From: Sphingomonas beigongshangi
GTDB taxonomy: Bacteria > Pseudomonadota > Alphaproteobacteria > Sphingomonadales > Sphingomonadaceae
Length of the DNA stretch: 64,000 bases
NCBI RefSeq assembly: GCF_016820445.1
Contig: NZ_JADHDT010000004.1
Location: forward strand, 248,001-312,000
Direction: 5' to 3'
The notes below the pieces were generated by a model, which was given only the letters and a program-made list of their open reading frames with translations, had not been told where the DNA came from and did no database searches. Both the position numbers and the translations under genes were made by a program. This document shows positions 1 to 64,000 of this stretch, one piece after another. Each line of letters begins with the position of its first letter. The first letter of the stretch is position 1.

Positions 1-576
1 GAACGAGGACGCGGCCTCGCGCCGGCAGCTCGCCAGCGCGTCGGCAAAGTCGGCGGCATCGTCGACGCGGCGCATGCCCTTGCCGCCGCCGCCCGCCACC
101 GCCTTGATCAGCACCGGATAGCCGATCGTGTCGGCCTCCGCGCGGAGCCGCTCGGCGCTCTGGTCCTCGCCCAGATAGCCCGGCGTGACCGGCACGCCCG
201 CCGCGATCATGCGCGCCTTGGCCGCGTCCTTCAGCCCCATGGCGCGGATGCTCGCGGGGGGCGCGCCGACCCAGACCAGGCCGGCGGCGATCACCGCTTC
301 GGCGAATTCGGCATTCTCGCTGAGGAAGCCATAGCCGGGGTGGATCGCTTCGGCCCCGCTGTCGCGGGCGGCGGCGATGATGCGGTCTGCGACGAGATAG
401 CTTTCCCGCGCCGGGGCCGGCCCGATGTGCACGGCATCGTCCGCCTCGCGCACGTGCAGCGCCTGTGCGTCGGCGTCCGAATAGACGGCCACGGTGCGGA
501 TGCCGAGCCGCCGCGCGGTCCGGATGATCCGGCAGGCGATCTCGCCGCGATTGGCGATGAGGAGGGACTCGATCAT
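1..576 (-). CDS. Methylcrotonyl-CoA carboxylase biotin-carboxylase (alpha) subunit, 5' part only
   Basis: This is the N-terminal 192 residues of a biotin-dependent acyl-CoA carboxylase alpha subunit; the gene runs off the left window edge. Visible motifs are IANRGEIA (7-14), HPGYGFLSEN (79-88) and the ATP-grasp glycine loop KAVAGGGGKGMR (158-169), all typical of biotin carboxylase domains. The product would carboxylate its biotin with bicarbonate and ATP. I assign it to 3-methylcrotonyl-CoA carboxylase because isovaleryl-CoA dehydrogenase and a matching carboxyltransferase lie upstream on the same strand. Propionyl- or geranyl-CoA carboxylase cannot be excluded from this fragment. An AAGGA ribosome-binding site lies 8 nt before the ATG, directly after the palindromic repeat that closes the preceding DUF559 gene. 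Confidence 0.9.
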   Translation of the reverse strand, partial: MIESLLIANRGEIACRIIRTARRLGIRTVAVYSDADAQALHVREADDAVHIGPAPARESYLVADRIIAAARDSGAEAIHPGYGFLSENAEFAEAVIAAGLVWVGAPPASIRAMGLKDAAKARMIAAGVPVTPGYLGEDQSAERLRAEADTIGYPVLIKAVAGGGGKGMRRVDDAADFADALASCRREAASSF

Positions 577-587
577 CTTCAAATCCT

Positions 588-992
588 TCATTCCTCCCCG
601 GCACGGGGAGGTGGCAGCCCGTAGGGCTGACGGAGGGGAAGTCGCGCACGGGCGGCGGCGACGATCTGGCTCACGACCGCATCGAGGTCGCGCAAAATGT
701 CCGCGGCTGTCACCCGCATGGTGGCGATCCCGTGCAGCAGCAGCCAGGCGTCTCGGTCCTTGTCGAAGCCCGGCTGATCGCCATGATCATGCGCCGCGCC
801 GTCCACTTCGATGCAGAGCCGGGCGGCGGCACAGAAGAAGTCGAGAACATAGACTCCGGCAGGATGCTGCTTGCGAAACTTGAGATCGGCCGGGCGGCCT
901 CGCAGCGCACGCCACAGCACGATTTCCGGCAGGGTCATCGTACGACGCAGGCGTCGCGCCCGAAGGACGGTCGGGGCAGATGCCCTCAGCAT
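588..992 (-). CDS. DUF559 (COG2852-like) endonuclease-domain protein
   Basis: A 134-residue protein with the DUF559 fold pattern: LRRTMTLPE near the start, then KFRKQ (38-42), the acidic pair DFF (D51) and IEVDG (E62, D64), and a following histidine (H68). This resembles the PD-(D/E)xK-like active site of very-short-patch-repair-type nucleases; family members are annotated as endonucleases but their role is largely unknown. It lies between the beta and alpha genes of the carboxylase operon, where no gene is usually expected. Both flanks are palindromic repeats in inverted orientation (593-638 and 1029-1080). The last 17 or so residues (LPLRQPYGLPPPRAGEE) are encoded by the downstream repeat. 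The chosen ATG at 992 lacks a clear ribosome-binding site; M19 is a possible alternative start. Confidence 0.8.
   Translation of the reverse strand: MLRASAPTVLRARRLRRTMTLPEIVLWRALRGRPADLKFRKQHPAGVYVLDFFCAAARLCIEVDGAAHDHGDQPGFDKDRDAWLLLHGIATMRVTAADILRDLDAVVSQIVAAARARLPLRQPYGLPPPRAGEE
593..638 (-). repeat. Palindromic intergenic repeat, left copy, overlapping the DUF559 3' end
   Basis: On the plus strand this reads CCTCCCCG (593-600), a 3-nt loop, CGGGGAGG (604-611), then a second hairpin CAGCCC (615-620), 3-nt loop, GGGCTG (624-629), and a terminal GGAGGGG (632-638). It has the same order of parts as the copy at 1029-1080 but in the opposite orientation. The DUF559 reading frame runs through the whole element and stops at 588-590. 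Such REP-like elements are common between genes in sphingomonads and Caulobacter relatives. Confidence 0.8.
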
Positions 993-1028
993 GATGCACG
1001 CCGATCGAGGGAGCGGCACGTGCGTCTG

Positions 1029-1080
1029 CCCCTCCACCGCGCCGCTGCGCGGCGCGATCCCCCTCCCCGTTCCGGGGAGG
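1029..1080 (+). repeat. Palindromic intergenic repeat, right copy, upstream of the DUF559 gene
   Basis: On the plus strand this reads CCCCTCC (1029-1035), then a hairpin CGCGCCGC (1038-1045), 3-nt loop, GCGGCGCG (1049-1056), then the hairpin CCTCCCCG (1062-1069), 3-nt loop, CGGGGAGG (1073-1080). Read on the minus strand it matches the layout of the left copy. The 8-bp CCTCCCCG hairpin is identical in both, while the second hairpin differs in sequence but still pairs perfectly. This suggests selection on structure. Confidence 0.8.
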
Positions 1081-1104
1081 AGCTGAAGGGCATGCGGCGG
1101 CGCC

Positions 1105-2694
1105 TCACATCCGGAACACGCCGAAGCGGGGCGCTTCGGCAATGGGGGCGTTGAGACAGGCGTCGAGCGCGAGGCCGAGCACGTCGCGCGTCTGGGCGGG
1201 ATCGATGATCCCGTCGTCCCACAGCCGCGCGGTCGCATGCCAGGGATTGCCCTCGTCCTCGTAGCGCGCGCGGATCGGCGCCTTGAACGCCTCCGCCTGG
1301 TCCGGCGACCAGCTCTCCGCGTCGCGGTGGACGGTGGCGAGCACGCTCGCGGCCTGTTCGCCCCCCATCACGCTGATCCGGCTGTTGGGCCAGGTGAACA
1401 GGAAGCGAGGCGAATAGGCGCGGCCGCACATGCCGTAATTGCCCGCGCCGAAGCTGCCGCCGATCAGGATCGTGATCTTGGGCACGCTTGCCGTCGCCAC
1501 GGCGGTGACGAGCTTCGCACCGTGCTTGGCTATCCCCTCCGCCTCGTACCGGCCGCCGACCATGAAGCCGCTGATGTTCTGCAGGAACAGGAGCGGCACG
1601 CGGCGCTGGCAGGCGAGTTCGATGAAATGCGCGCCCTTCTGCGCGCTCTCGCTGAACAGCACGCCGTTGTTGGCGAGGATCGCGACGGGCATGCCATAGA
1701 CATGCGCGAAGCCGCAGACGAGCGAGGCGCCGTAGAGCGCCTTGAACTCGTGGAACTCCGATCCGTCGACCAGCCGCGCGATCACCTCGTGCACGTCATA
1801 GGGTGCGCGCACGTCCTGCGGGATCAGGCCATAGAGATCGTCGATCGGATAGAGGGGATCGCGGGCCTCCTGGCGGTTGACCGGCGCATTGTGCTGCGGC
1901 GGCAGCGTGGCGACGATGTCGCGGACGATCGTCAGCGCATGATCGTCGTCCTGCGCAACGTGATCGACGACGCCGGACCGGCGGCCGTGCGTGTCGGCGC
2001 CGCCCAGTTCCTCGGCGCTGATCACCTCGCCCGTCGCGGCCTTCACCAGCGGCGGGCCGGCGAGGAAGATCGTCCCCTGCCCCGCGACGATCACCGTCTC
2101 GTCGGACATGGCGGGGACATAGGCGCCGCCCGCGGTGCAACTGCCCATCACGCAGGCGATCTGCGGGATGCCGAGCGCGGACATGTTCGCCTGGTTGAAG
2201 AAGATGCGGCCGAAGTGATCGCGATCCGGAAACACCTCTGCCTGGTGCGGCAGGTTGGCGCCGCCCGAATCGACCAGGTAGATGCACGGCAGCCGGTTTT
2301 CCTGCGCGATCTCCTGCGCGCGGAGGTGCTTCTTCACCGTCAGCGGATAATAGGTCCCGCCCTTCACGGTCGCGTCGTTGCAGACGATCATCACCTGCCG
2401 GCCCGACACCCGCCCGATGCCGGCGATCATGCCCGCACCGGGGACCTCGCCGTCATAAAGGTCGTTCGCCGCCAGCTGGCCGATCTCCAGGAACGGGCTG
2501 CCCGGATCGAGCAGACGCTCGACGCGGTCGCGGGGCAGCAGCTTGCCACGGCTGGTGTGCCGTTCTCGCGCCTTGTCGCTGCCGCCCAGCGCCGCCCGCG
2601 CGACATCGGCGCGCAGTCGCTCGGCGAGCGCGCGATTGTGCGCGACGAGCGCGGGATCGATCGTCGCGGTGGCAGGGATGACGGGCGCGCTCAT
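1105..2694 (-). CDS. Methylcrotonyl-CoA carboxylase carboxyltransferase (beta) subunit
   Basis: A 529-residue carboxyltransferase of the acyl-CoA carboxylase family, about the usual length for MCC beta (around 535). It would move the carboxyl group from biotin to 3-methylcrotonyl-CoA in leucine breakdown. Two crotonase-like halves are visible, with the oxyanion-hole segments [14 protein letters not shown] in the N half and [16 protein letters not shown] in the C half. It starts 10 bases after the isovaleryl-CoA dehydrogenase stop, so the two are surely co-transcribed. A GAGG site lies 8 nt before the ATG at 2694; a GTG one codon upstream (2697) is possible. The alpha subunit should follow directly but is displaced by the DUF559 cassette. 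Confidence 0.93.
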
Positions 2695-2704
2695 CACAGA
2701 TGCC

Positions 2705-3874
2705 TCACTGCGCGACCTTGGGCGCTGCGCCGATCAGCTCGCGCCCGATCAGCATGCGGCGGATCTCGTTGGTACCCGCGCCGATGTCGAGCAGCTTGGC
2801 GTCGCGCATGAAGCGCTCGACCGGCCAATCCTTCGTATAGCCCGCGCCGCCCAGCGCCTGGATCGCCTCCAGCGCCACCTTCACCGCATTTTCGGACGCA
2901 TAGAGGATCGCACCCGCTGCGTCGAAGCGCGTCGTCTTGCCCGCGTCGCAGCTTTTCGCCACCGCATAGACATAGGCGCGCGCCGAATTGAGCGCGACGT
3001 ACATGTCGGCGACCTTGGCCTGCATCAGCTGGAACTGGCCGATCGGCTGGCCGAACTGCTTGCGCTCGCGAACATAGGGGATGACGACGTCGAGGCAGGC
3101 CTGCATGACGCCGAGCTGGATCGCGGCGAGCACCGCGCGCTCATAGTCGAGGCCGCTCATCAGCACGCCGACGCCGCCATTCAGCGGGCCCATGACGTTC
3201 TCGCGCGGGACCTCGCAGCCGTCGAACACCAATTCGGCGGTCGGCGAGCCGCGCATGCCCATCTTGTCGATCTTCTGCCCGATCGAGAAACCGGGCATGT
3301 CCTTCTCGATCAGAAAGGCGGTGATGCCGCGGCTTCCCTCGCCGGTCTTCGCATAGACGACGAGCGTGTCGGCATAGGCCGCGTTGGTGATCCAGAATTT
3401 CGTGCCGTCGAGCACATAGCCGCGATCGGTCTCCCGCGCGCGCAGCTTCATCGACACGACGTCGGACCCGGCGTTCGCCTCCGACATCGCGAGGCTGCCG
3501 ACATGCTCGCCCGAGATCAGCTTCGGCAGGTATTTCGCCTTCTGCTCCGGATTGGCCCAGCGGCGGATCTGGTTGACGCAGAGGTTCGAATGCGCGCCGT
3601 AGCTCAGCCCGATCGACGCGGATGCGCGCGAAACCTCTTCGACGGCGACGACATGTTCCAGATAGCCGAGACCGAGGCCGCCATCGGCTTCGTCGACCGT
3701 GATGCCGTGCAGGCCGAGCTCGCCCATCGCGGGCCAGAGCTCGTCGCGCGGGAACCAGTCGTCCGCGTCGATCCTTGCCGCGAGCGGCGCGATCCGGTCG
3801 GTCGCGAACCGCTGCGTGCTCTCGCGGATCATGTCCGCCGCCTCTCCGAGGGCGAAATCGAAATCGGGTGTCAA
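2705..3874 (-). CDS. Isovaleryl-CoA dehydrogenase
   Basis: A 389-residue flavin-dependent acyl-CoA dehydrogenase that should oxidise isovaleryl-CoA to 3-methylcrotonyl-CoA, the step before the carboxylase encoded next to it. The sequence has the family features [15 protein letters not shown] and [11 protein letters not shown] in the middle domain and [10 protein letters not shown], where E245 sits at the position of the catalytic base of isovaleryl-CoA dehydrogenases (elsewhere the base is at a different position). The C-terminal ALGGAGY and GAGTNEIRR motifs are also present. It is the first gene of the minus-strand leucine operon and faces frmA across a 129-bp intergenic region. Confidence 0.93.
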
Positions 3875-3938
3875 ACCGCCACCTCTCCAAATGTCGTTTC
3901 AAATGCGACTAGCAGGACGGCCGCCCGGATCAACCCTC

Positions 3939-3979
3939 GACGCTTGCGGCGGGCGCGCGCCTTGCCTACCGCAAGCGTC
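3939..3979. promoter_or_regulatory. Perfect 11-bp inverted repeat in the liu/frmA divergent intergenic region
   Basis: GACGCTTGCGG (3939-3949) and CCGCAAGCGTC (3969-3979) are perfect inverted copies separated by 19 bases. The right arm ends 24 bases before the frmA start. The element could be a leader hairpin in the frmA transcript or the binding site of a dimeric regulator acting on one or both divergent operons. A shorter dyad, GTCG...CGAC, lies at about 3892-3908, closer to the dehydrogenase gene. No regulator gene is encoded nearby, so the assignment is open. Confidence 0.55.
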
Positions 3980-4003
3980 AATAACGTACCGGAGCCTGCC
4001 GCC

Positions 4004-5116
<1,113 letters not shown>

Positions 5117-5139
5117 CACCAAGGATAGGGAGAGGATTT

Positions 5140-5523
5140 ATGTTCAGTCACGTCATGCTCGGCGCCAACGATGTCGAGGCATCCAAGGCTTTCTATGATG
5201 CGGCGCTCGGCGCATTGGGCGCGGCGCCGGGTCGTGGCGACGACAAGGGTCGCGTCGTCTATGCCAATGGCGGCGCCCTGTTCATGTTGACACGGCCGAT
5301 TGACGGGCAGCCGGCGTGCCACGCCAATGGCGGCACGGTCGGCTTCAGCGCGAAGAACACCGATGCGATCGACGCCTGGCATGCCGCCGGCCTGGCGCAT
5401 GGCGGCAGCGCGTGCGAGGACCCGCCCGGCTGGCGCCAGACGCCCTTCGGGCCGCTGTACCTCGCCTATCTGCGCGATCCCGCCGGCAACAAGGTCTGCG
5501 CGGCATTCCGCGAGGCGCGCTGA
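5140..5523 (+). CDS. VOC (glyoxalase/bleomycin resistance fold) family protein
   Basis: A 127-residue protein of the vicinal-oxygen-chelate superfamily. It opens with MFSHVMLGANDVEASKAFYD, the typical first beta-alpha unit, and ends with YLAYLRDPAGNKVCAAF, the typical last strand with a metal-binding or structural position. It lies between frmA and the S-formylglutathione hydrolase gene, with a GGGAGAGG ribosome-binding site before the ATG and a stop overlapping the next start. This context suggests a role linked to glutathione or aldehyde detoxification, but the substrate is unknown; it is not of the Gfa family that forms the glutathione-formaldehyde adduct. Confidence 0.85.
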   Translation: MFSHVMLGANDVEASKAFYDAALGALGAAPGRGDDKGRVVYANGGALFMLTRPIDGQPACHANGGTVGFSAKNTDAIDAWHAAGLAHGGSACEDPPGWRQTPFGPLYLAYLRDPAGNKVCAAFREAR

Positions 5524-6359
5524 TGGATATCGTCTCGACCGCGCGTGCGCATGGCGGGACGCAGGGCGTCTACCGTCATGCCAGCGCGGCGACGGGCACG
5601 GACATGACCTTCGCGGTCTTCGTGCCCGATCACGCGCCAGGCGCGACCCTGCCCGTGGTCTGGTATCTGTCGGGCCTGACCTGCACCCATGCCAATGTCA
5701 TGGACAAGGGCGAATATCGCCGCGCCTGCGCAGACCTCGGCCTGATCCTCGTCGCGCCGGACACCAGCCCGCGCGGCGACGACGTGGCGGACGACCCTGC
5801 CGGCGCCTATGACTTCGGCCTTGGCGCCGGTTTCTACGTCGACGCGACGCAGGCGCCCTATGCGGCGCACTATCGGATGTGGTCCTATGTCACGGACGAG
5901 CTGCCGGCGCTGATCGGCAGTGCCTTTCCCGCCGACATGGTCCGCCAGTCGATCATGGGACATTCGATGGGCGGACACGGGGCGCTGACCATCGGCCTGA
6001 CGTTCCCGGAGCGGTTCCGGGCGGTGTCAGCCTTCGCGCCGATCGTCGCGCCCAGCCAGGTACCGTGGGGCGAGAAGGCGCTGGGCGGCTATCTAGGCCA
6101 GGATCGGGCGGCATGGCGGCGGCACGACGCGGTCGCGCTGATCGAGGACGGCGCGCGCGTCCCCGCCCTACTCGTCGACCAGGGGGATGCGGATCAGTTC
6201 CTGCGGGAACAGCTGCGGCCCGAGCTGCTGGCGGGCGCCTGTGCCGCGGCCGGCATCGACCTGACGCTGCGCATGCAGGCAGGCTACGACCACAGCTATT
6301 TCTTCGTCTCGACCTTCATGGCGGACCAGCTCGGCTGGCACGCGGCACGGCTGCGCTGA
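5523..6359 (+). CDS. fghA: S-formylglutathione hydrolase
   Basis: A 278-residue alpha/beta hydrolase that splits S-formylglutathione into formate and glutathione. The nucleophile elbow GHSMGG places the catalytic serine at 148; the aspartate lies in DQGDADQF (D222 or D224) and the histidine in YDHSYFF (H257), all at the spacing of the esterase D family. Length matches the family (about 280). Its ATG overlaps the VOC stop codon by one base, so the three-gene formaldehyde unit is translationally coupled. It ends 3 bases before the convergent acetyltransferase gene. Confidence 0.94.
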   Translation: MDIVSTARAHGGTQGVYRHASAATGTDMTFAVFVPDHAPGATLPVVWYLSGLTCTHANVMDKGEYRRACADLGLILVAPDTSPRGDDVADDPAGAYDFGLGAGFYVDATQAPYAAHYRMWSYVTDELPALIGSAFPADMVRQSIMGHSMGGHGALTIGLTFPERFRAVSAFAPIVAPSQVPWGEKALGGYLGQDRAAWRRHDAVALIEDGARVPALLVDQGDADQFLREQLRPELLAGACAAAGIDLTLRMQAGYDHSYFFVSTFMADQLGWHAARLR

Positions 6360-6362
6360 GGT

Positions 6363-6884
6363 TCAGAGGTTCCGCGCGTAGACGAAGTCGTCGCACCAGG
6401 TCACGCCGACCTTGAAGCGGCGTTCGGCGACGACGGCGAAGCCGTGGCGCTCATAGAAGGCGCGGGCGCGGGCATTTCCCGCGAACACGCCGAGCAGCAT
6501 GCGCGTCGCGCCGAGCGCACGCGCATCAGCGACCGCGCGGGCCATCAGCGCCGGGCCGAGGCCGGTGCCCTGCATCCGGGACAGCGTGTAGATGCGGCGC
6601 AACTCGATGTCGCCGACGCGCGTCTCGCCCACCTCCTCCGGCGGGGTCAGCAGCGAATAGCCAATCGGCGAGTGGCCGGACGCATGCTCCGCCAGCGTCA
6701 GGACGCTGGCCGGATCGCGGCTCCAGGCGTCGAAGCGCGCCGGGCTGCTCTTGGCGGCGAGATGCGCCAGGATGTCGACGCCCGCCAGCACGCCGGCGAA
6801 CGTCTCCAGGAAGCTGGCCTGCGCGACCAGCGCGACTGCGGGCGCATCCTCGGGAGACGCACGCCGCAGCCGCCAGTCGGTCAT
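6363..6884 (-). CDS. GNAT family N-acetyltransferase
   Basis: A 173-residue acetyltransferase of the GNAT fold. The acetyl-CoA pyrophosphate loop is visible in RMQGTGLGPALM, followed by the alpha-helix and the NARARAFYERHGFAVV segment typical of motif B. The substrate cannot be read from sequence. The start overlaps the ndk stop codon by one base, so it is the last gene of the pepA-holC-ndk group. Confidence 0.85.
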   Translation of the reverse strand: MTDWRLRRASPEDAPAVALVAQASFLETFAGVLAGVDILAHLAAKSSPARFDAWSRDPASVLTLAEHASGHSPIGYSLLTPPEEVGETRVGDIELRRIYTLSRMQGTGLGPALMARAVADARALGATRMLLGVFAGNARARAFYERHGFAVVAERRFKVGVTWCDDFVYARNL

Positions 6885-7306
6885 CAGCCGACGATCTCTT
6901 CGGGTTTGAAGAAATAGGCGATCTCGATCTCGGCATTCTCGTCCGAGTCCGAGCCGTGCACCGTGTTCGCCTCGATTGATTCGGCCAATTCCTTGCGGAT
7001 CGTGCCAGGCTCGGCGTTCGCTGGGTTGGTCGCGCCCATGATGTCGCGGTTGCGCTGCATCGCGTTCTCGCCCTCGAGAACCTGCACGACCACGGGACCC
7101 GAGATCATGAATTCGACCAGATCGTTGAAGAAGGGGCGCTCCTTGTGCACCGCGTAGAAGCCTTCGGCCTGTTCACGGGTCATGTGGATGCGCTTCGAGG
7201 CGACGACGCGCAGGCCGGCGTCCTCCAGCATCTTGGTGACCGCGCCGGTCAGGTTGCGACGCGTGGCGTCGGGCTTGATGATCGAAAAGGTCCGGTTCGC
7301 GGCCAT
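6884..7306 (-). CDS. ndk: Nucleoside-diphosphate kinase
   Basis: A 140-residue enzyme that transfers the gamma phosphate of ATP to nucleoside diphosphates through a phosphohistidine. The catalytic histidine is H117 in NTVHGSD, and [10 protein letters not shown] opens the protein as in nearly all family members. I chose the ATG at 7306 (MAANRTF) because it fits family N-termini, although the AGGAG site is 13 nt away; a GTG at 7315 sits 4 nt from the same site and would add three residues. Confidence 0.95.
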
Positions 7307-7405
7307 GATGGTCACGGAGCTCCTGTGGTTGGGCTGTCGTTGGAAGTGGCGCTGCCCTAGTGGCCGGAACGGGACTTGGCAACAATCAGCGATCGGCAGG
7401 CGCGA

Positions 7406-7846
7406 TCAGGCGGCGCGCTCCCAGCGGCCGGTGTCCGACTGTTTCCAGTATCGCCGTTCGACATCCGCCGCGTCGCCCAGTCCCCGCCAGGCCGTTCGGG
7501 CCGCCTGGATATGGTCTTCGCCGAAAAAGTGGAACGCGCGTTCGAAGGTCAGCGCCTCGTCGCGCCAGCGGCCGTCGACGATGGCGACATGGCGCGCGCC
7601 GTTCGCCGCATCGACGCTGCCCGCGATCAGCACCGGCTGCAGCGCATCCCCACCCCCGCCGGCCTGGGCATGCGGCAGAAAACTTTCGGGATCGTAGATC
7701 CAGAGCAGGCGGTCGAGCTGCGCCCGCTGCTCCGGATCCTCCGCAACGATCAGCAGCCGCGCGCCGCTCGCCACCACCTTCTCGGCGATCTGCGGCAGCG
7801 CGCGGTCGAGCGGCGTCGTGGTCAGGTGATAGAAATCGACCTGCAT
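7406..7846 (-). CDS. holC: DNA polymerase III chi subunit
   Basis: A 146-residue protein with the chi-subunit pattern: MQVDFYHL at the start, a Rossmann-like core with LLIVAEDPEQRAQLDRLLW, and the FLPHA segment. Chi links the clamp loader to single-strand binding protein. Length equals that of the E. coli protein (147). The ATG overlaps the pepA stop codon (1 bp); the pepA-holC pair is a frequent arrangement in alphaproteobacteria. Confidence 0.9.
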   Translation of the reverse strand: MQVDFYHLTTTPLDRALPQIAEKVVASGARLLIVAEDPEQRAQLDRLLWIYDPESFLPHAQAGGGGDALQPVLIAGSVDAANGARHVAIVDGRWRDEALTFERAFHFFGEDHIQAARTAWRGLGDAADVERRYWKQSDTGRWERAA

Positions 7847-9303
7847 CAGCCCTCGAAATTGGCCGAGACGAACCGGTCGAGCAGGCGGACGCCGTAGCCG
7901 GTCGCACCCTTGTCGTGGTGGCTGCCAGGCTTGTCCGCCCACACCACGCCGGCGATGTCGAGATGCGCCCACTTCACGCCGTCGTCGACGAACCGCTTGA
8001 TGAACTGCGCGGCCGTGATCGAGCCGGCGCCGCGCGGCCCGACATTCTTCATGTCGGCGATCGGGCTGTCGATCAGCTTGTCATAGGCATCGGCGAGCGG
8101 GAAGCGCCACAGCTTGTCGCCGCTCGCGCTGGCCGCGGCCAGCAGCTGCTCGGCAAGGCCATCGTCGTTGCTGAACAGCCCGGCATGCTCGTTGCCCAGG
8201 CTGATGATCATCGCGCCGGTCAGCGTCGCGAGGTCGACCAGCGTGGTCGGCTTGAACGTCCGCTGCGTCCAGGTGATCGCGTCGGCGAGCACGAGGCGCC
8301 CCTCGGCGTCGGTGTTGATCACCTCGATCGTCTGTCCCGACATCGACGTCACGACGTCGCCGGGCCGCTGTGCGTTGCCGTCGGGCATGTTCTCGACGAG
8401 CCCGCAGACGCCGACGACGTTGACCTTCGCCTTGCGCAGCGCGAGCGTCTTCATGACGCCGGCCACCGCACCGGCGCCGCCCATGTCCCACTTCATGTCC
8501 TCCATGCCCGCCGCGGGCTTGATGGAGATGCCGCCGGTGTCGAAGGTCACGCCCTTGCCGACGAAGGCGATCGTCGGCGCGCCTTCGCCGCCGCCGTTCC
8601 ACTTCATTGCGAGGATGCGGCCATCGCGCACCGAGCCCTGGCTGACGCCGAGCAGCGAGCCCATGCCGAGATCGCGCATCGCCGCTTCGTCGAGCACCGT
8701 GATATCGAGCCCGAGGCCGTCGACGTCCCGCCGGACGTGATCGACGAAGCTTTCCGGATACAGGATGTTGGGCGGCAGCGTGACGAGCGTGCGCGTCAGC
8801 GCCATGCCCGCGGTGACCGCGGCGGCATCCGCCCAGGCGGCGTCGGTCCCCTGCGCCGAGCCGGCAATCGTCACGACGCGCAAAGTCGGCTTCTGCTTTT
8901 CGGGAAGCTTGGTGCGATAGACGTCGTAGCGCCAGGCGCGCTGCGCGGCGGCGGCCGCAAAGGCGGTGACGGCGGCCGCCGTGGCACCCGAGGCGGATAC
9001 GTCGACCGCGACCTCCTCCACGCCCGAGGTCAGCAGCTTGGCGACGAGCGCACCTCCGGCCTTCTGCCAATCCACCTCGCTGCCCGCGCCGGTGCCGACG
9101 AGCAGCACGTGACGCGCATCGGACCCGGCGGGCACGAACACGTCGACCACCGCGCCCGCGTCGCCCCCGAACCGCGCCGCCCTTGCGGCCGCGGCGACGA
9201 CCGCGCCGCCGCCGGCCAAGTCGGGCAGCCCGGCGCCCTTGGCGACGGGAACGGCCACGACGGCGGCGTCGGGCGAAACGGCGGGAGCGAAACGAACGTC
9301 CAT
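7846..9303 (-). CDS. pepA: Leucyl aminopeptidase (M17)
   Basis: A 485-residue cytosolic metallo-aminopeptidase. The signature NTDAEGRL is at 330-337, giving metal ligands and the catalytic arginine R336; further ligands and catalytic residues are K250, D255, K262 and D273 in GKGVTFDTGGISIK and KWDMGGAG. The N-terminal regulatory domain is present, so the enzyme is full length. ATG at 9303 gives the usual start. It faces lptD across 164 bp and heads the group pepA, holC, ndk, acetyltransferase. Confidence 0.95.
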   Translation of the reverse strand: MDVRFAPAVSPDAAVVAVPVAKGAGLPDLAGGGAVVAAAARAARFGGDAGAVVDVFVPAGSDARHVLLVGTGAGSEVDWQKAGGALVAKLLTSGVEEVAVDVSASGATAAAVTAFAAAAAQRAWRYDVYRTKLPEKQKPTLRVVTIAGSAQGTDAAWADAAAVTAGMALTRTLVTLPPNILYPESFVDHVRRDVDGLGLDITVLDEAAMRDLGMGSLLGVSQGSVRDGRILAMKWNGGGEGAPTIAFVGKGVTFDTGGISIKPAAGMEDMKWDMGGAGAVAGVMKTLALRKAKVNVVGVCGLVENMPDGNAQRPGDVVTSMSGQTIEVINTDAEGRLVLADAITWTQRTFKPTTLVDLATLTGAMIISLGNEHAGLFSNDDGLAEQLLAAASASGDKLWRFPLADAYDKLIDSPIADMKNVGPRGAGSITAAQFIKRFVDDGVKWAHLDIAGVVWADKPGSHHDKGATGYGVRLLDRFVSANFEG

Positions 9304-9467
9304 GCGAACAAATCCTGTGTCTTTATCGTTGAACGCCGATCTAGGACCCGTCGGCGATAAGCACAACGATTGCAGGGCCGCACGGGTGGTGCGATAGGCG
9401 AAAACCGCATGCGTGCCGTTCAGGGCGGCGCAACTGCCGCGTATTGAAGGGGTGAGTTTTTATCATC

Positions 9468-11723
9468 GTGTCGCGTCTGCAACTCCTGGCCGGCTGTGCG
9501 CTGCCGCTCGTCCTGTTCGCCGCGCCGGCTGTCGCCCAGTCGCTGAGCGACAGGCCCGTCTCCCCTGCCCCGGTCTCGGACCCAGCTTTGGCCCAACCCG
9601 CGCCGCCGCCGGCGGCGGGTGAGGACCAGATTCGCTTCAGCGCGGACGCGCTGGAGTATGACACCAACACCGACATCGTGACCGCGAGCGGCGAAGTGCG
9701 CATGTATCGCGAGACGGAACGGCTGCGCGCCGACCGCGTGGTGTGGAACCGCAAGACCGGCCGGGTGACCGCGACGGGCAATATCGCGGTGACCAACCCG
9801 CAGGGCGATACCGCCTATGGCGATTCGATCGAGCTGACCGACTCGCTCAAGGACGGCGTGGTCGACAACATGCTGATCGTGCTCAACCGCGGCGGCCGCC
9901 TCGCCGCCGAAAAGGGCACGCGCGACGCCAATGGCGTGGTGGAGCTGCAGACCGCCGCCTACACGCCCTGCGCGGTCGCGACCTCGGCCGGCTGCCCGAA
10001 GGAACCGTCGTGGAAGATCACGGCGGTGCGCATCACCTACCGTCCGGATCGCAAGCGACTCTATTACGGCGGCGGGTCGTTCCACCTCTTCGGCCTGCCC
10101 GCACTGCCGCTGCCCGCCTTCTCCACGCCGGTCGGCGGCGGATCGGAGAGCGGGTTGCTGATGCCCGATTTCCAGATCAGCCAGTCGAACGGGCTGGAAC
10201 TGATCGCGCCCTATTACGTCAAGCTCGCCCCCAACAAGGGGCTGACGCTGACGCCGCATATCTTCTCCAGCGAAATCCCCATGATGCAGGCGCAGTATGA
10301 GGCGCTGGGACAGACGGGCGCCTTTCGCATCACGGGCTATGCCACCGAAAGCCGGCGCAGCGACGACCTGACCACGATTACCGCCAACCAGACCGAACGC
10401 GCGTTCCGCGGCTATCTGGACGGCGTCGCCCGTTATCAATTGACCCCGGACTGGACGCTGAGCGGATCGCTGCGACTGACGACGGACCGTACCTTCCTCC
10501 GCCGCTACGACATTTCGCGCGACGATCGCCTGCGCACCACGGCGTCGCTCGAACATATCGATGCGGACAGCTATTTCGCGATCACCGGCTGGTACGTGCA
10601 GACGCTCCGCGTGGGCGACGTCCAGGGGCAGCAACCGATCGCCCTCCCCGAGATCGACTATCGCCGCCGGCTCGACCTGTTCGGCGGCAAGTTGCAGCTG
10701 CAGGGCAATTCGCTCGCGATCACCCGCACCGCGGGCCAGGATACGCAGCGGGCCTTCGTTGCCGGTCAATGGGACCTGCGGCGGCTGACCAACTGGGGCC
10801 AGGAGGTGACGCTGACGGCCTATGCGCGCGCCGACGTCTACAACACCGACAATATCGCGAGCACCGAAGTCGCAAGCTATCGCGGCCTCGACGGTTTCCA
10901 CGGCCGCGCGATCGGCGCGCTGGCCGCGGACGTCAAATGGCCGTTCGTCGGCAGCTTCCTCGGCGGCACGCAGGTGCTGACGCCGCGGGTACAGATCGTC
11001 GCTTCGCCCAAGGTCGCCAATCTCGACGTGCCCAACGAGGATGCGCGCGCGATCGACCTGGAGGATTCGAACCTCTTCGCGCTCAACCGCTTCGCCGGCT
11101 ACGACCGGTTCGAGGATACGACGCGCGTGACCTATGGCGCGGAATGGGCGATCAACATTCCCGGCGTGTCGTTCAATGCCGTCATCGGACAGAGCTATCG
11201 CCTGACGCAGCGTCCCACGATCCTGCCGCAGGGTACGGGTCTGTCGGACCGTTTCTCCGACATCGTGGGCAGGACCGAACTGCGCGTCCACGATTTCGTG
11301 TCGATCACCCATCGCTACCGCCTGGACAAGGACAGTTTCGCGGTGCGGCGCAATGAAGTGGACGCGACGGTTGGCTCGCGCAGCACCTATGTCCTCGTCG
11401 GCTATCTGCGCCTCAACCGCAACATCACGCCCAGCATCGAGGACCTGCAGGACCGCGAGGAACTGCGCCTCGGCGGCCGCTTGCAGGTCTCGCGGTTCTG
11501 GTCCGCCTTCGGCTCGACGGTGATCGACCTCACCAACAAGTCGGAGGACCCTCTGTCGCTGTCCGACGGATTCTCGCCGGTCCGGCATCGGTTGGGCGTG
11601 CAATATGAGGACGACTGCCTGCGGCTTGGCGTGACGTGGCGGCGAACCTACCAGGACACGGGCGACGCGCGCGGGGGCAACGCCTTCCTGTTGTCGCTGG
11701 CGTTGAAGAACATCGGTCGCTAA
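9468..11723 (+). CDS. lptD: LPS-assembly protein LptD
   Basis: A 751-residue outer-membrane protein that inserts lipopolysaccharide into the outer leaflet. A signal peptide (about 1-24, ending APAVAQ) is followed by a proline-rich linker, an OstA-like N domain starting near IRFSADALEYDTNTDIVTASG, and a large beta-barrel ending in an aromatic-poor strand (LALKNIGR). The start is GTG with only a weak upstream site (GAAGGGG about 15 nt away). It begins the run lptD, surA, pdxA, rsmA, a conserved arrangement in proteobacteria that links outer-membrane biogenesis with rRNA maturation. Confidence 0.92.
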   Translation: MSRLQLLAGCALPLVLFAAPAVAQSLSDRPVSPAPVSDPALAQPAPPPAAGEDQIRFSADALEYDTNTDIVTASGEVRMYRETERLRADRVVWNRKTGRVTATGNIAVTNPQGDTAYGDSIELTDSLKDGVVDNMLIVLNRGGRLAAEKGTRDANGVVELQTAAYTPCAVATSAGCPKEPSWKITAVRITYRPDRKRLYYGGGSFHLFGLPALPLPAFSTPVGGGSESGLLMPDFQISQSNGLELIAPYYVKLAPNKGLTLTPHIFSSEIPMMQAQYEALGQTGAFRITGYATESRRSDDLTTITANQTERAFRGYLDGVARYQLTPDWTLSGSLRLTTDRTFLRRYDISRDDRLRTTASLEHIDADSYFAITGWYVQTLRVGDVQGQQPIALPEIDYRRRLDLFGGKLQLQGNSLAITRTAGQDTQRAFVAGQWDLRRLTNWGQEVTLTAYARADVYNTDNIASTEVASYRGLDGFHGRAIGALAADVKWPFVGSFLGGTQVLTPRVQIVASPKVANLDVPNEDARAIDLEDSNLFALNRFAGYDRFEDTTRVTYGAEWAINIPGVSFNAVIGQSYRLTQRPTILPQGTGLSDRFSDIVGRTELRVHDFVSITHRYRLDKDSFAVRRNEVDATVGSRSTYVLVGYLRLNRNITPSIEDLQDREELRLGGRLQVSRFWSAFGSTVIDLTNKSEDPLSLSDGFSPVRHRLGVQYEDDCLRLGVTWRRTYQDTGDARGGNAFLLSLALKNIGR

Positions 11724-11817
11724 GCCCGCATTCAGCCGGCCGAGGGCATAGGTCGGGTCAAGGCGGACGGATCAAGGCGCGCGGCCTGCGCGCACAGCTG
11801 TAGGATAACGGGAACAC

Positions 11818-13182
11818 GTGACGCATCGAATTCGACCGGCGGCCCGGCTGGGCCGGATCATGGGGTGGGTGGCGCTGACGGCGATGGCCGGCGGCGCGGT
11901 GGCGCAGACGGTGACCGATCAGAGCACGCCCGAAACCGCGCTGGACATCCCGGCCAATCTGCAGATCTTCGGCAAGGTCGATCCCAACGTCCGCAAGCCG
12001 ACGGCGATCGTCAACGACTTCGTCATCACCGGCACCGACGTCGACCAGCGGCTGGCGCTGATCATAATGAGGAACGGTGGAAAGGCGCCGCCAACGGAGC
12101 AGCTCGAACAGCTCAAGCTCGAGATACTTCGGCAGCTGATCGACGAGACGTTGGAGATTCAAGAGGCGAAGAGCGCCGATATCACCGTCACGCAGGCAGA
12201 AATCGAACAGGCAATGAACGGCCTGGCGAAACAGATGGGACGGTCCGTCAGCCAGCTACGCGGCGACTTGCGCGCTGCGGGCTCTTCGGAACGCTCTGCC
12301 CGCCGCGCGATCGAGGGCGAGCTTGCCTGGACCCGGTACCTGCGCCGCAAGGTCGAGCCCTTCGTCAACGTCGGCGACGAGGAGGTGAAGGCGATCATCG
12401 ACCGCCTGCAGGCGTCGAAGGGCGCGGAGGAATATCACCTTCAGGAAATCTACCTCAGCGCCAACGACGCCAACCGCGAACAGATCGCGGCCAATGCGCG
12501 GCAGATCATCGGCGAGCTGCAGAAGGGGCAGCAGCCGTTCGAATTCTATGCCCGCAGCTATTCCGAGGCTTCGACCAAGGCGGTCGGCGGCGATCTCGGC
12601 TGGCTGCGCCTGGCGACGCTGCCGCAGCCGCTGGCGGAAGCCGCGCAGCAAATGCAGGTCGGCCAGGTCGCCGGCCCGATCGCGACGCCCGGCGGCTTCT
12701 CGATCCTCTATCTGCTCGACAAGCGCACGGTCGGCGCGGCGGACCCGCGCGACGCGCGGCTCAGCCTGAAGCAGCTGACGATCCACTTCCCGGCCAACAC
12801 GACCATGGCGCAGGCGCAGGCGCGGGCGGGTACGTTCGCCCAGGCGCTCAAGCAGATCCAGGGCTGCGGCAGCGTGGAGAAGGTCGCCGCCTCGGTCGGC
12901 GCCGAAGTCGTCGACAACGATTCGGTGCCGGTGCGCAGCGTCCCCGATCCGCGGCTTCAGCAGATCCTGCTCGGCCTGCAGGTCGGTCAGGCGACGCCGC
13001 CCTTCGGCTCACCGCAGGACGGCGTTCGCTCGCTCGTCCTTTGCGGCCGCGACGATCCGCAGCAGAGCAATCTGCCGAGCGCGAACCAGATCCAGGGGCA
13101 GCTCGAGCAGCAGCGTGTGAACCTGCGCGCGCAGAGCAAGCTGCGCGACCTGCGGCGCGACGCGGTCATCGAGTATCGCTGA
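11818..13182 (+). CDS. surA: Periplasmic chaperone / peptidyl-prolyl isomerase SurA
   Basis: A 454-residue exported protein with a signal sequence (about 1-29), a SurA-type N-terminal chaperone domain (about 50-190) and a parvulin domain (about 205-305, EEYHLQEIYL to FSILYLLDKR). A second, degenerate parvulin-like segment follows (about 315-415), as often seen in alphaproteobacteria. It should help fold outer-membrane proteins such as LptD, encoded just upstream. The start is GTG after an AGGA site; M15 is an alternative that would shorten the signal. Confidence 0.9.
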   Translation: MTHRIRPAARLGRIMGWVALTAMAGGAVAQTVTDQSTPETALDIPANLQIFGKVDPNVRKPTAIVNDFVITGTDVDQRLALIIMRNGGKAPPTEQLEQLKLEILRQLIDETLEIQEAKSADITVTQAEIEQAMNGLAKQMGRSVSQLRGDLRAAGSSERSARRAIEGELAWTRYLRRKVEPFVNVGDEEVKAIIDRLQASKGAEEYHLQEIYLSANDANREQIAANARQIIGELQKGQQPFEFYARSYSEASTKAVGGDLGWLRLATLPQPLAEAAQQMQVGQVAGPIATPGGFSILYLLDKRTVGAADPRDARLSLKQLTIHFPANTTMAQAQARAGTFAQALKQIQGCGSVEKVAASVGAEVVDNDSVPVRSVPDPRLQQILLGLQVGQATPPFGSPQDGVRSLVLCGRDDPQQSNLPSANQIQGQLEQQRVNLRAQSKLRDLRRDAVIEYR

Positions 13183-13183
13183 C

Positions 13184-14227
13184 GTGACCGACCTGGGCAC
13201 AGCGCGCGTGGGACCGGCGACCGCCCCGCTCGCGGTGCCGCTGGGCGATCCCGCCGGGGTCGGGCCGGAGATCATCGGCAAGAGCTGGGCGGTGCGGGGC
13301 GTCCGCCGCCTGCCGCCATTCATGGCGGTGGGCGACCGGCGCGCGATCGCGCGGGTCTGGGACGGCCCGATCGCGACCGTCGCGGACGCCGCGGAAGCCC
13401 TGGCGGTGTTCGACCGCGCGCTGCCGGTGCTGCCCGCGCGCGAGGCGGGCGAGATCGTTCCCGGTATGCCCGATGTCGCCGGGGCGCACGCCGCCTTCGA
13501 CGCCCTGGAAGTCGCGACGCGCGCGGTGCTGACCGGCGAGGCGCGCGCGCTGGTGACCGGACCGGTATCCAAGGCACAGCTGTACGGCGTCGGCTTCGAC
13601 TGGCCGGGCCAGACCGAATTCGTCGCGGAACGGTGCGGCGTCGCGGAGGAGGATGCGGTGATGATGCTGGCCGGTCCGTCGCTTCGCGTCGTGCCGATCA
13701 CCACGCACGTTCCGCTGGCCGAGGTTTCTCGCCTGCTGACGGTCGACCTGATCCTAGCCCGCGCGCGCGTCACGGCCGCCGGCCTGCGCACGGGGTTCGG
13801 CATCAAGGGACCGCGGCTCGCCTTCGCGGGGCTCAACCCGCATGCCGGAGAGGGCGGCGCGATCGGGCGCGAGGAAATAGAGGTGATGGCGCCCGCGATC
13901 GCGCAACTGCGCGCCGAGGGGATCGAGGCGACCGGCCCCTTCGCGGCCGACACGCTGTTCCACGCCCGCGCGCGGTCCGCCTATGACGTGGTCCTGTGCC
14001 CCTATCACGACCAGGCGCTGGTGCCGATCAAGACGCTGCATTTCGACGAAGGGGTCAACGTGACATTGGGCCTGCCGATCGTACGCACGTCGCCCGATCA
14101 CGGCACCGCATTCGGCCTCGCCGGGCGCGATACGGCGCATCCCGGCGCGATGATCGCGGCGATCGCCATGGCGGGCCAGATCGCCGACCGTCGCTTCCCC
14201 GCCGGCGTCGCCGCGGTCGCGGCGTGA
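13184..14227 (+). CDS. pdxA: 4-hydroxythreonine-4-phosphate dehydrogenase
   Basis: A 347-residue enzyme of pyridoxal phosphate synthesis. [12 protein letters not shown] at 19-30 is the family opening; the metal-binding histidines lie in [14 protein letters not shown] and [14 protein letters not shown] start one base after the surA stop. Its last bases overlap the rsmA start (GTGA), so the cluster is translationally coupled. Confidence 0.94.
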
Positions 14228-15060
14228 GCGCGTCGCCGGTCGGGGGGCCTCTCCCCCCGCTGCGCGAGGTGATCGCGCGCTACGGTCTCTCGGCCAGCAA
14301 GGCGCTGGGCCAGAATTTCCTCTTCGACGGCCAGCTGCTGGCGCGGATCGCGGCGGTGCCCGGCGATCTCGACGGCGCCGAGGTGCTGGAGGTCGGGCCG
14401 GGCCCGGGCGGCCTGACCCGGGCGCTGCTGCTCGCGGGCGCGCAGGTCACCGCGATCGAACGCGACCGCCGCTGCATCCCCGCGCTCGAGGAACTGGGCG
14501 CCGCCTTCCCCGGCAAGCTGCGCCTGATCGAGGGCGATGCGCTCGCGGTGGACGCCCCCACCCTCTTCACGGGGCGGCCGCACATCGTGTCCAACCTGCC
14601 CTACAATGTCGGAACCGCGTTGCTGGTCGGCTGGCTGACGGGACCTTGGCAGCCATGGTGGCAATCGCTGACGCTCATGTTCCAGAAGGAAGTCGCCGAG
14701 CGGATCGTCGCGACGCCGGGAAGCGACCATTACGGCAGGCTCGCGGTGCTGGCGCAGTGGCGCAGCGCGGCGAGGATCGCGATGCCGGTCCATCGCTCCG
14801 CGTTCACCCCGCCGCCAAAGGTGATGTCGGCCGTCGTCCATATCACCCCGGCCGAACCACCTGCGGGCGTCGACGTGGCGGTGCTGGAAAGGGTGACCGC
14901 CGCAGCTTTCGGCCAGCGCCGCAAGATGCTGCGGCAAAGCCTGAAGGCGGTACCGGGTGCGCTCGCAGCGGCGGAGGCGATCGGGATCGACGCGTCCCGA
15001 CGCGCGGAAACGCTGACCGTGGCGGAATTCGTCGCCATTGCGCGCGCGGCGGGCGGCTGA
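14224..15060 (+). CDS. rsmA: 16S rRNA (adenine1518-N6/adenine1519-N6)-dimethyltransferase
   Basis: A 278-residue SAM-dependent methyltransferase that dimethylates two adjacent adenines near the 3' end of 16S rRNA. The SAM motif EVGPGPGG is at 56-63 and the catalytic NLPYN at 124-128; LGQNFL near the start is also diagnostic. GTG start overlapping the pdxA stop by four bases. No terminator with a T-run is visible in the 80 bp that separate it from the convergent TPR gene. Confidence 0.95.
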
Positions 15061-15140
15061 TCGCATCCTCCGACCCGCTGCTAACGATCGCGATACCCGA
15101 TCCCGCCACCGCCTGACCGCACCCTCATACGGCGACTGCG

Positions 15141-15641
15141 TCAGTCCTTGGCGGCGGTCGGCTTCGCCTGCGTCTGCGCGGTGGTGATCGGCGGCCCCTT
15201 TGCGATGGCGGCCGCAAGCTGGTTCGCCTCCGGGCATGCGCCCTTGCACAAGGTCCGGATCTTCGCGAGATTGGCCTTGGCCAGCGTCACCGCCCCCTTG
15301 GCGACCAGCGCCTCGCCCTGGCCCTGCAACGCGGCCACGTCATTGGGTTCGAGCGACAGCGCCTCGCGGTAGAGGCGGATCGCGGTGCCGGGCAGGCCGC
15401 GTGCGTCCGCGGTCTCGGCCAGCACGACATAGGCCTGGCGATTGCGAGGATCGACCGCGAGCGCGGTCTCCAGCAAGTCCGTGGCGCCGTCGAGATTGCC
15501 GGCCGCCTTTGCCGCCTTGCCCTGAGCAAGCAACTGCATCGAACGGGCGTCGATCTGGTCGTCCGGCCGCTGGCCGTGCAGCGAGGTCGACACGCACACC
15601 AGGGTCAACGTGGCGGCGATGGCGACGGAGGTCACGCGCAT
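15141..15641 (-). CDS. Exported tetratricopeptide-repeat protein
   Basis: A 166-residue protein with a signal peptide ([20 protein letters not shown]) and about two to three TPR units (roughly 40-120, for example [24 protein letters not shown]). It is probably periplasmic and a protein-interaction scaffold. It follows the rRNA methyltransferase gene on the minus strand with a 31-bp gap and may be the last gene of the guaB group. No specific function can be read. Confidence 0.8.
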
Positions 15642-15672
15642 GAAGGTCTCCACAGGGGGCACGGCCCGGAAG

Positions 15673-16845
15673 CTAGCAAAGCCGGATCAGCCGCGCGACA
15701 AAAAAGCCGTCGGTCCCGTCGTGCGCGGGATCGAGGCGCAGGCCGCTGCCGCGCGGCCGGCCGGCAGGCAGATCGAGCGGCTCGGCACGCCAGCCGGGAG
15801 AGGTGGCGAGGAAGGCGTCGACCTGTGCCGCCCCCTCCGCATCGAGCAGCGAGCAGACGATGTAGACCAGCGCCCCGCCCGGCCGCACGAGCGGCGCCGC
15901 GAGCTCCAGGACGTGGCGCTGCTGCTGCGCGAATCGTTCCAGCCGCTGTGGCGTGAGGCGCCAGCGCGCCTCGGGATTGCGACGCCACGTCCCGGTCCCC
16001 GAACAGGGCGCATCCACCAGGACCGTATCCGCGGCGCCTGCAAAGGGCGCGAGCGCTGCCGCCTCGCGTCCCGCATCGAGCAGCAGCGGCCTGGCGATCG
16101 TGACCCCCGCCTTTTCCGCGCGCGGCGCCAGCCTCGACAGCCGGGCGCGGTCGACGTCGCTCGCGATCAACTCGCCGCGATTGTCCATCGCCGCGGCGAG
16201 CGCGAGCGTCTTGCCGCCGCCACCTGCGCACAGGTCGATGATGTTCTGGCCGGGCTCCGCGCGGGCGGCGAGGCTGACGATCTGGCTGCCCGCGTCCTGC
16301 ACCTCCACGCGCCCGGCGAGCGGTTCGACGTTGGTGCCACTGGGCAGGCGCAGCGCGTCGGGCAACCCGGCCACGGCTTCACCGCCGATCTCCGCACGGA
16401 TCGACGCGACGTCCGTGCGAAGCCGGTTGACCCGGATATCGAGCGGCGCGCGCGCGACCAACGCCTGCTGAGCCGAAGACGGGACGTCCGATGCGATCAG
16501 CGCCGCGCTGAGCCATGATGGCATGACCCCGGCAGCGGCGGCGGGCTCGGCCGGATCCAGCGGCGCCGGTCCATGCGCCGATCCGTCGAAGGTTGCGGCA
16601 AGGGCATCATCCTCTCGGGCGAGGCCGACCAGCGCGGCGCGACCGTTTTCGGGCGCTTCCCCGGCGCGGCGGATCGCCGCATAGACGAGGTCGCGCACCG
16701 CGCGCCGGTCCTTGGCACCGGCATAGCGACGGCTCGCGAAATAGCGCGCGACGAGCGTGTCCGCCGCCGCACCGCCGCCGCGCGCCGCGTCGACGACCTG
16801 GTCGAGAATGTCGATCGCGGCCTGGCTGCGCGCTGCGGGCGTCAT
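15673..16845 (-). CDS. RsmB/NOP family rRNA (cytosine-5) methyltransferase
   Basis: A 390-residue SAM-dependent RNA m5C methyltransferase. The N-terminal NusB-like RNA-binding region (about 5-130) precedes the catalytic domain with the SAM motif CAGGGGKT (206-213), the release cysteine in DAPCSGTG (C281) and the catalytic cysteine in IVCSLL (C331). This two-cysteine arrangement is the family mark. The domain order fits RsmB, which modifies 16S rRNA C967, but other family members cannot be excluded. It lies 24 bp after guaB on the same strand. Confidence 0.88.
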
Positions 16846-16869
16846 CGGCCGGCTCCCGTCACCGCTGCC

Positions 16870-18390
<1,521 letters not shown>

Positions 18391-18412
18391 CTAGGGGGTC
18401 ACCGACATGGCC

Positions 18413-18441
18413 TTACGGTTCGGCCGCGCGGGGTGCTATAG
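18413..18441 (+). promoter_or_regulatory. Predicted sigma70-type promoter for the SPFH-nfeD pair
   Basis: TTACGG (18413-18418) and CTATAG (18436-18441) are separated by 17 bases and lie 47 bases upstream of the start codon. The spacing and the CTATA-like -10 box fit housekeeping promoters of alphaproteobacteria. Inferred from pattern only. Confidence 0.5.
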
Positions 18442-18488
18442 CGATATGGGGCACCGGCGCGTGAGTCGGTATCCCGGGGAGGGCCGAC

Positions 18489-19451
18489 ATGGGGATTACC
18501 ATCGCAGCATTCGCCTTGGCACTGGTGCTGTTCTACCTGATGACCAGCATCAAGATCGTGCGCCAGGGCTATCAGTACACGATCGAGCATTTCGGCCGCT
18601 ACACCACCACCGCCGCACCGGGCTTCAATTTCTACCCGGCGTTCTTCTATCGCGTCGGCCGCAAGGTGAACATGATGGAGCAGGTGATCGACATCCCCGG
18701 ACAGGAGATCATCACCAAGGACAATGCCATCATCTCCACCGACGGCGTCGTCTTCTTCCAGGTGCTCGACGCGGCCAAGGCAGCCTATGAGGTTTCGGAT
18801 CTGTACGTCGCGCTGCTCCAGCTGACGACGACGAACCTGCGCACCGTCATGGGGTCGATGGACCTGGACGAGACCTTGTCGAAGCGCGACGAGATCAACG
18901 CGCGCCTCCTGTCGGTGGTGGATCATGCGACGGTGCCGTGGGGTGTCAAGATCACCCGCGTCGAGATCAAGGACATCCGCCCGCCGGCCGACATCGTCGC
19001 CGCCATGGGTCGCCAGATGAAGGCGGAGCGCGAGAAGCGCGCCAACATCCTCGAGGCGGAGGGCACGCGGGCCAGCGAGATCCTGCGGGCCGAGGGGCAG
19101 AAACAGGCGCGCATCCTGGAGGCGGAGGGCCGGCGCGAGTCCGCCTATCGCGACGCGGAAGCGCGCGAGCGCGCGGCTGAGGCAGAGGCGAAGGCGACGC
19201 AGGTCGTGTCCGACGCGATCGAGAGCGGGTCGACGCAGGCGATCAACTATTTCATCGCGCAGAAATATGTCGAGGCCGTCGGCAAGTTCGCGACCAGTCC
19301 CAACGCGAAGACGATCCTGTTCCCGGTCGAGGCGACCAACTTGATCGGCACGCTGGGCGGCATCGGCGAACTCGCCAAGGAGGCCTTGGGCAAGCCGTCC
19401 GCGGCGTCCGCCGAGCCGCGGCGCGGGCCGTTTGAGCTGCCCAAGCCGTGA
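18489..19451 (+). CDS. SPFH/Band-7 (stomatin/QmcA-like) membrane protein
   Basis: A 320-residue protein with one N-terminal membrane helix (about 3-18), an SPFH domain (about 20-190, with [13 protein letters not shown] and [13 protein letters not shown]) and a long charged coiled coil (about 180-245, repeated EAEGxRxSE units). Such proteins form oligomers in membrane microdomains and can associate with proteases. The adjacent nfeD gene overlaps its stop codon; SPFH-NfeD pairs are a known partnership in membrane quality control. Confidence 0.9.
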
Positions 19452-19900
19452 CGCTCGACGGGATCGGCGGAGCGGCGGGCGCTTGGCTGATCGCGGCGCT
19501 GGCCCTCGGGCTCGCCGAGCTGGTCATCCCGGGCGTGTTCGCCGTCTTCCTGGCGATCGCCGCCGGGATCGTCGGGCTGACGCTGTTGGCGTTGCCGGAA
19601 CTGCCCGTCGCGGTGCAGATCGCTGCCTTCGCCGCGTGGAGCATCGTTTCGGTGCTGATCGGCCGTCGCTGGTATCGCGACTATCCGGTCGAAACCAGCG
19701 ATCCGCAGCTCAACGACCGTGCCGCCCGCATGATCGGCCAGGTGGTGGTCGTCGAGCAGCGCGTCGATGCGGAGGGCGGCCGCGTGCGGGTGGGTGACGG
19801 CAGTTGGCCCGCGTGCGGTGCCCCGGCGGACCCTGGCGCACGCGTCCGCATCAGCGCGATCCGCGACGGCGTCGCGATCGTCGAACCGCATGCGGATTGA
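19448..19900 (+). CDS. NfeD-family membrane protein
   Basis: A 150-residue short NfeD protein with hydrophobic segments at about 12-62 (likely two or three helices) followed by a small C-terminal OB-fold-like domain (about 85-148, [21 protein letters not shown]). It starts with GTG overlapping the stop of the SPFH gene, so the two are co-translated. It probably acts as a partner of the SPFH protein in membrane organisation. Confidence 0.88.
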
Positions 19901-19975
19901 TCGACACGTCCTCCACTTGGCGCATTCTGGCCGATTGTCGCTGCGCTGCCATCAATGCGATGCTATATACGCCGG

Positions 19976-20392
19976 GTGAGCGACAGCATCCCCTTCGACG
20001 TGCCGATCGGCGTCGACCCCGCCGACATCGACTTTATGGGTCACGTCAACAATGCCAGCTACCTGAAGTGGGTGCAGGAAGCCGTGGTCAGCCACTGGCA
20101 GAAGCTCGCGCCCGCGGACGCGGTCGCCACCCACCTCTGGGTCGCGCTGAAGCACGAGATCACCTATCGGAAGCCGACCTTCCTCGGCGATGACGTGATC
20201 GCCACGGTGTTGCTCGAAAAGGTGCAGGGCGCGCGCGCGTTCTACGGCACCGTCATCCGGCGCGGCGAAGAGGTGCTGGCGGAAGTGAAATCGAGCTGGT
20301 GCTGCCTGGACGCCGAGACGCTGAAGCCGGCGCGGTTGGCGCGCGAGGTCATCGACCGCTTCTTCCAGCCACCCGATCAAGCCACCGCCTGA
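19976..20392 (+). CDS. Acyl-CoA thioesterase, hot-dog fold (YbgC/4HBT-like)
   Basis: A 138-residue hot-dog protein. DPADIDFMGHVNNASYLKWVQEA near the start carries the catalytic-region aspartate and the NxxY pattern of the 4-hydroxybenzoyl-CoA thioesterase family. It should hydrolyse an acyl-CoA of unknown chain type. I chose the GTG at 19976; an ATG at 19955 would add seven residues. There is no ribosome-binding site before the GTG, and a GCTATATA box lies only about 6 bases upstream, so the mRNA may be leaderless if that is the -10 box. Confidence 0.85.
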   Translation: MSDSIPFDVPIGVDPADIDFMGHVNNASYLKWVQEAVVSHWQKLAPADAVATHLWVALKHEITYRKPTFLGDDVIATVLLEKVQGARAFYGTVIRRGEEVLAEVKSSWCCLDAETLKPARLAREVIDRFFQPPDQATA

Positions 20393-20420
20393 CATCCCGT
20401 ACGACGCCGCAGCGGGCGGG

Positions 20421-20470
20421 CCGAAGCACCGTTCCCCTTCACCTGCCGGCCAAGGGGAACAGCGCTTCGG
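20421..20470. terminator. Large hairpin between convergent genes
   Basis: Outer arms CCGAAGC (20421-20427) and GCTTCGG (20464-20470) and inner arms GTTCCCCTT (20431-20439) and AAGGGGAAC (20452-20460) pair perfectly, separated by a 3x3 internal loop and a 12-nt apical loop. It lies between the stop codons of the thioesterase gene and pckA, so it could end transcription from both sides, although no long T-run follows. Confidence 0.55.
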
Positions 20471-20497
20471 TTCTCGACCGGCAGGCGGCGCCGAGGA

Positions 20498-22105
20498 TCA
20501 GGCCGCCTCGGTGCTCCGGGGCGCAGCCTGGCGGACGCCGTCGTCGACATGATCGGCGAACTGCGCGAAATTCTCCACAAACAGATCGACGAGCCTCGCT
20601 GCAGCGGCGTCATAGGCGGCCTTGTCCGCCCAGGTCGCCCGCGGATCGAGGATCGCGCTGTCGACTCCCGGGACCGCCACCGGGACCTTGAACCCGAAGT
20701 TCGGATCGGTACGGAATTCGGCGTCCTTCAGCGACCCGTCGAGCGCGGCGTTGAGCAATGCTCGCGTGGCCTTGATCGGCATGCGATGCCCGACACCATA
20801 TTGGCCGCCCGTCCAGCCGGTGTTCACCAGCCAGCAATCGACACCGCCCCTGGCGATCCGTTCCTTCAGGAGATTGCCGTAGATCGAGGGATGGCGCGGC
20901 ATGAAGGGGGCGCCGAAACAGGTCGAGAAGGTCGCGTCCGGTTCCGTCACGCCGATCTCCGTACCGGCGACGCGCGCGGTATAGCCGGACAGGAAGTGAT
21001 ACATCGCCTGATCGGGCGTCAGCTTGGCGATCGGCGGCAGGATGCCATAGGCATCCGCCGTCAGCATCACGATGTTGCGCGGCACGCCGCCCATATTCTC
21101 GTCGGACGCGTTCGGGATGAAATCGATCGGATAGGCGCCGCGGCTGTTTTCCGCGAGGCTGTTGTCGTGCAGATCGAGCTGGCGCGTGACCGGGTCCATC
21201 ACGACATTCTCCAGCACCGTGCCGAAGCGCTTGGTCGTCGCGAAGATCTCGGGCTCGGCCTCCGGCGACAGGCGGATCATCTTGGCATAGCAGCCGCCCT
21301 CGAAATTGAAGACCGCGGTATCGGACCAGCCATGCTCGTCGTCACCGATCAGCGTGCGCTGCGGATCGGCGGAGAGCGTCGTCTTCCCCGTGCCCGACAG
21401 GCCGAAGAACACGGCAGTCGATCCGTCGGCGCCCATGTTCGCCGAGCAATGCATCGGCATCACGCCACTCGTCGGCAGCAGATAGTTGAGGATGCCGAAC
21501 ACGGACTTCTTCATCTCGCCGGCATAGCGGGTTCCACCGATCAGGATCAGCTTCTCGGTGAAGTTGACCGCGATGACGGTCTCGCTGCGGCAGCCGTGGC
21601 GGGCCGGATCGGCGCGGAAGCTCGGCAGGTCGATGATCGTATATTCCGGCTCGAACCCCTTCAGCTCGTGCTCCTCCGGCCGGACCAGCATCGTCCTGAT
21701 GAAGAGGTTGTGCCACGCGAGCTCGTTGATGACGCGCACTCGCACGCGGTGCTCGGGCTGGGACCCGCCGTACAGGTCCTGCACGAACAGATTCTCCTTG
21801 TCGCGTAGCGCGGTCAGGAAATCGGCCTTGAGCGCCGCGAACGCCTCCGGGGTCATGCCCTTGTTGGTCTTGCCCCACCAGACCGTGGCGTCGGTCTCCG
21901 CATCGCGGACGATGAACTTGTCCTGCGCGGACCGGCCGGTGTGCGCGCCGGTTTCGACGACGAGCGGGCCGTCGGCGCTGAGCTTGCCCTCGCCGCGCGC
22001 GACGGCGGCCTCGACCAGCCTCGCAGTGACCATGTTCCAATGGAGATCGGCGCGCGTCTCGATACCCTGCCGGTCGAGACCTGCGTGCGGAATACGCTTG
22101 TTCAC
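20498..22105 (-). CDS. pckA: Phosphoenolpyruvate carboxykinase (ATP)
   Basis: A 535-residue ATP-dependent enzyme converting oxaloacetate to phosphoenolpyruvate in gluconeogenesis. The P-loop [11 protein letters not shown] and the preceding HCSANMG and following LIGDDEHGW segments are diagnostic. Length fits the family (about 535). Start choice: GGGAGG (22115-22120, minus strand) directly abuts the first ATG (22114), which is too close, but sits 9 nt before the GTG at 22105, so I take the GTG. It diverges from chvI; in rhizobia ChvI controls pckA, and the adjacency is conserved. Confidence 0.94.
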
Positions 22106-22114
22106 AGGCAACAT

Positions 22115-22120
22115 CCTCCC
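22115..22120 (-). promoter_or_regulatory. Ribosome-binding site that decides the pckA start
   Basis: GGGAGG on the minus strand touches the upstream ATG but is 9 bases from the GTG at 22105, favouring that GTG as the true start. Confidence 0.6.
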
Positions 22121-22137
22121 ACGTCAAAATCGCCTGC

Positions 22138-22224
22138 GCGCGCGTCCTGGGGAGGGAAAGTACGCGCGCCGGCCTGTACCTTCTCGCTTACGCAGCAAAA
22201 CCGCAGGCGTCAAACCGGCGGTTT
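22138..22224. promoter_or_regulatory. Dyads in the pckA/chvI intergenic region
   Basis: Two symmetric elements lie between the divergent genes. GCGCGCGT (22138-22145) and ACGCGCGC (22162-22169) are inverted arms with a 16-base loop in the pckA leader. AAACCG-G-CGGTTT (22212-22224) is a 13-bp perfect palindrome, and a further AAACCG stands 14 bp upstream (22198-22203), about 1.3 helical turns away. These could be binding sites for ChvI or another regulator of pckA and chvI. Confidence 0.45.
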
Positions 22225-22306
22225 CCGTAACGTCATGTCCGATACGGTTGAGCCGGGCGCCGCTTTGACGTACCGCGGAGGCGATGATCAGCAAGGCCTG
22301 CCCCGC

Positions 22307-23017
22307 ATGACCGCGACGATCGCGCTGGTCGACGACGACCGCAACATCCTGACCTCCGTCTCGATCGCGCTGCAGGCGGAGGGCTTTTTGACCCGCGTGT
22401 ACAGCGACGGAGAGGCCGCGCTGAAGGCGTTGACCGACAATCCCCCCGACCTTGCGATCTTCGACATCAAGATGCCGAGGATGGACGGTCTGGAGCTGCT
22501 GCGGCGCTTGCGCGAGAAGAGCCAGATCCCCGTCATCTTCCTGACCAGCAAGGATGACGAGCTGGACGAGGCGCTCGGCCTCGCGATGGGCGCGGACGAC
22601 TATATCGCCAAGCCGTTCAGCCAGCGGCTGCTGATCGCGCGGATCCGTGCCATTTTGAGACGGACGGACCTGGCGATGCCGCAGGGAAGCGGCAACGATG
22701 TCGTGGAGCCGACCCAGCCGATCGAGCGCGGACGGCTGAGCATGGATCCGGCGCGGCACCGCACGACCTGGGCCGGTGACGTGGTGACGCTGACGGTCAC
22801 GGAATTCCTGATCCTGGAGACGCTGGCGCAGCGCCCCGGCATCGTGAAGACGCGCAACCAGCTGATGGACGCCGCCTATCACGACGACATCTACGTCGAC
22901 GACCGGACGATCGACAGCCACATCAAGCGCCTGCGTCGCAAGTTCCGCCAGGTCGACCCCGAATTCGACGCGATCGAGACGCTCTATGGCGCCGGATACC
23001 GATTCTCCGAAGAGTGA
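22307..23017 (+). CDS. chvI: Response regulator ChvI, OmpR/PhoB type
   Basis: A 236-residue response regulator. The receiver domain (about 3-118) has acidic residues D10/D11, phospho-acceptor D53 in IFDIKMP and K102; the winged-helix DNA-binding domain (about 140-233) ends [12 protein letters not shown]. The frame extends upstream (ATG at 22235), but [11 protein letters not shown] at 22307 matches the usual N-terminus and length. chvG overlaps its 3' end. ChvIG senses acid or cell-envelope stress in alphaproteobacteria. Confidence 0.92.
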
Positions 23018-24557
23018 CGGCGGCGAAGGGCGCGACCTCGCGCTCCGCTGGTCCGGCCACATCTCGCTCACGCGGCGTATTCTCGCCGTCAACATTGTTG
23101 CGCTGCTGCTGCTCGCGGGCGGCTTCTTCTATCTCGATTCCTACCGCAGCCGCATCGTCGACAGCCGCGTCGCGCAGACGAGCCGCGAATCGGAGCTGAT
23201 CGCTGAGTCGCTGGCGATGGTGGAGCCGGCACAGCGCGACGCGTTGATCGAACGCCTGTCGCGCGACACCGGCACGCGCCTGCGCATCTTCGACCGCAAC
23301 GGCGCGACGGTGGCGGACAGCCGAGCGCTCGGCGTCCGCAATGCCGTGCTGCTCGATCCCGACAAGCAGCCCTGGAACCAGACGGTCGCACGTTTCCTCG
23401 ATGCCGTGATCGACACCGTCGTGGGCGCGGCCCGGGCGCCCCTGTACCGCGAACGGACCGATGGGCGGCAGTGGCCGGACGTCGCCGCGACCGCCCGCAA
23501 CGTCGTGTCGACCAGCGTCTGGCGTGCGCCGGACCGTACGCCGGTGATCACCTCCGCCGCACCGTTGCCGCAGGGACAGGCGGTGATGACCACCGTCAAC
23601 GCGCGCGACATCACCCAGACGGTGCGCATCGAGCGGTTCCGCCTCAGCCTGGTGCTGGCCGGCGTGACGCTGGTCTCGATCCTGCTGTCGCTGTTCCTCG
23701 CGCGGACGATCGTGCGCCCCTTGCGGCGCCTTGCCCGTGCCGCGGTGCGGGTTCGGCTGGGACGTGCGCGCGAGGTCGTCGTTCCCCGCCTTCCCTCACG
23801 ACGCGACGAGATCGGCAGCCTGGCGCGCGCGCTGTCCGACATGAGCCTGGCGCTGCGGGCGCGGATCGACGCCACCGAAGCCTTTGCCGCGGACGTGACG
23901 CACGAGCTGAAGAACCCGCTGGCCTCGCTGCGGTCGGCGGTCGAGGGGCTGGGCCATGTCAAGGACCCGGCCTTGCAGGAGCAACTGCTCGCGATCGTGC
24001 GTGACGACGTCCATCGGCTGGACCGGCTGATCACCGACATTTCGGAAGCGTCGCGGCTGGACGCGCAGCTCAGCCGGGCCAAGTTCGAGGCCGTCGACGT
24101 CGGTGCTATGATCGCAGGGCTGGTCGCGCAGCGTCAGGCACGCGGGCTCGCGCACGGCGTGCGCCTGGTCTTCGATCGCGCGGAGGGCGACTTGGTCGCG
24201 AACGGCGAAGGCGCGCGGCTGGAGCGCGTATTCGACAATCTCATCGACAACGCCCTGTCCTTCTCTCCCGACGGGGGCCTGGTCGCGATCTGGGCCGGCC
24301 GGCAGGATGCGATGATCGTCGTGCGCGTCGAGGACGAGGGCCCCGGCGTCCCCCAGGAGGCGCGCGACATGATCTTCCGGCGCTTCCAGTCGATCCGGCC
24401 GTCGACCGAGGCGTTCGGCCAGCATTCGGGACTGGGCCTTGCCATTGCGCGCACCATCGTCGAGGCGCATCAGGGCACGATCGCGGTCGAATCGCGCGAG
24501 GATCGCCTGAGCGGCGCGCGATTCGTCGTCCGCTTGCCGGGCGCCGAGGTTCAGTAG
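22986..24557 (+). CDS. chvG: Sensor histidine kinase ChvG
   Basis: A 523-residue membrane kinase. One helix at about 32-50, a periplasmic sensor region (about 51-218), a second helix at about 219-239, HAMP (about 240-292), the H-box with H306 in [13 protein letters not shown], and an ATPase domain with an N-box ([14 protein letters not shown]), DEGPGVP and [10 protein letters not shown]. It overlaps the chvI coding region by 32 bases in another frame. In rhizobia its periplasmic domain is restrained by ExoR; no exoR-like gene is in this window. Confidence 0.92.
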
Positions 24558-24576
24558 AGGCGATTGAACGAAGAGC

Positions 24577-25011
24577 ATGGCCATCCTTTCGTCGGAGACT
24601 CTTCACGCGACCGCGGTCGCCATCGATGGGCACGCCGTGCTTCTCGAAGGGCCGTCCGGCGCGGGCAAGTCGGATCTCGCGCTGAGGCTGATCGACCGCG
24701 GCGCGGTCCTGATCAGCGACGATTACACGCTGCTGGTCCGACGGAACGGCGATCTGGTCGCGCGGGCACCTGACACCATCCGCGGCAAGATGGAGGTCCG
24801 CGGAGTCGGCATCGTAACCTTGCCGCACGTCGAGGACCTGCCGGTCCGCCTGGTCGTGCGGCTGGACGGGCAGCCGGTCCGTCTGCCGGAACGCCGAATT
24901 CGGCGGATCGCGGGCGTCGCTGTTCGCGAGATCAGTCTCGACCCGCACCACGCGTCGACCCCGATCAAGGTCGAAATGGCGCTGCGCCAGCCCGAAGCGA
25001 CACCGGCATGA
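24577..25011 (+). CDS. hprK: HPr kinase/phosphorylase, short alphaproteobacterial form
   Basis: A 144-residue protein made only of the catalytic C-terminal domain of HprK; Gram-positive enzymes are about 310 residues and have an extra N-terminal domain. The P-loop GPSGAGKS is at 25-32 and the HprK signature (RGKMEVRGVGIV, 71-82) follows. It would phosphorylate the regulatory serine of HPr, here S48 of the protein encoded four genes on. Short HprK beside chvG is typical of alphaproteobacteria. The stop overlaps the rapZ start by four bases. Confidence 0.9.
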   Translation: MAILSSETLHATAVAIDGHAVLLEGPSGAGKSDLALRLIDRGAVLISDDYTLLVRRNGDLVARAPDTIRGKMEVRGVGIVTLPHVEDLPVRLVVRLDGQPVRLPERRIRRIAGVAVREISLDPHHASTPIKVEMALRQPEATPA

Positions 25012-25922
25012 CCGATCGCAAGGACATCCTGCTCGTCACCGGCCTCTCCGGCGCGGGGAAGTCGACCGTTCTGAAGACGCTGGAGGACATCGGCTGGGAA
25101 GTCGTCGACAATCTGCCGCTGCTGCTGCTCGACCGCCTGCTCGACGCGCCGCTCACCGAGGGGACCGGCGACGCCGGACAACCGCTCGCGATCGGCATCG
25201 GCACGCGCACGCGCGACTTCGATCCCGTGCGGATCGTCGAGCGCATCCGCAGGCTGCGGGACGTGCACGACCTCGACATCGGCATGCTGTTCCTCGACTG
25301 CGCCGGCGCGGAGCTGGAGCGGCGCTATTCGGAAACGCGGCGCCGCCATCCGCTCGCGCCGGATCGACCGGCGAGCGACGGCATCGGCCGGGAGCGCGAA
25401 TTGCTCGCTCCGCTGCGCGACTGGTCGAATCGCCTGATCGACACGACCAATCTATCCAGCCACGCCCTGGCGCAGCAGATCCGCGAGACGTTCGCACGCG
25501 CCGGCAACGACGAACCCGTGCTTTCCGTCCTGTCCTTCGGTTTCGCCCGCGGGCTGCCGCGCAACGCCGACCTCGTCTTCGATATGCGTTTCCTGCGCAA
25601 TCCGCATTGGAACGCCGCGCTTCGCCCCGGGACAGGGCTCGACGCGGACGTCGCCGCCTATGTCGCGGCGGATCCCGCCTATCCCGAGGCGATGGACCGG
25701 ATCGAGGGGCTGCTGAAGCTGCTGCTGCCGAGATATCGGGCGGAGGGAAAAGCCTATGTCACCGTCGCGATCGGCTGTACCGGGGGACGCCACAGATCGG
25801 TCCATGTCGCGGAGACGCTCGCCAGCCGGTTGCGCGCGGACGGTTTTTCGCCCACCATCACGCATCGCGACCTGGGGGCCGCGCCGCAGGACTCGCTCGA
25901 AGGGCCACCGGCCAAAGCATGA
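25008..25922 (+). CDS. rapZ: RapZ-type nucleotide-binding RNase adapter
   Basis: A 304-residue P-loop protein. Walker A TGLSGAGKST is at 11-20; the C-terminal part has VAIGCTGGRHRSVHVAE, the mark of the family. In E. coli RapZ guides RNase E to the sRNA GlmZ; in alphaproteobacteria its target is not settled. Its place between hprK and the EIIA/HPr genes is conserved and suggests a link to phosphotransferase signalling. Confidence 0.9.
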   Translation: MTDRKDILLVTGLSGAGKSTVLKTLEDIGWEVVDNLPLLLLDRLLDAPLTEGTGDAGQPLAIGIGTRTRDFDPVRIVERIRRLRDVHDLDIGMLFLDCAGAELERRYSETRRRHPLAPDRPASDGIGRERELLAPLRDWSNRLIDTTNLSSHALAQQIRETFARAGNDEPVLSVLSFGFARGLPRNADLVFDMRFLRNPHWNAALRPGTGLDADVAAYVAADPAYPEAMDRIEGLLKLLLPRYRAEGKAYVTVAIGCTGGRHRSVHVAETLASRLRADGFSPTITHRDLGAAPQDSLEGPPAKA

Positions 25923-26344
25923 GTAATACGTCTGAGATGATTGGCCTTGTACTGGTGACCCACGGGCGGCTCGCCGAGGAGTTCGTCGTGGCGATGGTTC
26001 ACGTCGTCGGTCCGCAGGAGCGGATCGCGACCATCTCCATCGGCCCCGACGACGACATGGAGACGCGGCGCGCCGACATCGCGGCGGCGATCGCGGCGGT
26101 CGATGCCGGTCGCGGCGTGATCGTCCTGACCGACCTGTTCGGCGGTACGCCGTCGAACCTCGCCATCTCGCTGATGGAACGCGGACGCGTCGAGGTCATC
26201 GCGGGCATGAACCTGCCGATGCTGATCCGGCTGGGCTCGGCGCGCAAGTCGATGAAGGTCGTCGACGCGGTTGCCGCGGCACGCGAGGCCGGCCGCAAAT
26301 ATATCTCGGTCGCGTCCGAGGTATTGGGGGAGGCCGCCGCATGA
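25919..26344 (+). CDS. PTS EIIA component, mannose family
   Basis: A 141-residue EIIA(Man)-like protein with phospho-acceptor H15 in LVTHGRLAEEF and the LFGGTPSNLA segment of the fold. No sugar permease (EIIB, EIIC) gene is near, so this belongs to a regulatory phosphorelay, not transport. The ATG overlaps the rapZ stop and the 3' end overlaps the HPr gene by four bases. M7 is an alternative start. Confidence 0.9.
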   Translation: MSNTSEMIGLVLVTHGRLAEEFVVAMVHVVGPQERIATISIGPDDDMETRRADIAAAIAAVDAGRGVIVLTDLFGGTPSNLAISLMERGRVEVIAGMNLPMLIRLGSARKSMKVVDAVAAAREAGRKYISVASEVLGEAAA

Positions 26345-26613
26345 GCGCGGTGGAGCGCACGGTGCTGATCACCAACAAGCGCGGGTTGCATGCCCGCGCC
26401 AGCGCCAAGTTCGTCACCCTCGCCTCGACGCAACCCTGCGAGGTGCAGGTGCGCAAGGACGATGGCGCCGTCACCGGCACGTCGATCATGGGATTGATGA
26501 TGCTGGGCGCCGCCAAGGGCGATTCGATCACGATCAGCGCCGCGGGCGATGGCGCGGATCAGGCGGTCGCCGCGCTCTGCGAGCTGGTCGAAGCGAAGTT
26601 CGGCGAAGATTGA
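26341..26613 (+). CDS. ptsH: HPr phosphocarrier protein
   Basis: A 90-residue HPr. The phosphorylatable histidine is H17 in RGLHARASAKF; the serine that HprK should modify is S48 in GTSIMGLMML. Both sites are intact. It is translationally coupled to the EIIA gene. Enzyme I (ptsP) is not in this window. Confidence 0.94.
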   Translation: MSAVERTVLITNKRGLHARASAKFVTLASTQPCEVQVRKDDGAVTGTSIMGLMMLGAAKGDSITISAAGDGADQAVAALCELVEAKFGED

Positions 26614-26652
26614 GCTTGCGGACCCGCCCGCCGATGCGGGAGGGACCCGGAC

Positions 26653-27456
26653 ATGCCGCGAGAGATCACCGCCTTTTCAAATCCCCTCGTCAAGCGGGTC
26701 CGGGACCTGCGGGACAAACGCCATCGCCGCGCGGCGCGCCAGTTCCTCGCCGAGGGCCTGCGCATCCTGACGGAGGCGCGCGAGACGGGGCGAATACCCC
26801 GGCTGCTCTTCTATGCGGTGCAGAGCGCGGGCCATCCGCTCGTCCATGCCCTGTCCGTCGAGGTGGAAGCGGCCGGCGGCGAGTCGATCCAGACCACGCC
26901 GGACATCCTGTCGAAGCTGAGCGGCAAGGATAATCCCCAGGCGGTGGTCGGCGTGTTCGACGAATTCGACGTGGCGCTGTCCGATCTCGACCGTACTGAA
27001 TCGGGCATCTGGCTGGTCGCGGAGCGCCTGCGCGACCCCGGCAACCTGGGCACGATCCTGCGGACCGGGGACGCGGTCGGTGCGGGCGGGCTCATCCTGA
27101 TCGGCGAATGCGTCGATCCCTTTTCGGTGGAGGCTGTCCGCGCGAGCATGGGGGCGCTTTTCACCATGAAGGTGGTGCGCAGCGAATGGGCACCGTTCCT
27201 CGCCTGGCTGCGCGCGGGATCAGGACAATTGGTCGGACTGAGCCTGGATACGGACCAGGATTATCGCCGCGCGGTCTATGCCGCGCCGACCTTCCTGCTG
27301 ACCGGCAACGAGGCGCAGGGCATGCCCGCGGATTATGCCGCCGCGTGCGACACGCTGGTCAAGATTCCGATGCTGGGCAAGGCGGACAGCCTGAACGCCG
27401 CGGTGGCGACGGCGGTCATGGCCTATGAGGTGCTGGCGCAGCAGCGCGGCGGCTGA
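26653..27456 (+). CDS. TrmH/SpoU family RNA 2'-O-methyltransferase
   Basis: A 267-residue SPOUT methyltransferase with an N-terminal substrate-binding segment (NPLVKRVRDLRDKRHRRAARQFLAEG) and the knotted catalytic domain: DPGNLGTILRTGDAVGAGGLIL (motif 1), FLLTGNEAQGM (motif 2) and IPMLGKADSLNAAVATAV (motif 3). The target, rRNA or tRNA, is not clear. It follows the HPr gene by 39 bp and faces the bactofilin-like gene 9 bp away. Confidence 0.88.
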   Translation: MPREITAFSNPLVKRVRDLRDKRHRRAARQFLAEGLRILTEARETGRIPRLLFYAVQSAGHPLVHALSVEVEAAGGESIQTTPDILSKLSGKDNPQAVVGVFDEFDVALSDLDRTESGIWLVAERLRDPGNLGTILRTGDAVGAGGLILIGECVDPFSVEAVRASMGALFTMKVVRSEWAPFLAWLRAGSGQLVGLSLDTDQDYRRAVYAAPTFLLTGNEAQGMPADYAAACDTLVKIPMLGKADSLNAAVATAVMAYEVLAQQRGG

Positions 27457-27465
27457 ATCGTCGGG

Positions 27466-27690
27466 TCAGGCGAGCCCGGTCACGAGCACGCGCCCGCCGT
27501 CCTGCATCACGCGCCCGGCGATGAGGCCCGATACCTCGGCCTGCGCGCCCTGCTCGACATGCAGGTCGCCGCTGATCATCGCCGAGATCCTGACCCTGCA
27601 ACCGCGTCGGACGATGACGTCGCCGACGATGCGACCCTCCAATACGCCGTCGTGATCCATGACGACGGTGTCCCGCTGCATCCCGCTCAC
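27466..27690 (-). CDS. Small bactofilin-like (polymer-forming) protein
   Basis: A 74-residue protein whose pattern of short strands with glycine turns (VLEGRIVGDVIVRRGCRVRI, ISGDLHVEQGAQAEV, LIAGRVMQDGGRVLV) resembles one or two rungs of the right-handed beta-helix of bactofilins. Bactofilins usually have 100-200 residues, so this is a minimal version, or a truncated relic. GTG start with a GGAG site 6 nt upstream supports translation. It lies downstream of the AAA ATPase gene with a 112-bp gap. Confidence 0.6.
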   Translation of the reverse strand: MSGMQRDTVVMDHDGVLEGRIVGDVIVRRGCRVRISAMISGDLHVEQGAQAEVSGLIAGRVMQDGGRVLVTGLA

Positions 27691-27802
27691 ATCGCTCTCC
27701 TAAACCGTCAGAATTGCTGACTGGTCACCATCGAGAACGTCGGTTGCGGCAATAATATCCGGCAGCTGCGGAGCCTTTTGCGTTGAGCGAAGTTATGGCG
27801 CG

Positions 27803-28570
27803 CTATTCTTCGAGCATCGCGGCAATCGTCCCGGCGGGATCGAGCGCGAATTCCCGGATCAAGCGGTAATGCGGCGTCTCCGCCAGGGTCATGCGATCGA
27901 GCCCACCACGCGTCATGCCGACAAGGTCCGCGCCGGGGAGGGCCATCAGGATCGGCGAATGCGTCGCCATGATCACCTGCGTTTCGCCGCCGGCCTGCAT
28001 GCGGCGCAGCAATTTCAGGAAGTCGAACTGGCGCGTCGGCGACAGCGCCGATTCAGGTTCGTCGAACAGAAAAATGCCCCGCCGCTCGCAGCGCTCTTCG
28101 AAGAAGCGAAGGAAACCCTCGCCATGGGAATGGGAGAGGAAGTCGGGCGGCGCCGCGCACGATTCGCGTGCCGCCTCGTCCAGATAGCGCGCGACCGCGA
28201 AGAAGCTTTCCGCGCGGAAGAACCACCCCTGCCCGACCTTCGGCAGCCAGCTCGCCCGCATAACCGAGGCAAGCGCGTCGCCGTTGCATTCGAGCGCACG
28301 CGAATGATCGAGCGGCCTATACCCCGGCCCGCCACCCGCCTGATCGAAGCCCGCAAGCGCGGCCACCGCCTCCAGCAGCGTCGATTTGCCGACTCCATTT
28401 TCGCCGACGATGATCGTCACCGATTGTTCGAAGGTGAATTCGAAATCGTCATCCCGCAGGACAGGCAGCGAAAAGGGATAGGCGCTGCGATCGATCGCGA
28501 CGTCGTGGCGGAATGCGATGCGCTTCAGGAACGGGGGCGGCAACCGTGTCGGCCGCTGCCCCCTCGCCAT
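27803..28570 (-). CDS. Small AAA-type ATPase (COG3910-like)
   Basis: A 255-residue ABC-like ATPase with Walker A VGENGVGKSTLLEA and a Walker B region GIFLFDEPESALSPTRQ, followed by an H-loop (MATHSPILMA). There is no membrane segment or nuclease domain. The pattern fits the predicted ATPases of COG3910, whose function is unknown. Its start lies one base after the rmuC stop, so the two proteins are probably made together; a link to DNA repair or foreign-DNA handling is an inference from that. Confidence 0.8.
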   Translation of the reverse strand: MARGQRPTRLPPPFLKRIAFRHDVAIDRSAYPFSLPVLRDDDFEFTFEQSVTIIVGENGVGKSTLLEAVAALAGFDQAGGGPGYRPLDHSRALECNGDALASVMRASWLPKVGQGWFFRAESFFAVARYLDEAARESCAAPPDFLSHSHGEGFLRFFEERCERRGIFLFDEPESALSPTRQFDFLKLLRRMQAGGETQVIMATHSPILMALPGADLVGMTRGGLDRMTLAETPHYRLIREFALDPAGTIAAMLEE

Positions 28571-28571
28571 G

Positions 28572-30014
28572 TCACGCAGCCTCGTCCGACAGCGGCACCA
28601 GCTTCGTCAGCGGCCGCGCGGTCTGTTCGCCGACGGGAAGCGCGTCGATCGCCTTACCGCCGGTATCGATGTTCAGCGCCTCGAAGCGCTTGGCGCTGGT
28701 GAGCACCTGGCTCTCGAGGCTGCCGACAAAGGCGTTGTACGCCCCCATCGCGGTATCGAGGTTCTTGCCCAGCCGCGCAACATGCCCCCCCATGACCGTG
28801 AGGCGCTGGTACAGTTCCTTCCCGAGCGCACCGATCTCGCGTGCCTGACTCGCGAGCTTTTCCTGCCGCCAGACCGCGGACACGGTGCGGGCGATCGCGA
28901 TCAGGTTGGTCGGCGTCGCGAGAAGCACGCGCTTGTCGAACGCAAAGTCCCACAGCGTCGGATCATGTTCCAGCGCTGCGGAGAGGAAATGCTCGCCCGG
29001 CACGAACATGATGACATATTCGGGCGTGTCGTCGAACTGGGCCCAATAGGCCTTGTTGCCGAGGCCGTTGACGTGGACGCGCATCGACTGCGCATGGGCG
29101 GCCAGGCCGATCTGACGCTCCGCCTCGTCCACCGCGCCAAAGGCGTCCTGATAGGCGTTCAGCGAGACCTTGGCATCGATGATCAGCGACTTGCCGCCGG
29201 GAACGCGGACGATGGCATCGGGGCGGAGCCGGCCGCCGTCGCCGTCGGCGACGCTGACCTCCATGGCGAAGTCGGTATGCTCGGCGAGCCCGCACGTCTC
29301 GAGCACGTTGCGCAGCTGCTGCTCGCCCCAGCGACCACGCGCCTTGGGGGCATTGCGCAGCGCATTGACCAGCTTGGCCGCCTCGCCCGACACACGCTCC
29401 TGCCCCAGGCGCATCTGCTCGATCTGTCCCTTGAGGTCGCCGAACGCGTCGCGGCGCTCCGCCTCGACCTTGGCGACGCCCTCCTCATAGCGTGCGAGGC
29501 GCTCGTTGACCGGCTGCAGCAGCGCCTTGAGGTTCTGGCCGGCCAATTCCTCCGACTGGCGGAACCGCGCGTCGGCGCGCTCGAGGAATGCCTTCTGCGC
29601 GTCCGAAAGCAGGCGGTTGGCCACCTCGCCGAACTGCGCGGACAGCACCTCCTTCGCCTCGCGCAGTTCGACCAGCCGCGCCTCGAACGCCTCGGCCTGC
29701 GCCCGCAGCCCGGCGATCTCCGCGCGGGCCGCATCGCGATCGGTCCGGATTGCCGCGAGTTCGGCATGGAGCCGATCAGCGAGCCCCGCGCGCTCTTCGT
29801 TCTGCGCGCGCAGCGACGCGGCATCCCGCATCGCGTCGTTACGTTCGCGCTCGACCGCGTCGCGCGCCTGCCGGACGAGGTCCGCGTCCCGTGCCCGTGC
29901 CTCGGCGACGGCGAGATCGGCGGCAAGCCCGGCAGCGCGACGACCGGCGATCAGCCAGCCGAGAAGCAGCCCGACGGCCAGCGCCAATATCGCCACGACG
30001 ACCAGTTGCTCCAC
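28572..30014 (-). CDS. rmuC: DNA recombination protein RmuC
   Basis: A 480-residue protein with an N-terminal membrane helix (about 4-24), a long coiled coil (about 30-170) and the C-terminal RmuC nuclease-like domain (GRWGEQQLRNVLETCGL, then PDAIVRVPGGKSLIIDAKVSL, with D-xn-D-x-K in the pattern of PD-(D/E)xK enzymes). RmuC limits inversions and rearrangements at short repeats. GTG start. The 3' end is adjacent to the AAA ATPase start. Confidence 0.9.
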   Translation of the reverse strand: MEQLVVVAILALAVGLLLGWLIAGRRAAGLAADLAVAEARARDADLVRQARDAVERERNDAMRDAASLRAQNEERAGLADRLHAELAAIRTDRDAARAEIAGLRAQAEAFEARLVELREAKEVLSAQFGEVANRLLSDAQKAFLERADARFRQSEELAGQNLKALLQPVNERLARYEEGVAKVEAERRDAFGDLKGQIEQMRLGQERVSGEAAKLVNALRNAPKARGRWGEQQLRNVLETCGLAEHTDFAMEVSVADGDGGRLRPDAIVRVPGGKSLIIDAKVSLNAYQDAFGAVDEAERQIGLAAHAQSMRVHVNGLGNKAYWAQFDDTPEYVIMFVPGEHFLSAALEHDPTLWDFAFDKRVLLATPTNLIAIARTVSAVWRQEKLASQAREIGALGKELYQRLTVMGGHVARLGKNLDTAMGAYNAFVGSLESQVLTSAKRFEALNIDTGGKAIDALPVGEQTARPLTKLVPLSDEAA

Positions 30015-30141
30015 GCCTATTCCCCAAAAGTCTCAAAAGTCACGGTGTCCGGACATTCTCCACGCACCCGAACCGCGTTGAGGCATGCCGGACCAGCAGG
30101 AACATAGATCGAACGACGGGACGGGGACAGCGGTTTTTGGA

Positions 30142-30666
30142 TCAGCCCGCCTTGCGCGTCTTGTTCAGCTTCTTGAGCAGCATATCGCGCTTCAGGCGGC
30201 TGATGTGATCGATGAACAGCACGCCGTTCAGATGGTCGATCTCATGCTGCATGCAGGTGGCGAGCAGGCCGTCCAGCTCTTCCTCGTGCGCCGTCCCCGT
30301 CTCGTCCTGCCAGCGGACGCGACACCGCGCCGGGCGCTTCACCTCGGCATATTGCTCCGGGATCGACAGGCAACCCTCGTTATACGTCGACAGTTCGTCC
30401 GACGTGGAGAGGATTTCAGGATTGATATAGGCATGGGGCTTGCGGATCGGCTTGCCCTCCTCGTCCTCTTCCTCCTGCAGGTCGATGACCAGGATGCGGC
30501 TGTCGACGCCGACCTGGATCGCGGCGAGACCGATGCCATGGGCATCGTACATCGTATCGAGCATGTCCGCGACGAAGGCGCGGGTTTCATCGGTGATCGC
30601 CTCGACCGGCTTGGAAACGAGGCGGAGACGCGGATCGGGAATTTCGACGATGGGAAGAACGGCCAT
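30142..30666 (-). CDS. def: Peptide deformylase
   Basis: A 174-residue metalloenzyme removing the formyl group from nascent proteins. All three motifs are present: [10 protein letters not shown] (44-53), EGCLS with metal ligand C99, and QHEIDHL with H141, E142 and H145. The matching fmt gene lies 700 bp away on the opposite strand, separated by recR. Confidence 0.95.
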
Positions 30667-30714
30667 GGCGGGTCAGCTATGGTGCGGCCGGCGGGGCGTC
30701 AAGCCGTGCGGCGG

Positions 30715-31311
30715 TCACGCGACCGGGCGACGCGCACGCAATGCCTGGGCAAGCGTGCCCTCGTCGAGATAGTCGAGTTCGCCGCCTACCGGCAGGCCAT
30801 GCGCGAGTTGCGTCACGCGGACGGGAAAGCGCTCGATGCGATCCGCCAGGTAATGCGCCGTGGTCTGCCCCTCCAGCGTCGCGTTCATCGCCAGCACGAC
30901 CTCGTCGATTCCCCCGGCCTCGATCCGGCGGATGAGCGCGTCGATGGCGAGATCCTCCGGCCGGACGCCCTCGAGCGCGGACAACCGCCCCCCGAGGACA
31001 TGGAAGCGACCCGGGAACAGGCGCGAGCGTTCGAGGGCCCAGAGGTCGGCCACCTCCTCCACCACGCACAGCGCGCGCTGGTCGCGGCGCGGATCGGCAC
31101 AGATCGCGCACGGATTCGCCGTGTCGACATTGCCGCAGACGGCGCATGTCTCGAGGCGTTCGTCGACCGCCTCCAGCGCGGCCCGGAGCGGCCCCAGCGC
31201 CGCCTCGCGCTTCTTCAGGAGATGCAGCACCGCCCGTCGTGCCGAGCGGGGGCCGAGGCCGGGCAACCGCGCCAGCGCCTGGGTCAGGGCTTCGATTTCG
31301 GGAGACGCCAT
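30715..31311 (-). CDS. recR: Recombination mediator RecR
   Basis: A 198-residue protein of the RecFOR pathway. It has the N-terminal helix-hairpin-helix ([20 protein letters not shown]), the C4 zinc finger with C56, C59, C68 and C71, and a Toprim domain from about 79. Full length. ATG at 31311, with the frame open further upstream but without family sequence there. It diverges from fmt over 54 bp. Confidence 0.95.
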
Positions 31312-31365
31312 GAAGGAACAGATAGGGGGTTGCGCCGTCCGCCGCCAGCGCGTTGAAGGGCGGCC

Positions 31366-32277
31366 ATGCGGATCGTTTTCATGGGCACGCCGGAGTTTGC
31401 GGTGCCGACGCTCGACGCGCTGGTCGCGGCTGGTCACGACGTCGTGGCGACCTACAGCCAGCCGCCGCGGCCAGGCGGACGTCGCGGCAGGGAATTGGTC
31501 CCGTCCCCCGTGCATCGGCGCGCGGAGGCGCTCGGCATCGTGGTGCGCACGCCCACGTCGCTGAAGGATGCCGATGCGCAGGCGGCCTTCGCCGCGCTCG
31601 CGCCCGATATCGCGGTCGTCGCGGCTTATGGCCTGATCCTTCCCAAGGCAGTGCTTGCGGCGCCCGTTCATGGCTGTCTGAACGTCCATGGCTCGTTGCT
31701 GCCGCGCTGGCGCGGGGCCGCGCCGGTCCAGCGCGCGATCCTCGCGGGCGATGCGGAAACGGGTGTCGGCATCATGCAGATGGAGGCCGGGCTCGACACG
31801 GGTCCCGTCCGGCTGGAGGGGCGCGTCGCGGTCGACCGAAAGACGACCGGCGAACTGACCGCGGAGCTCGCCCAACTCGGCGCGCGGCTGATGGTGACGG
31901 TGCTCGCCAACCTCGACGGCCACCCCCCGGTCGCGCAGCCCGAGGAGGGCGTCACCTATGCCGCCAAGATCGACAAAGCGGAGGCGCGGATAGATTTCAC
32001 CCGAAGCGCGGTGGCGGTCGAGCGATTGGTGCGCGCGATGAACCCGGCGCCCGGTGCGTGGTTCGAGCTGCGCGGCGAACGGATCAAGGTGCTGGCGTGC
32101 GAGGCGCTACCCTTCACCTTTCCCGGCGGCGCCGGAGAGACGGTGGACGATCGGCTGACCATCGCCTGTGGCGACGGCGCCATCCGGCCGGTGCTGGTGC
32201 AGCGCGCGGGCCGGGGCGTGACGAGCGCCGAAGAGCTGCTGCGCGGATTTCCGATCGCGTCGGGCATCGCGCTTTGA
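31366..32277 (+). CDS. fmt: Methionyl-tRNA formyltransferase
   Basis: A 303-residue enzyme that formylates initiator Met-tRNA. The catalytic residues N106, H108 and D144 lie in [17 protein letters not shown] and MEAGLDTGP. The C-terminal tRNA-binding domain (about 205-300) is present. It overlaps truA by four bases (TTGA). Confidence 0.95.
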
Positions 32278-33014
32278 CGCGGTTCGCACTGACGGTGGAA
32301 TTCGACGGCCGCCCCTTCATGGGCTGGCAGCGGCAGGCGCACGGGCCGAGCGTGCAGGGCGCGATCGAGGCTGCGGTACTCGCGGTGACCGGCGAGCCGG
32401 CCAACGTCCATTGCGCGGGGCGGACCGATGCGGGGGTGCACGGCCTGGCGATGCGCGCGCATGTCGACATCGACAAGGCCATCGCGCCGTTCCGCCTGAT
32501 GGAAGCGCTCAACGCGCGGCTTCGCCCTGCCCCCGTCGCCATCCTCGCCTGCGACACCGTCGCGACGGATTGGCATGCGCGCTTTTCCTGTGTCGGCCGG
32601 GCCTATGCATATCGCATCGTCAACCGGCGCGCGCCGCTGACCTTCGAGCGCGGGCTCGCCTGGCAGGTGCCGCAGCCGCTCGACGAGGTGGCCATGCAGC
32701 ACGCCGCGCAGCGACTGGTCGGACGTCATGACTTCACCACGTTCCGATCCGCGCATTGCCAGGCGGACAGCCCGATCCGCACGCTCGACCGGCTGGACGT
32801 GGTGCGCGCGGACGACCGCATCACCGTCCATGCGGAGGCGCGATCCTTCCTGCATCATCAGGTGCGCTCGATGGTGGGCTGCCTGGCGATGGTCGGCATG
32901 GGGCGCTGGACCCCCGACGATCTCGCCGCGGCGCTGGCGGCGCGTGATCGCGCGCGCCTGGGCCTGAACGCGCCGCCCGACGGCCTGTTCTTCGTGCGGG
33001 CCGTCTATCCTTGA
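32274..33014 (+). CDS. truA: tRNA pseudouridine synthase A
   Basis: A 246-residue enzyme making pseudouridines in the tRNA anticodon stem-loop (positions 38-40). The catalytic aspartate is D52 in [11 protein letters not shown]. The start is TTG at 32274, overlapping the fmt stop; the family N-terminus ([19 protein letters not shown]) begins exactly there. The 3' end overlaps the convergent methyltransferase gene by 10 bases. Confidence 0.94.
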
Positions 33015-34216
33015 GGTGGGCGGACGAACCGCGCGGCTAGCTCCACATGCGTCGACCAGCGGAACTGGCCGACGGGCTGCACCCAGTCCAGTCGCCAGCC
33101 GCCGTCGCACAGGATCTTCGCATCGCGGGCGAAGCTGCTGGGATTGCAGGAGACATAGCCGATCACCTTGGTCTGGCAGGCGGCCAGCGCCTCGACCTGC
33201 TCGCGCGCGCCGCTGCGCGGGGGATCCAGTACGATTGCGTCGAACCTGTCGAGCTCAGCGACCGTGAGCGGGCGGCGATAGAGATCGCGATGTTCGGCGA
33301 AGATCGGGCGCTGGGCGAGTGCGGCTGCCGATTTGAGCGCCATGATCGCATCGCGCGCGCCTTCGGCGGCATAGACGCGCCCGGGCATGGCAAAGGCAAA
33401 CGTGCCCAGGCCGCTGAACAGATCGGCGACGGTCCGCGCGCCATCGACCGCTTCGCGCATGGCGGCGACGAGCGCCGCCTCCCCCTCCCGCGTCGCCTGC
33501 AGGAAGGACGCGGGCGGCAACGGCACAGGCACGCCACCCAGCGTGACCGTCACCGCCTGCGGCTCCCACCGCCCTTCCGGCCCCATGCCGTCGTCGAGCG
33601 CGAACCGCGCGATCCGCTGTGCCTCGCAGAAGGCGGTGATCGCCTCCGCTGCCGCAAGCCCATCCGCCGCGATGCCGCGGACGAGCACGTCGACACCTTG
33701 GTCGGCGAGCGTCAGGTGGATGTCGGCGCGACGCCGCAGGCCGAGCCGCTGCAGCAATCGCCGCAACGGTGCGACGAGCGCGAACAGTTCGGGCAGCAAC
33801 ACATGGCATTCGACGATATCGACGATGGCATGGCTCTTCTCGCCGGTGAAGCCGAGCTGGATGCGGCCGCCCTTCGCCTCCGCATGGAGGGTCGCGCGGC
33901 GGCGGGTGCCGGGCGGCGATACCAGCGGGGCGCGCAGCGGCGCGGCGAGCCCCTGCGCATCCAGCGCCGAGGCGATGCGATCCGTACAGAAGCCGGCGTA
34001 GCTCGCCTCGTCGAGATGTTGGAGCTGGCATCCGCCGCAGGCGGGGAAATGACGGCAGGGCGGCGTCTGATGGTGCGGGCCGGGAAGGACCAGGCCATCG
34101 CCGGTCAGCGTGTCGCCGGGCGCGGCGAAGGCGGCGTGGCGCCCGTCGGCGGTGATTCCGTCGCCGCGCGCGGCGACGCGCAGGATCGTGCTGCTGTCGG
34201 AGGTCTTGTCTGTCAC
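33005..34216 (-). CDS. Class I SAM-dependent RNA (uracil-5) methyltransferase, RlmD/TrmA type
   Basis: A 403-residue methyltransferase with an N-terminal TRAM-like start, an iron-sulfur cluster pattern [11 protein letters not shown] (C54, C60, C63) with a fourth cysteine in DIVECHVL, a SAM domain ([13 protein letters not shown]) and catalytic motifs VLDPPRSGA and [13 protein letters not shown]. The cluster favours RlmD- or RlmC-like enzymes over TrmA; the exact rRNA target cannot be read. The ATG overlaps the upstream nnrDE stop by four bases. Confidence 0.87.
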
Positions 34217-35604
34217 GCCCCCGCTCTGGCGGGGGTGAGCGCGCTTGCCAAGTCGTCAGCGATGAAGCTTTTGCCTGCGATCTGCGCGGCGCGTGCATGC
34301 AGCCAAACGCCCGCGACCGCCGCCTCGAAGGGATCGGCGCCGGGATGGGCAAGTTGCGCGGCGATGGCGCCGGCCAGAACATCGCCCGTTCCGGCCGTCG
34401 ACAGCCAGGGATTGCCGGTCTGCGTGACGATCGCGCGCCTGCCATCGGCGATCACCGTCGTCGGCCCCTTCAGCACGACGACGGCGCCTGCGCGGCGGGC
34501 GGCGGCGGCAGCACGGTCGATCGCGCTGCCTTCCCCCTCGCCGAACAGACTGGCAAATTCACCGGCATGCGGCGTCAGCACCGTTGGCGCGCGCCGGCGG
34601 CTAAGCGCCTCGGGCGTGACCAGATGGAGCGCGTCGCCGTCGACGAGCAGGGGGGTATCCGCATGCGCGAGGGCGGTTTCCACCCTGCGTCGCGCCTCGT
34701 CATCGCGGCCGAGCCCCGGTCCGATCACGCATGCACCGATGCGGCGATCGTCCAGCGCGTCGGGCGCATAGGGGCGGTGGACGATCGCGGCAGGTCCACC
34801 CTGCCCCGCGTCGCCGTAGAGCGCGACATAGCCTGCACCCGCGCGCAACGCCGCCTCGCCAGCGAGCCGCACGGCGCCCGCCATGCCGCCCGTGACGATC
34901 GCCACCATGCCGCGACTGTATTTATGCGAATGCGGTCCCGGTTCCGGCAAGCACGGGTGTCCGGCGACGTACGTGGTCGCATCATGGTCCGTCAGTCCGA
35001 TGTCAATCAGGCGCACCGTGCCGCAGGCGCCGGCGCCAGGCTGAAGAACATGCGCCGGCTTCACCGCGCCTAGCGCCAGCGTCAAGTCGACCGACGCCTC
35101 TGCCAGCCAGGGCGGCAGGCGCCCGCTGTCCGCCTCGACCCCGGTCGGCACGTCGACCGCGATTATGAATCGGGCCGCCGCCCGACAGCGGGTGAGCACG
35201 CCGTCGAGCGCCGGATCGAGCGGCCGGTCGGTGCCGATGCCGAGCAGGGCGTCGACGACGACGGGCGCGGCGGGGGCATCGGCGAGCCGTTCGATCCTGC
35301 CGGACCAGGCAGCGCGCGCGCGGGCCGCGCAGGGTGTGCGAGACTCACCGACCGCCGCGATCCGCACGGCATGGCCCATGTCGGACAGCCGGCGCGCGGC
35401 GACATAGCCGTCGCCGCCGTTGTTACCGTTGCCGCACAGAACGAGGATTTCGTCGCCGCCCGCGAAGCGGCGAGCGGCCAGCGCGATCCCCTCGCCCGCC
35501 CGGTCCATCAGCGTATCGGCATCGGTGCCGGCGGCGAACAGCCGAGCCTCGGCGTCGCGCGTCGCGGCCGCGGTCAGGATCGGCCGACCGGCAACGTCGA
35601 TCAT
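34213..35604 (-). CDS. nnr: Bifunctional NAD(P)HX epimerase / ADP-dependent dehydratase
   Basis: A 463-residue fusion that repairs hydrated NAD(P)H. The N-terminal NnrE domain (about 1-205) has LVLCGNGNNGGDGYVAARRL; the C-terminal NnrD dehydratase (about 215-460) has LTPHAGEFASLFG and the GTGDVLAGAIAAQL anion-hole motif. Both halves are complete. It overlaps the genes before and after it by four bases each. Confidence 0.93.
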   Translation of the reverse strand: MIDVAGRPILTAAATRDAEARLFAAGTDADTLMDRAGEGIALAARRFAGGDEILVLCGNGNNGGDGYVAARRLSDMGHAVRIAAVGESRTPCAARARAAWSGRIERLADAPAAPVVVDALLGIGTDRPLDPALDGVLTRCRAAARFIIAVDVPTGVEADSGRLPPWLAEASVDLTLALGAVKPAHVLQPGAGACGTVRLIDIGLTDHDATTYVAGHPCLPEPGPHSHKYSRGMVAIVTGGMAGAVRLAGEAALRAGAGYVALYGDAGQGGPAAIVHRPYAPDALDDRRIGACVIGPGLGRDDEARRRVETALAHADTPLLVDGDALHLVTPEALSRRRAPTVLTPHAGEFASLFGEGEGSAIDRAAAAARRAGAVVVLKGPTTVIADGRRAIVTQTGNPWLSTAGTGDVLAGAIAAQLAHPGADPFEAAVAGVWLHARAAQIAGKSFIADDLASALTPARAGA

Positions 35605-36008
35605 CGCGCGCGCCGGACCGTCGCGGGCAGACGGTACCGGTCTCCGCCGATCGCCACCTCGATCCCGTCGCCCGCGATGGCGACGACGGCACGCTCCGCC
35701 CCGTCCGCCGCGACGACCCCGCGGCCGTCGCGGGTGACGAGCAGACGGTGAAAGCGTCCGTCGTCCGCGTGGCGCACGGTCAGCACCAGTCCGCTGCCCG
35801 TCTGCATCTGTTCCACCGTGCAGGTACGCGCCAATCCTGCATCGCCGTGCGCGCAGAGAATGCGACCGTCGTCGCTCGCGGCCTCGCGCTGCTGCGTCTC
35901 GAAGCGTGCGACCGCCTCGGTATTGGCGGTGCGGTCGGCGTGGCCGGAACAGGCGGCGACCAGCAGCAGGCCGCCACCCGCGACGAGGTCAGATATCCGC
36001 GTAGACAT
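35601..36008 (-). CDS. Putative small lipoprotein
   Basis: A 135-residue protein with a lipoprotein signal peptide ending in LLLVAAC (lipid-modified C20). The mature part is mostly beta-strand-like with two cysteines (CAHG..., RTCTVEQM) and no domain I recognise. It overlaps ilvD by 20 bases and the nnr gene by four, so it is part of the ilvD operon. Function unknown. Confidence 0.75.
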
Positions 36009-37707
36009 GGGTTTCGGCGCGCGCTCCCGGGTGGGTGACGGCGCCCTTGTAGGCCGGGCCGACATTCTGGGCATAGCGCCACAATGCACCCGAGCCGTAA
36101 TCGTTCACCCGTCGCGTCCATGCCGCGCGGCGTTCGGCGAGTATCGCGTCGTCGACCAGAAGGTCGATCGTCCCGGCTTCCGCATCGATGCGGATCGCGT
36201 CCCCGTCCTCGACCAGCGCGATCGGACCGCCCTCCGCCGCCTCCGGCCCGACATGGCCGATGCAGAACCCGCGCGTGCCCCCGGAAAAGCGACCGTCGGT
36301 GATCAGCGCGACCTTCTCGCCCATGCCGAGGCCATAGAGCGCCGCCGTGGTCGACAGCATCTCGCGCATGCCGGGACCACCCTTCGGCCCTTCATACCGG
36401 ATCACGATGACCTCGCCCTCGCGGATCGCGCGCGCCTCGACCGCGGCAAAGGCGTCCTCCTCGCGATCGAAGCAGCGCGCCGGCCCTTCGAACTGGAGCC
36501 GGTGCATGCCCGCGACCTTCACGATCGCGCCGTCCGGCGCGAGGCTGCCGCGCAGACCGACGACGCCGCCGGTCGGCGTGATCGGCGTCCGGACGTCGTA
36601 GATCACCTTCTGGTCCGGATTCCAGGTCACCTGGTCGATGTTCTCGCCGAGCGTCCTGCCGGTGACCGTCAGGCAGTCGCCGTCGAGCAGGCCCCCCGCC
36701 AGCATCGTCTTCATCAGCATGTAGACGCCGCCCGCCTCGTACATGTCCTTCGCGACATACCGGCCGCCGGGCTTGAGGTCGGCGATATAGGGCGTCGATC
36801 TGAAGGCCTCCGCCACGTCGAACAGGTCGAAGTCGATGCCGGCCTCGTTCGCCATTGCCGGCAGGTGGAGCGCGGCATTGGTCGATCCCCCCGTCGCGGC
36901 CACGACACGCGCCGCGTTGACGAAGGCGGCGCGGGTGCAGATGTCGCGCGGCCGTAGCTGGCGCGCGACAAGCTCCATCACCTGCGCGCCCGCCGCCACC
37001 GCGATCTGTTCGCGGCTGGTATAGGGGGCGGGCGTCATGTTGCTGTTGGGCAGGCTGAGGCCGATCGCCTCGCCGACGCAGGCCATGGTATTGGCGGTGA
37101 ACTGCCCGCCGCAGGCGCCATGGCCGGGGCAGGCGACCTTTTCCAGTTCGTGCACCTCGGACAGGGGACAGCCGCCGGCGGCATATTTTCCCACCACCTC
37201 GAACACGTCGACGACGGTGACGTCGCGATCGCGGAAGCGTCCCGGCAGGATCGACCCGCCATAAACGAAGATCGAGGGGATGTTGAGGCGCAGCATCGCC
37301 ATCATCATGCCGGGCAGGGACTTGTCGCAACCCGCGAAGCCGACGAGCGCGTCGTAGCAATGGCCGCGCACCGACAGTTCGACCGAATCGGCGATGACCT
37401 CGCGGCTGACGAGGCTGGCCTTCATCCCCTGGTGCCCCATGGCGATGCCGTCCGTGACGGTGATGGTGTTGAAGCGACGCGGCAAACCGCCGCCCTGCAC
37501 CACCCCGGACTGCGCCGCATCCGCCTGCGCATCGAGCGTGGTGTTGCACGGCGCCGAGTTGTTGCCGGCGCTGGCCAGCGCGACGAACGGCTTGGCGATG
37601 TCCTCTTCGGGAATGCCCATCGCATAGTAATAGGACCGGTGCGGTGCGCGCTCCGGGCCGACGGACACATGGCGACTGGGCAGGCGGGACTTGTCGAACT
37701 GGGTCAT
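35989..37707 (-). CDS. ilvD: Dihydroxy-acid dehydratase
   Basis: A 572-residue iron-sulfur dehydratase of valine, isoleucine and pantothenate synthesis. The cluster ligands are C54, C127 and C199 ([14 protein letters not shown] and [11 protein letters not shown]); K129 sits at the position of the carbamylated lysine. Length is normal. The gene carries a downstream lipoprotein gene overlapping its 3' end. Confidence 0.95.
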
Positions 37708-37750
37708 GGCGCAGCCCTATGTCGCGGGACCGCCCCTCAACGCAAGCTTA

Positions 37751-38665
37751 TTACGCGTAATAGCGTATGCGCGCCCGCCGCAGCGTGCGATCCTCGAGCG
37801 AATAATAGAGCGAGATCATGCCGTCCTCGACCACGGTCGATGCGGCGAAGGCGATATCGGTCTTGCTCCGCTCCACCGGCGGCGGCGGCAGGATCACCGG
37901 TTCGAGCCCGCGTCCGGTCACCGTCGCGAAGTCGGCCGAGAAGCTGACCCATCCGATGCGCCAGCGGGCGTCGAGGGTCGCGCCATTGTAGAACATTACC
38001 GGATCGGCGCCCGGCAGCTGACAGATCGGGCCCGTCGACAGGTGCCAGTTATCCCACGAATCCGCGCGGATCGGGAAGGGATCGGCGAGTGACACCCAGC
38101 GATCGTGAAGCTGCGCCGCGCTCGCGACGCCGACGCGCGATGCGCCTATCCCCTGCTCTTCCGCCGCGGCATATTCGTAGAACAGCCGCCAGTCCCCGGC
38201 CGGCATCTGGACGACGGTGGCTTCCTTGATGTTGCCCTCTCCGGGCGGCGCGGCGAGCACGATGCGCTGCTTCTTCAGGCTTTGCAGCGTCGGGCCGGTC
38301 GCGACGATCATCACGCCCTGCGAGCGTGCGGCATCGACGCCCGTGTAATAGACGACGTAATCGCCGTTACCGTCGATCAAGACGGTGGGGTCCTCGCACC
38401 CGCCGGCATCCGCATCCGCCGGGTCGTCCCCGGGCGCGATCGCGATCGTGTCGTCCAGCGTGAAGGCCAGCCCGTCATCGCTCCAGCCGCTGGCGATCAG
38501 GCCGGTGGGATCGTGCGGGCCGAGCGGGTCCGGCACGCCGCGCACCAGCATCCGGTAGCGCCCGCCTTCGCGCCAGACGAAGGGGCTCATCAGATCCATG
38601 CCGTCGAGCGGCGATCCGGCGGCGATCGAGACGGTGTCGAGCTGTTCTACGGCATAGGTCGGCAT
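37751..38665 (-). CDS. GH130-like five-bladed beta-propeller protein
   Basis: A 304-residue cytosolic protein resembling family 130 glycoside hydrolases/phosphorylases. The catalytic region GCEDPTVL (E91, D92, P93) matches the family EDPR-type motif, although arginine is replaced by threonine. GH130 enzymes act on beta-mannosides by phosphorolysis or hydrolysis. No sugar transporter or mannoside gene is nearby; its neighbours are an SDR gene upstream (10 bp) and ilvD downstream. Substrate unknown. Confidence 0.75.
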   Translation of the reverse strand: MPTYAVEQLDTVSIAAGSPLDGMDLMSPFVWREGGRYRMLVRGVPDPLGPHDPTGLIASGWSDDGLAFTLDDTIAIAPGDDPADADAGGCEDPTVLIDGNGDYVVYYTGVDAARSQGVMIVATGPTLQSLKKQRIVLAAPPGEGNIKEATVVQMPAGDWRLFYEYAAAEEQGIGASRVGVASAAQLHDRWVSLADPFPIRADSWDNWHLSTGPICQLPGADPVMFYNGATLDARWRIGWVSFSADFATVTGRGLEPVILPPPPVERSKTDIAFAASTVVEDGMISLYYSLEDRTLRRARIRYYA

Positions 38666-38675
38666 CGTGTCGCGC

Positions 38676-39455
38676 TCAGGCTCCCTGTGCGATCACCAGC
38701 GACAGCGCGCCGTCGATCGTGACGGTGGTGCCGGTGATATAGTCCGCCGCAGGCGACAGGAGGAATGCGACCAGCGTCGCGACCTCGTCCGCCGTCCCCG
38801 CACGCCCCCAGGGTATGTTCGCCTCCAGCTTGTGCCGATAGTCCTGGTCCTCGACCGCGTGCTGGTTCATCGGCGTGAGGATCATGCCCGGCGCCACGCC
38901 GTTGACCGCAATGCGCTGTGGCGCGAGCTCCAGCGCGAGCGTCGCGGTCAGCTGCGCGAGGCCGCCCTTCGCCGAATCGTAATCGACCCCGCCAGGCCGT
39001 GGCGCGCGCTCGTGGATCGACGAGATGTTGACGATCCGCCCGCCGGTCTTCGACGGCGTCAGCGCGCGGACGAAGCGACGACAGGTGAGGAACGGGCCGA
39101 CGAGATCGGCGTGCAGCACGCGGTCGAACTGCGCGAGCTCCATGTCGACCAGCTTGACGCCGCTCATGTTGAGACCGGCGGAATTGACCAGCCAGGTGAC
39201 CGGGCCGAACGCCCGCTCCGCGGCGGCGAACAGCGCCTCTACCTGCGCCTCGTCGCCGACGTCGCATTGCACGGCCAGCGCCTTGCCGTCGCCACCCGCC
39301 GCGGATGCGACCTTGGCCGCGGCATCGGCGTCCTTGAAATAGGTGAAGGCGACGCGCGCGCCGGCAGCCGCCAGCGCGTGGACGCAGGCGGCACCGATGC
39401 CCGATTCGCCGCCGGTGACGATGGCGACGGGCTGTGGCTTGGATGGCTCGGTCAT
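38676..39455 (-). CDS. Short-chain dehydrogenase/reductase
   Basis: A 259-residue classical SDR with the cofactor motif TGGESGIG (14-21), NSAG and the catalytic tyrosine and lysine in YDSAKGG; the C-terminal LSPAADYITGTTVTIDGAL is typical of glucose/ketoacyl-type SDRs. Substrate unknown, perhaps a sugar, since a GH130-like gene follows. I use the ATG at 39455; an upstream start at 39500 is possible. Confidence 0.87.
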   Translation of the reverse strand: MTEPSKPQPVAIVTGGESGIGAACVHALAAAGARVAFTYFKDADAAAKVASAAGGDGKALAVQCDVGDEAQVEALFAAAERAFGPVTWLVNSAGLNMSGVKLVDMELAQFDRVLHADLVGPFLTCRRFVRALTPSKTGGRIVNISSIHERAPRPGGVDYDSAKGGLAQLTATLALELAPQRIAVNGVAPGMILTPMNQHAVEDQDYRHKLEANIPWGRAGTADEVATLVAFLLSPAADYITGTTVTIDGALSLVIAQGA

Positions 39456-39521
39456 GTCGGCCGAGCGAACAAGGTCCCCTGCCGGTTCCGTGACATTCAC
39501 GTCACGAGCCGGCGAAGGCGA

Positions 39522-39872
39522 TCAAAGCGCTTCGAGGGCCTTGGCGACACCGTCCATGGTGAACGGCTTCTGCAGCACGGGCCGATCGCGGAACTGGGCG
39601 TCGACGCTGTCGTCGCCACCGCCGGTCGCGAAGACAAAGGGAATGTTCTGCGCCGCCAACGCCTCCGCGACGGGCGTGCTCTTCTCGCCGCCCCGCAGAT
39701 TGACGTCGAGGATCGCCGCGTCGATGCCGCCGCTCGCCACGCGGTCGAGCGCGCCCGCGACCGTGTCGACGGTGCCGACGTGTTGCTTGTCGAGCACCTC
39801 GAGGAAATCCTCGAGCATCATGGCGATCAGCGGTTCGTCCTCGACGATGAGGATCTGTGTCGGCGATGGCAT
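39522..39872 (-). CDS. Single-domain response regulator with an FATG motif (SdrG-like)
   Basis: A 116-residue protein consisting only of a receiver domain: E11/D12, phospho-acceptor D56 in AILDVNL, T83 and K102. The segment IPFVFATGGGDD (78-88) places F81-A82-T83-G84 around the switch threonine, as in the FATGUY family of alphaproteobacterial single-domain regulators involved in the general stress response. It has no output domain, so it must act by protein contact or as a phosphate carrier. It lies 56 bp after cckA. Confidence 0.82.
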   Translation of the reverse strand: MPSPTQILIVEDEPLIAMMLEDFLEVLDKQHVGTVDTVAGALDRVASGGIDAAILDVNLRGGEKSTPVAEALAAQNIPFVFATGGGDDSVDAQFRDRPVLQKPFTMDGVAKALEAL

Positions 39873-39928
39873 CTGCCGGCCTTACCGTCGCCGACCACGC
39901 ATTGCCACCATCTTGTTGCGCAGCCGGT

Positions 39929-42334
39929 TCAACGCGCCGCGAGCACGTCCCGCGCGGCTTCGGCCAGCTGCTGCACCGAAAAGGGCTTGGGCAGGAAGGC
40001 GACCGCATCGATGTCGATCGACTTGCGCAATTGCTCCTCCGCATAGCCCGACATGAAGATGACCGGCAGGTCGGGATAGCGATCGCGCGCATGCCGGACC
40101 ATCGTCGGCCCGTCCATGCTGGGCATGACCACGTCGCTGATCAGCAGGTCGGGTCGCCCGTTCCGGTCGAGGAGGTCGAGCGCGGCCTCGCCGTTCTCCG
40201 CGGTCATGACCGTATAGCCCTGCCGCGTGAGCGCGCGCTCGGCGACGGCCCGGACCATGTCCTCGTCCTCGACCAGCAGGATCGTGCCCGTACCCCACAT
40301 CTCGACCGGCTTGGCCGCGGGCTTCGGCGGTTGCGGCCTCGCCACCGTCCCGGCCGCATGGACCGGCAGGTAGATGGAGAAGGTCGCGCCCTGGCCGGGT
40401 TTCGAATCCGCGAAGATCCAGCCGCCCGACTGCTTGACGATGCCGTAGACGGTGGAGAGGCCGAGGCCGGTGCCCTTGCCCACCTCCTTGGTGGTGAAGA
40501 AGGGCTCGAAGATCTTCGGCAGGACGTCCGGCGAGATGCCGGTACCGGTGTCGCTGACGACGAGCGCGGTATAGTCCGCCACGGGCAGGATGTCGGACGC
40601 CATCGCCCGCACCTCGGCGGCGGTCACCGCCTTGGTCTGGATGGTCAGCGTCCCCCCGCCACGCGGGTTCGCCGCGAGCATGGCGTCGCGCGCGTTGACC
40701 GCGAGATTGACGACGACCTGCTCGAGCTGTCCGGGATCGGCGCGAACCGCGCCAAGGCCACGGCCATGGCTGACGTCGAGCCGGATCTGCTCGCCCATCA
40801 GCCGCTTGAGCAGGTTCGATACCTCGGCCACCACGTCGGGGAGTTGCAGGACCTGCGGCCGCAGCGTCTGCTGACGGCTGAAGGCGAGCAGCTGCCGGGT
40901 CAGGCTGGCCGCGCGGTTCGAGTTGGTGCGTATCTGCTGAATGTCGTCGTAATCGCTGTCGCCTGGCGAGTGGCGCATCATCATCAGATCGCAATGGCCG
41001 ATGATCGCGGTCAGGATATTGTTGAAATCGTGCGCGACGCCGCCGGCGAGCTGGCCGACGGCCTGCATCTTCGTGGCCTGCGCGACCTCGCGCTTCAGCC
41101 GGCTTTCCTCGCTATTGTCCTTCAGGCTGAGCAGGACCGCCGCATCGCCGAGGCCGCGCGCGCCTGCGATGGTCAGCGCGACGGGTTCCTCCGGATGGTC
41201 CTTGAGGCGCACCGCCATGTCGGACGAATGCGTCGCACCCCCCGCGAAGCGGCGGATCGCATCGGCGACCGCCGCCTTGTCCTCGCGCACCACCAGATCG
41301 CCGGGGTAGAGCGGCGCCGCCTTGGGATCGACCTGCGCGGCGCGCAGGAAGGCGTCGTTCATCTGGAGGAACCGCCCCTCGCGATCGACGAGCGCCATGC
41401 CGAACGGCATCAGGCTGACGAGACTCCGGACGTGCGCCGACGCGCTGGCGCCGATCGCGGGCGCGGTATCCTCGTCGTCGAGCAGGGCGACCAGAACCGG
41501 GGCGTCCTGGCCATCCAGAAACGGTATCTGGAGCACGCGCAGCGGCGTGCCGTCGAGACCCTCGCGCTCGAAGCGCACGAGGCCGCGACTGTCGGTGATC
41601 AGCAGGCGCCCGAAATCGCGCCCGATCAGCGTGCCGGGCTCGCCCAGTGCGCGCAACGCGAGGACGCGATTGGCGGCGCGCACGCGGCCGTCCGGCCCGA
41701 GCAGCGCGGCCATGACGCCCGCCCCCCCCAGCCGATCGCCGGTCGGTCCGCCGATCAGCTGCTCCGCCGAGGCGGCGAGGTCACGTTCCTTGACCACGGT
41801 AAACCGCCACACCAGCATGTCGCCGTCCTCGCCGGCGCGCATGACCCTGGCGACCAGCTGGCGCTCGTCCGTCCGCAGGCCGGAGGTCTCGCCCTGCCCC
41901 TCGCGCCAGGCGGTGCGACCGGCATCGCCCAGCCGCGCCACGTCTTCGTCGCCCAGCGGCAGTCCCGGCGGGGTCGGAAAGCCCGCGAACAGCTGTTCAT
42001 AGGCATCGTTGGCGCAGACCAGCCTGCCGGCGCGATCGGTGATCGCCACCGCATCCGCGCTCGCCTGCGCAACTGCCCGGGTAAAGTCCCAGTCGACGCT
42101 GCGCACCGGCGCGACGGGCCGCGGAACCAGCAGCCGCAACGCGATCGCGACGCCCGTGACGACCAGCGCCGCGGCGAAGAAACCGGCGGCAAGGACCGCG
42201 TTGCCGACGAGCGCGAAGACGACGAACGTCGCCGCCACCGCCGCTCCGCCCGCGACGGCAAGCGCGATACGGGTCGATGAGGAACCGGCGGAAAGCGGAA
42301 GCGAAGCCATCCCCGCGTTCTTCGGGTGGATCAT
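39929..42334 (-). CDS. cckA: Hybrid histidine kinase CckA
   Basis: An 801-residue membrane kinase. Two helices (about 23-45 and 47-69) are followed by PAS-type regions (about 85-300 and 305-405), the phospho-acceptor H435 in [15 protein letters not shown], an ATPase domain ([32 protein letters not shown]) and a receiver with D734 in LISDVVMP and K783. The order and the VAHDFNN motif fit CckA, which through ChpT feeds phosphate to CtrA. In sphingomonads CckA is linked to motility and stress control. M9 is an alternative start. Confidence 0.9.
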
Positions 42335-42416
42335 GGCGATCCGTCAAGCGATTGCAGGCGATCACGATCCGGACGCGCACATGGCGGACACGTCCGGATC
42401 GCTCGTCGCGACATGC

Positions 42417-44438
42417 TTACCAGATCCGAACGCGCTTCTCCGGCGGCAGGACCAGCTTGCCGGTCGGGGCAGGATTGAACGCCCCGTACCAGGGATCGAG
42501 ATTGCGCACGACCCAGGCGCGCTGCTGCGACGGCGCATGCGGATCGGTCAGCAGCCGCTGCTTCAGATTGGCCTCGCGATAGTTGCGGCGCCACACCTGC
42601 GCCCAACCCAGGTAGAAGCGCTGATCCGCCGTATAGCCGTCGATCACCGGCGCGGCCTTGCCGCCCAGCGATGCCTTGTACGCATCATAGGCGACCGAGA
42701 GGCCGGCGAGATCGGCGGTATTCTCGCCCAGCGTCAGCGCGCCCTTCACATGCATGCCCGGCAGCGGCTCATAGGCGTCATATTGATCGACGAGCTGCTG
42801 GGTCAGCGCCTTGAAGCGCGTGACGTCCTCCGGCATCCACCAGTCGGTCAGCTGGCCGTGCGCATCGTATTTCGAACCCTGGTCGTCGAAATGATGGCTC
42901 AGCTCGTGGCCGATGACCGCACCGATGCCGCCATAGTTGACCGCGGGATCCGCCTTCGGGTCGAAGAACGGCGGCTGCAGGATGGCGGCCGGGAAGACGA
43001 TCTCCACCATGCCGAAATTGGCATAGGCGTTGACCGTCATCGGCGTCATGCCCCATTCCCACCGCTGCAGCGGCTTGCCGAGATGCTGCACGTTATAGTC
43101 GTGTGCCCATTGCCGCGCGCGTTGCGCGTTGCCGAAGGCGTCGCCGGGCACGATCTTCAGCGCGGCATAATCGCGCCACCGGTCGGGATAGCCGATCTTC
43201 GGCGTGAAGGCGGCGAGCTTGGCATGCGCCTTGACCTTGGTCTCCGGCGCCATCCACTGCAGCGCGTCGATCCGCTTGCCCATCGCGGCGATGACGTTGC
43301 GGACCAGCTGGTCGGCCGCCGCCTTGGTCTCCGGCGGGAAATAGCGCTGGACGTAAAGCTTGCTGACGTCGTCGGACAGCGCGCCGCTGGTGAAGCCGAC
43401 CGCGCGCTTCCAGCGATTCTCCTGCTGCGGCGTCCCCGACAAGGTCGTGCCGTAGAAGGCGAACTGTTCCTGATCGAAGGCGCTCGGCAGCACGCTGGCA
43501 TAGCCGTCGAGCGTGCGGAGCAGCAGCTGGTCCTGCAACACCGCGATCGGCGCCGCGCCGACGAGCCGCGCGATCCCCTGGATCGCGCTCGGCTGCGAGA
43601 CGATCAACGTATCGACGGGCGTGCCGATGCCCTTCAGATAGGTGACGAAATCGAAGCCGGGCGCGGACTGCGCCAGCTGCGCGACCGTCATCTTGTTATA
43701 GGTCTTGGTGGCATCGCGGCTGTCGATCCGCGTCCAACTGACCTGCGCGATCTGCGTCTCGAAATCGACCAGCGCCTTGGCGCGCGCCGCGGCATTCGGC
43801 TCGCCCGCAAGCGTGAACATCTTGGCGATATGCGCCTCGTACGCCGCCTTCTCCTTCGCGTTCTTGGCGTCGAGATAATAGTCGCGGTCCGGCATGCCGA
43901 GGCCCGACTGGCGCATCTCGACGACATAGGTCTCCGGCGCCTTGTCGTCCTGGCCGACGCCGGCGCCGAACGGCACGCCGATGCCGTTGCGATCCGCCTC
44001 GGCCAACAGGGCCGCATAGTTCGACCTGGTCGCCGCCTTGATCTTCGTGAGCCACGGCTGGACCGGCGCGAGCCCCTTCCTGTCGATCGTCGCGGTGTCC
44101 AGATAGGTCGCATAGGCGGTGCCGATCTTGGACCCGCGCTGCTTCGCCGCCGCCTCGAGGATCGTGCGCGTCCGATCGCGCGACAGGTCGGCGAGCGTGT
44201 CGAACGCGCCGAAACTCGCCTTGTCCGCGGGGATCGCCGTGGTCCTGGTCCAGCTGCCGTTGGCGAAGGCGTAGAAGTCGTCGCCCGGCCCGACCGACTT
44301 GTCCATGCCCTGTTCGTCGAAGCCGAAGCGGCCGATCTGCGGCGCGTTGGCGGGCGCGGTCTGCGCCATGCCGATAGTCGCGCCGACGCCGGCGATCGCC
44401 GACCCTGCGAGCAGGCCGGCGAGGACGATCATTCTCAT
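42417..44438 (-). CDS. M13 family zinc metallopeptidase, copy 1
   Basis: A 673-residue exported peptidase of the neprilysin/PepO family. Signal sequence at about 1-25; zinc site HELSH (H511, H515) followed by the third-ligand glutamate in GENTADLAG. Full family features are present (NAYxNF and VIGHELSHHFDDQG). It is the last of three tandem M13 genes and has its own GGGAGAG ribosome-binding site; 65 bp separate it from copy 2. M13 enzymes cleave peptides of up to about 40 residues; the substrate is unknown. Confidence 0.92.
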   Translation of the reverse strand: MRMIVLAGLLAGSAIAGVGATIGMAQTAPANAPQIGRFGFDEQGMDKSVGPGDDFYAFANGSWTRTTAIPADKASFGAFDTLADLSRDRTRTILEAAAKQRGSKIGTAYATYLDTATIDRKGLAPVQPWLTKIKAATRSNYAALLAEADRNGIGVPFGAGVGQDDKAPETYVVEMRQSGLGMPDRDYYLDAKNAKEKAAYEAHIAKMFTLAGEPNAAARAKALVDFETQIAQVSWTRIDSRDATKTYNKMTVAQLAQSAPGFDFVTYLKGIGTPVDTLIVSQPSAIQGIARLVGAAPIAVLQDQLLLRTLDGYASVLPSAFDQEQFAFYGTTLSGTPQQENRWKRAVGFTSGALSDDVSKLYVQRYFPPETKAAADQLVRNVIAAMGKRIDALQWMAPETKVKAHAKLAAFTPKIGYPDRWRDYAALKIVPGDAFGNAQRARQWAHDYNVQHLGKPLQRWEWGMTPMTVNAYANFGMVEIVFPAAILQPPFFDPKADPAVNYGGIGAVIGHELSHHFDDQGSKYDAHGQLTDWWMPEDVTRFKALTQQLVDQYDAYEPLPGMHVKGALTLGENTADLAGLSVAYDAYKASLGGKAAPVIDGYTADQRFYLGWAQVWRRNYREANLKQRLLTDPHAPSQQRAWVVRNLDPWYGAFNPAPTGKLVLPPEKRVRIW

Positions 44439-44503
44439 ATTCTCTCCCAAACACTGTGGTCTTGTTGACCCATCGTGTTGGCCGATAACGGAAAAGCAGA
44501 GAG

Positions 44504-46525
44504 TTACCAAATCCTGATGCGTTGATCCGGCGCCAGATAATATCGTTGCCCCGGCCGTGCCCCAAAGGCGGCATACCAAGCGTCAATATTGCGAGTCGTT
44601 AGCGCCCTTTGATGGTCGGGCGCGTGGAAGTCGATCTTCACCTGCTGCCGCAAGGCCGATTCGCGGATCTTGGTGCGCCACACCTGTGCAAAGCCCAGGA
44701 AGAAGCGCTGGTCGCCGGTCAGACCGTCGATGATCGGTGCCGGCTTCCCCGCGAGCGTAGCATGATAGGCGTCATAGGCGATCGTGATGCCGGCGAGGTC
44801 GGCGATATTCTCTCCCAGCGTCAGGTCGCCCTGGACGTGCACGCCCGGCAGGACTTCGTAGCCGTTCGCCTGCGCGACCAGGCGGTCGGTCAGCATCTTG
44901 AACCGCTTGACGTCCTCGGCCGTCCACCAGTCGACCAGCGCGCCGTTCTTGTCGTACTTGCGCCCCTGGTCGTCGAAATGGTGGCTGATCTCATGGCCGA
45001 TGATCGCGCCGATCCCGCCATAATTAATTGCCGGATCGGCATGCGGGTCGAAGAACGGCGGTTGCAGCACCGCGGCCGGGAACACCACCTCGTTGAGCGA
45101 CGGATTGGCATAGGCGTTGATTTCCATCGGCGTCATGAACCATTCCGCACGATCGATGGGCTGGCCCAGATGGTTGAGCTGCCGCTGGTGCTCGAAGCGG
45201 CTCGCGCGCATCACGTTGCCGACCAGATCGTCCCGTCGGATGAAGAGCGCGGAATAGTCGCGCCAGCGGTCCGGATAGCCGATCTTGGGCGTGAAGCTCG
45301 CGAGCTTGGCCACCGCCTTGGCCCGCGTCGCGGGCGCCATCCAGTCGAGCCGCCGCAGGCGCCCGTCCATCGCCGCGATGAGGTTGCGGACCAAAGTATC
45401 GGCCGCCGCCTTGGTCGCAGGCGGGAAATGGCGGGCGACATAATCCTTGCCCACGGCCTCGCCCATGAAGGTTTCCACGGTCTGCACGCCGCGTTTCCAC
45501 CGGGGCTGATCCTCGGGGACGCCGTTCAACGCCTTGCCGCGATAGGCGAACCGCGCGGCGACAAAGTCCTGCGACAGATAGGGCGCATACCCATCCAGCA
45601 GGCGCAGCGCCGCATGGTCCTTGAGCGTCGCCAGCGGCGTGGCCGCGTACAGCCGCGCCTCTCCCGCAAAGGCGGTGGGCTGGCAGGCCAACAGGGCGGC
45701 GGACGCCTCCGCGCCCACAGCACGGAAATACGCGACCCATGGATAGCCCGGCGCCTTGGCCGCGAAATCGGCGGGCGTCCATTTGTTGTAGGCCTTGTCG
45801 ACGTCGCGGGTATCGGCCCGCGTCCAGTGGGCAGCGGCGAGCTGCCGCTCGAAATCGAAGACCGCCTTTGCGCGCGCCGGAGCGTCCGCCGCGGACACGC
45901 GGCCCGACAAGGTCAGAAGCTGCGTCAGGTAGGTCAGGTACGCAGCCCGGTTGGCGGCGGTCGCCGCATCGTCCTTCAGATAATAGTCGCGATCCGGAAG
46001 GCCGAGGCCACCCTGCCAAAGCTGCGGGATATACTGGTCGGGCGCCTTGTCGTCGGGCCCGATGCGAAAGCGGAAGAAAGCGGAAACGCCCATCCGCTCC
46101 ATCGTGCCATGTTCCGCCGCCAGCGCCTCGCGCGATGCGGCGGCATCGATCGCCGCCAGCGCGGGATGAAGCGGCGCGACGCCCTTCGCATCCGCGGCCG
46201 CCTGATCGACAAAGCTGGCGTAAAAATCGCCCGGCTTGCTTCCGGGCGTGCCGGCGTCTTCCTCCAGGATGGCGCGGGTATCGCGCAACGCCTTCTCGTC
46301 GAGCTCGTCCCAGACGCCGTAATAGGCGCGGTCCGCGGGGATCGCGAGCTGGCGCTCCCAGGCGCCGCTGGCGAACAGAAAGAAATCGTCGCCCGGCTGC
46401 ACGGAGCGGTCCATGCCCGCGGTGTCGAACCCGAAGCTGCCGATCGCGGGTCGGACACTATCGCCCGCCAGTGCGCCGGTCGCGCAGGCCCCACTCAGCA
46501 GCGCGGCGGCGATCCATCCCCTCAT
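44504..46525 (-). CDS. M13 family zinc metallopeptidase, copy 2
   Basis: A 673-residue exported peptidase with signal MRGWIAAALLSGACATGALAG, zinc site HEISH (H511, H515) and third-ligand segment GENIADLAG. It has the same length as copy 1 and the same residue number for the zinc site, but clear sequence divergence throughout, so the duplication is old. A GC-rich hairpin precedes it (46549-46575). Confidence 0.92.
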   Translation of the reverse strand: MRGWIAAALLSGACATGALAGDSVRPAIGSFGFDTAGMDRSVQPGDDFFLFASGAWERQLAIPADRAYYGVWDELDEKALRDTRAILEEDAGTPGSKPGDFYASFVDQAAADAKGVAPLHPALAAIDAAASREALAAEHGTMERMGVSAFFRFRIGPDDKAPDQYIPQLWQGGLGLPDRDYYLKDDAATAANRAAYLTYLTQLLTLSGRVSAADAPARAKAVFDFERQLAAAHWTRADTRDVDKAYNKWTPADFAAKAPGYPWVAYFRAVGAEASAALLACQPTAFAGEARLYAATPLATLKDHAALRLLDGYAPYLSQDFVAARFAYRGKALNGVPEDQPRWKRGVQTVETFMGEAVGKDYVARHFPPATKAAADTLVRNLIAAMDGRLRRLDWMAPATRAKAVAKLASFTPKIGYPDRWRDYSALFIRRDDLVGNVMRASRFEHQRQLNHLGQPIDRAEWFMTPMEINAYANPSLNEVVFPAAVLQPPFFDPHADPAINYGGIGAIIGHEISHHFDDQGRKYDKNGALVDWWTAEDVKRFKMLTDRLVAQANGYEVLPGVHVQGDLTLGENIADLAGITIAYDAYHATLAGKPAPIIDGLTGDQRFFLGFAQVWRTKIRESALRQQVKIDFHAPDHQRALTTRNIDAWYAAFGARPGQRYYLAPDQRIRIW

Positions 46526-46548
46526 GCTCTTTCCCCCCGAAAAGACAT

Positions 46549-46575
46549 CCGCCCGCCGAATCGATCGGCGGGCGG
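46549..46575 (-). terminator. Strong hairpin between M13 copies 3 and 2
   Basis: CCGCCCGCCGA (46549-46559) and TCGGCGGGCGG (46565-46575) form an 11-bp perfect stem with a 5-nt loop. On the minus strand it is followed by ATGTCTTTT. It could end or attenuate the transcript of copy 3 before copy 2. Confidence 0.6.
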
Positions 46576-46601
46576 CGGGAGGCTATCAAATCCGGTAACG
46601 C

Positions 46602-48668
46602 TTACCAGATGTGAATACGGTCGTTGGGCGCCAGATAATAGGTCTGGCCCTGCTTCACGTCGAAGGCCGGATACCAGGCGTCGAGGTTGCGCACGACATA
46701 GGCACGCCACTGGCCCGGCGTGTGCGGGTCGGTGGTCAGCTGGTTCTTGATCGAGGCCTCGCGTGCCTTGGTCTGCCAGACCTGGCCGAAGCCCATGAAG
46801 AAGCGCTGGTCGCCGGTATAGCCGCCGACTACCGGCGCGGGCTTGCCCTTCAGCGACAGCTTGTACGCGTCATAGGCGACGTTGATGCCGGCAAGGTCGG
46901 CCATGTTCTCGCCCAGCGTCAACTTGCCGTTGACGTGCGTGCCCGGGATCGGCTCGTAAGCGCCATATTGCGCCACCACCTTGTCGGTCAGCGCGTTGAA
47001 ACGCTCGACATCCTGCGGGGTCCACCAGTCGGAGAAATTGCCCTTCGGGTCGAACTTGCGCCCCTGGTCGTCGAAGTGGTGGCTGAGCTCGTGTCCGATG
47101 ACCGCGCCGATGCCGCCATAGTTCACCGCCGGATCGGCGTTCGGATCGAAGAACGGCGGCTGCAGGATCGCGGCCGGGAACACCACCTCGTTCATCAGCG
47201 GATTGGCATAGGCATTCACCGTCTGCGGCGTCATGAACCATTCGCTGCGGTCGACGGGCTTGCCGATCTTGTTGCGCTGGCGGTTGTATTCGAACTCCGC
47301 CACGCGCTGCGCATTGCCGAGCACGTCGCCCTTGACCACCTGCAGCGACGAATAGTCGCGCCACTTGTCCGGATAGCCGATCTTGGGCGTGAAGGCGGCG
47401 AGCTTGGCCCGCGCCTTGACCTTCGTCTCGGGGGCCATCCAGGTCAGGTTCTGGAGGCGGATATCCATCGCGGCGATCAGGTTGCGGACGAGCTCGTCCG
47501 CCTTGGCCTTCGCCTCGGGCGGGAAATACTTCTGCACATAGACCTGGCCGACCGCCTCGCCGAGGCTGCCGTTGACGAGGCCGACGCCGCGCTTCCAGCG
47601 ATCCTTGAGCTGCGGCGTGCCGTTCAGCGTCGTGCCGTAGAAGGTGAACTGCGTATTCACGAAGGGCGACGACAGCAGCGGCGCGGCGTTCGAGATGGTG
47701 TGGAACGCCAGATATTCCTTCCACACCGGCAGCGGCGTCGCGGCGATGATCTTGGCGGTGCCGGTCAGCGCCGAAGGCTGGCCGACGATGACGCGGGTCT
47801 GGCTTCCCAGGCCCTGCGCGGCGAGCATGCCCTGCCAGTCGAAGCCCGGCATCGCCGTCGCGAGCTGCGCGACCGGCATCGGGTTGTAGCCCTTTTCGAC
47901 CTGGCGCAGGTCGGCGCGATCCCAATGGACCTGCGCGATCTGCTTTTCGAGATCATAGATGCGCTGCGCCGCGCCCTGCGGGTCGGGCTGGCCGGCGAGG
48001 CGCATCATGTCGGCGATATAGGTGACGTACTTGGTGCGCGCCTCGGCGAACTTGGGGTCGTCCTTGAGGTAATAATCCTTGTCCGGCAGGCCGAGGCCGC
48101 CCTGGCCGAGGTAGACGGCGTAGACGGTGTTGTCCTTGAGGTCCTGCTCGATCCCCGCGCCGACCGGCACGTCGATGCCGTGGATCGTCGCATCGGCGAA
48201 CGCCTTGGCCAGATCGCCCTGCGTGCGGATGGCGGCGATCTTCGCCAGATAGGGCTTGAGCGGCGCGGCGCCCGCCTTCTCGATCGCGGCCTGGTCCATG
48301 AAGGTCGCGTAGGTGACGCCGATCTTGTCCTTGACGCTCATCGGCCCGCTGGCGACCGGCGATGCGGCAGCCTCCTCGATCACGGCGCGGGTGCGCTTCT
48401 CCGACAGGTCGGCGAGGATGGCGAAACCGCCCCAGCTCGCGCGATCCGCGGGGATTTCGGTTCGCTTCATCCACGCGCCGTTGACGTAGTTGTAGAAGTC
48501 GTTGCCGGGCAGCACCGACTTGTCCATCGCGGTCAGGTCGACGCCGAAATCGCCAAGCTTGGGCTTGCCCGGGGCGGTCGTGCCCATGTCCGAGGTTCCG
48601 GTCTGAGCATAGACCGCGCCGGTGGCGGCGGAGGCGAGCAGAAGGGCGGCGAGAACCGTTTTGCGCAT
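46602..48668 (-). CDS. M13 family zinc metallopeptidase, copy 3
   Basis: A 688-residue exported peptidase, first of the three in transcription order. Signal MRKTVLAALLLASAATGAVYAQ; zinc site HELSH (H526, H530); third ligand in GENMADLAG. AAGGA lies 7 nt before the ATG. It ends with the same IW pair (RIHIW) as its neighbours (RVRIW, RIRIW), a typical family C-terminus. Confidence 0.93.
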   Translation of the reverse strand: MRKTVLAALLLASAATGAVYAQTGTSDMGTTAPGKPKLGDFGVDLTAMDKSVLPGNDFYNYVNGAWMKRTEIPADRASWGGFAILADLSEKRTRAVIEEAAASPVASGPMSVKDKIGVTYATFMDQAAIEKAGAAPLKPYLAKIAAIRTQGDLAKAFADATIHGIDVPVGAGIEQDLKDNTVYAVYLGQGGLGLPDKDYYLKDDPKFAEARTKYVTYIADMMRLAGQPDPQGAAQRIYDLEKQIAQVHWDRADLRQVEKGYNPMPVAQLATAMPGFDWQGMLAAQGLGSQTRVIVGQPSALTGTAKIIAATPLPVWKEYLAFHTISNAAPLLSSPFVNTQFTFYGTTLNGTPQLKDRWKRGVGLVNGSLGEAVGQVYVQKYFPPEAKAKADELVRNLIAAMDIRLQNLTWMAPETKVKARAKLAAFTPKIGYPDKWRDYSSLQVVKGDVLGNAQRVAEFEYNRQRNKIGKPVDRSEWFMTPQTVNAYANPLMNEVVFPAAILQPPFFDPNADPAVNYGGIGAVIGHELSHHFDDQGRKFDPKGNFSDWWTPQDVERFNALTDKVVAQYGAYEPIPGTHVNGKLTLGENMADLAGINVAYDAYKLSLKGKPAPVVGGYTGDQRFFMGFGQVWQTKAREASIKNQLTTDPHTPGQWRAYVVRNLDAWYPAFDVKQGQTYYLAPNDRIHIW

Positions 48669-48728
48669 CGTAGGTCCTTGGAAAAGAAACGCAGGATGAC
48701 GCGTGTTGTACCCGGTTAAGACGCCTCG

Positions 48729-49292
48729 TCAACGTCCAGTTTTTTCGTGTCGAAACCGCCACTTGCGCGCAATCCACAGCCGCCAGCCGAGCGCGGAGGC
48801 GCCATAGCCGGCGACCGCGCAGAGACTCGTCAGCACGATCAGCCCCAATGCGAACGAGGGCCCCTGCGCCCACAGCCACTGGAACGCGCCGGTCACCCGG
48901 TGCAGCCATCCGGTCGCTGCCTCGGTGGCAGGCTGGACGATCGTCGCCGCCTCGCTGTGCAGGAGCCAGGCGCCGATCCGGTAGGCGACGTACCACAGGA
49001 ACGGCGTCGTCAGCGGGTTGGTGATGAAGGTCGTGAGGGCGGCGACGGGGACGTTCGCGCGGAACGGCAGCGCGAACACTGCGGCGATCGCGATCTGCGC
49101 GACCGGAAAGAGGAAACCCGCAACCACGCCCAGTGCGACGCCGCGCGGCACCGATCGGCGGGTGAACCGCCACAGACCAGGCTCCAGCACCCGGTGCGCG
49201 ACCGGGCGCAGCAGCCGGTTGGCTTCCATCGACTCGCGTGTGGGCAGGTTGCGATGCCCCCAGGCGACGAGGCGCTGCCAAGGGGACGGCAT
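48729..49292 (-). CDS. DUF2062 membrane protein
   Basis: A 187-residue protein with three likely membrane segments (about 48-75, 78-110 and 143-166) and the DUF2062 pattern SVPRGVALGVVAGFLFPVAQ and TTFITNPLTTPFLWYVAYRIG. Family function is not established. It follows smpB by 10 bp on the minus strand. Confidence 0.85.
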   Translation of the reverse strand: MPSPWQRLVAWGHRNLPTRESMEANRLLRPVAHRVLEPGLWRFTRRSVPRGVALGVVAGFLFPVAQIAIAAVFALPFRANVPVAALTTFITNPLTTPFLWYVAYRIGAWLLHSEAATIVQPATEAATGWLHRVTGAFQWLWAQGPSFALGLIVLTSLCAVAGYGASALGWRLWIARKWRFRHEKTGR

Positions 49293-49302
49293 GGACGCGC
49301 CG

Positions 49303-49785
49303 TCAGCCGCGATCGCGCAGGATGCGCGCGGCGTCGCGCTTCCAGTCGCGTTCCTTGATCGCCTCGCGCTTGTCGTGCGTCTTGCGCCCCTTGGCGAGCG
49401 CGAGCTCCACCTTCGCCCGCCCGCGGCTGTTGAAATAGACGGACAACGGCACGAGCGTCATGCCCTCACGCGCCACCGCGCCATGGAGCTTGTTGATCTC
49501 GCGTTCGTGCAGCAGCAGCTTGCGCGGCCGCTTCGCCTCGTGGTTGAAGCGATTGCCGTGGCTGAATTCCGGCACGTTGGCGTTAACCAGCCATACCTGC
49601 CCGTCGCGGACCTCCGCATAGCTTTCCGCGATCGACCCTTCGCCGAAGCGGAGCGACTTCACCTCGGTGCCCGTCAGGGCGATCCCCGCCTCGTAGACGG
49701 TGTCGATGCTATACTCGAATCGCGCCTTCCGGTTTTCGGCGACGATCTTCTTCTTGTCGAAGGTTGCGGGCTTGGGACGTGGCAT
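49303..49785 (-). CDS. smpB: SsrA-binding protein SmpB
   Basis: A 160-residue tmRNA-binding protein used in trans-translation to rescue stalled ribosomes. The family core [30 protein letters not shown] and the C-terminal basic tail ([20 protein letters not shown]) are intact. It is 52 bp downstream of dapA; the dapA-smpB order is common in alphaproteobacteria. Confidence 0.95.
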
Positions 49786-49837
49786 GGACGGCCGGATGTA
49801 GGGATGTCCGCGCTCCAGGGGAAGCGCGCAACGCCCC

Positions 49838-50722
49838 TCAGATCAGTCCTGCGTGCGTCAATGCCGCATCGACCGCAGTCCGCGCGGCCTCCGACGGCCA
49901 GGTCATCGGCAGGCGAAGGCCGGCCGGGAAGCCGGGACGCACGCGCGTCATCGCATATTTGACGGGACCCGGCGACGCGTCCGTGAACAGCGCGTCGTGG
50001 AGCGGGTAGAGGCGATCCTGGTAGCGCAGCGCGGCGGCATAGTCGCCGGCCTGGCAGGCCGCCTGGAATTCGGCGCACAGACGCGGCGCGACATTGGCGC
50101 TGACCGAGATGCAGCCCCGCCCCCCCATGGCGTTGAAGGCGAGCGCCGAGTCGTCGTTGCCGGACAGCTGGACGAACGCGTCCGGGCAGGCGGCGCGGTG
50201 CTGCGACACGCGGGCGATCGCGCCGCTCGCATCCTTCACGGCGACGAAGATGTCGGGGTGGGCGTTGACGATCCGCACCAGCGTGGCGGGCTGGATATCC
50301 GTCACGGTGCGGGCGGGTACGTTGTACAGCACGATCGGCAGCGGCGCGTCCTTCGCCAGGAACGCGAAATGCTGGAAGATGCCCTCCTGGCCGGGACGGT
50401 TGTAATAGGGCGGCACCATCAGCGCGGCGTCCGCGCCCGCGTCCTTCGCGCGGCGCAGGTTCGCCGCCGCGACCATCGTGTCGTTGGACCCGGCGCCCGC
50501 GATCACCGGGACCCGCCCCCTCGCCTGGTCGACGCAGATCCGCACGATGCCGAAATGCTCGTCGGCGGTCAGCGTTGCCGCTTCCCCGGTGGTGCCGCAC
50601 GGCACCAACGCCGAAGATCCTTCCGCGATCTGCCACTCGATCAGGTCGCGATACGCCTGTTCGTCGAATTGCCCTTCGCCATCGAAGGGCGTGACGAGCG
50701 CGGGGATGGAACCGGAGAACAT
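49838..50722 (-). CDS. dapA: 4-hydroxy-tetrahydrodipicolinate synthase
   Basis: A 294-residue aldolase-type enzyme condensing pyruvate and aspartate semialdehyde in lysine and peptidoglycan synthesis. The motif [10 protein letters not shown], the tyrosine in [10 protein letters not shown] and the Schiff-base lysine in FVAVKDASG are all present. ATG at 50722 gives the standard [13 protein letters not shown]; the frame extends further upstream without family sequence. Confidence 0.95.
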
Positions 50723-50872
50723 GCCCCGCGCCGTGCGACGCGACCAACGACCTGTCAAGCGGCGGCGCGGCGTCTCCCGGCTTTGCGACGAACCGTTGCG
50801 CCGGGCGACGAACCGTGATCGCACGCGCTCTTTATTCAGGACAGATTACGGCGGAATCTCTATTCTTTGCCC

Positions 50873-52873
50873 ATGCACCCGACCAGCGCGCCGATTGCCC
50901 TCCTGTTCGCGACCCTCGCCGGCGTGGTCGCCGTCCCCCAGCAGGACAGCAGCGACCAACTCGACCGCTATCGGACGCAGATGGCCAATATGTCGCCGGT
51001 GGCGCCGCAGTCCCCCACCGACGGCGCGATGGCGGCGACGATCGCCCAGTGGCGCGCGCTGCGTCAGACGGACGCGCTGCCGTTCGACAGTTATGCCGGT
51101 TTCCTCGCCGCGCATCCCGGCTGGCCGGGCGAAAACGCCAACCGTCGCGCGGCCGAGCGCCAGGCGGCGACGGCCTCGCCGTCCAGCGTCGTCGCCTTCT
51201 TCGCGCGCTTCCCGCCACAGACCGCGACCGGCCTGGTCGCGCAGGCGCGCGCGCTGCAGTCGCTGGGACGATTGCAGGAGGCGCAGGTTGCCGCGCGCGC
51301 GGCGTGGCGGATGGGCACGCTGACCCCGACGGACGAAAGCTTCGTCCAGGCGACGTTCGCCGGCGCCTTGTCACCCGACGACCATGACGCACGGATGGAC
51401 GCCCTGCTGTGGCAGAATGCGACCGGCGCGGCGCAGCGACAGATCGGCTGGACCAGCCCGGCGCGACGCCCGGCATTTGCCGCGCGCCTTTCGTTCCGTA
51501 CGAACGCACCCGACGCCGCGACACTCGCGACCACCACCCAGGATGCGTACGCGGGCGACCCGGGCTATATCGCCGACCGGGCGGCATGGCTGCGCAACGC
51601 TGGCGCGGCGCCCAGCGTGCGCAGCTATCTCGCCGGCCGGCGCCCGCTCGCGAGCCTGCCAGGCAATGTCGAGAAGTGGTACGAGGGGCTGCTCACCGTC
51701 GCGCGCGAGGCGGAACACGACGGCCAGTATCAGATCGCCTATGACATCGCGCGGCAGGTCGACGATGCCTATCCGGCGGGCACCGACGTCTCGAAGAAGC
51801 CCTATGGGGAGCGGGACGACTATACCAGCCTCGTGTGGCTGGCTGGGCAGACCGCGCTGCGCAAGCTTGGCCGGCCCGCCGATGCGATGGTCATGTTCGA
51901 GCGCTACGGCCGCGGCAGCATGTCGCCGCAGACGCGCGCCAAGGGCTTCTACTGGGCCGGCCGCGCCGCGGAGGCTGCCGGCAGGGCCGCGGACGCGGCG
52001 GGATATTTCGCGCAGGCGGCCGGCTATCGCGACCAGTTCTATGGCCAGCTCGCGCTCGAGCGGACGGGACGGCCGCTGGTGGCGCCGCCGGCGCTCGGCA
52101 CGCCCCTGATCGCCGCCGCGACGCGACAGGCCTTCGCCGATCGCGAGACGGTACGCGCCGCGCGCTTCCTGGGGCAGATCGGCGACTGGCAGGACCAGAC
52201 CGCATTCGTCCGCCAGATCGCGAGCGATGCCGAAAGCGAGACGGACCATCTGCTCGCGGCGGAGCTGTCGCGGCAGATCGGGCGGCCCGATCTGGGCGTG
52301 CTGGTCGGGCGCAGCGCGATGCAGAACGGGCTGACGGACTATTCCGCCACCGGTTTCCCGACCGTCAGCATACCGGCGGGCTATGAGGACAATTGGACGC
52401 TGATCCACGCGATCGCGCGGCAGGAAAGCCAGTTCGACCGGATGGCGGTCAGCCATGCCGGCGCGCGCGGGTTGATGCAGCTGATGCCGGCGACGGCGCG
52501 CGAGCAGTCCGCAAAGATCGGCGTGACCTACGCCGCCTCCGCGCTGACCGAGGATCCGAAGATGTCGATCATGCTGGGATCGAGCTATTTCCAGCGCATC
52601 TACGGCCTCTACGGCAGCTATCCGCTCGCCATCGCGGCGTACAACGCGGGCGGCGGCAACGTGAACAAATGGCTGCGCGCCAACGGCGATCCGCGCACCG
52701 GCAGCGTCGACATGGTCGATTGGATCGAGGCGATCCCCTATCAGGAAACGCGCAACTACGTGCAGCGCGTGCTCGAGAACGCCGTGGTCTACGACCTGAT
52801 CAACCCGGCGCGCGCGAAGAGCCACGGGCCCGCCAACCTCAGCTGGTACCTCGGCAAGAACCGACCGGGCTGA
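50873..52873 (+). CDS. Soluble-type lytic transglycosylase (Slt70 family)
   Basis: A 666-residue exported protein with an N-terminal hydrophobic signal, a long alpha-superhelical region (about 40-480) and a C-terminal lysozyme-like domain. The catalytic glutamate is E518 in IARQESQFD, followed by AVSHAGARGLMQLMPATA and AIAAYNAGGGNVNKWL. It cleaves peptidoglycan with formation of 1,6-anhydro ends. I use the ATG at 50873; a TTG at 50867 is possible. No ribosome-binding site is clear. greB follows 4 bp downstream. Confidence 0.92.
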   Translation: MHPTSAPIALLFATLAGVVAVPQQDSSDQLDRYRTQMANMSPVAPQSPTDGAMAATIAQWRALRQTDALPFDSYAGFLAAHPGWPGENANRRAAERQAATASPSSVVAFFARFPPQTATGLVAQARALQSLGRLQEAQVAARAAWRMGTLTPTDESFVQATFAGALSPDDHDARMDALLWQNATGAAQRQIGWTSPARRPAFAARLSFRTNAPDAATLATTTQDAYAGDPGYIADRAAWLRNAGAAPSVRSYLAGRRPLASLPGNVEKWYEGLLTVAREAEHDGQYQIAYDIARQVDDAYPAGTDVSKKPYGERDDYTSLVWLAGQTALRKLGRPADAMVMFERYGRGSMSPQTRAKGFYWAGRAAEAAGRAADAAGYFAQAAGYRDQFYGQLALERTGRPLVAPPALGTPLIAAATRQAFADRETVRAARFLGQIGDWQDQTAFVRQIASDAESETDHLLAAELSRQIGRPDLGVLVGRSAMQNGLTDYSATGFPTVSIPAGYEDNWTLIHAIARQESQFDRMAVSHAGARGLMQLMPATAREQSAKIGVTYAASALTEDPKMSIMLGSSYFQRIYGLYGSYPLAIAAYNAGGGNVNKWLRANGDPRTGSVDMVDWIEAIPYQETRNYVQRVLENAVVYDLINPARAKSHGPANLSWYLGKNRPG

Positions 52874-52877
52874 TCGC

Positions 52878-53360
52878 ATGGACCGCCCCAACTACATCAC
52901 GCCGGCCGGGTTCGCGGCGCTGCGGCGCGAATATGAGCAACTGTTCGCGTCCGAGCGACCGCAATTGGTCGAGACGATATCCTGGGCGGCGGGCAACGGC
53001 GATCGCTCGGAGAACGGCGACTATATCTATGGGCGCAAGCGGCTGCGGGAGATCGACCGGCGGCTAGGCTGGCTGTCGAAGCGGATGAAGGCGGCGAAGG
53101 TGGTCGATCCGGCGCAGCAGCAAGACCGCGGCCGCGTGTGGTTCGGCGCTTGCGTGACGATCGCGGACGAGGACGACAACGAGCGGGTGCTGACGCTCGT
53201 CGGCGACGACGAGGCGGATGCCGGAGCGGGCCGGGTCGGCTGGAATGCGCCGCTGGCGCGGGCCCTGCGGGGCGCCGCCGTCGGCGACCTGCGCCGCGTG
53301 ACGTTGCCCGCGGGCGAACGCGAATATGAGGTCGTCACGATAGCCTATCCGACGGTGTGA
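52878..53360 (+). CDS. greB: Transcription elongation factor GreB
   Basis: A 160-residue Gre factor with an N-terminal coiled coil (about 8-80, including the tip SENGDYIYGRKRLREID with the acidic catalytic residues) and a C-terminal FKBP-like domain (about 85-158). It reactivates backtracked RNA polymerase by stimulating transcript cleavage. The basic stretch WLSKRMKAA and length point to GreB over GreA. Confidence 0.88.
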   Translation: MDRPNYITPAGFAALRREYEQLFASERPQLVETISWAAGNGDRSENGDYIYGRKRLREIDRRLGWLSKRMKAAKVVDPAQQQDRGRVWFGACVTIADEDDNERVLTLVGDDEADAGAGRVGWNAPLARALRGAAVGDLRRVTLPAGEREYEVVTIAYPTV

Positions 53361-53711
53361 TGGCGCGGGACCGATTCCCGGCGCGGCAGGCGTCAATCAT
53401 TGCCGATGACGCTTCCATGACACTATACTGTCACGGATTCCAATGCGTCGATTTCGGACGTTAATTATCTATTTTTCTCAGTGACTTGATCCCTCATTTC
53501 ACCATGTTGCAAGCGACAGCCGATGACGGTTAGGTCATAATCTGTGACTGTTTGAGCACGGCCGATTTCGATCGCTCCGCGGCCCGCCCGCCGCCATTTA
53601 CTCCTGCCCGGCGCGCCGCAATCCTCCCCTCACCACGTACCCTTTCGCGCAGCATGCGGGCCCGTCCGGTCCAAAAGCAATTCGGTCGCGTAAGGTTTTG
53701 AGGAGTTGAGC
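53361..53711. other. 351-bp intergenic region upstream of the TonB receptor
   Basis: No gene is visible. The part at about 53400-53545 is clearly more AT-rich than its surroundings and carries the promoter-like palindrome described separately. The part from about 53575 to 53700 is GC-rich again. If transcription starts near the palindrome, the receptor mRNA has a leader of about 275 nt, long enough for post-transcriptional control. Confidence 0.6.
53400..53436 (+). promoter_or_regulatory. Predicted promoter overlapped by a 22-bp palindrome
   Basis: TTGCCG (53400-53405) and TATACT (53424-53429) are 18 bp apart. The -10 box sits in the centre of CCATGACA-CTATAC-TGTCACGG (53415-53436), a 22-bp dyad with one mismatched pair. 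A dimeric repressor bound there would block the promoter. Probably controls the TonB-dependent receptor gene. Confidence 0.5.
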
Positions 53712-56621
53712 ATGACGAATTCTTCGGCCCTTCGCGCCCTGTTGCGGTGTGGCGTCGCCGCCGCGCCGGTGGTGCTGGCGGGTAGCGCGTTTCTGACCGC
53801 CCCGGCGTTCGCGCAGGATGCGCAACAGGCGCCGACCGCGGCGTCGCAAGACACGTCGCCCGCTCAATCGACCCCTGCGCCGACGGCGGGTCAAGCCACC
53901 GGCGACATCGTCGTGACCGGCACCCTGTTCCGCCGCACCGATACCGAAACCCCCTCTCCCGTCACTGTCCTGACCGCCGATGCGCTGCAGAAGGCGGGCA
54001 TCACCACCGTCTCCGACGCGATCCGGTCGATCTCCGCGGACAGCAGCGGCTCGATCCCGACCGCCTTCTCCTCGGGCTTCGGCGCGGGCTCGTCGGCGGT
54101 GTCGCTGCGCGGCCTGACCGTCAACTCAACGCTGACGCTGATCGACGGCCTGCGCACCGCCAACTACCCGCTGTCGGACGACGGCCAGCGCTCGTTCGTC
54201 GACCTAAACACGGTTCCCGACGCGATCGTCGACCGGGTCGAGGTGCTGAAGGACGGCGCCTCGTCGAGCTATGGCGCGGATGCGATCGGCGGCGTCGTCA
54301 ACATCATCATGAAGAAGGAGATCACCGGCGTCTACGGTACCGTCGAGGGCGGCGTCAGCCAGCGCGGCGACGGTGGCGAACAGCGCGCGACGCTGACGCT
54401 CGGCACCGGCAAGCTGAACGACAAGGGCTACAATTTCTACATCAGCGGCGAATATCAGCACGATGGCGCGATCTATGCGCGCAACCGCGGCTTTCCGTTC
54501 AACACCGCCGACCTGACGTCGATCGGCGGCGACAATAATCAGGCGGGATCGGTGGTGCCCGGCACCACGACGAGCGCCATCGTCGCACCATCCCAGCAGC
54601 TGACGCCCGGCAACATCCTATCCGGATCAGGCGTGGTCACCGGCCCGTGGCAGGTGCTCAACCCCAATGGCTGTACCGGTACGACGACCCCCGTCAGCGG
54701 TGCGGCGGGCAATGGCTGCACGCAGAACACCGTCGCGGACTATGGCGTCATCCAGCCCGAGCAGACCCGCTTCGGCGTCACCGCGCATGCGACGGTGCAG
54801 GTCAACGACCGATCGCAGGCGTACCTGCTCGCGTCCTATTTCCAGAACGAGGTCTTCACCCCCGGCGGTCCTCCGAGCATCCGTTCGACCAACCCGATCA
54901 ATACGCAGAACATCGTCCTGCCCGTGCTGCTCAGCAACGGCCAGCTCAACCCGAACAATCCCTTCGCGGCGGCGGGTCAGCCGGCCGCCATCCGCTACAG
55001 CTTCGGCGATATCCTGGGATCGTCCGACTATAAGAGCCATGTGCTGCGCGGCTCGGCGGGTATCGATGGCGCGTTCGGCGATGGATGGACCTACTCCGTG
55101 TCGGGCACGGTCGCGCATTCCTGGCTCGACATCACGCAGAACGGCTATCTGAACCTCGCTGCGCTGACCAATGCTGTAAACACCGGCAGCTACAACTTTG
55201 TCGACCCGACCCAGAATACGGCGGCCGTGCGCAGCGCGCTGTCGCCGGCTGTCCATACCCAAGCCACGAGCGACCTGGACATGATCCAGGGCGTCATCAC
55301 GAAGTCCCTGTTCCAGCTTCCGGGCGGCCCGCTCCAGTTGGGCGTCGGCGGCTCCTTCCGCTACGAGGCCCAGAACGACCCGAACCAGAATCCGAACCTC
55401 ACGACGATCGGCCTCAACCAATACACCGCGGTAGGCCATCGTACCGTCGAGTCGGGCTATTTCGAGATCAACGCGCCGGTGCTGACCAGCCTTGAGATCA
55501 ACGGCTCCGGTCGCTTCGATCACTATGAGGAGGGCTATAACAAATTCTCGCCCAAGATCGGTGCCAAGTTCACCCCGATCAAGCAGGTCGCGATCCGCGG
55601 CACCTTCTCCAAGGGCTTCCGTGCGCCGAGCTTCGCCGAGTTGTCGGGCTCGGTCATCGGCTTCACGTCGGCCAAGCCGCCGTGCTCGCTTCAGCTTCAG
55701 CATGGCGCAACCGCGACGGCAACGGGCTGCACCGGCGGCAGCGCGTACAACCAGAGCTATTCGATCGGCTTCGCCACGGTCGGCGATCCGAACATCAAGC
55801 CGGAACTGTCGACGAGCTTCACCGCCGGCGTCGTCGTGCAGCCGACGCGTTGGCTTAGTTTCACCGCGGACTATTACAACATCAAGAAGACCGACGTGAT
55901 TTCCGGCGGACCGCTGTCGAACCAAGCGCTTGCCGCCTATTACGGCAACGGCACGATGCCCGCGGGCTATTCCGTCACGCCCGACGTGATCGATCCGGCC
56001 TATCCGAATGCGCCCGCCCGCGCACTGTTCGTGAATTCGCCCTTCGCCAACGCCGCGGCGCTCAAGACGTCGGGTATCGACGCGTCCGCGCTCGTCACGC
56101 TCAAGCCGGCACCGGACGTGAAGTTCACGAGCCGCGCCGAGGCGACGTACATCCTGCACTATCTGTTCAAGTCGAGCGCGGATCAGCCCTATTCCGACTT
56201 CGTGGGAACCCAGGCGCCGTACATCACCTCGTCTGGCGCGGGCACGCCGCAATGGCGCGGCAACTGGCAGAACAGCATCGATGCGGGACCGTATTCGCTC
56301 ACCGCAACGGCCTATTACGTATCGGGCTACAAGGCGGTCGCCTATGACCAGTTCGGAACCACGGATTGCAACGGCGGCAGCACCTATGGCGGCAGCGATC
56401 CCAACTTCAACTGCCACGTCCGCCGCTTCATCGACGTCGACCTGACCGGCAGCGTCAAGGTCAACGACCGCTTCACCTTCTACATGAACGTCATCAACCT
56501 GACGGACGCCAAGGCACCGCTCAACGGCGGCAATTACGCGGCGACCAACTACAACCCGACCTATACGCAGATCGGCGCAATCGGGCGGACGTTCCGCTTC
56601 GGTGCGAACATCCACCTGTAA
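53712..56621 (+). CDS. TonB-dependent outer-membrane receptor
   Basis: A 969-residue receptor with signal peptide (about 1-37, APAFAQ), a plug domain (about 65-200: [56 protein letters not shown]) and a 22-strand-type barrel ending in FGANIHL. The leading DIVVTG is a TonB-box-like segment. The plug type (Lxx[16 protein letters not shown]) fits sphingomonad receptors often used for carbohydrates, peptides or siderophores; the ligand is unknown. AGGAG lies 6 nt before the ATG. Confidence 0.92.
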
Positions 56622-56631
56622 GGCGAACGGC

Positions 56632-56658
56632 GGCGCGGCGAGCAGGGTTTGCCGCGCC
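56632..56658 (+). terminator. Hairpin downstream of the TonB receptor
   Basis: GGCGCGGC (56632-56639) and GCCGCGCC (56651-56658) form an 8-bp stem with an 11-nt loop, 10 bases after the receptor stop. No T-run follows, so termination would be weak or bidirectional. Confidence 0.35.
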
Positions 56659-56698
56659 GATCCGGCAATCCTGCGTCAGGAATGCCCTGGGAGGCGCC

Positions 56699-58096
56699 TC
56701 AGCCCTGGTCCTCATAGGCGAGCTGCAGCACGCCCCAATGCTGACCGCCGATGCGGATCGAGGCGATGACCTGCTTGAGCAGCATCACCCCGCCACCCGC
56801 CAGCGGGCGGCGGTATGCCTTGAGACAGAAGGGGTCGGTCATCGTGACCTGCTCCATCGTCTCCGGGTAGCGGAAGAACAGGCCGCAGCGCGCATGTTCG
56901 GCGTTCCACGCCGCATCGCCGGGCCGTTGCGGCTGCGAGCGCTCGGGCATCGCCACCGAACCGTGGCCGCGCCGGTCGGTGAAGCTGATCCCGAAGAATC
57001 CCGGGAGAGACCGCGCCGCATCCTGCAGCGGCCTTGCCCCCGCCGTCATCGCCGGTTGGATGGGATGCGTGAACAGCGGCGGATCGGAATCGGCGATCTG
57101 TCGATAATCCTCGCCCATCGCGGCATCGAGCGACAACTCCCCCCGCGCGATCGCGTCGTGCACCGCGGCAGCGGCCTTGGCCGCGGCGTCGAGCGCGAAG
57201 CGGATGTAGCGCGAATCGGGGATCTCGACGCCGCTTTCCGCCAGCATCTGCAGCATGCCGTTGGTATCGTTGCTGACGACATTGACGCGTTCGGACAGGC
57301 GTTGCAGCCCGCTGGCATTGTCGGTGGACGTGGTCGACAACGCGCCGAGGCCAAGGCCGACCTGATCGAGCGCGGTCGCCATCGACCGGATGCGGTCCGC
57401 GACGTTTTCGCTGTTGCGGGACAGCCCTTCCATCAGGCTGCCGAGCCGACCGACCGTGGATTCGATGTCCATCGTCCCGCGATGCGCCGAGCGGGCCTTG
57501 GCGACGCCCTTTCCGATGCTGTCGAGCATGGCCTGCGCCTCGGCGGTCAAGGTCGCGATCGACTGCTCGATCCGCTGCGTCGCGCCGGCGGATTGCGTCG
57601 CGAGCTTCTTCACCTCCGACGCGACGACCGCGAAGCCGAGTCCCGCATCGCCTGCACGCGCCGCCTCGATCGTGGCATTGAGCGCGAGGAGATTCGTCTG
57701 CTGGGCGATCGCCTGGATCGTCGCGGTGACCTGTCCCACTTCGGCAAGGGCCCGATCGAAGTCGCCCAGCCCGTCGTGGAGCCGCGTGACCTCCGCGATC
57801 AGGCTGACGACGTCCGAGGTCGCCGCGTTGATCTGCGTGGTCGAATCGCCGATGACGGCATGCGCCGCCGCCGTCTGGTTGCGGGCTTCCGCCGCAGCAC
57901 CGGCGACCTTGTCGATGTCGCCGGTCAGGCGGTTCATCTCGCCGCCGATCTGGTCGAGCGTCGAGGCCTGCTCGCTCACCCGGCCGGCGAGCGCCGCGAT
58001 GTCCGCCTGGAGATCGAGCGTACGGATACCGAGCTCGCCGGACATGCGCGCGGCGGAGAGAACGACCTGGTTGAGCGATCTTTCGGAGCCGATCAT
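56699..58096 (-). CDS. Cytosolic methyl-accepting chemotaxis protein with a C-terminal sensor-like domain
   Basis: A 465-residue chemoreceptor without membrane segments or HAMP domain. The signalling hairpin tip is at about 130-165 ([40 protein letters not shown]). The C-terminal region (about 280-465) ends with [41 protein letters not shown], similar to the C-terminal domain of other alphaproteobacterial soluble receptors that resembles a PAS/Cache unit. It presumably senses an internal signal. A TTAACC element precedes the gene on its own strand (58117-58124). Confidence 0.85.
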
Positions 58097-58116
58097 ACAC
58101 AAACGACTAGGGGTTC

Positions 58117-58124
58117 GTGGTTAA
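58117..58124 (-). promoter_or_regulatory. CtrA-like half-site upstream of the chemoreceptor gene
   Basis: On the minus strand these bases read TTAACCAC, close to the CtrA half-site TTAACCAT, and lie 20 bases before the start codon. CtrA commonly controls motility and chemotaxis genes in alphaproteobacteria. Single-site evidence only. Confidence 0.35.
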
Positions 58125-58217
58125 GGAACCTTCAACGGTCGTCCATGCCGGCCGTGAAAGCGGTCAAGGCGCCGCACCGCCATTGACGGACCGCACCGGA
58201 GCGGCGACGCAGGATCC

Positions 58218-58982
58218 ATGTCCGACACCCCTACCCGCAACATCGCGCTGCTGATCGATGCCGACAACGCCAGCTGGCACGCGATCGACCCGGTCCTCAC
58301 CGTGCTTGCCGAGCTCGGGACGGTCAACGTCCGGCGCGTCTATGGCAATTGGAGCAAACCCGGCCTCAAGGGCTGGCGCGACATGACGGTGCGGCACGGC
58401 ATCGAGCCGCAGCAGCAGTTCGACCTGACCAAAGGCAAGAACGCGACCGACATGAAGATGACGATCGATGCGATGGACCTGCTGTTCCGCGGACGGATCG
58501 AGGGTTTCGGCATCATGTCGTCCGACAGCGACTTCATGCCGCTCGCGATGCGGATCCGGCAGGACGGCATCCCCGTCTATGGCTTCGGCAGCGCCAAGAC
58601 ACCGGAGGCATTCAAGCAGGCGTGCACGCGGTTCATCGACGTGGACGCGCTGATGACCCCCGTGCAGCCGCAAAAGCCCGTCGCGGTCGAGGTGCCGATC
58701 GGCGAATCGCTGCCCGCCGCGATCGGGGCGGCCGCCACCGCGAAGGCCAAGCCTATCGATCCCGACCTCGTCGCCCTGCTCATCGACACGTACGGTTCGG
58801 TGAAGCGCGACGAGCGGGGCTATGCCAGCCTGTCGGCGATGGGCCAGCTAGCCGGGAACCGCTCCAGCTTCGACGTGCGGAATTACGGCTATCGCCGCTT
58901 GTCCGACCTCATCCAGGCGGTGCCGAATTTCCAGAGCGAGCGCCGCGACGACGGGCGGGTCTTCGTCAAGCGCGTGCGCTGA
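58218..58982 (+). CDS. NYN-domain (LabA/DUF88) protein with a C-terminal LOTUS/OST-HTH domain
   Basis: A 254-residue protein. The NYN nuclease fold is at about 8-150, with acidic residues D14 and D16 in LLIDADN, D84 and D103/D105 in SSDSDFMPLA, the pattern of PIN-like RNases. The C-terminal part (about 180-252: LVALLIDTYGSVKRDERGYASLSAMGQLAGNRSSFDVRNYGYRRLSDLI) fits a LOTUS RNA-binding domain. Together this suggests an RNA-cleaving or RNA-binding protein of unknown target. It is monocistronic. Confidence 0.85.
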   Translation: MSDTPTRNIALLIDADNASWHAIDPVLTVLAELGTVNVRRVYGNWSKPGLKGWRDMTVRHGIEPQQQFDLTKGKNATDMKMTIDAMDLLFRGRIEGFGIMSSDSDFMPLAMRIRQDGIPVYGFGSAKTPEAFKQACTRFIDVDALMTPVQPQKPVAVEVPIGESLPAAIGAAATAKAKPIDPDLVALLIDTYGSVKRDERGYASLSAMGQLAGNRSSFDVRNYGYRRLSDLIQAVPNFQSERRDDGRVFVKRVR

Positions 58983-59017
58983 GGGCCGGCACCGCTTCGC
59001 GGCGCCTGAATCAGACC

Positions 59018-59445
59018 CTACCCGCGCCGCCGCCAGAAGGCGAAGGCGGCGCGCTGGCGCTCCTCGATATGGGCGACGGCGTCGGGACCGTCCCAGGACC
59101 CCGCATAGCCGCGCGCGGCCGATCCGACCCACCAGCCTTGCCCCGGCAGCCGGTCGCTTTCGCGGACCACGAGCACGGCCAGCCCCGGCTCGCCGTCCTG
59201 CGCACCGGCCGTATCGATCGCATCGAGCGTCTTGCACAAGGCGCGCATCTTGGGGCGCGTAAAGCGATGCCCGAGCGCGCGGAGCAATTCGCTGTAACTC
59301 AACGACCGCCCATCGCGCGCGGCGGCGACGAGAAGGGTCCGCACGAGCGCCGCGTCGGCGATCGTGCCCGGTCCTTCCACCGGCTCGAAGCCGTTGGCGG
59401 CGAGCCAGCTGCCCAGGTCGTCCCCGTGCGGCCGGCTCGTCCCCA

Positions 59446-59446
<1 letters not shown>
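59018..59446 (-). CDS. Uncharacterised winged-helix-like protein coupled to ettA
   Basis: A 142-residue protein whose start overlaps the ettA stop codon (1 bp overlap). The middle (SLSYSELLRALGHRFTRPKMRALCKTLDAID) looks like a winged helix, followed by GEPGLAVLVVRESDRLPGQGWW, a pattern seen in small uncharacterised proteins. It lacks the PCHRV active site of alkylguanine transferases, so it is not one of those. The C-terminus is rich in aromatic and basic residues (AAFAFWRRRG). Co-translation with ettA hints at a role near the ribosome, but this is inference. Confidence 0.7.
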
Positions 59447-61125
<1,679 letters not shown>

Positions 61126-61269
61126 GTGCCGACGGCTCCTGATCGAGAAAGCTGGGAGGATTTGCACGTGCATGTAGCGACCGGCGATCCTCTGCGCAAA
61201 TGCCCGGCTTGTGCACCCGGCCGGCAACCGCCAAACCGCGGCAACATGCACGATCCAAAGGGGAAATTG

Positions 61270-62679
61270 ATGACGCGTTCCGCCCTTGCCCTGTTGGCGC
61301 TGGTCGCCTCCGCCGCGATGCCCGCCGCAGTCGGCGCACAGCGCGCCGCCCCGCCGCTGCCGGCGAAGGTCGACCCGAAGGTCGCGGCGTTGCGCGACGC
61401 CGCGCTCAAGGACGACGTCGCCTGGGACATCGTCGAGGGTTTGACCACCGAGGTCGGCCAGCGGCTCGCCGCGACCGAGGCGGAGGCGCGCGCGCGAAGC
61501 TGGGCGGTGGCGAAGCTCAAGGCGCTCGGCTTCCGGAACGTCCATGTCGAGACCTACCAGATGCCGGTCTGGCTGCGCGGCGAGGAAAGCGCACAGATCG
61601 TCGCCCCCTTTCCGCAGCAGCTGAAGCTCGTCGCGCTGGGCAATTCGGGCGCGACGCCCGCGGGCGGCATCACCGCCCCGGTGGTCGTGTTCAAGACCTA
61701 TGGCGATCTCGCCAACGCCCCGGACGGCAGCCTCGCGGGCAAGATCGCCTATGTCGGCAATGCGATGCAGCCCGCGCAGGACGGGTCGAGCTACGGCACC
61801 TATGGCGTCGCGCGCTTCGTCGGACCGGCGCTGGCGGCCCGCAAGGGTGCCGTGGCGACGGTGATACGCTCGATCGGAACCGACCATCACCGCAACCCGC
61901 ACACGGGCGGCACCAACTGGCCCGACGGGGTGACCCCGATCCCTGCCGCCGCGCTGTCGGTGCCGGACGCGGAATTGATCGAGAGGATGGCGGAGCGCGG
62001 CAAGCCCATCACGATGAAGCTCGTGCTCACGCCCCGCTTCGCGGGTACCGGTACGTCGGGCAACGTCGTCGCGGAGGTGCCGGGCACCGATCCGAAGGCG
62101 GGAATCGTGCTCGTCGGCGGTCACCTGGACAGTTGGGATCTCGGTACCGGCGCGATCGACGACGCCAGCGGCGTCGCGATCACGACCGCGGCGGCCAAGC
62201 GGCTGCTCGATGGTCCACGCCCGCGCCGTACGATCCGTGTCGTCTGGTTCGGCGCGGAGGAACCGGGCGGCTTCGGCGGCAAGGACTATGCCCGCGTCCA
62301 TGGCAGCGAGCGCCATGCCACCGCCGGCGAAAGCGATTTCGGCGCGGACCGCGTCTGGCGGTTCGAGGTCAACCTGCCGGACAGCGCGAAGCCCGTCGCC
62401 GACCGGTTGCAATCGGCGTTGGCGCCGCTGGGCATCGGGCGCGGCGCGGGTGTCGGTGGCGACGGCACCGACGTCGGCCCGACCCTGGCGCTGGGCGTTG
62501 CGGCGATCGACCTGAACCAGGACGGCACGCGCTATTTCGACACGCACCACACGCCCGACGACGTCCTGGATCGGATCGACCCCGAACAGCTGCGCCAGAA
62601 CGTCGCCGCCTGGACGACGATGCTTGCCATCGTCGCCAACGCGCCCGAGGAGATCGGCGCGGTGACGCCGCGCCGCTGA
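61270..62679 (+). CDS. M28 family zinc aminopeptidase, exported
   Basis: A 469-residue secreted or periplasmic peptidase. Signal at about 1-23 (ALVASAAMPAAVGA). A PA-type insertion (about 130-225) is followed by the M28 core with metal and catalytic residues H285 (GGHLDSWDLG), D297/D298 (AIDDASG) and E330/E331 (WFGAEEPGG); a late histidine (FDTHHTPDD) is the last ligand. AAGGGGA lies 7 nt before the ATG at 61270; an in-frame ATG at 61246 is less likely. It faces ettA across 144 bp. Confidence 0.92.
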   Translation: MTRSALALLALVASAAMPAAVGAQRAAPPLPAKVDPKVAALRDAALKDDVAWDIVEGLTTEVGQRLAATEAEARARSWAVAKLKALGFRNVHVETYQMPVWLRGEESAQIVAPFPQQLKLVALGNSGATPAGGITAPVVVFKTYGDLANAPDGSLAGKIAYVGNAMQPAQDGSSYGTYGVARFVGPALAARKGAVATVIRSIGTDHHRNPHTGGTNWPDGVTPIPAAALSVPDAELIERMAERGKPITMKLVLTPRFAGTGTSGNVVAEVPGTDPKAGIVLVGGHLDSWDLGTGAIDDASGVAITTAAAKRLLDGPRPRRTIRVVWFGAEEPGGFGGKDYARVHGSERHATAGESDFGADRVWRFEVNLPDSAKPVADRLQSALAPLGIGRGAGVGGDGTDVGPTLALGVAAIDLNQDGTRYFDTHHTPDDVLDRIDPEQLRQNVAAWTTMLAIVANAPEEIGAVTPRR

Positions 62680-62788
62680 GCCGTCCGGCGAACGCGATTG
62701 CCCTCACCGATGCCGATCCAGCCGATCTCCGAGCGTAACGATTTGCCTCAAATCGGCCGCATTGGTTGCTGGCGGATGAATTTCAGCA

Positions 62789-62816
62789 TTGACCGGGGGG
62801 AGTCGTGCGGTATTTG
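62789..62816 (+). promoter_or_regulatory. Predicted promoter for the small repetitive lipoprotein
   Basis: TTGACC (62789-62794) and TATTTG (62811-62816) are 16 bp apart, about 60 bases upstream of the start codon, in an intergenic region of 198 bp. Confidence 0.45.
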
Positions 62817-62877
62817 GGCTGTCTCGCGTCGGCAATCGGGTCGGCCGCGAACCTTTGCTTTGCTTGGGAGCAATCGA

Positions 62878-63141
62878 ATGAAGAAGATCGCTTTCGTTCT
62901 CGCTGCCGCCGGCCTGATGTCCGTCGCTGCGTGCTCGAAGTCGCCGGAAGCTGCCGCCGTCGAGAACAACGGTGACATGCTGGCCGACAACATGGAAATG
63001 CAGGCGGACAACATGGACGCCATGGCCGACAACACCTCGAACGCCGCGGCTGCTGCGACGCTCGAGAACGCGGCCGACAACATGAACGCCGCTGCCGATA
63101 ACGTCCGCGACGCCGCCGACGCCAAGGCCGACAACATGTAA
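62878..63141 (+). CDS. Small repetitive alanine-rich lipoprotein
   Basis: An 87-residue lipoprotein: signal MKKIAFVLAAAGLMSVAAC with lipid-modified C19, then a highly repetitive mature part built on ADNM/ADNV units (for example ADNMEMQ, ADNMDAM, ADNMNAA, ADNVRDA, ADNM at the end). The alanine-rich heptad-like spacing suggests a long amphipathic helix or coiled coil, like small Lpp-type proteins. Good ribosome-binding site (GGGAG), its own promoter and a strong terminator suggest a well-expressed single gene. Function unknown. Confidence 0.75.
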   Translation: MKKIAFVLAAAGLMSVAACSKSPEAAAVENNGDMLADNMEMQADNMDAMADNTSNAAAAATLENAADNMNAAADNVRDAADAKADNM

Positions 63142-63194
63142 TCGCGCCCGCGTCGGGTCCGCCCGACGCGCCGGTGCATCATGTTGCACGTTCG

Positions 63195-63236
63195 AAAAGG
63201 GCGTTTCCCGATGCGGGAAGCGCCCTTTTTCTTTTT
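63195..63236 (+). terminator. Rho-independent terminator after the small lipoprotein gene
   Basis: AAGGGCGTTTCCCG (63197-63210) and CGGGAAGCGCCCTT (63214-63227) form a 14-bp stem with one G-U pair and a 3-nt loop, followed by TTTTTCTTTTT. A textbook terminator, and it separates the lipoprotein gene from the tRNA. Confidence 0.9.
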
Positions 63237-63266
63237 CCGGTCCTGCGCTAGGCGGGAACGAGGGTG

Positions 63267-63342
63267 GGGCCTGTAGCTCAATGGTTAGAGCTGGCCGCTC
63301 ATAACGGCTAGGTTGCGGGTTCGAGTCCTGCCGGGCCCACCA
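63267..63342 (+). tRNA. tRNA with CAT anticodon, probably tRNA-Ile2
   Basis: 76 nt including an encoded CCA end. Acceptor GGGCCTG pairs with CGGGCCC; D stem GCTC/GAGC; anticodon stem GGCCG/CGGCT around the loop CTCATAA; T stem GCGGG/CCTGC with TTCGAGT. The anticodon CAT can be methionine or, after lysidine modification, isoleucine. The short D loop (AATGGTTAGA) and variable region resemble bacterial tRNA-Ile2 more than elongator tRNA-Met, but an elongator tRNA-Met is not excluded. Confidence 0.9.
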
Positions 63343-63474
63343 CTATCGCCTTGCAAGACGACAAAGGGTCGCGGGGGAGCACAGCGCGCGGCCTGCCGCG
63401 ATCAACGCGGGGGCACCCTCGTCGACGACGACCGGGTGCTACAGCTTCCCCGGCATTTGTCGCGACGTCACGGG

Positions 63475-63732
63475 TCAGTCGGGCAATTTACGCGACCAGG
63501 GCTTCCACCAGCGCCGGGGTGCGAACAAGGTGATGCCCTTCTCGTCCGTCGCGCGATACAGATCCCTCGCCAGCGACCGCAACTGCCGGTCGTTCAGCGC
63601 GAGGTGCAGCTTGGTATAGCTTCCCTGCCGGAAACCTTCCGCCGAATCCGCGATCTGAAGAGTCAGCACCGTACCGCCGCGGGTCCGATTGCGGCGCCAG
63701 CCAGCCAATGCGCCAGCCATCTCGATCAGCAT
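63475..63732 (-). CDS. Small uncharacterised protein
   Basis: An 85-residue protein with no domain I recognise. It has a basic C-terminus (RRWWKPWSRKLPD) and a central helix-rich part (ALNDRQLRSLARDLYRATDEKG). GGAGGGG lies 4 nt before the ATG at 63732, so it is probably translated. Upstream on its strand lie TTAACCAT-like and GANTC sites, which suggests cell-cycle control. Confidence 0.6.
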   Translation of the reverse strand: MLIEMAGALAGWRRNRTRGGTVLTLQIADSAEGFRQGSYTKLHLALNDRQLRSLARDLYRATDEKGITLFAPRRWWKPWSRKLPD

Positions 63733-63762
63733 CAAACCCCTCCGGCAGGCGGCAGAACCGCC

Positions 63763-63783
63763 GATTCGGATTCAATTAACCAT
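63763..63783. promoter_or_regulatory. CtrA half-site and two CcrM sites upstream of the small gene
   Basis: Two GATTC sequences (63763-63767 and 63769-63773) match the CcrM methylation site GANTC, and TTAACCAT (63776-63783) matches the CtrA half-site. All three lie within 21 bp, 31 to 51 bases before the start codon of the small gene on the minus strand. Such clustering is typical of cell-cycle regulated promoters. Confidence 0.4.
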
Positions 63784-64000
63784 CTTTTCCGGTTGCGACC
63801 AGATGCCACGGACAGGCGCTTAGGCATTGGGGTGCAAGCCATTACCGATACGTGTCCGGGCATCCGCATGCCGCGGCCAGACGATGGGCCTCTCCCTTCC
63901 TTCCACGGCCACTGCCCGCCCGGTCATCGTGCCGCTTCCTGGAACCGATGCGCTTGCATGCACTAGCCCGCCCCATGTATGTCTTGGTTTTCCAACCGAT
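63784..64000. other. Non-coding end of the window
   Basis: No supported gene. An ATG at 63975 opens a frame that runs off the edge (MYVLVFQP), but eight codons are too few to judge. Confidence 0.4.

Follow-up and report, generated by a model that had tools for sequence, protein, structure and literature searches.

A DUF559 gene enclosed by two inverted two-hairpin repeats occupies the gap between the carboxylase beta and alpha genes (positions 588–1080) of a 64,000-nucleotide stretch of the Sphingomonas beigongshangi genome, hereafter the window. We read this segment as one unit, in which a DUF559 nuclease gene lies within an inverted pair of triplex-type REP elements and which represents the gene-bearing member of a REPIN-like system, and we give this reading a probability of about 0.68.

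Layout of the cassette

Both elements follow one order from the outside inwards: the outer palindrome CCTCCCCG-NNN-CGGGGAGG comes first, then an inner hairpin, and the third arm GGAGGGG is innermost. On the left, sequence reading and the shuffle test below place the outer palindrome, CCTCCCCG-GCA-CGGGGAGG of subtype F, at 593–611 on the plus strand; it is followed by the inner hairpin CAGCCC-GTA-GGGCTG (615–629, plus strand; from folding and reading) and, on the gene side, by the third arm GGAGGGG (632–638, plus strand), the mirror of GGGGAGG and thus a triplex-motif arm. On the right, the outer palindrome (minus-strand CCTCCCCG-GAA-CGGGGAGG, 1062–1080) is inverted relative to the left one, the inner hairpin CGCGCCGC-TGC-GCGGCGCG (1038–1056, minus strand) has a sequence unlike its left counterpart, and the third arm again lies on the gene side (minus-strand GGAGGGG, plus-strand CCCCTCC, 1029–1035). 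Between them the DUF559 gene, identified by Pfam and by its structural model, runs along the minus strand (588–992; 134 aa, likely ATG at 992, stop at 588–590), with the Pfam domain at 654–965 (minus strand). The start of the carboxylase alpha gene (1–591, minus strand), which we take to be the biotin carboxylase, and the beta gene (1105–2697, minus strand), presumably the carboxyltransferase, lie outside the unit; the label of leucine operon given by the initial annotation agrees with the role that we assume for these two genes.

Within the 64 kb window, CCTCCCCGNNNCGGGGAGG with at most one mismatch is found only at 593–611 and 1062–1080, whereas 0.01 matches were expected by chance (100 shuffles) and none of the shuffles held two. 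The description of the whole gap as repeat, DUF559 gene and inverted repeat, from which this analysis started, is therefore borne out for 588–1080. Single-stranded DNA folding of the two elements gave z values of −3.7 and −4.6 against shuffles. The exact F-type palindrome has three copies in the whole 3.6 Mb genome, two of them at this gene. Since the DUF559 frame reads through the left repeat (588–640), with its stop codon just past the left outer palindrome, the C-terminus PLRQPYGLPPPRAGEE is repeat-encoded; the end of the L001 protein, DPSRKREGSR, resembles it. An Rfam scan of 400–1300 returned no family at threshold, no intron, intein or methylase gene was seen beside the DUF559 gene in the window stretch read, and the element ends carry no GTAG foot, one GTAG lying within the left inner hairpin.

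A predicted Vsr-like nuclease

The open reading frame between the repeats belongs to DUF559 (Pfam PF04480; E 7e-25, 87.5 bits, cut-off 20.6), which was its only Pfam match, with none to Y1_Tnp. Its predicted structure (pLDDT 86.5, pTM 0.77) was closest to 3hrl, a solved DUF559 protein (Z 15.8), followed by the I-Bth0305I homing endonuclease domain (3r3p, Z 14.1) and Vsr (1cw0, Z 11.0), so that profile and fold both assign it to the DUF559/YcjD family. Conserved positions of the domain (134-aa numbering) are E23, D51, E62, D64, H68, D77 and R80, with D51, D64 and D77 invariant in 66 proteins and E23, E62 and H68 retained in at least 90%. In our reading, the conserved acidic residues are probably catalytic, and by modelled fold and these residues the protein is a putative Vsr-like or EDxHD PD-(D/E)XK nuclease, with cleavage predicted. 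The match to NCBIfam PRK09767 (75.9 bits) is far under the cut-off of 218, and PADLOC matched DpdF in part (E 5.8e-8; 94 residues aligned, profile length 1078) and mREase_II more weakly.

An established function for DUF559 was not found in the open-access PubMed Central literature as far as its text is available, and the titles and abstract openings of the papers there that contain the word are silent on repeats. According to the available text of PMC12907096, a methylase mutant of Caulobacter cannot mount its response to DNA damage without VsrA, a DUF559 protein that the authors interpret as a mismatch repair nuclease; this requirement suggests that members of the family cut DNA in cells.

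Palindromes around DUF559 genes in the genus

The genus sample comprised 61 genomes, of which 57 had a DUF559 match. The 216 matches counted over the genus include weak ones that are probably not DUF559; among the matches listed, 153 genes from the 57 genomes entered the typed set (20 without subtype), and most cassettes at the carboxylase gap fall outside this set. The genome that contains the window has three DUF559 genes; the palindromes at the two outside the window belong to subtypes other than F, the second gene with CCCCTCCCGC-NN-GCGGGAGGGG palindromes on both sides and the third with CCCTCTCCC-NNN-GGGAGAGGG twice on one side.

At 75 loci, palindromes no more than 200 nt from the gene and with CCTC or CTCCC as an arm were present on both sides in 61 cases, on one side in 14 and on neither in none, compared with 0/6030 (both sides) and 243/6030 (one side) at random positions in 40 of these loci under the same 200 nt limit. 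The larger set of 153 loci, for which the limit was 250 nt and the arm rule slightly wider, gave 119 with palindromes on both sides, 31 on one and 3 with none (L235, L242 and L254). ParE toxin genes from the same genomes (n = 30, 200 nt) had palindromes on both sides in no case, on one side in 1 and on neither in 29.

Of 269 flanks, 196 have a mirrored version of the G-rich arm no more than 60 nt from the gene-proximal palindrome, compared with 13, 10 and 15 of 269 after shuffling. It is found exclusively towards the gene in 163 of these flanks, exclusively towards the outside in 18 and in both places in 15. This layout is the architecture of the BoxC, PIT or TM intrastrand triplex repeats, which have been described since the 1990s and, in the available text of Holder et al. 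2015 (PMC4666352), are reported from over 260 bacterial genomes. The inner hairpins were compared in 84 distinct elements, collected by outer arms and third arm from the loci in hand, and 68 different hairpins were found. A perfect inner stem of at least 6 bp is present in 49 of the 84 elements and absent in 35 (shuffled loops, 1.6%), and swapping stem arms between the 49 perfect-stem elements gave a mean pairing of 56%. That the second hairpin differs between copies and still pairs, as first noticed in the window, thus holds for both hairpins there and for these 49 elements.

Subtype matching, protein phylogeny and sites

Palindromes were classed into ten subtypes by arm and loop. The left and right subtypes agreed in 49 of 50 cases, where shuffling expects 6.8 and the highest of 2000 shuffles reached 17; in a larger set they agreed in 93 of 95 cases. 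Mapping subtypes onto a tree of 75 domains required 12 changes (minimum 9, shuffled mean 46), and onto the 152-domain protein tree 16 changes (minimum 9, shuffled mean 91.1), with none of 200 shuffles as low. Among 44 typed comparisons with the nearest protein at another site, the subtype was shared in 40. Together, the 119 of 153 genes with palindromes on both sides, the 93 of 95 matching pairs and the 16 changes against 91 strongly support the proposal of the initial annotation that these repeats and DUF559 genes belong together.

By flanking DNA, the 153 genes occupy 58 sites, the largest of which hold 22, 18 and 17 genes; site numbers are upper bounds because diverged flanks were counted as new sites. 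For several subtypes most genes share one site (A 17/20, B 20/24, I 13/20, F 9/13 and J 5/5), while others are scattered (D, 12 genes at 11 sites; G, 12 at 10; E, 20 at 8), and a few sites hold two subtypes, such as site 4 with 4 I and 3 B genes. Much of the gene–repeat pattern is therefore shared descent, and the genes of several subtypes look vertically inherited, mostly at one conserved site each. Loci L067 and L070 have common flanks and form one site with different DUF559 genes in opposite directions and different palindromes.

Repeat numbers and gene-less inverted pairs

A general palindrome pattern that covers most subtypes was counted in the 61 genomes; it misses the window's subtype F (0 matches in the window), which was therefore counted apart. 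This pattern occurs 4 to 393 times per genome, and its reversed control 0 to 11 times. Palindrome number correlates with DUF559 number (rho 0.73 over 61 genomes; 0.71 allowing for genome size), the reversed control doing so weakly (rho 0.32); the four genomes without DUF559 contain 14, 7, 4 and 6 palindromes. The repeats are thus not independent of DUF559, and the clustering with DUF559 genes in related genomes, for which the initial annotation had proposed a test, is found, although ParE counts also correlate with palindromes (rho 0.47).

Subtype-specific counts, given as medians of the palindromes beyond the gene's own two, follow the genes. Subtype A palindromes number 31 in the 19 genomes with an A gene and 0 in the 42 without (p 9e-5), subtype D palindromes 17 in 11 genomes with a D gene and 0 in 50 without (p 1.7e-4), and subtype F palindromes 15 in 13 genomes with an F gene and 5 in 48 without (p 0.02). 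Exceptions are G058, with 111 D palindromes and no typed D gene, and G031, with 62 A palindromes and no A gene. Of 12 pairings of a gene with palindromes of another subtype, 6 also reached p < 0.05, including B genes with D palindromes (p 6e-4), and kinship therefore contributes to the count correlations.

Movement of ordinary REPs by RAYT (Y1) transposases, with DUF559 unrelated, was considered because the architecture resembles that of REPINs, as set out in the available text of PMC3116915. The Y1_Tnp domain of RAYTs is present in 4 of the 61 genomes, matches nothing in the genome under study and is missing from G051, which reaches the maximum of 393 palindromes; this scarcity largely refutes a RAYT as the mover, and we regard such an origin as very improbable. 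A second alternative is that DUF559 is a passenger and the repeat pairs are moved by other host machinery. The repeats without a typed cognate gene in G058 and G031 would fit a passenger, as would the circumstance that movement by DUF559 is something we infer, but the matching of repeats to protein clades would be unexpected, the acidic residues are conserved across 66 proteins, and the other accessory family tested, ParE, is enclosed in 0 of 30 loci. We consider a passenger role improbable.

Repeat pairs also occur without a gene. Among 54 listed of the 200 D palindromes of G018, 46 form 23 pairs and 8 are single, and 22 of the 23 pairs are spaced 81–87 nt apart. The purine-type loop comes first and its complement second in 20 of the 23 pairs, the other order being seen once and two pairs being unclear, so that the second copy is inverted. 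The window's genome has two gene-less F-like pairs, 119 nt apart (L013 and L018). Among the matches listed, the D-type DUF559 cassettes of G033, G047 and G050 have their ends in the same inverted order, and the gene-bearing unit therefore looks like a repeat pair that encloses a gene.

The carboxylase gap in relatives

The comparison covered the 30 best-matching carboxylase loci, including that of the window. A DUF559 cassette with such palindromes lies beside beta in 9 of the 30, alpha starts directly after beta in 6, and other DNA occupies the gap in 15. Relatives with an empty site, which the initial annotation had proposed to look for, thus exist, and conservation of the gene at precisely this position does not extend to all relatives. 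Counting G005 and G010, which were found separately, 11 genomes have a filled gap. The DUF559 gene and beta are codirectional in 4 of these, like those of the window, and face opposite ways in 7, with proteins from cassettes of opposite direction up to 67% close (L139 and L130); in all 11 the first palindrome begins 23–29 nt and the second 447–545 nt after the last beta codon. In 6 of the 11, additional DNA separates the cassette from alpha, or alpha did not turn up in the sequence covered. The two orientations, the similar spacing and the empty sites indicate that the stretch enclosed by the palindromes behaves as one unit, with more than one insertion or inversion behind it; one insertion followed by inversion between the repeats is an alternative history for this gap. 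Around the junction, the six empty sites have diverged so far that no target duplication can be defined. Palindromes like TCATCCTGAACTCGTTTCAGGATCC were seen at the carboxylase gap of other genomes (L133, L149 and L156). Various repeats and additional genes seem to accumulate in this gap.

These observations bear on the view that DUF559 is a host repair or structure-clearing enzyme of Vsr type, next to which the repeats are regulatory or target sites spread by other processes. A fold near Vsr, the mostly single conserved site of several subtypes and the part of Caulobacter VsrA in the DNA damage response, as given in the available text of PMC12907096, all point in this direction, but a host repair enzyme leaves unexplained the boundaries on both sides, the match of clade and subtype across sites (40/44), the two orientations beside one gene and the gene-less inverted pairs. 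We hold it to be unlikely, and prefer to see the gene-bearing unit as a member of a repeat system.

Breadth beyond the genus

Across the phylum, a DUF559 match, in some cases weak, was found in 46 of 150 genomes. Twenty-eight best-scoring loci from other genera and classes were examined, of which two fragments were dropped. In the remaining 26, C/T-rich palindromes within 260 nt lie on both sides in 16, on one side in 9 and on neither in 1, compared with 43, 294 and 2126, respectively, of 2463 random positions. The arms differ by group (CCCTCTCCC, CCTTCTCCC, ATCTCCCCC and even CCCCTCTTTG). Single plasmid examples have palindromes on both sides in Deinococcus, Picosynechococcus and Pseudanabaena and on one side in Synechocystis, while Azospirillum, two E. 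coli examples and a gonococcal example are weak or one-sided. The DUF559 genes on the Picosynechococcus and Pseudanabaena plasmids (L188 and L190) are flanked by CCCCCGATTCGGGGG or CCCCCCAATTCTGGGGGG, and it is possible that these cyanobacterial cases are an AT-richer version of the same system.

Chance combined with shared descent would account for the association if GC-rich intergenic palindromes were common and the DUF559 genes counted were close copies occupying one place. Many of the genes are indeed orthologous, the 153 cassettes falling at 58 sites with up to 22 at one, but neither the 0 of 6030 random positions nor the cross-site subtype match of 40 in 44 would then be expected, and outside the genus 16 of 26 loci are enclosed against 43 of 2463 random positions. 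We judge this explanation hardly credible; in its simple form, chance is refuted within the sample by the random positions, the ParE loci, the phylum loci and the window shuffles.

The E. coli ycjD locus

The ycjD gene of E. coli K-12 is annotated as DUF559, and in the K-12 MG1655 record (L197, 1983–2704, sapF–fabI) it adjoins a TM/BoxC repeat. The repeat 3' of ycjD in the K-12 record is identical to the sequence of TMECO 9, which is common to TMECO 16, 19 and 22, and it is most likely TMECO 9 itself: this element is placed at 1,351,239–1,351,204, and the ycjD region of CJ236 (a 4,641,652-base record) at 1,350,943–1,352,242, which fits if the coordinates follow MG1655. At least 80% of the 2.3 kb ycjD locus is present in 3362 of 5426 E. 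coli genomes and the E. coli control genome has no DUF559 match, so that some strains lack ycjD. In three strains read that have no ycjD, efflux genes occupy the position, with no precise empty site, and records without the full locus have 2 to 7 places matching some part of the query among the matches listed.

In the available text of the 2015 study (PMC4666352), these repeats are linked to genome instability in E. coli, and mobility genes are said never to have been found around the E. coli copies. Its main text contains no word beginning with DUF, nuclease or YcjD.

Relation to known systems and proposed mechanism

The system is closest in organisation to REPIN–RAYT. In both, the gene has palindromes of its own on either side, every type of gene goes with a particular type of repeat, scattered inverted pairs of the repeat occur, and the gene often occupies one conserved site. 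The window protein is a predicted PD-(D/E)XK Vsr-like nuclease, however, rather than an HUH Y1 transposase, and its repeats have C/T-rich arms and a mirror third arm in place of the GTAG foot. The unit is therefore REPIN–RAYT-like yet not a member of that system, because the HUH transposase and the GTAG foot are missing. With the BoxC, PIT and TM repeats, as described in the available text of PMC4666352, the window elements share a G/C-rich hairpin with a mirror third arm, an intergenic position and, at times, an arrangement in inverted pairs, although no partner gene is described there for those repeats. The outer arm of the window elements is CCTCCCCG as opposed to CCCTCNCCC, and their second loop holds a hairpin of 15–19 nt where the TMECO consensus has a second loop of 3 nt. 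Vsr and the EDxHD enzyme I-Bth0305I share the catalytic fold and acidic residues with the window protein, whose gene, unlike theirs, is bounded by repeats. CGTC-tagged REPs, described in the available text of PMC3733652 as abundant palindromes without a dedicated transposase, differ from the window repeats in sequence.

The initial annotation had named the DUF559 protein as a possible partner that binds, spreads or processes the repeats. The partnership stands as an association, while spreading goes beyond the evidence, and several subtypes look vertically inherited. If the protein does act on the repeats, it may recognise the cognate hairpin or triplex end while replication or transcription keeps the two strands separated, and may nick the DNA beside that end; repair of the nick could then copy or move the pair of repeats and, in rare cases, the unit that carries the gene. 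The gene, often a single vertical copy, would act in trans on dispersed pairs, paralleling the action thought to be exerted by RAYT transposases on REPINs, by a different chemistry.

On present evidence it is fairly probable that the DUF559/YcjD nucleases are the missing partner of the BoxC, PIT and TM repeats, with clade-specific recognition, and that they define a second, RAYT-independent class of REPINs, whose repeats would be spread and rearranged through structure-specific Vsr-type cutting in Pseudomonadota ranging from E. coli to Sphingomonas, with a possible extension to Deinococcus and cyanobacteria. Such a cognate link, if true, would explain both the BoxC, PIT and TM repeats and DUF559, a common nuclease family, would open genome instability driven by repeats to tests in E. 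coli K-12, and would mean that REPIN-like repeats arose around a second, unrelated enzyme.
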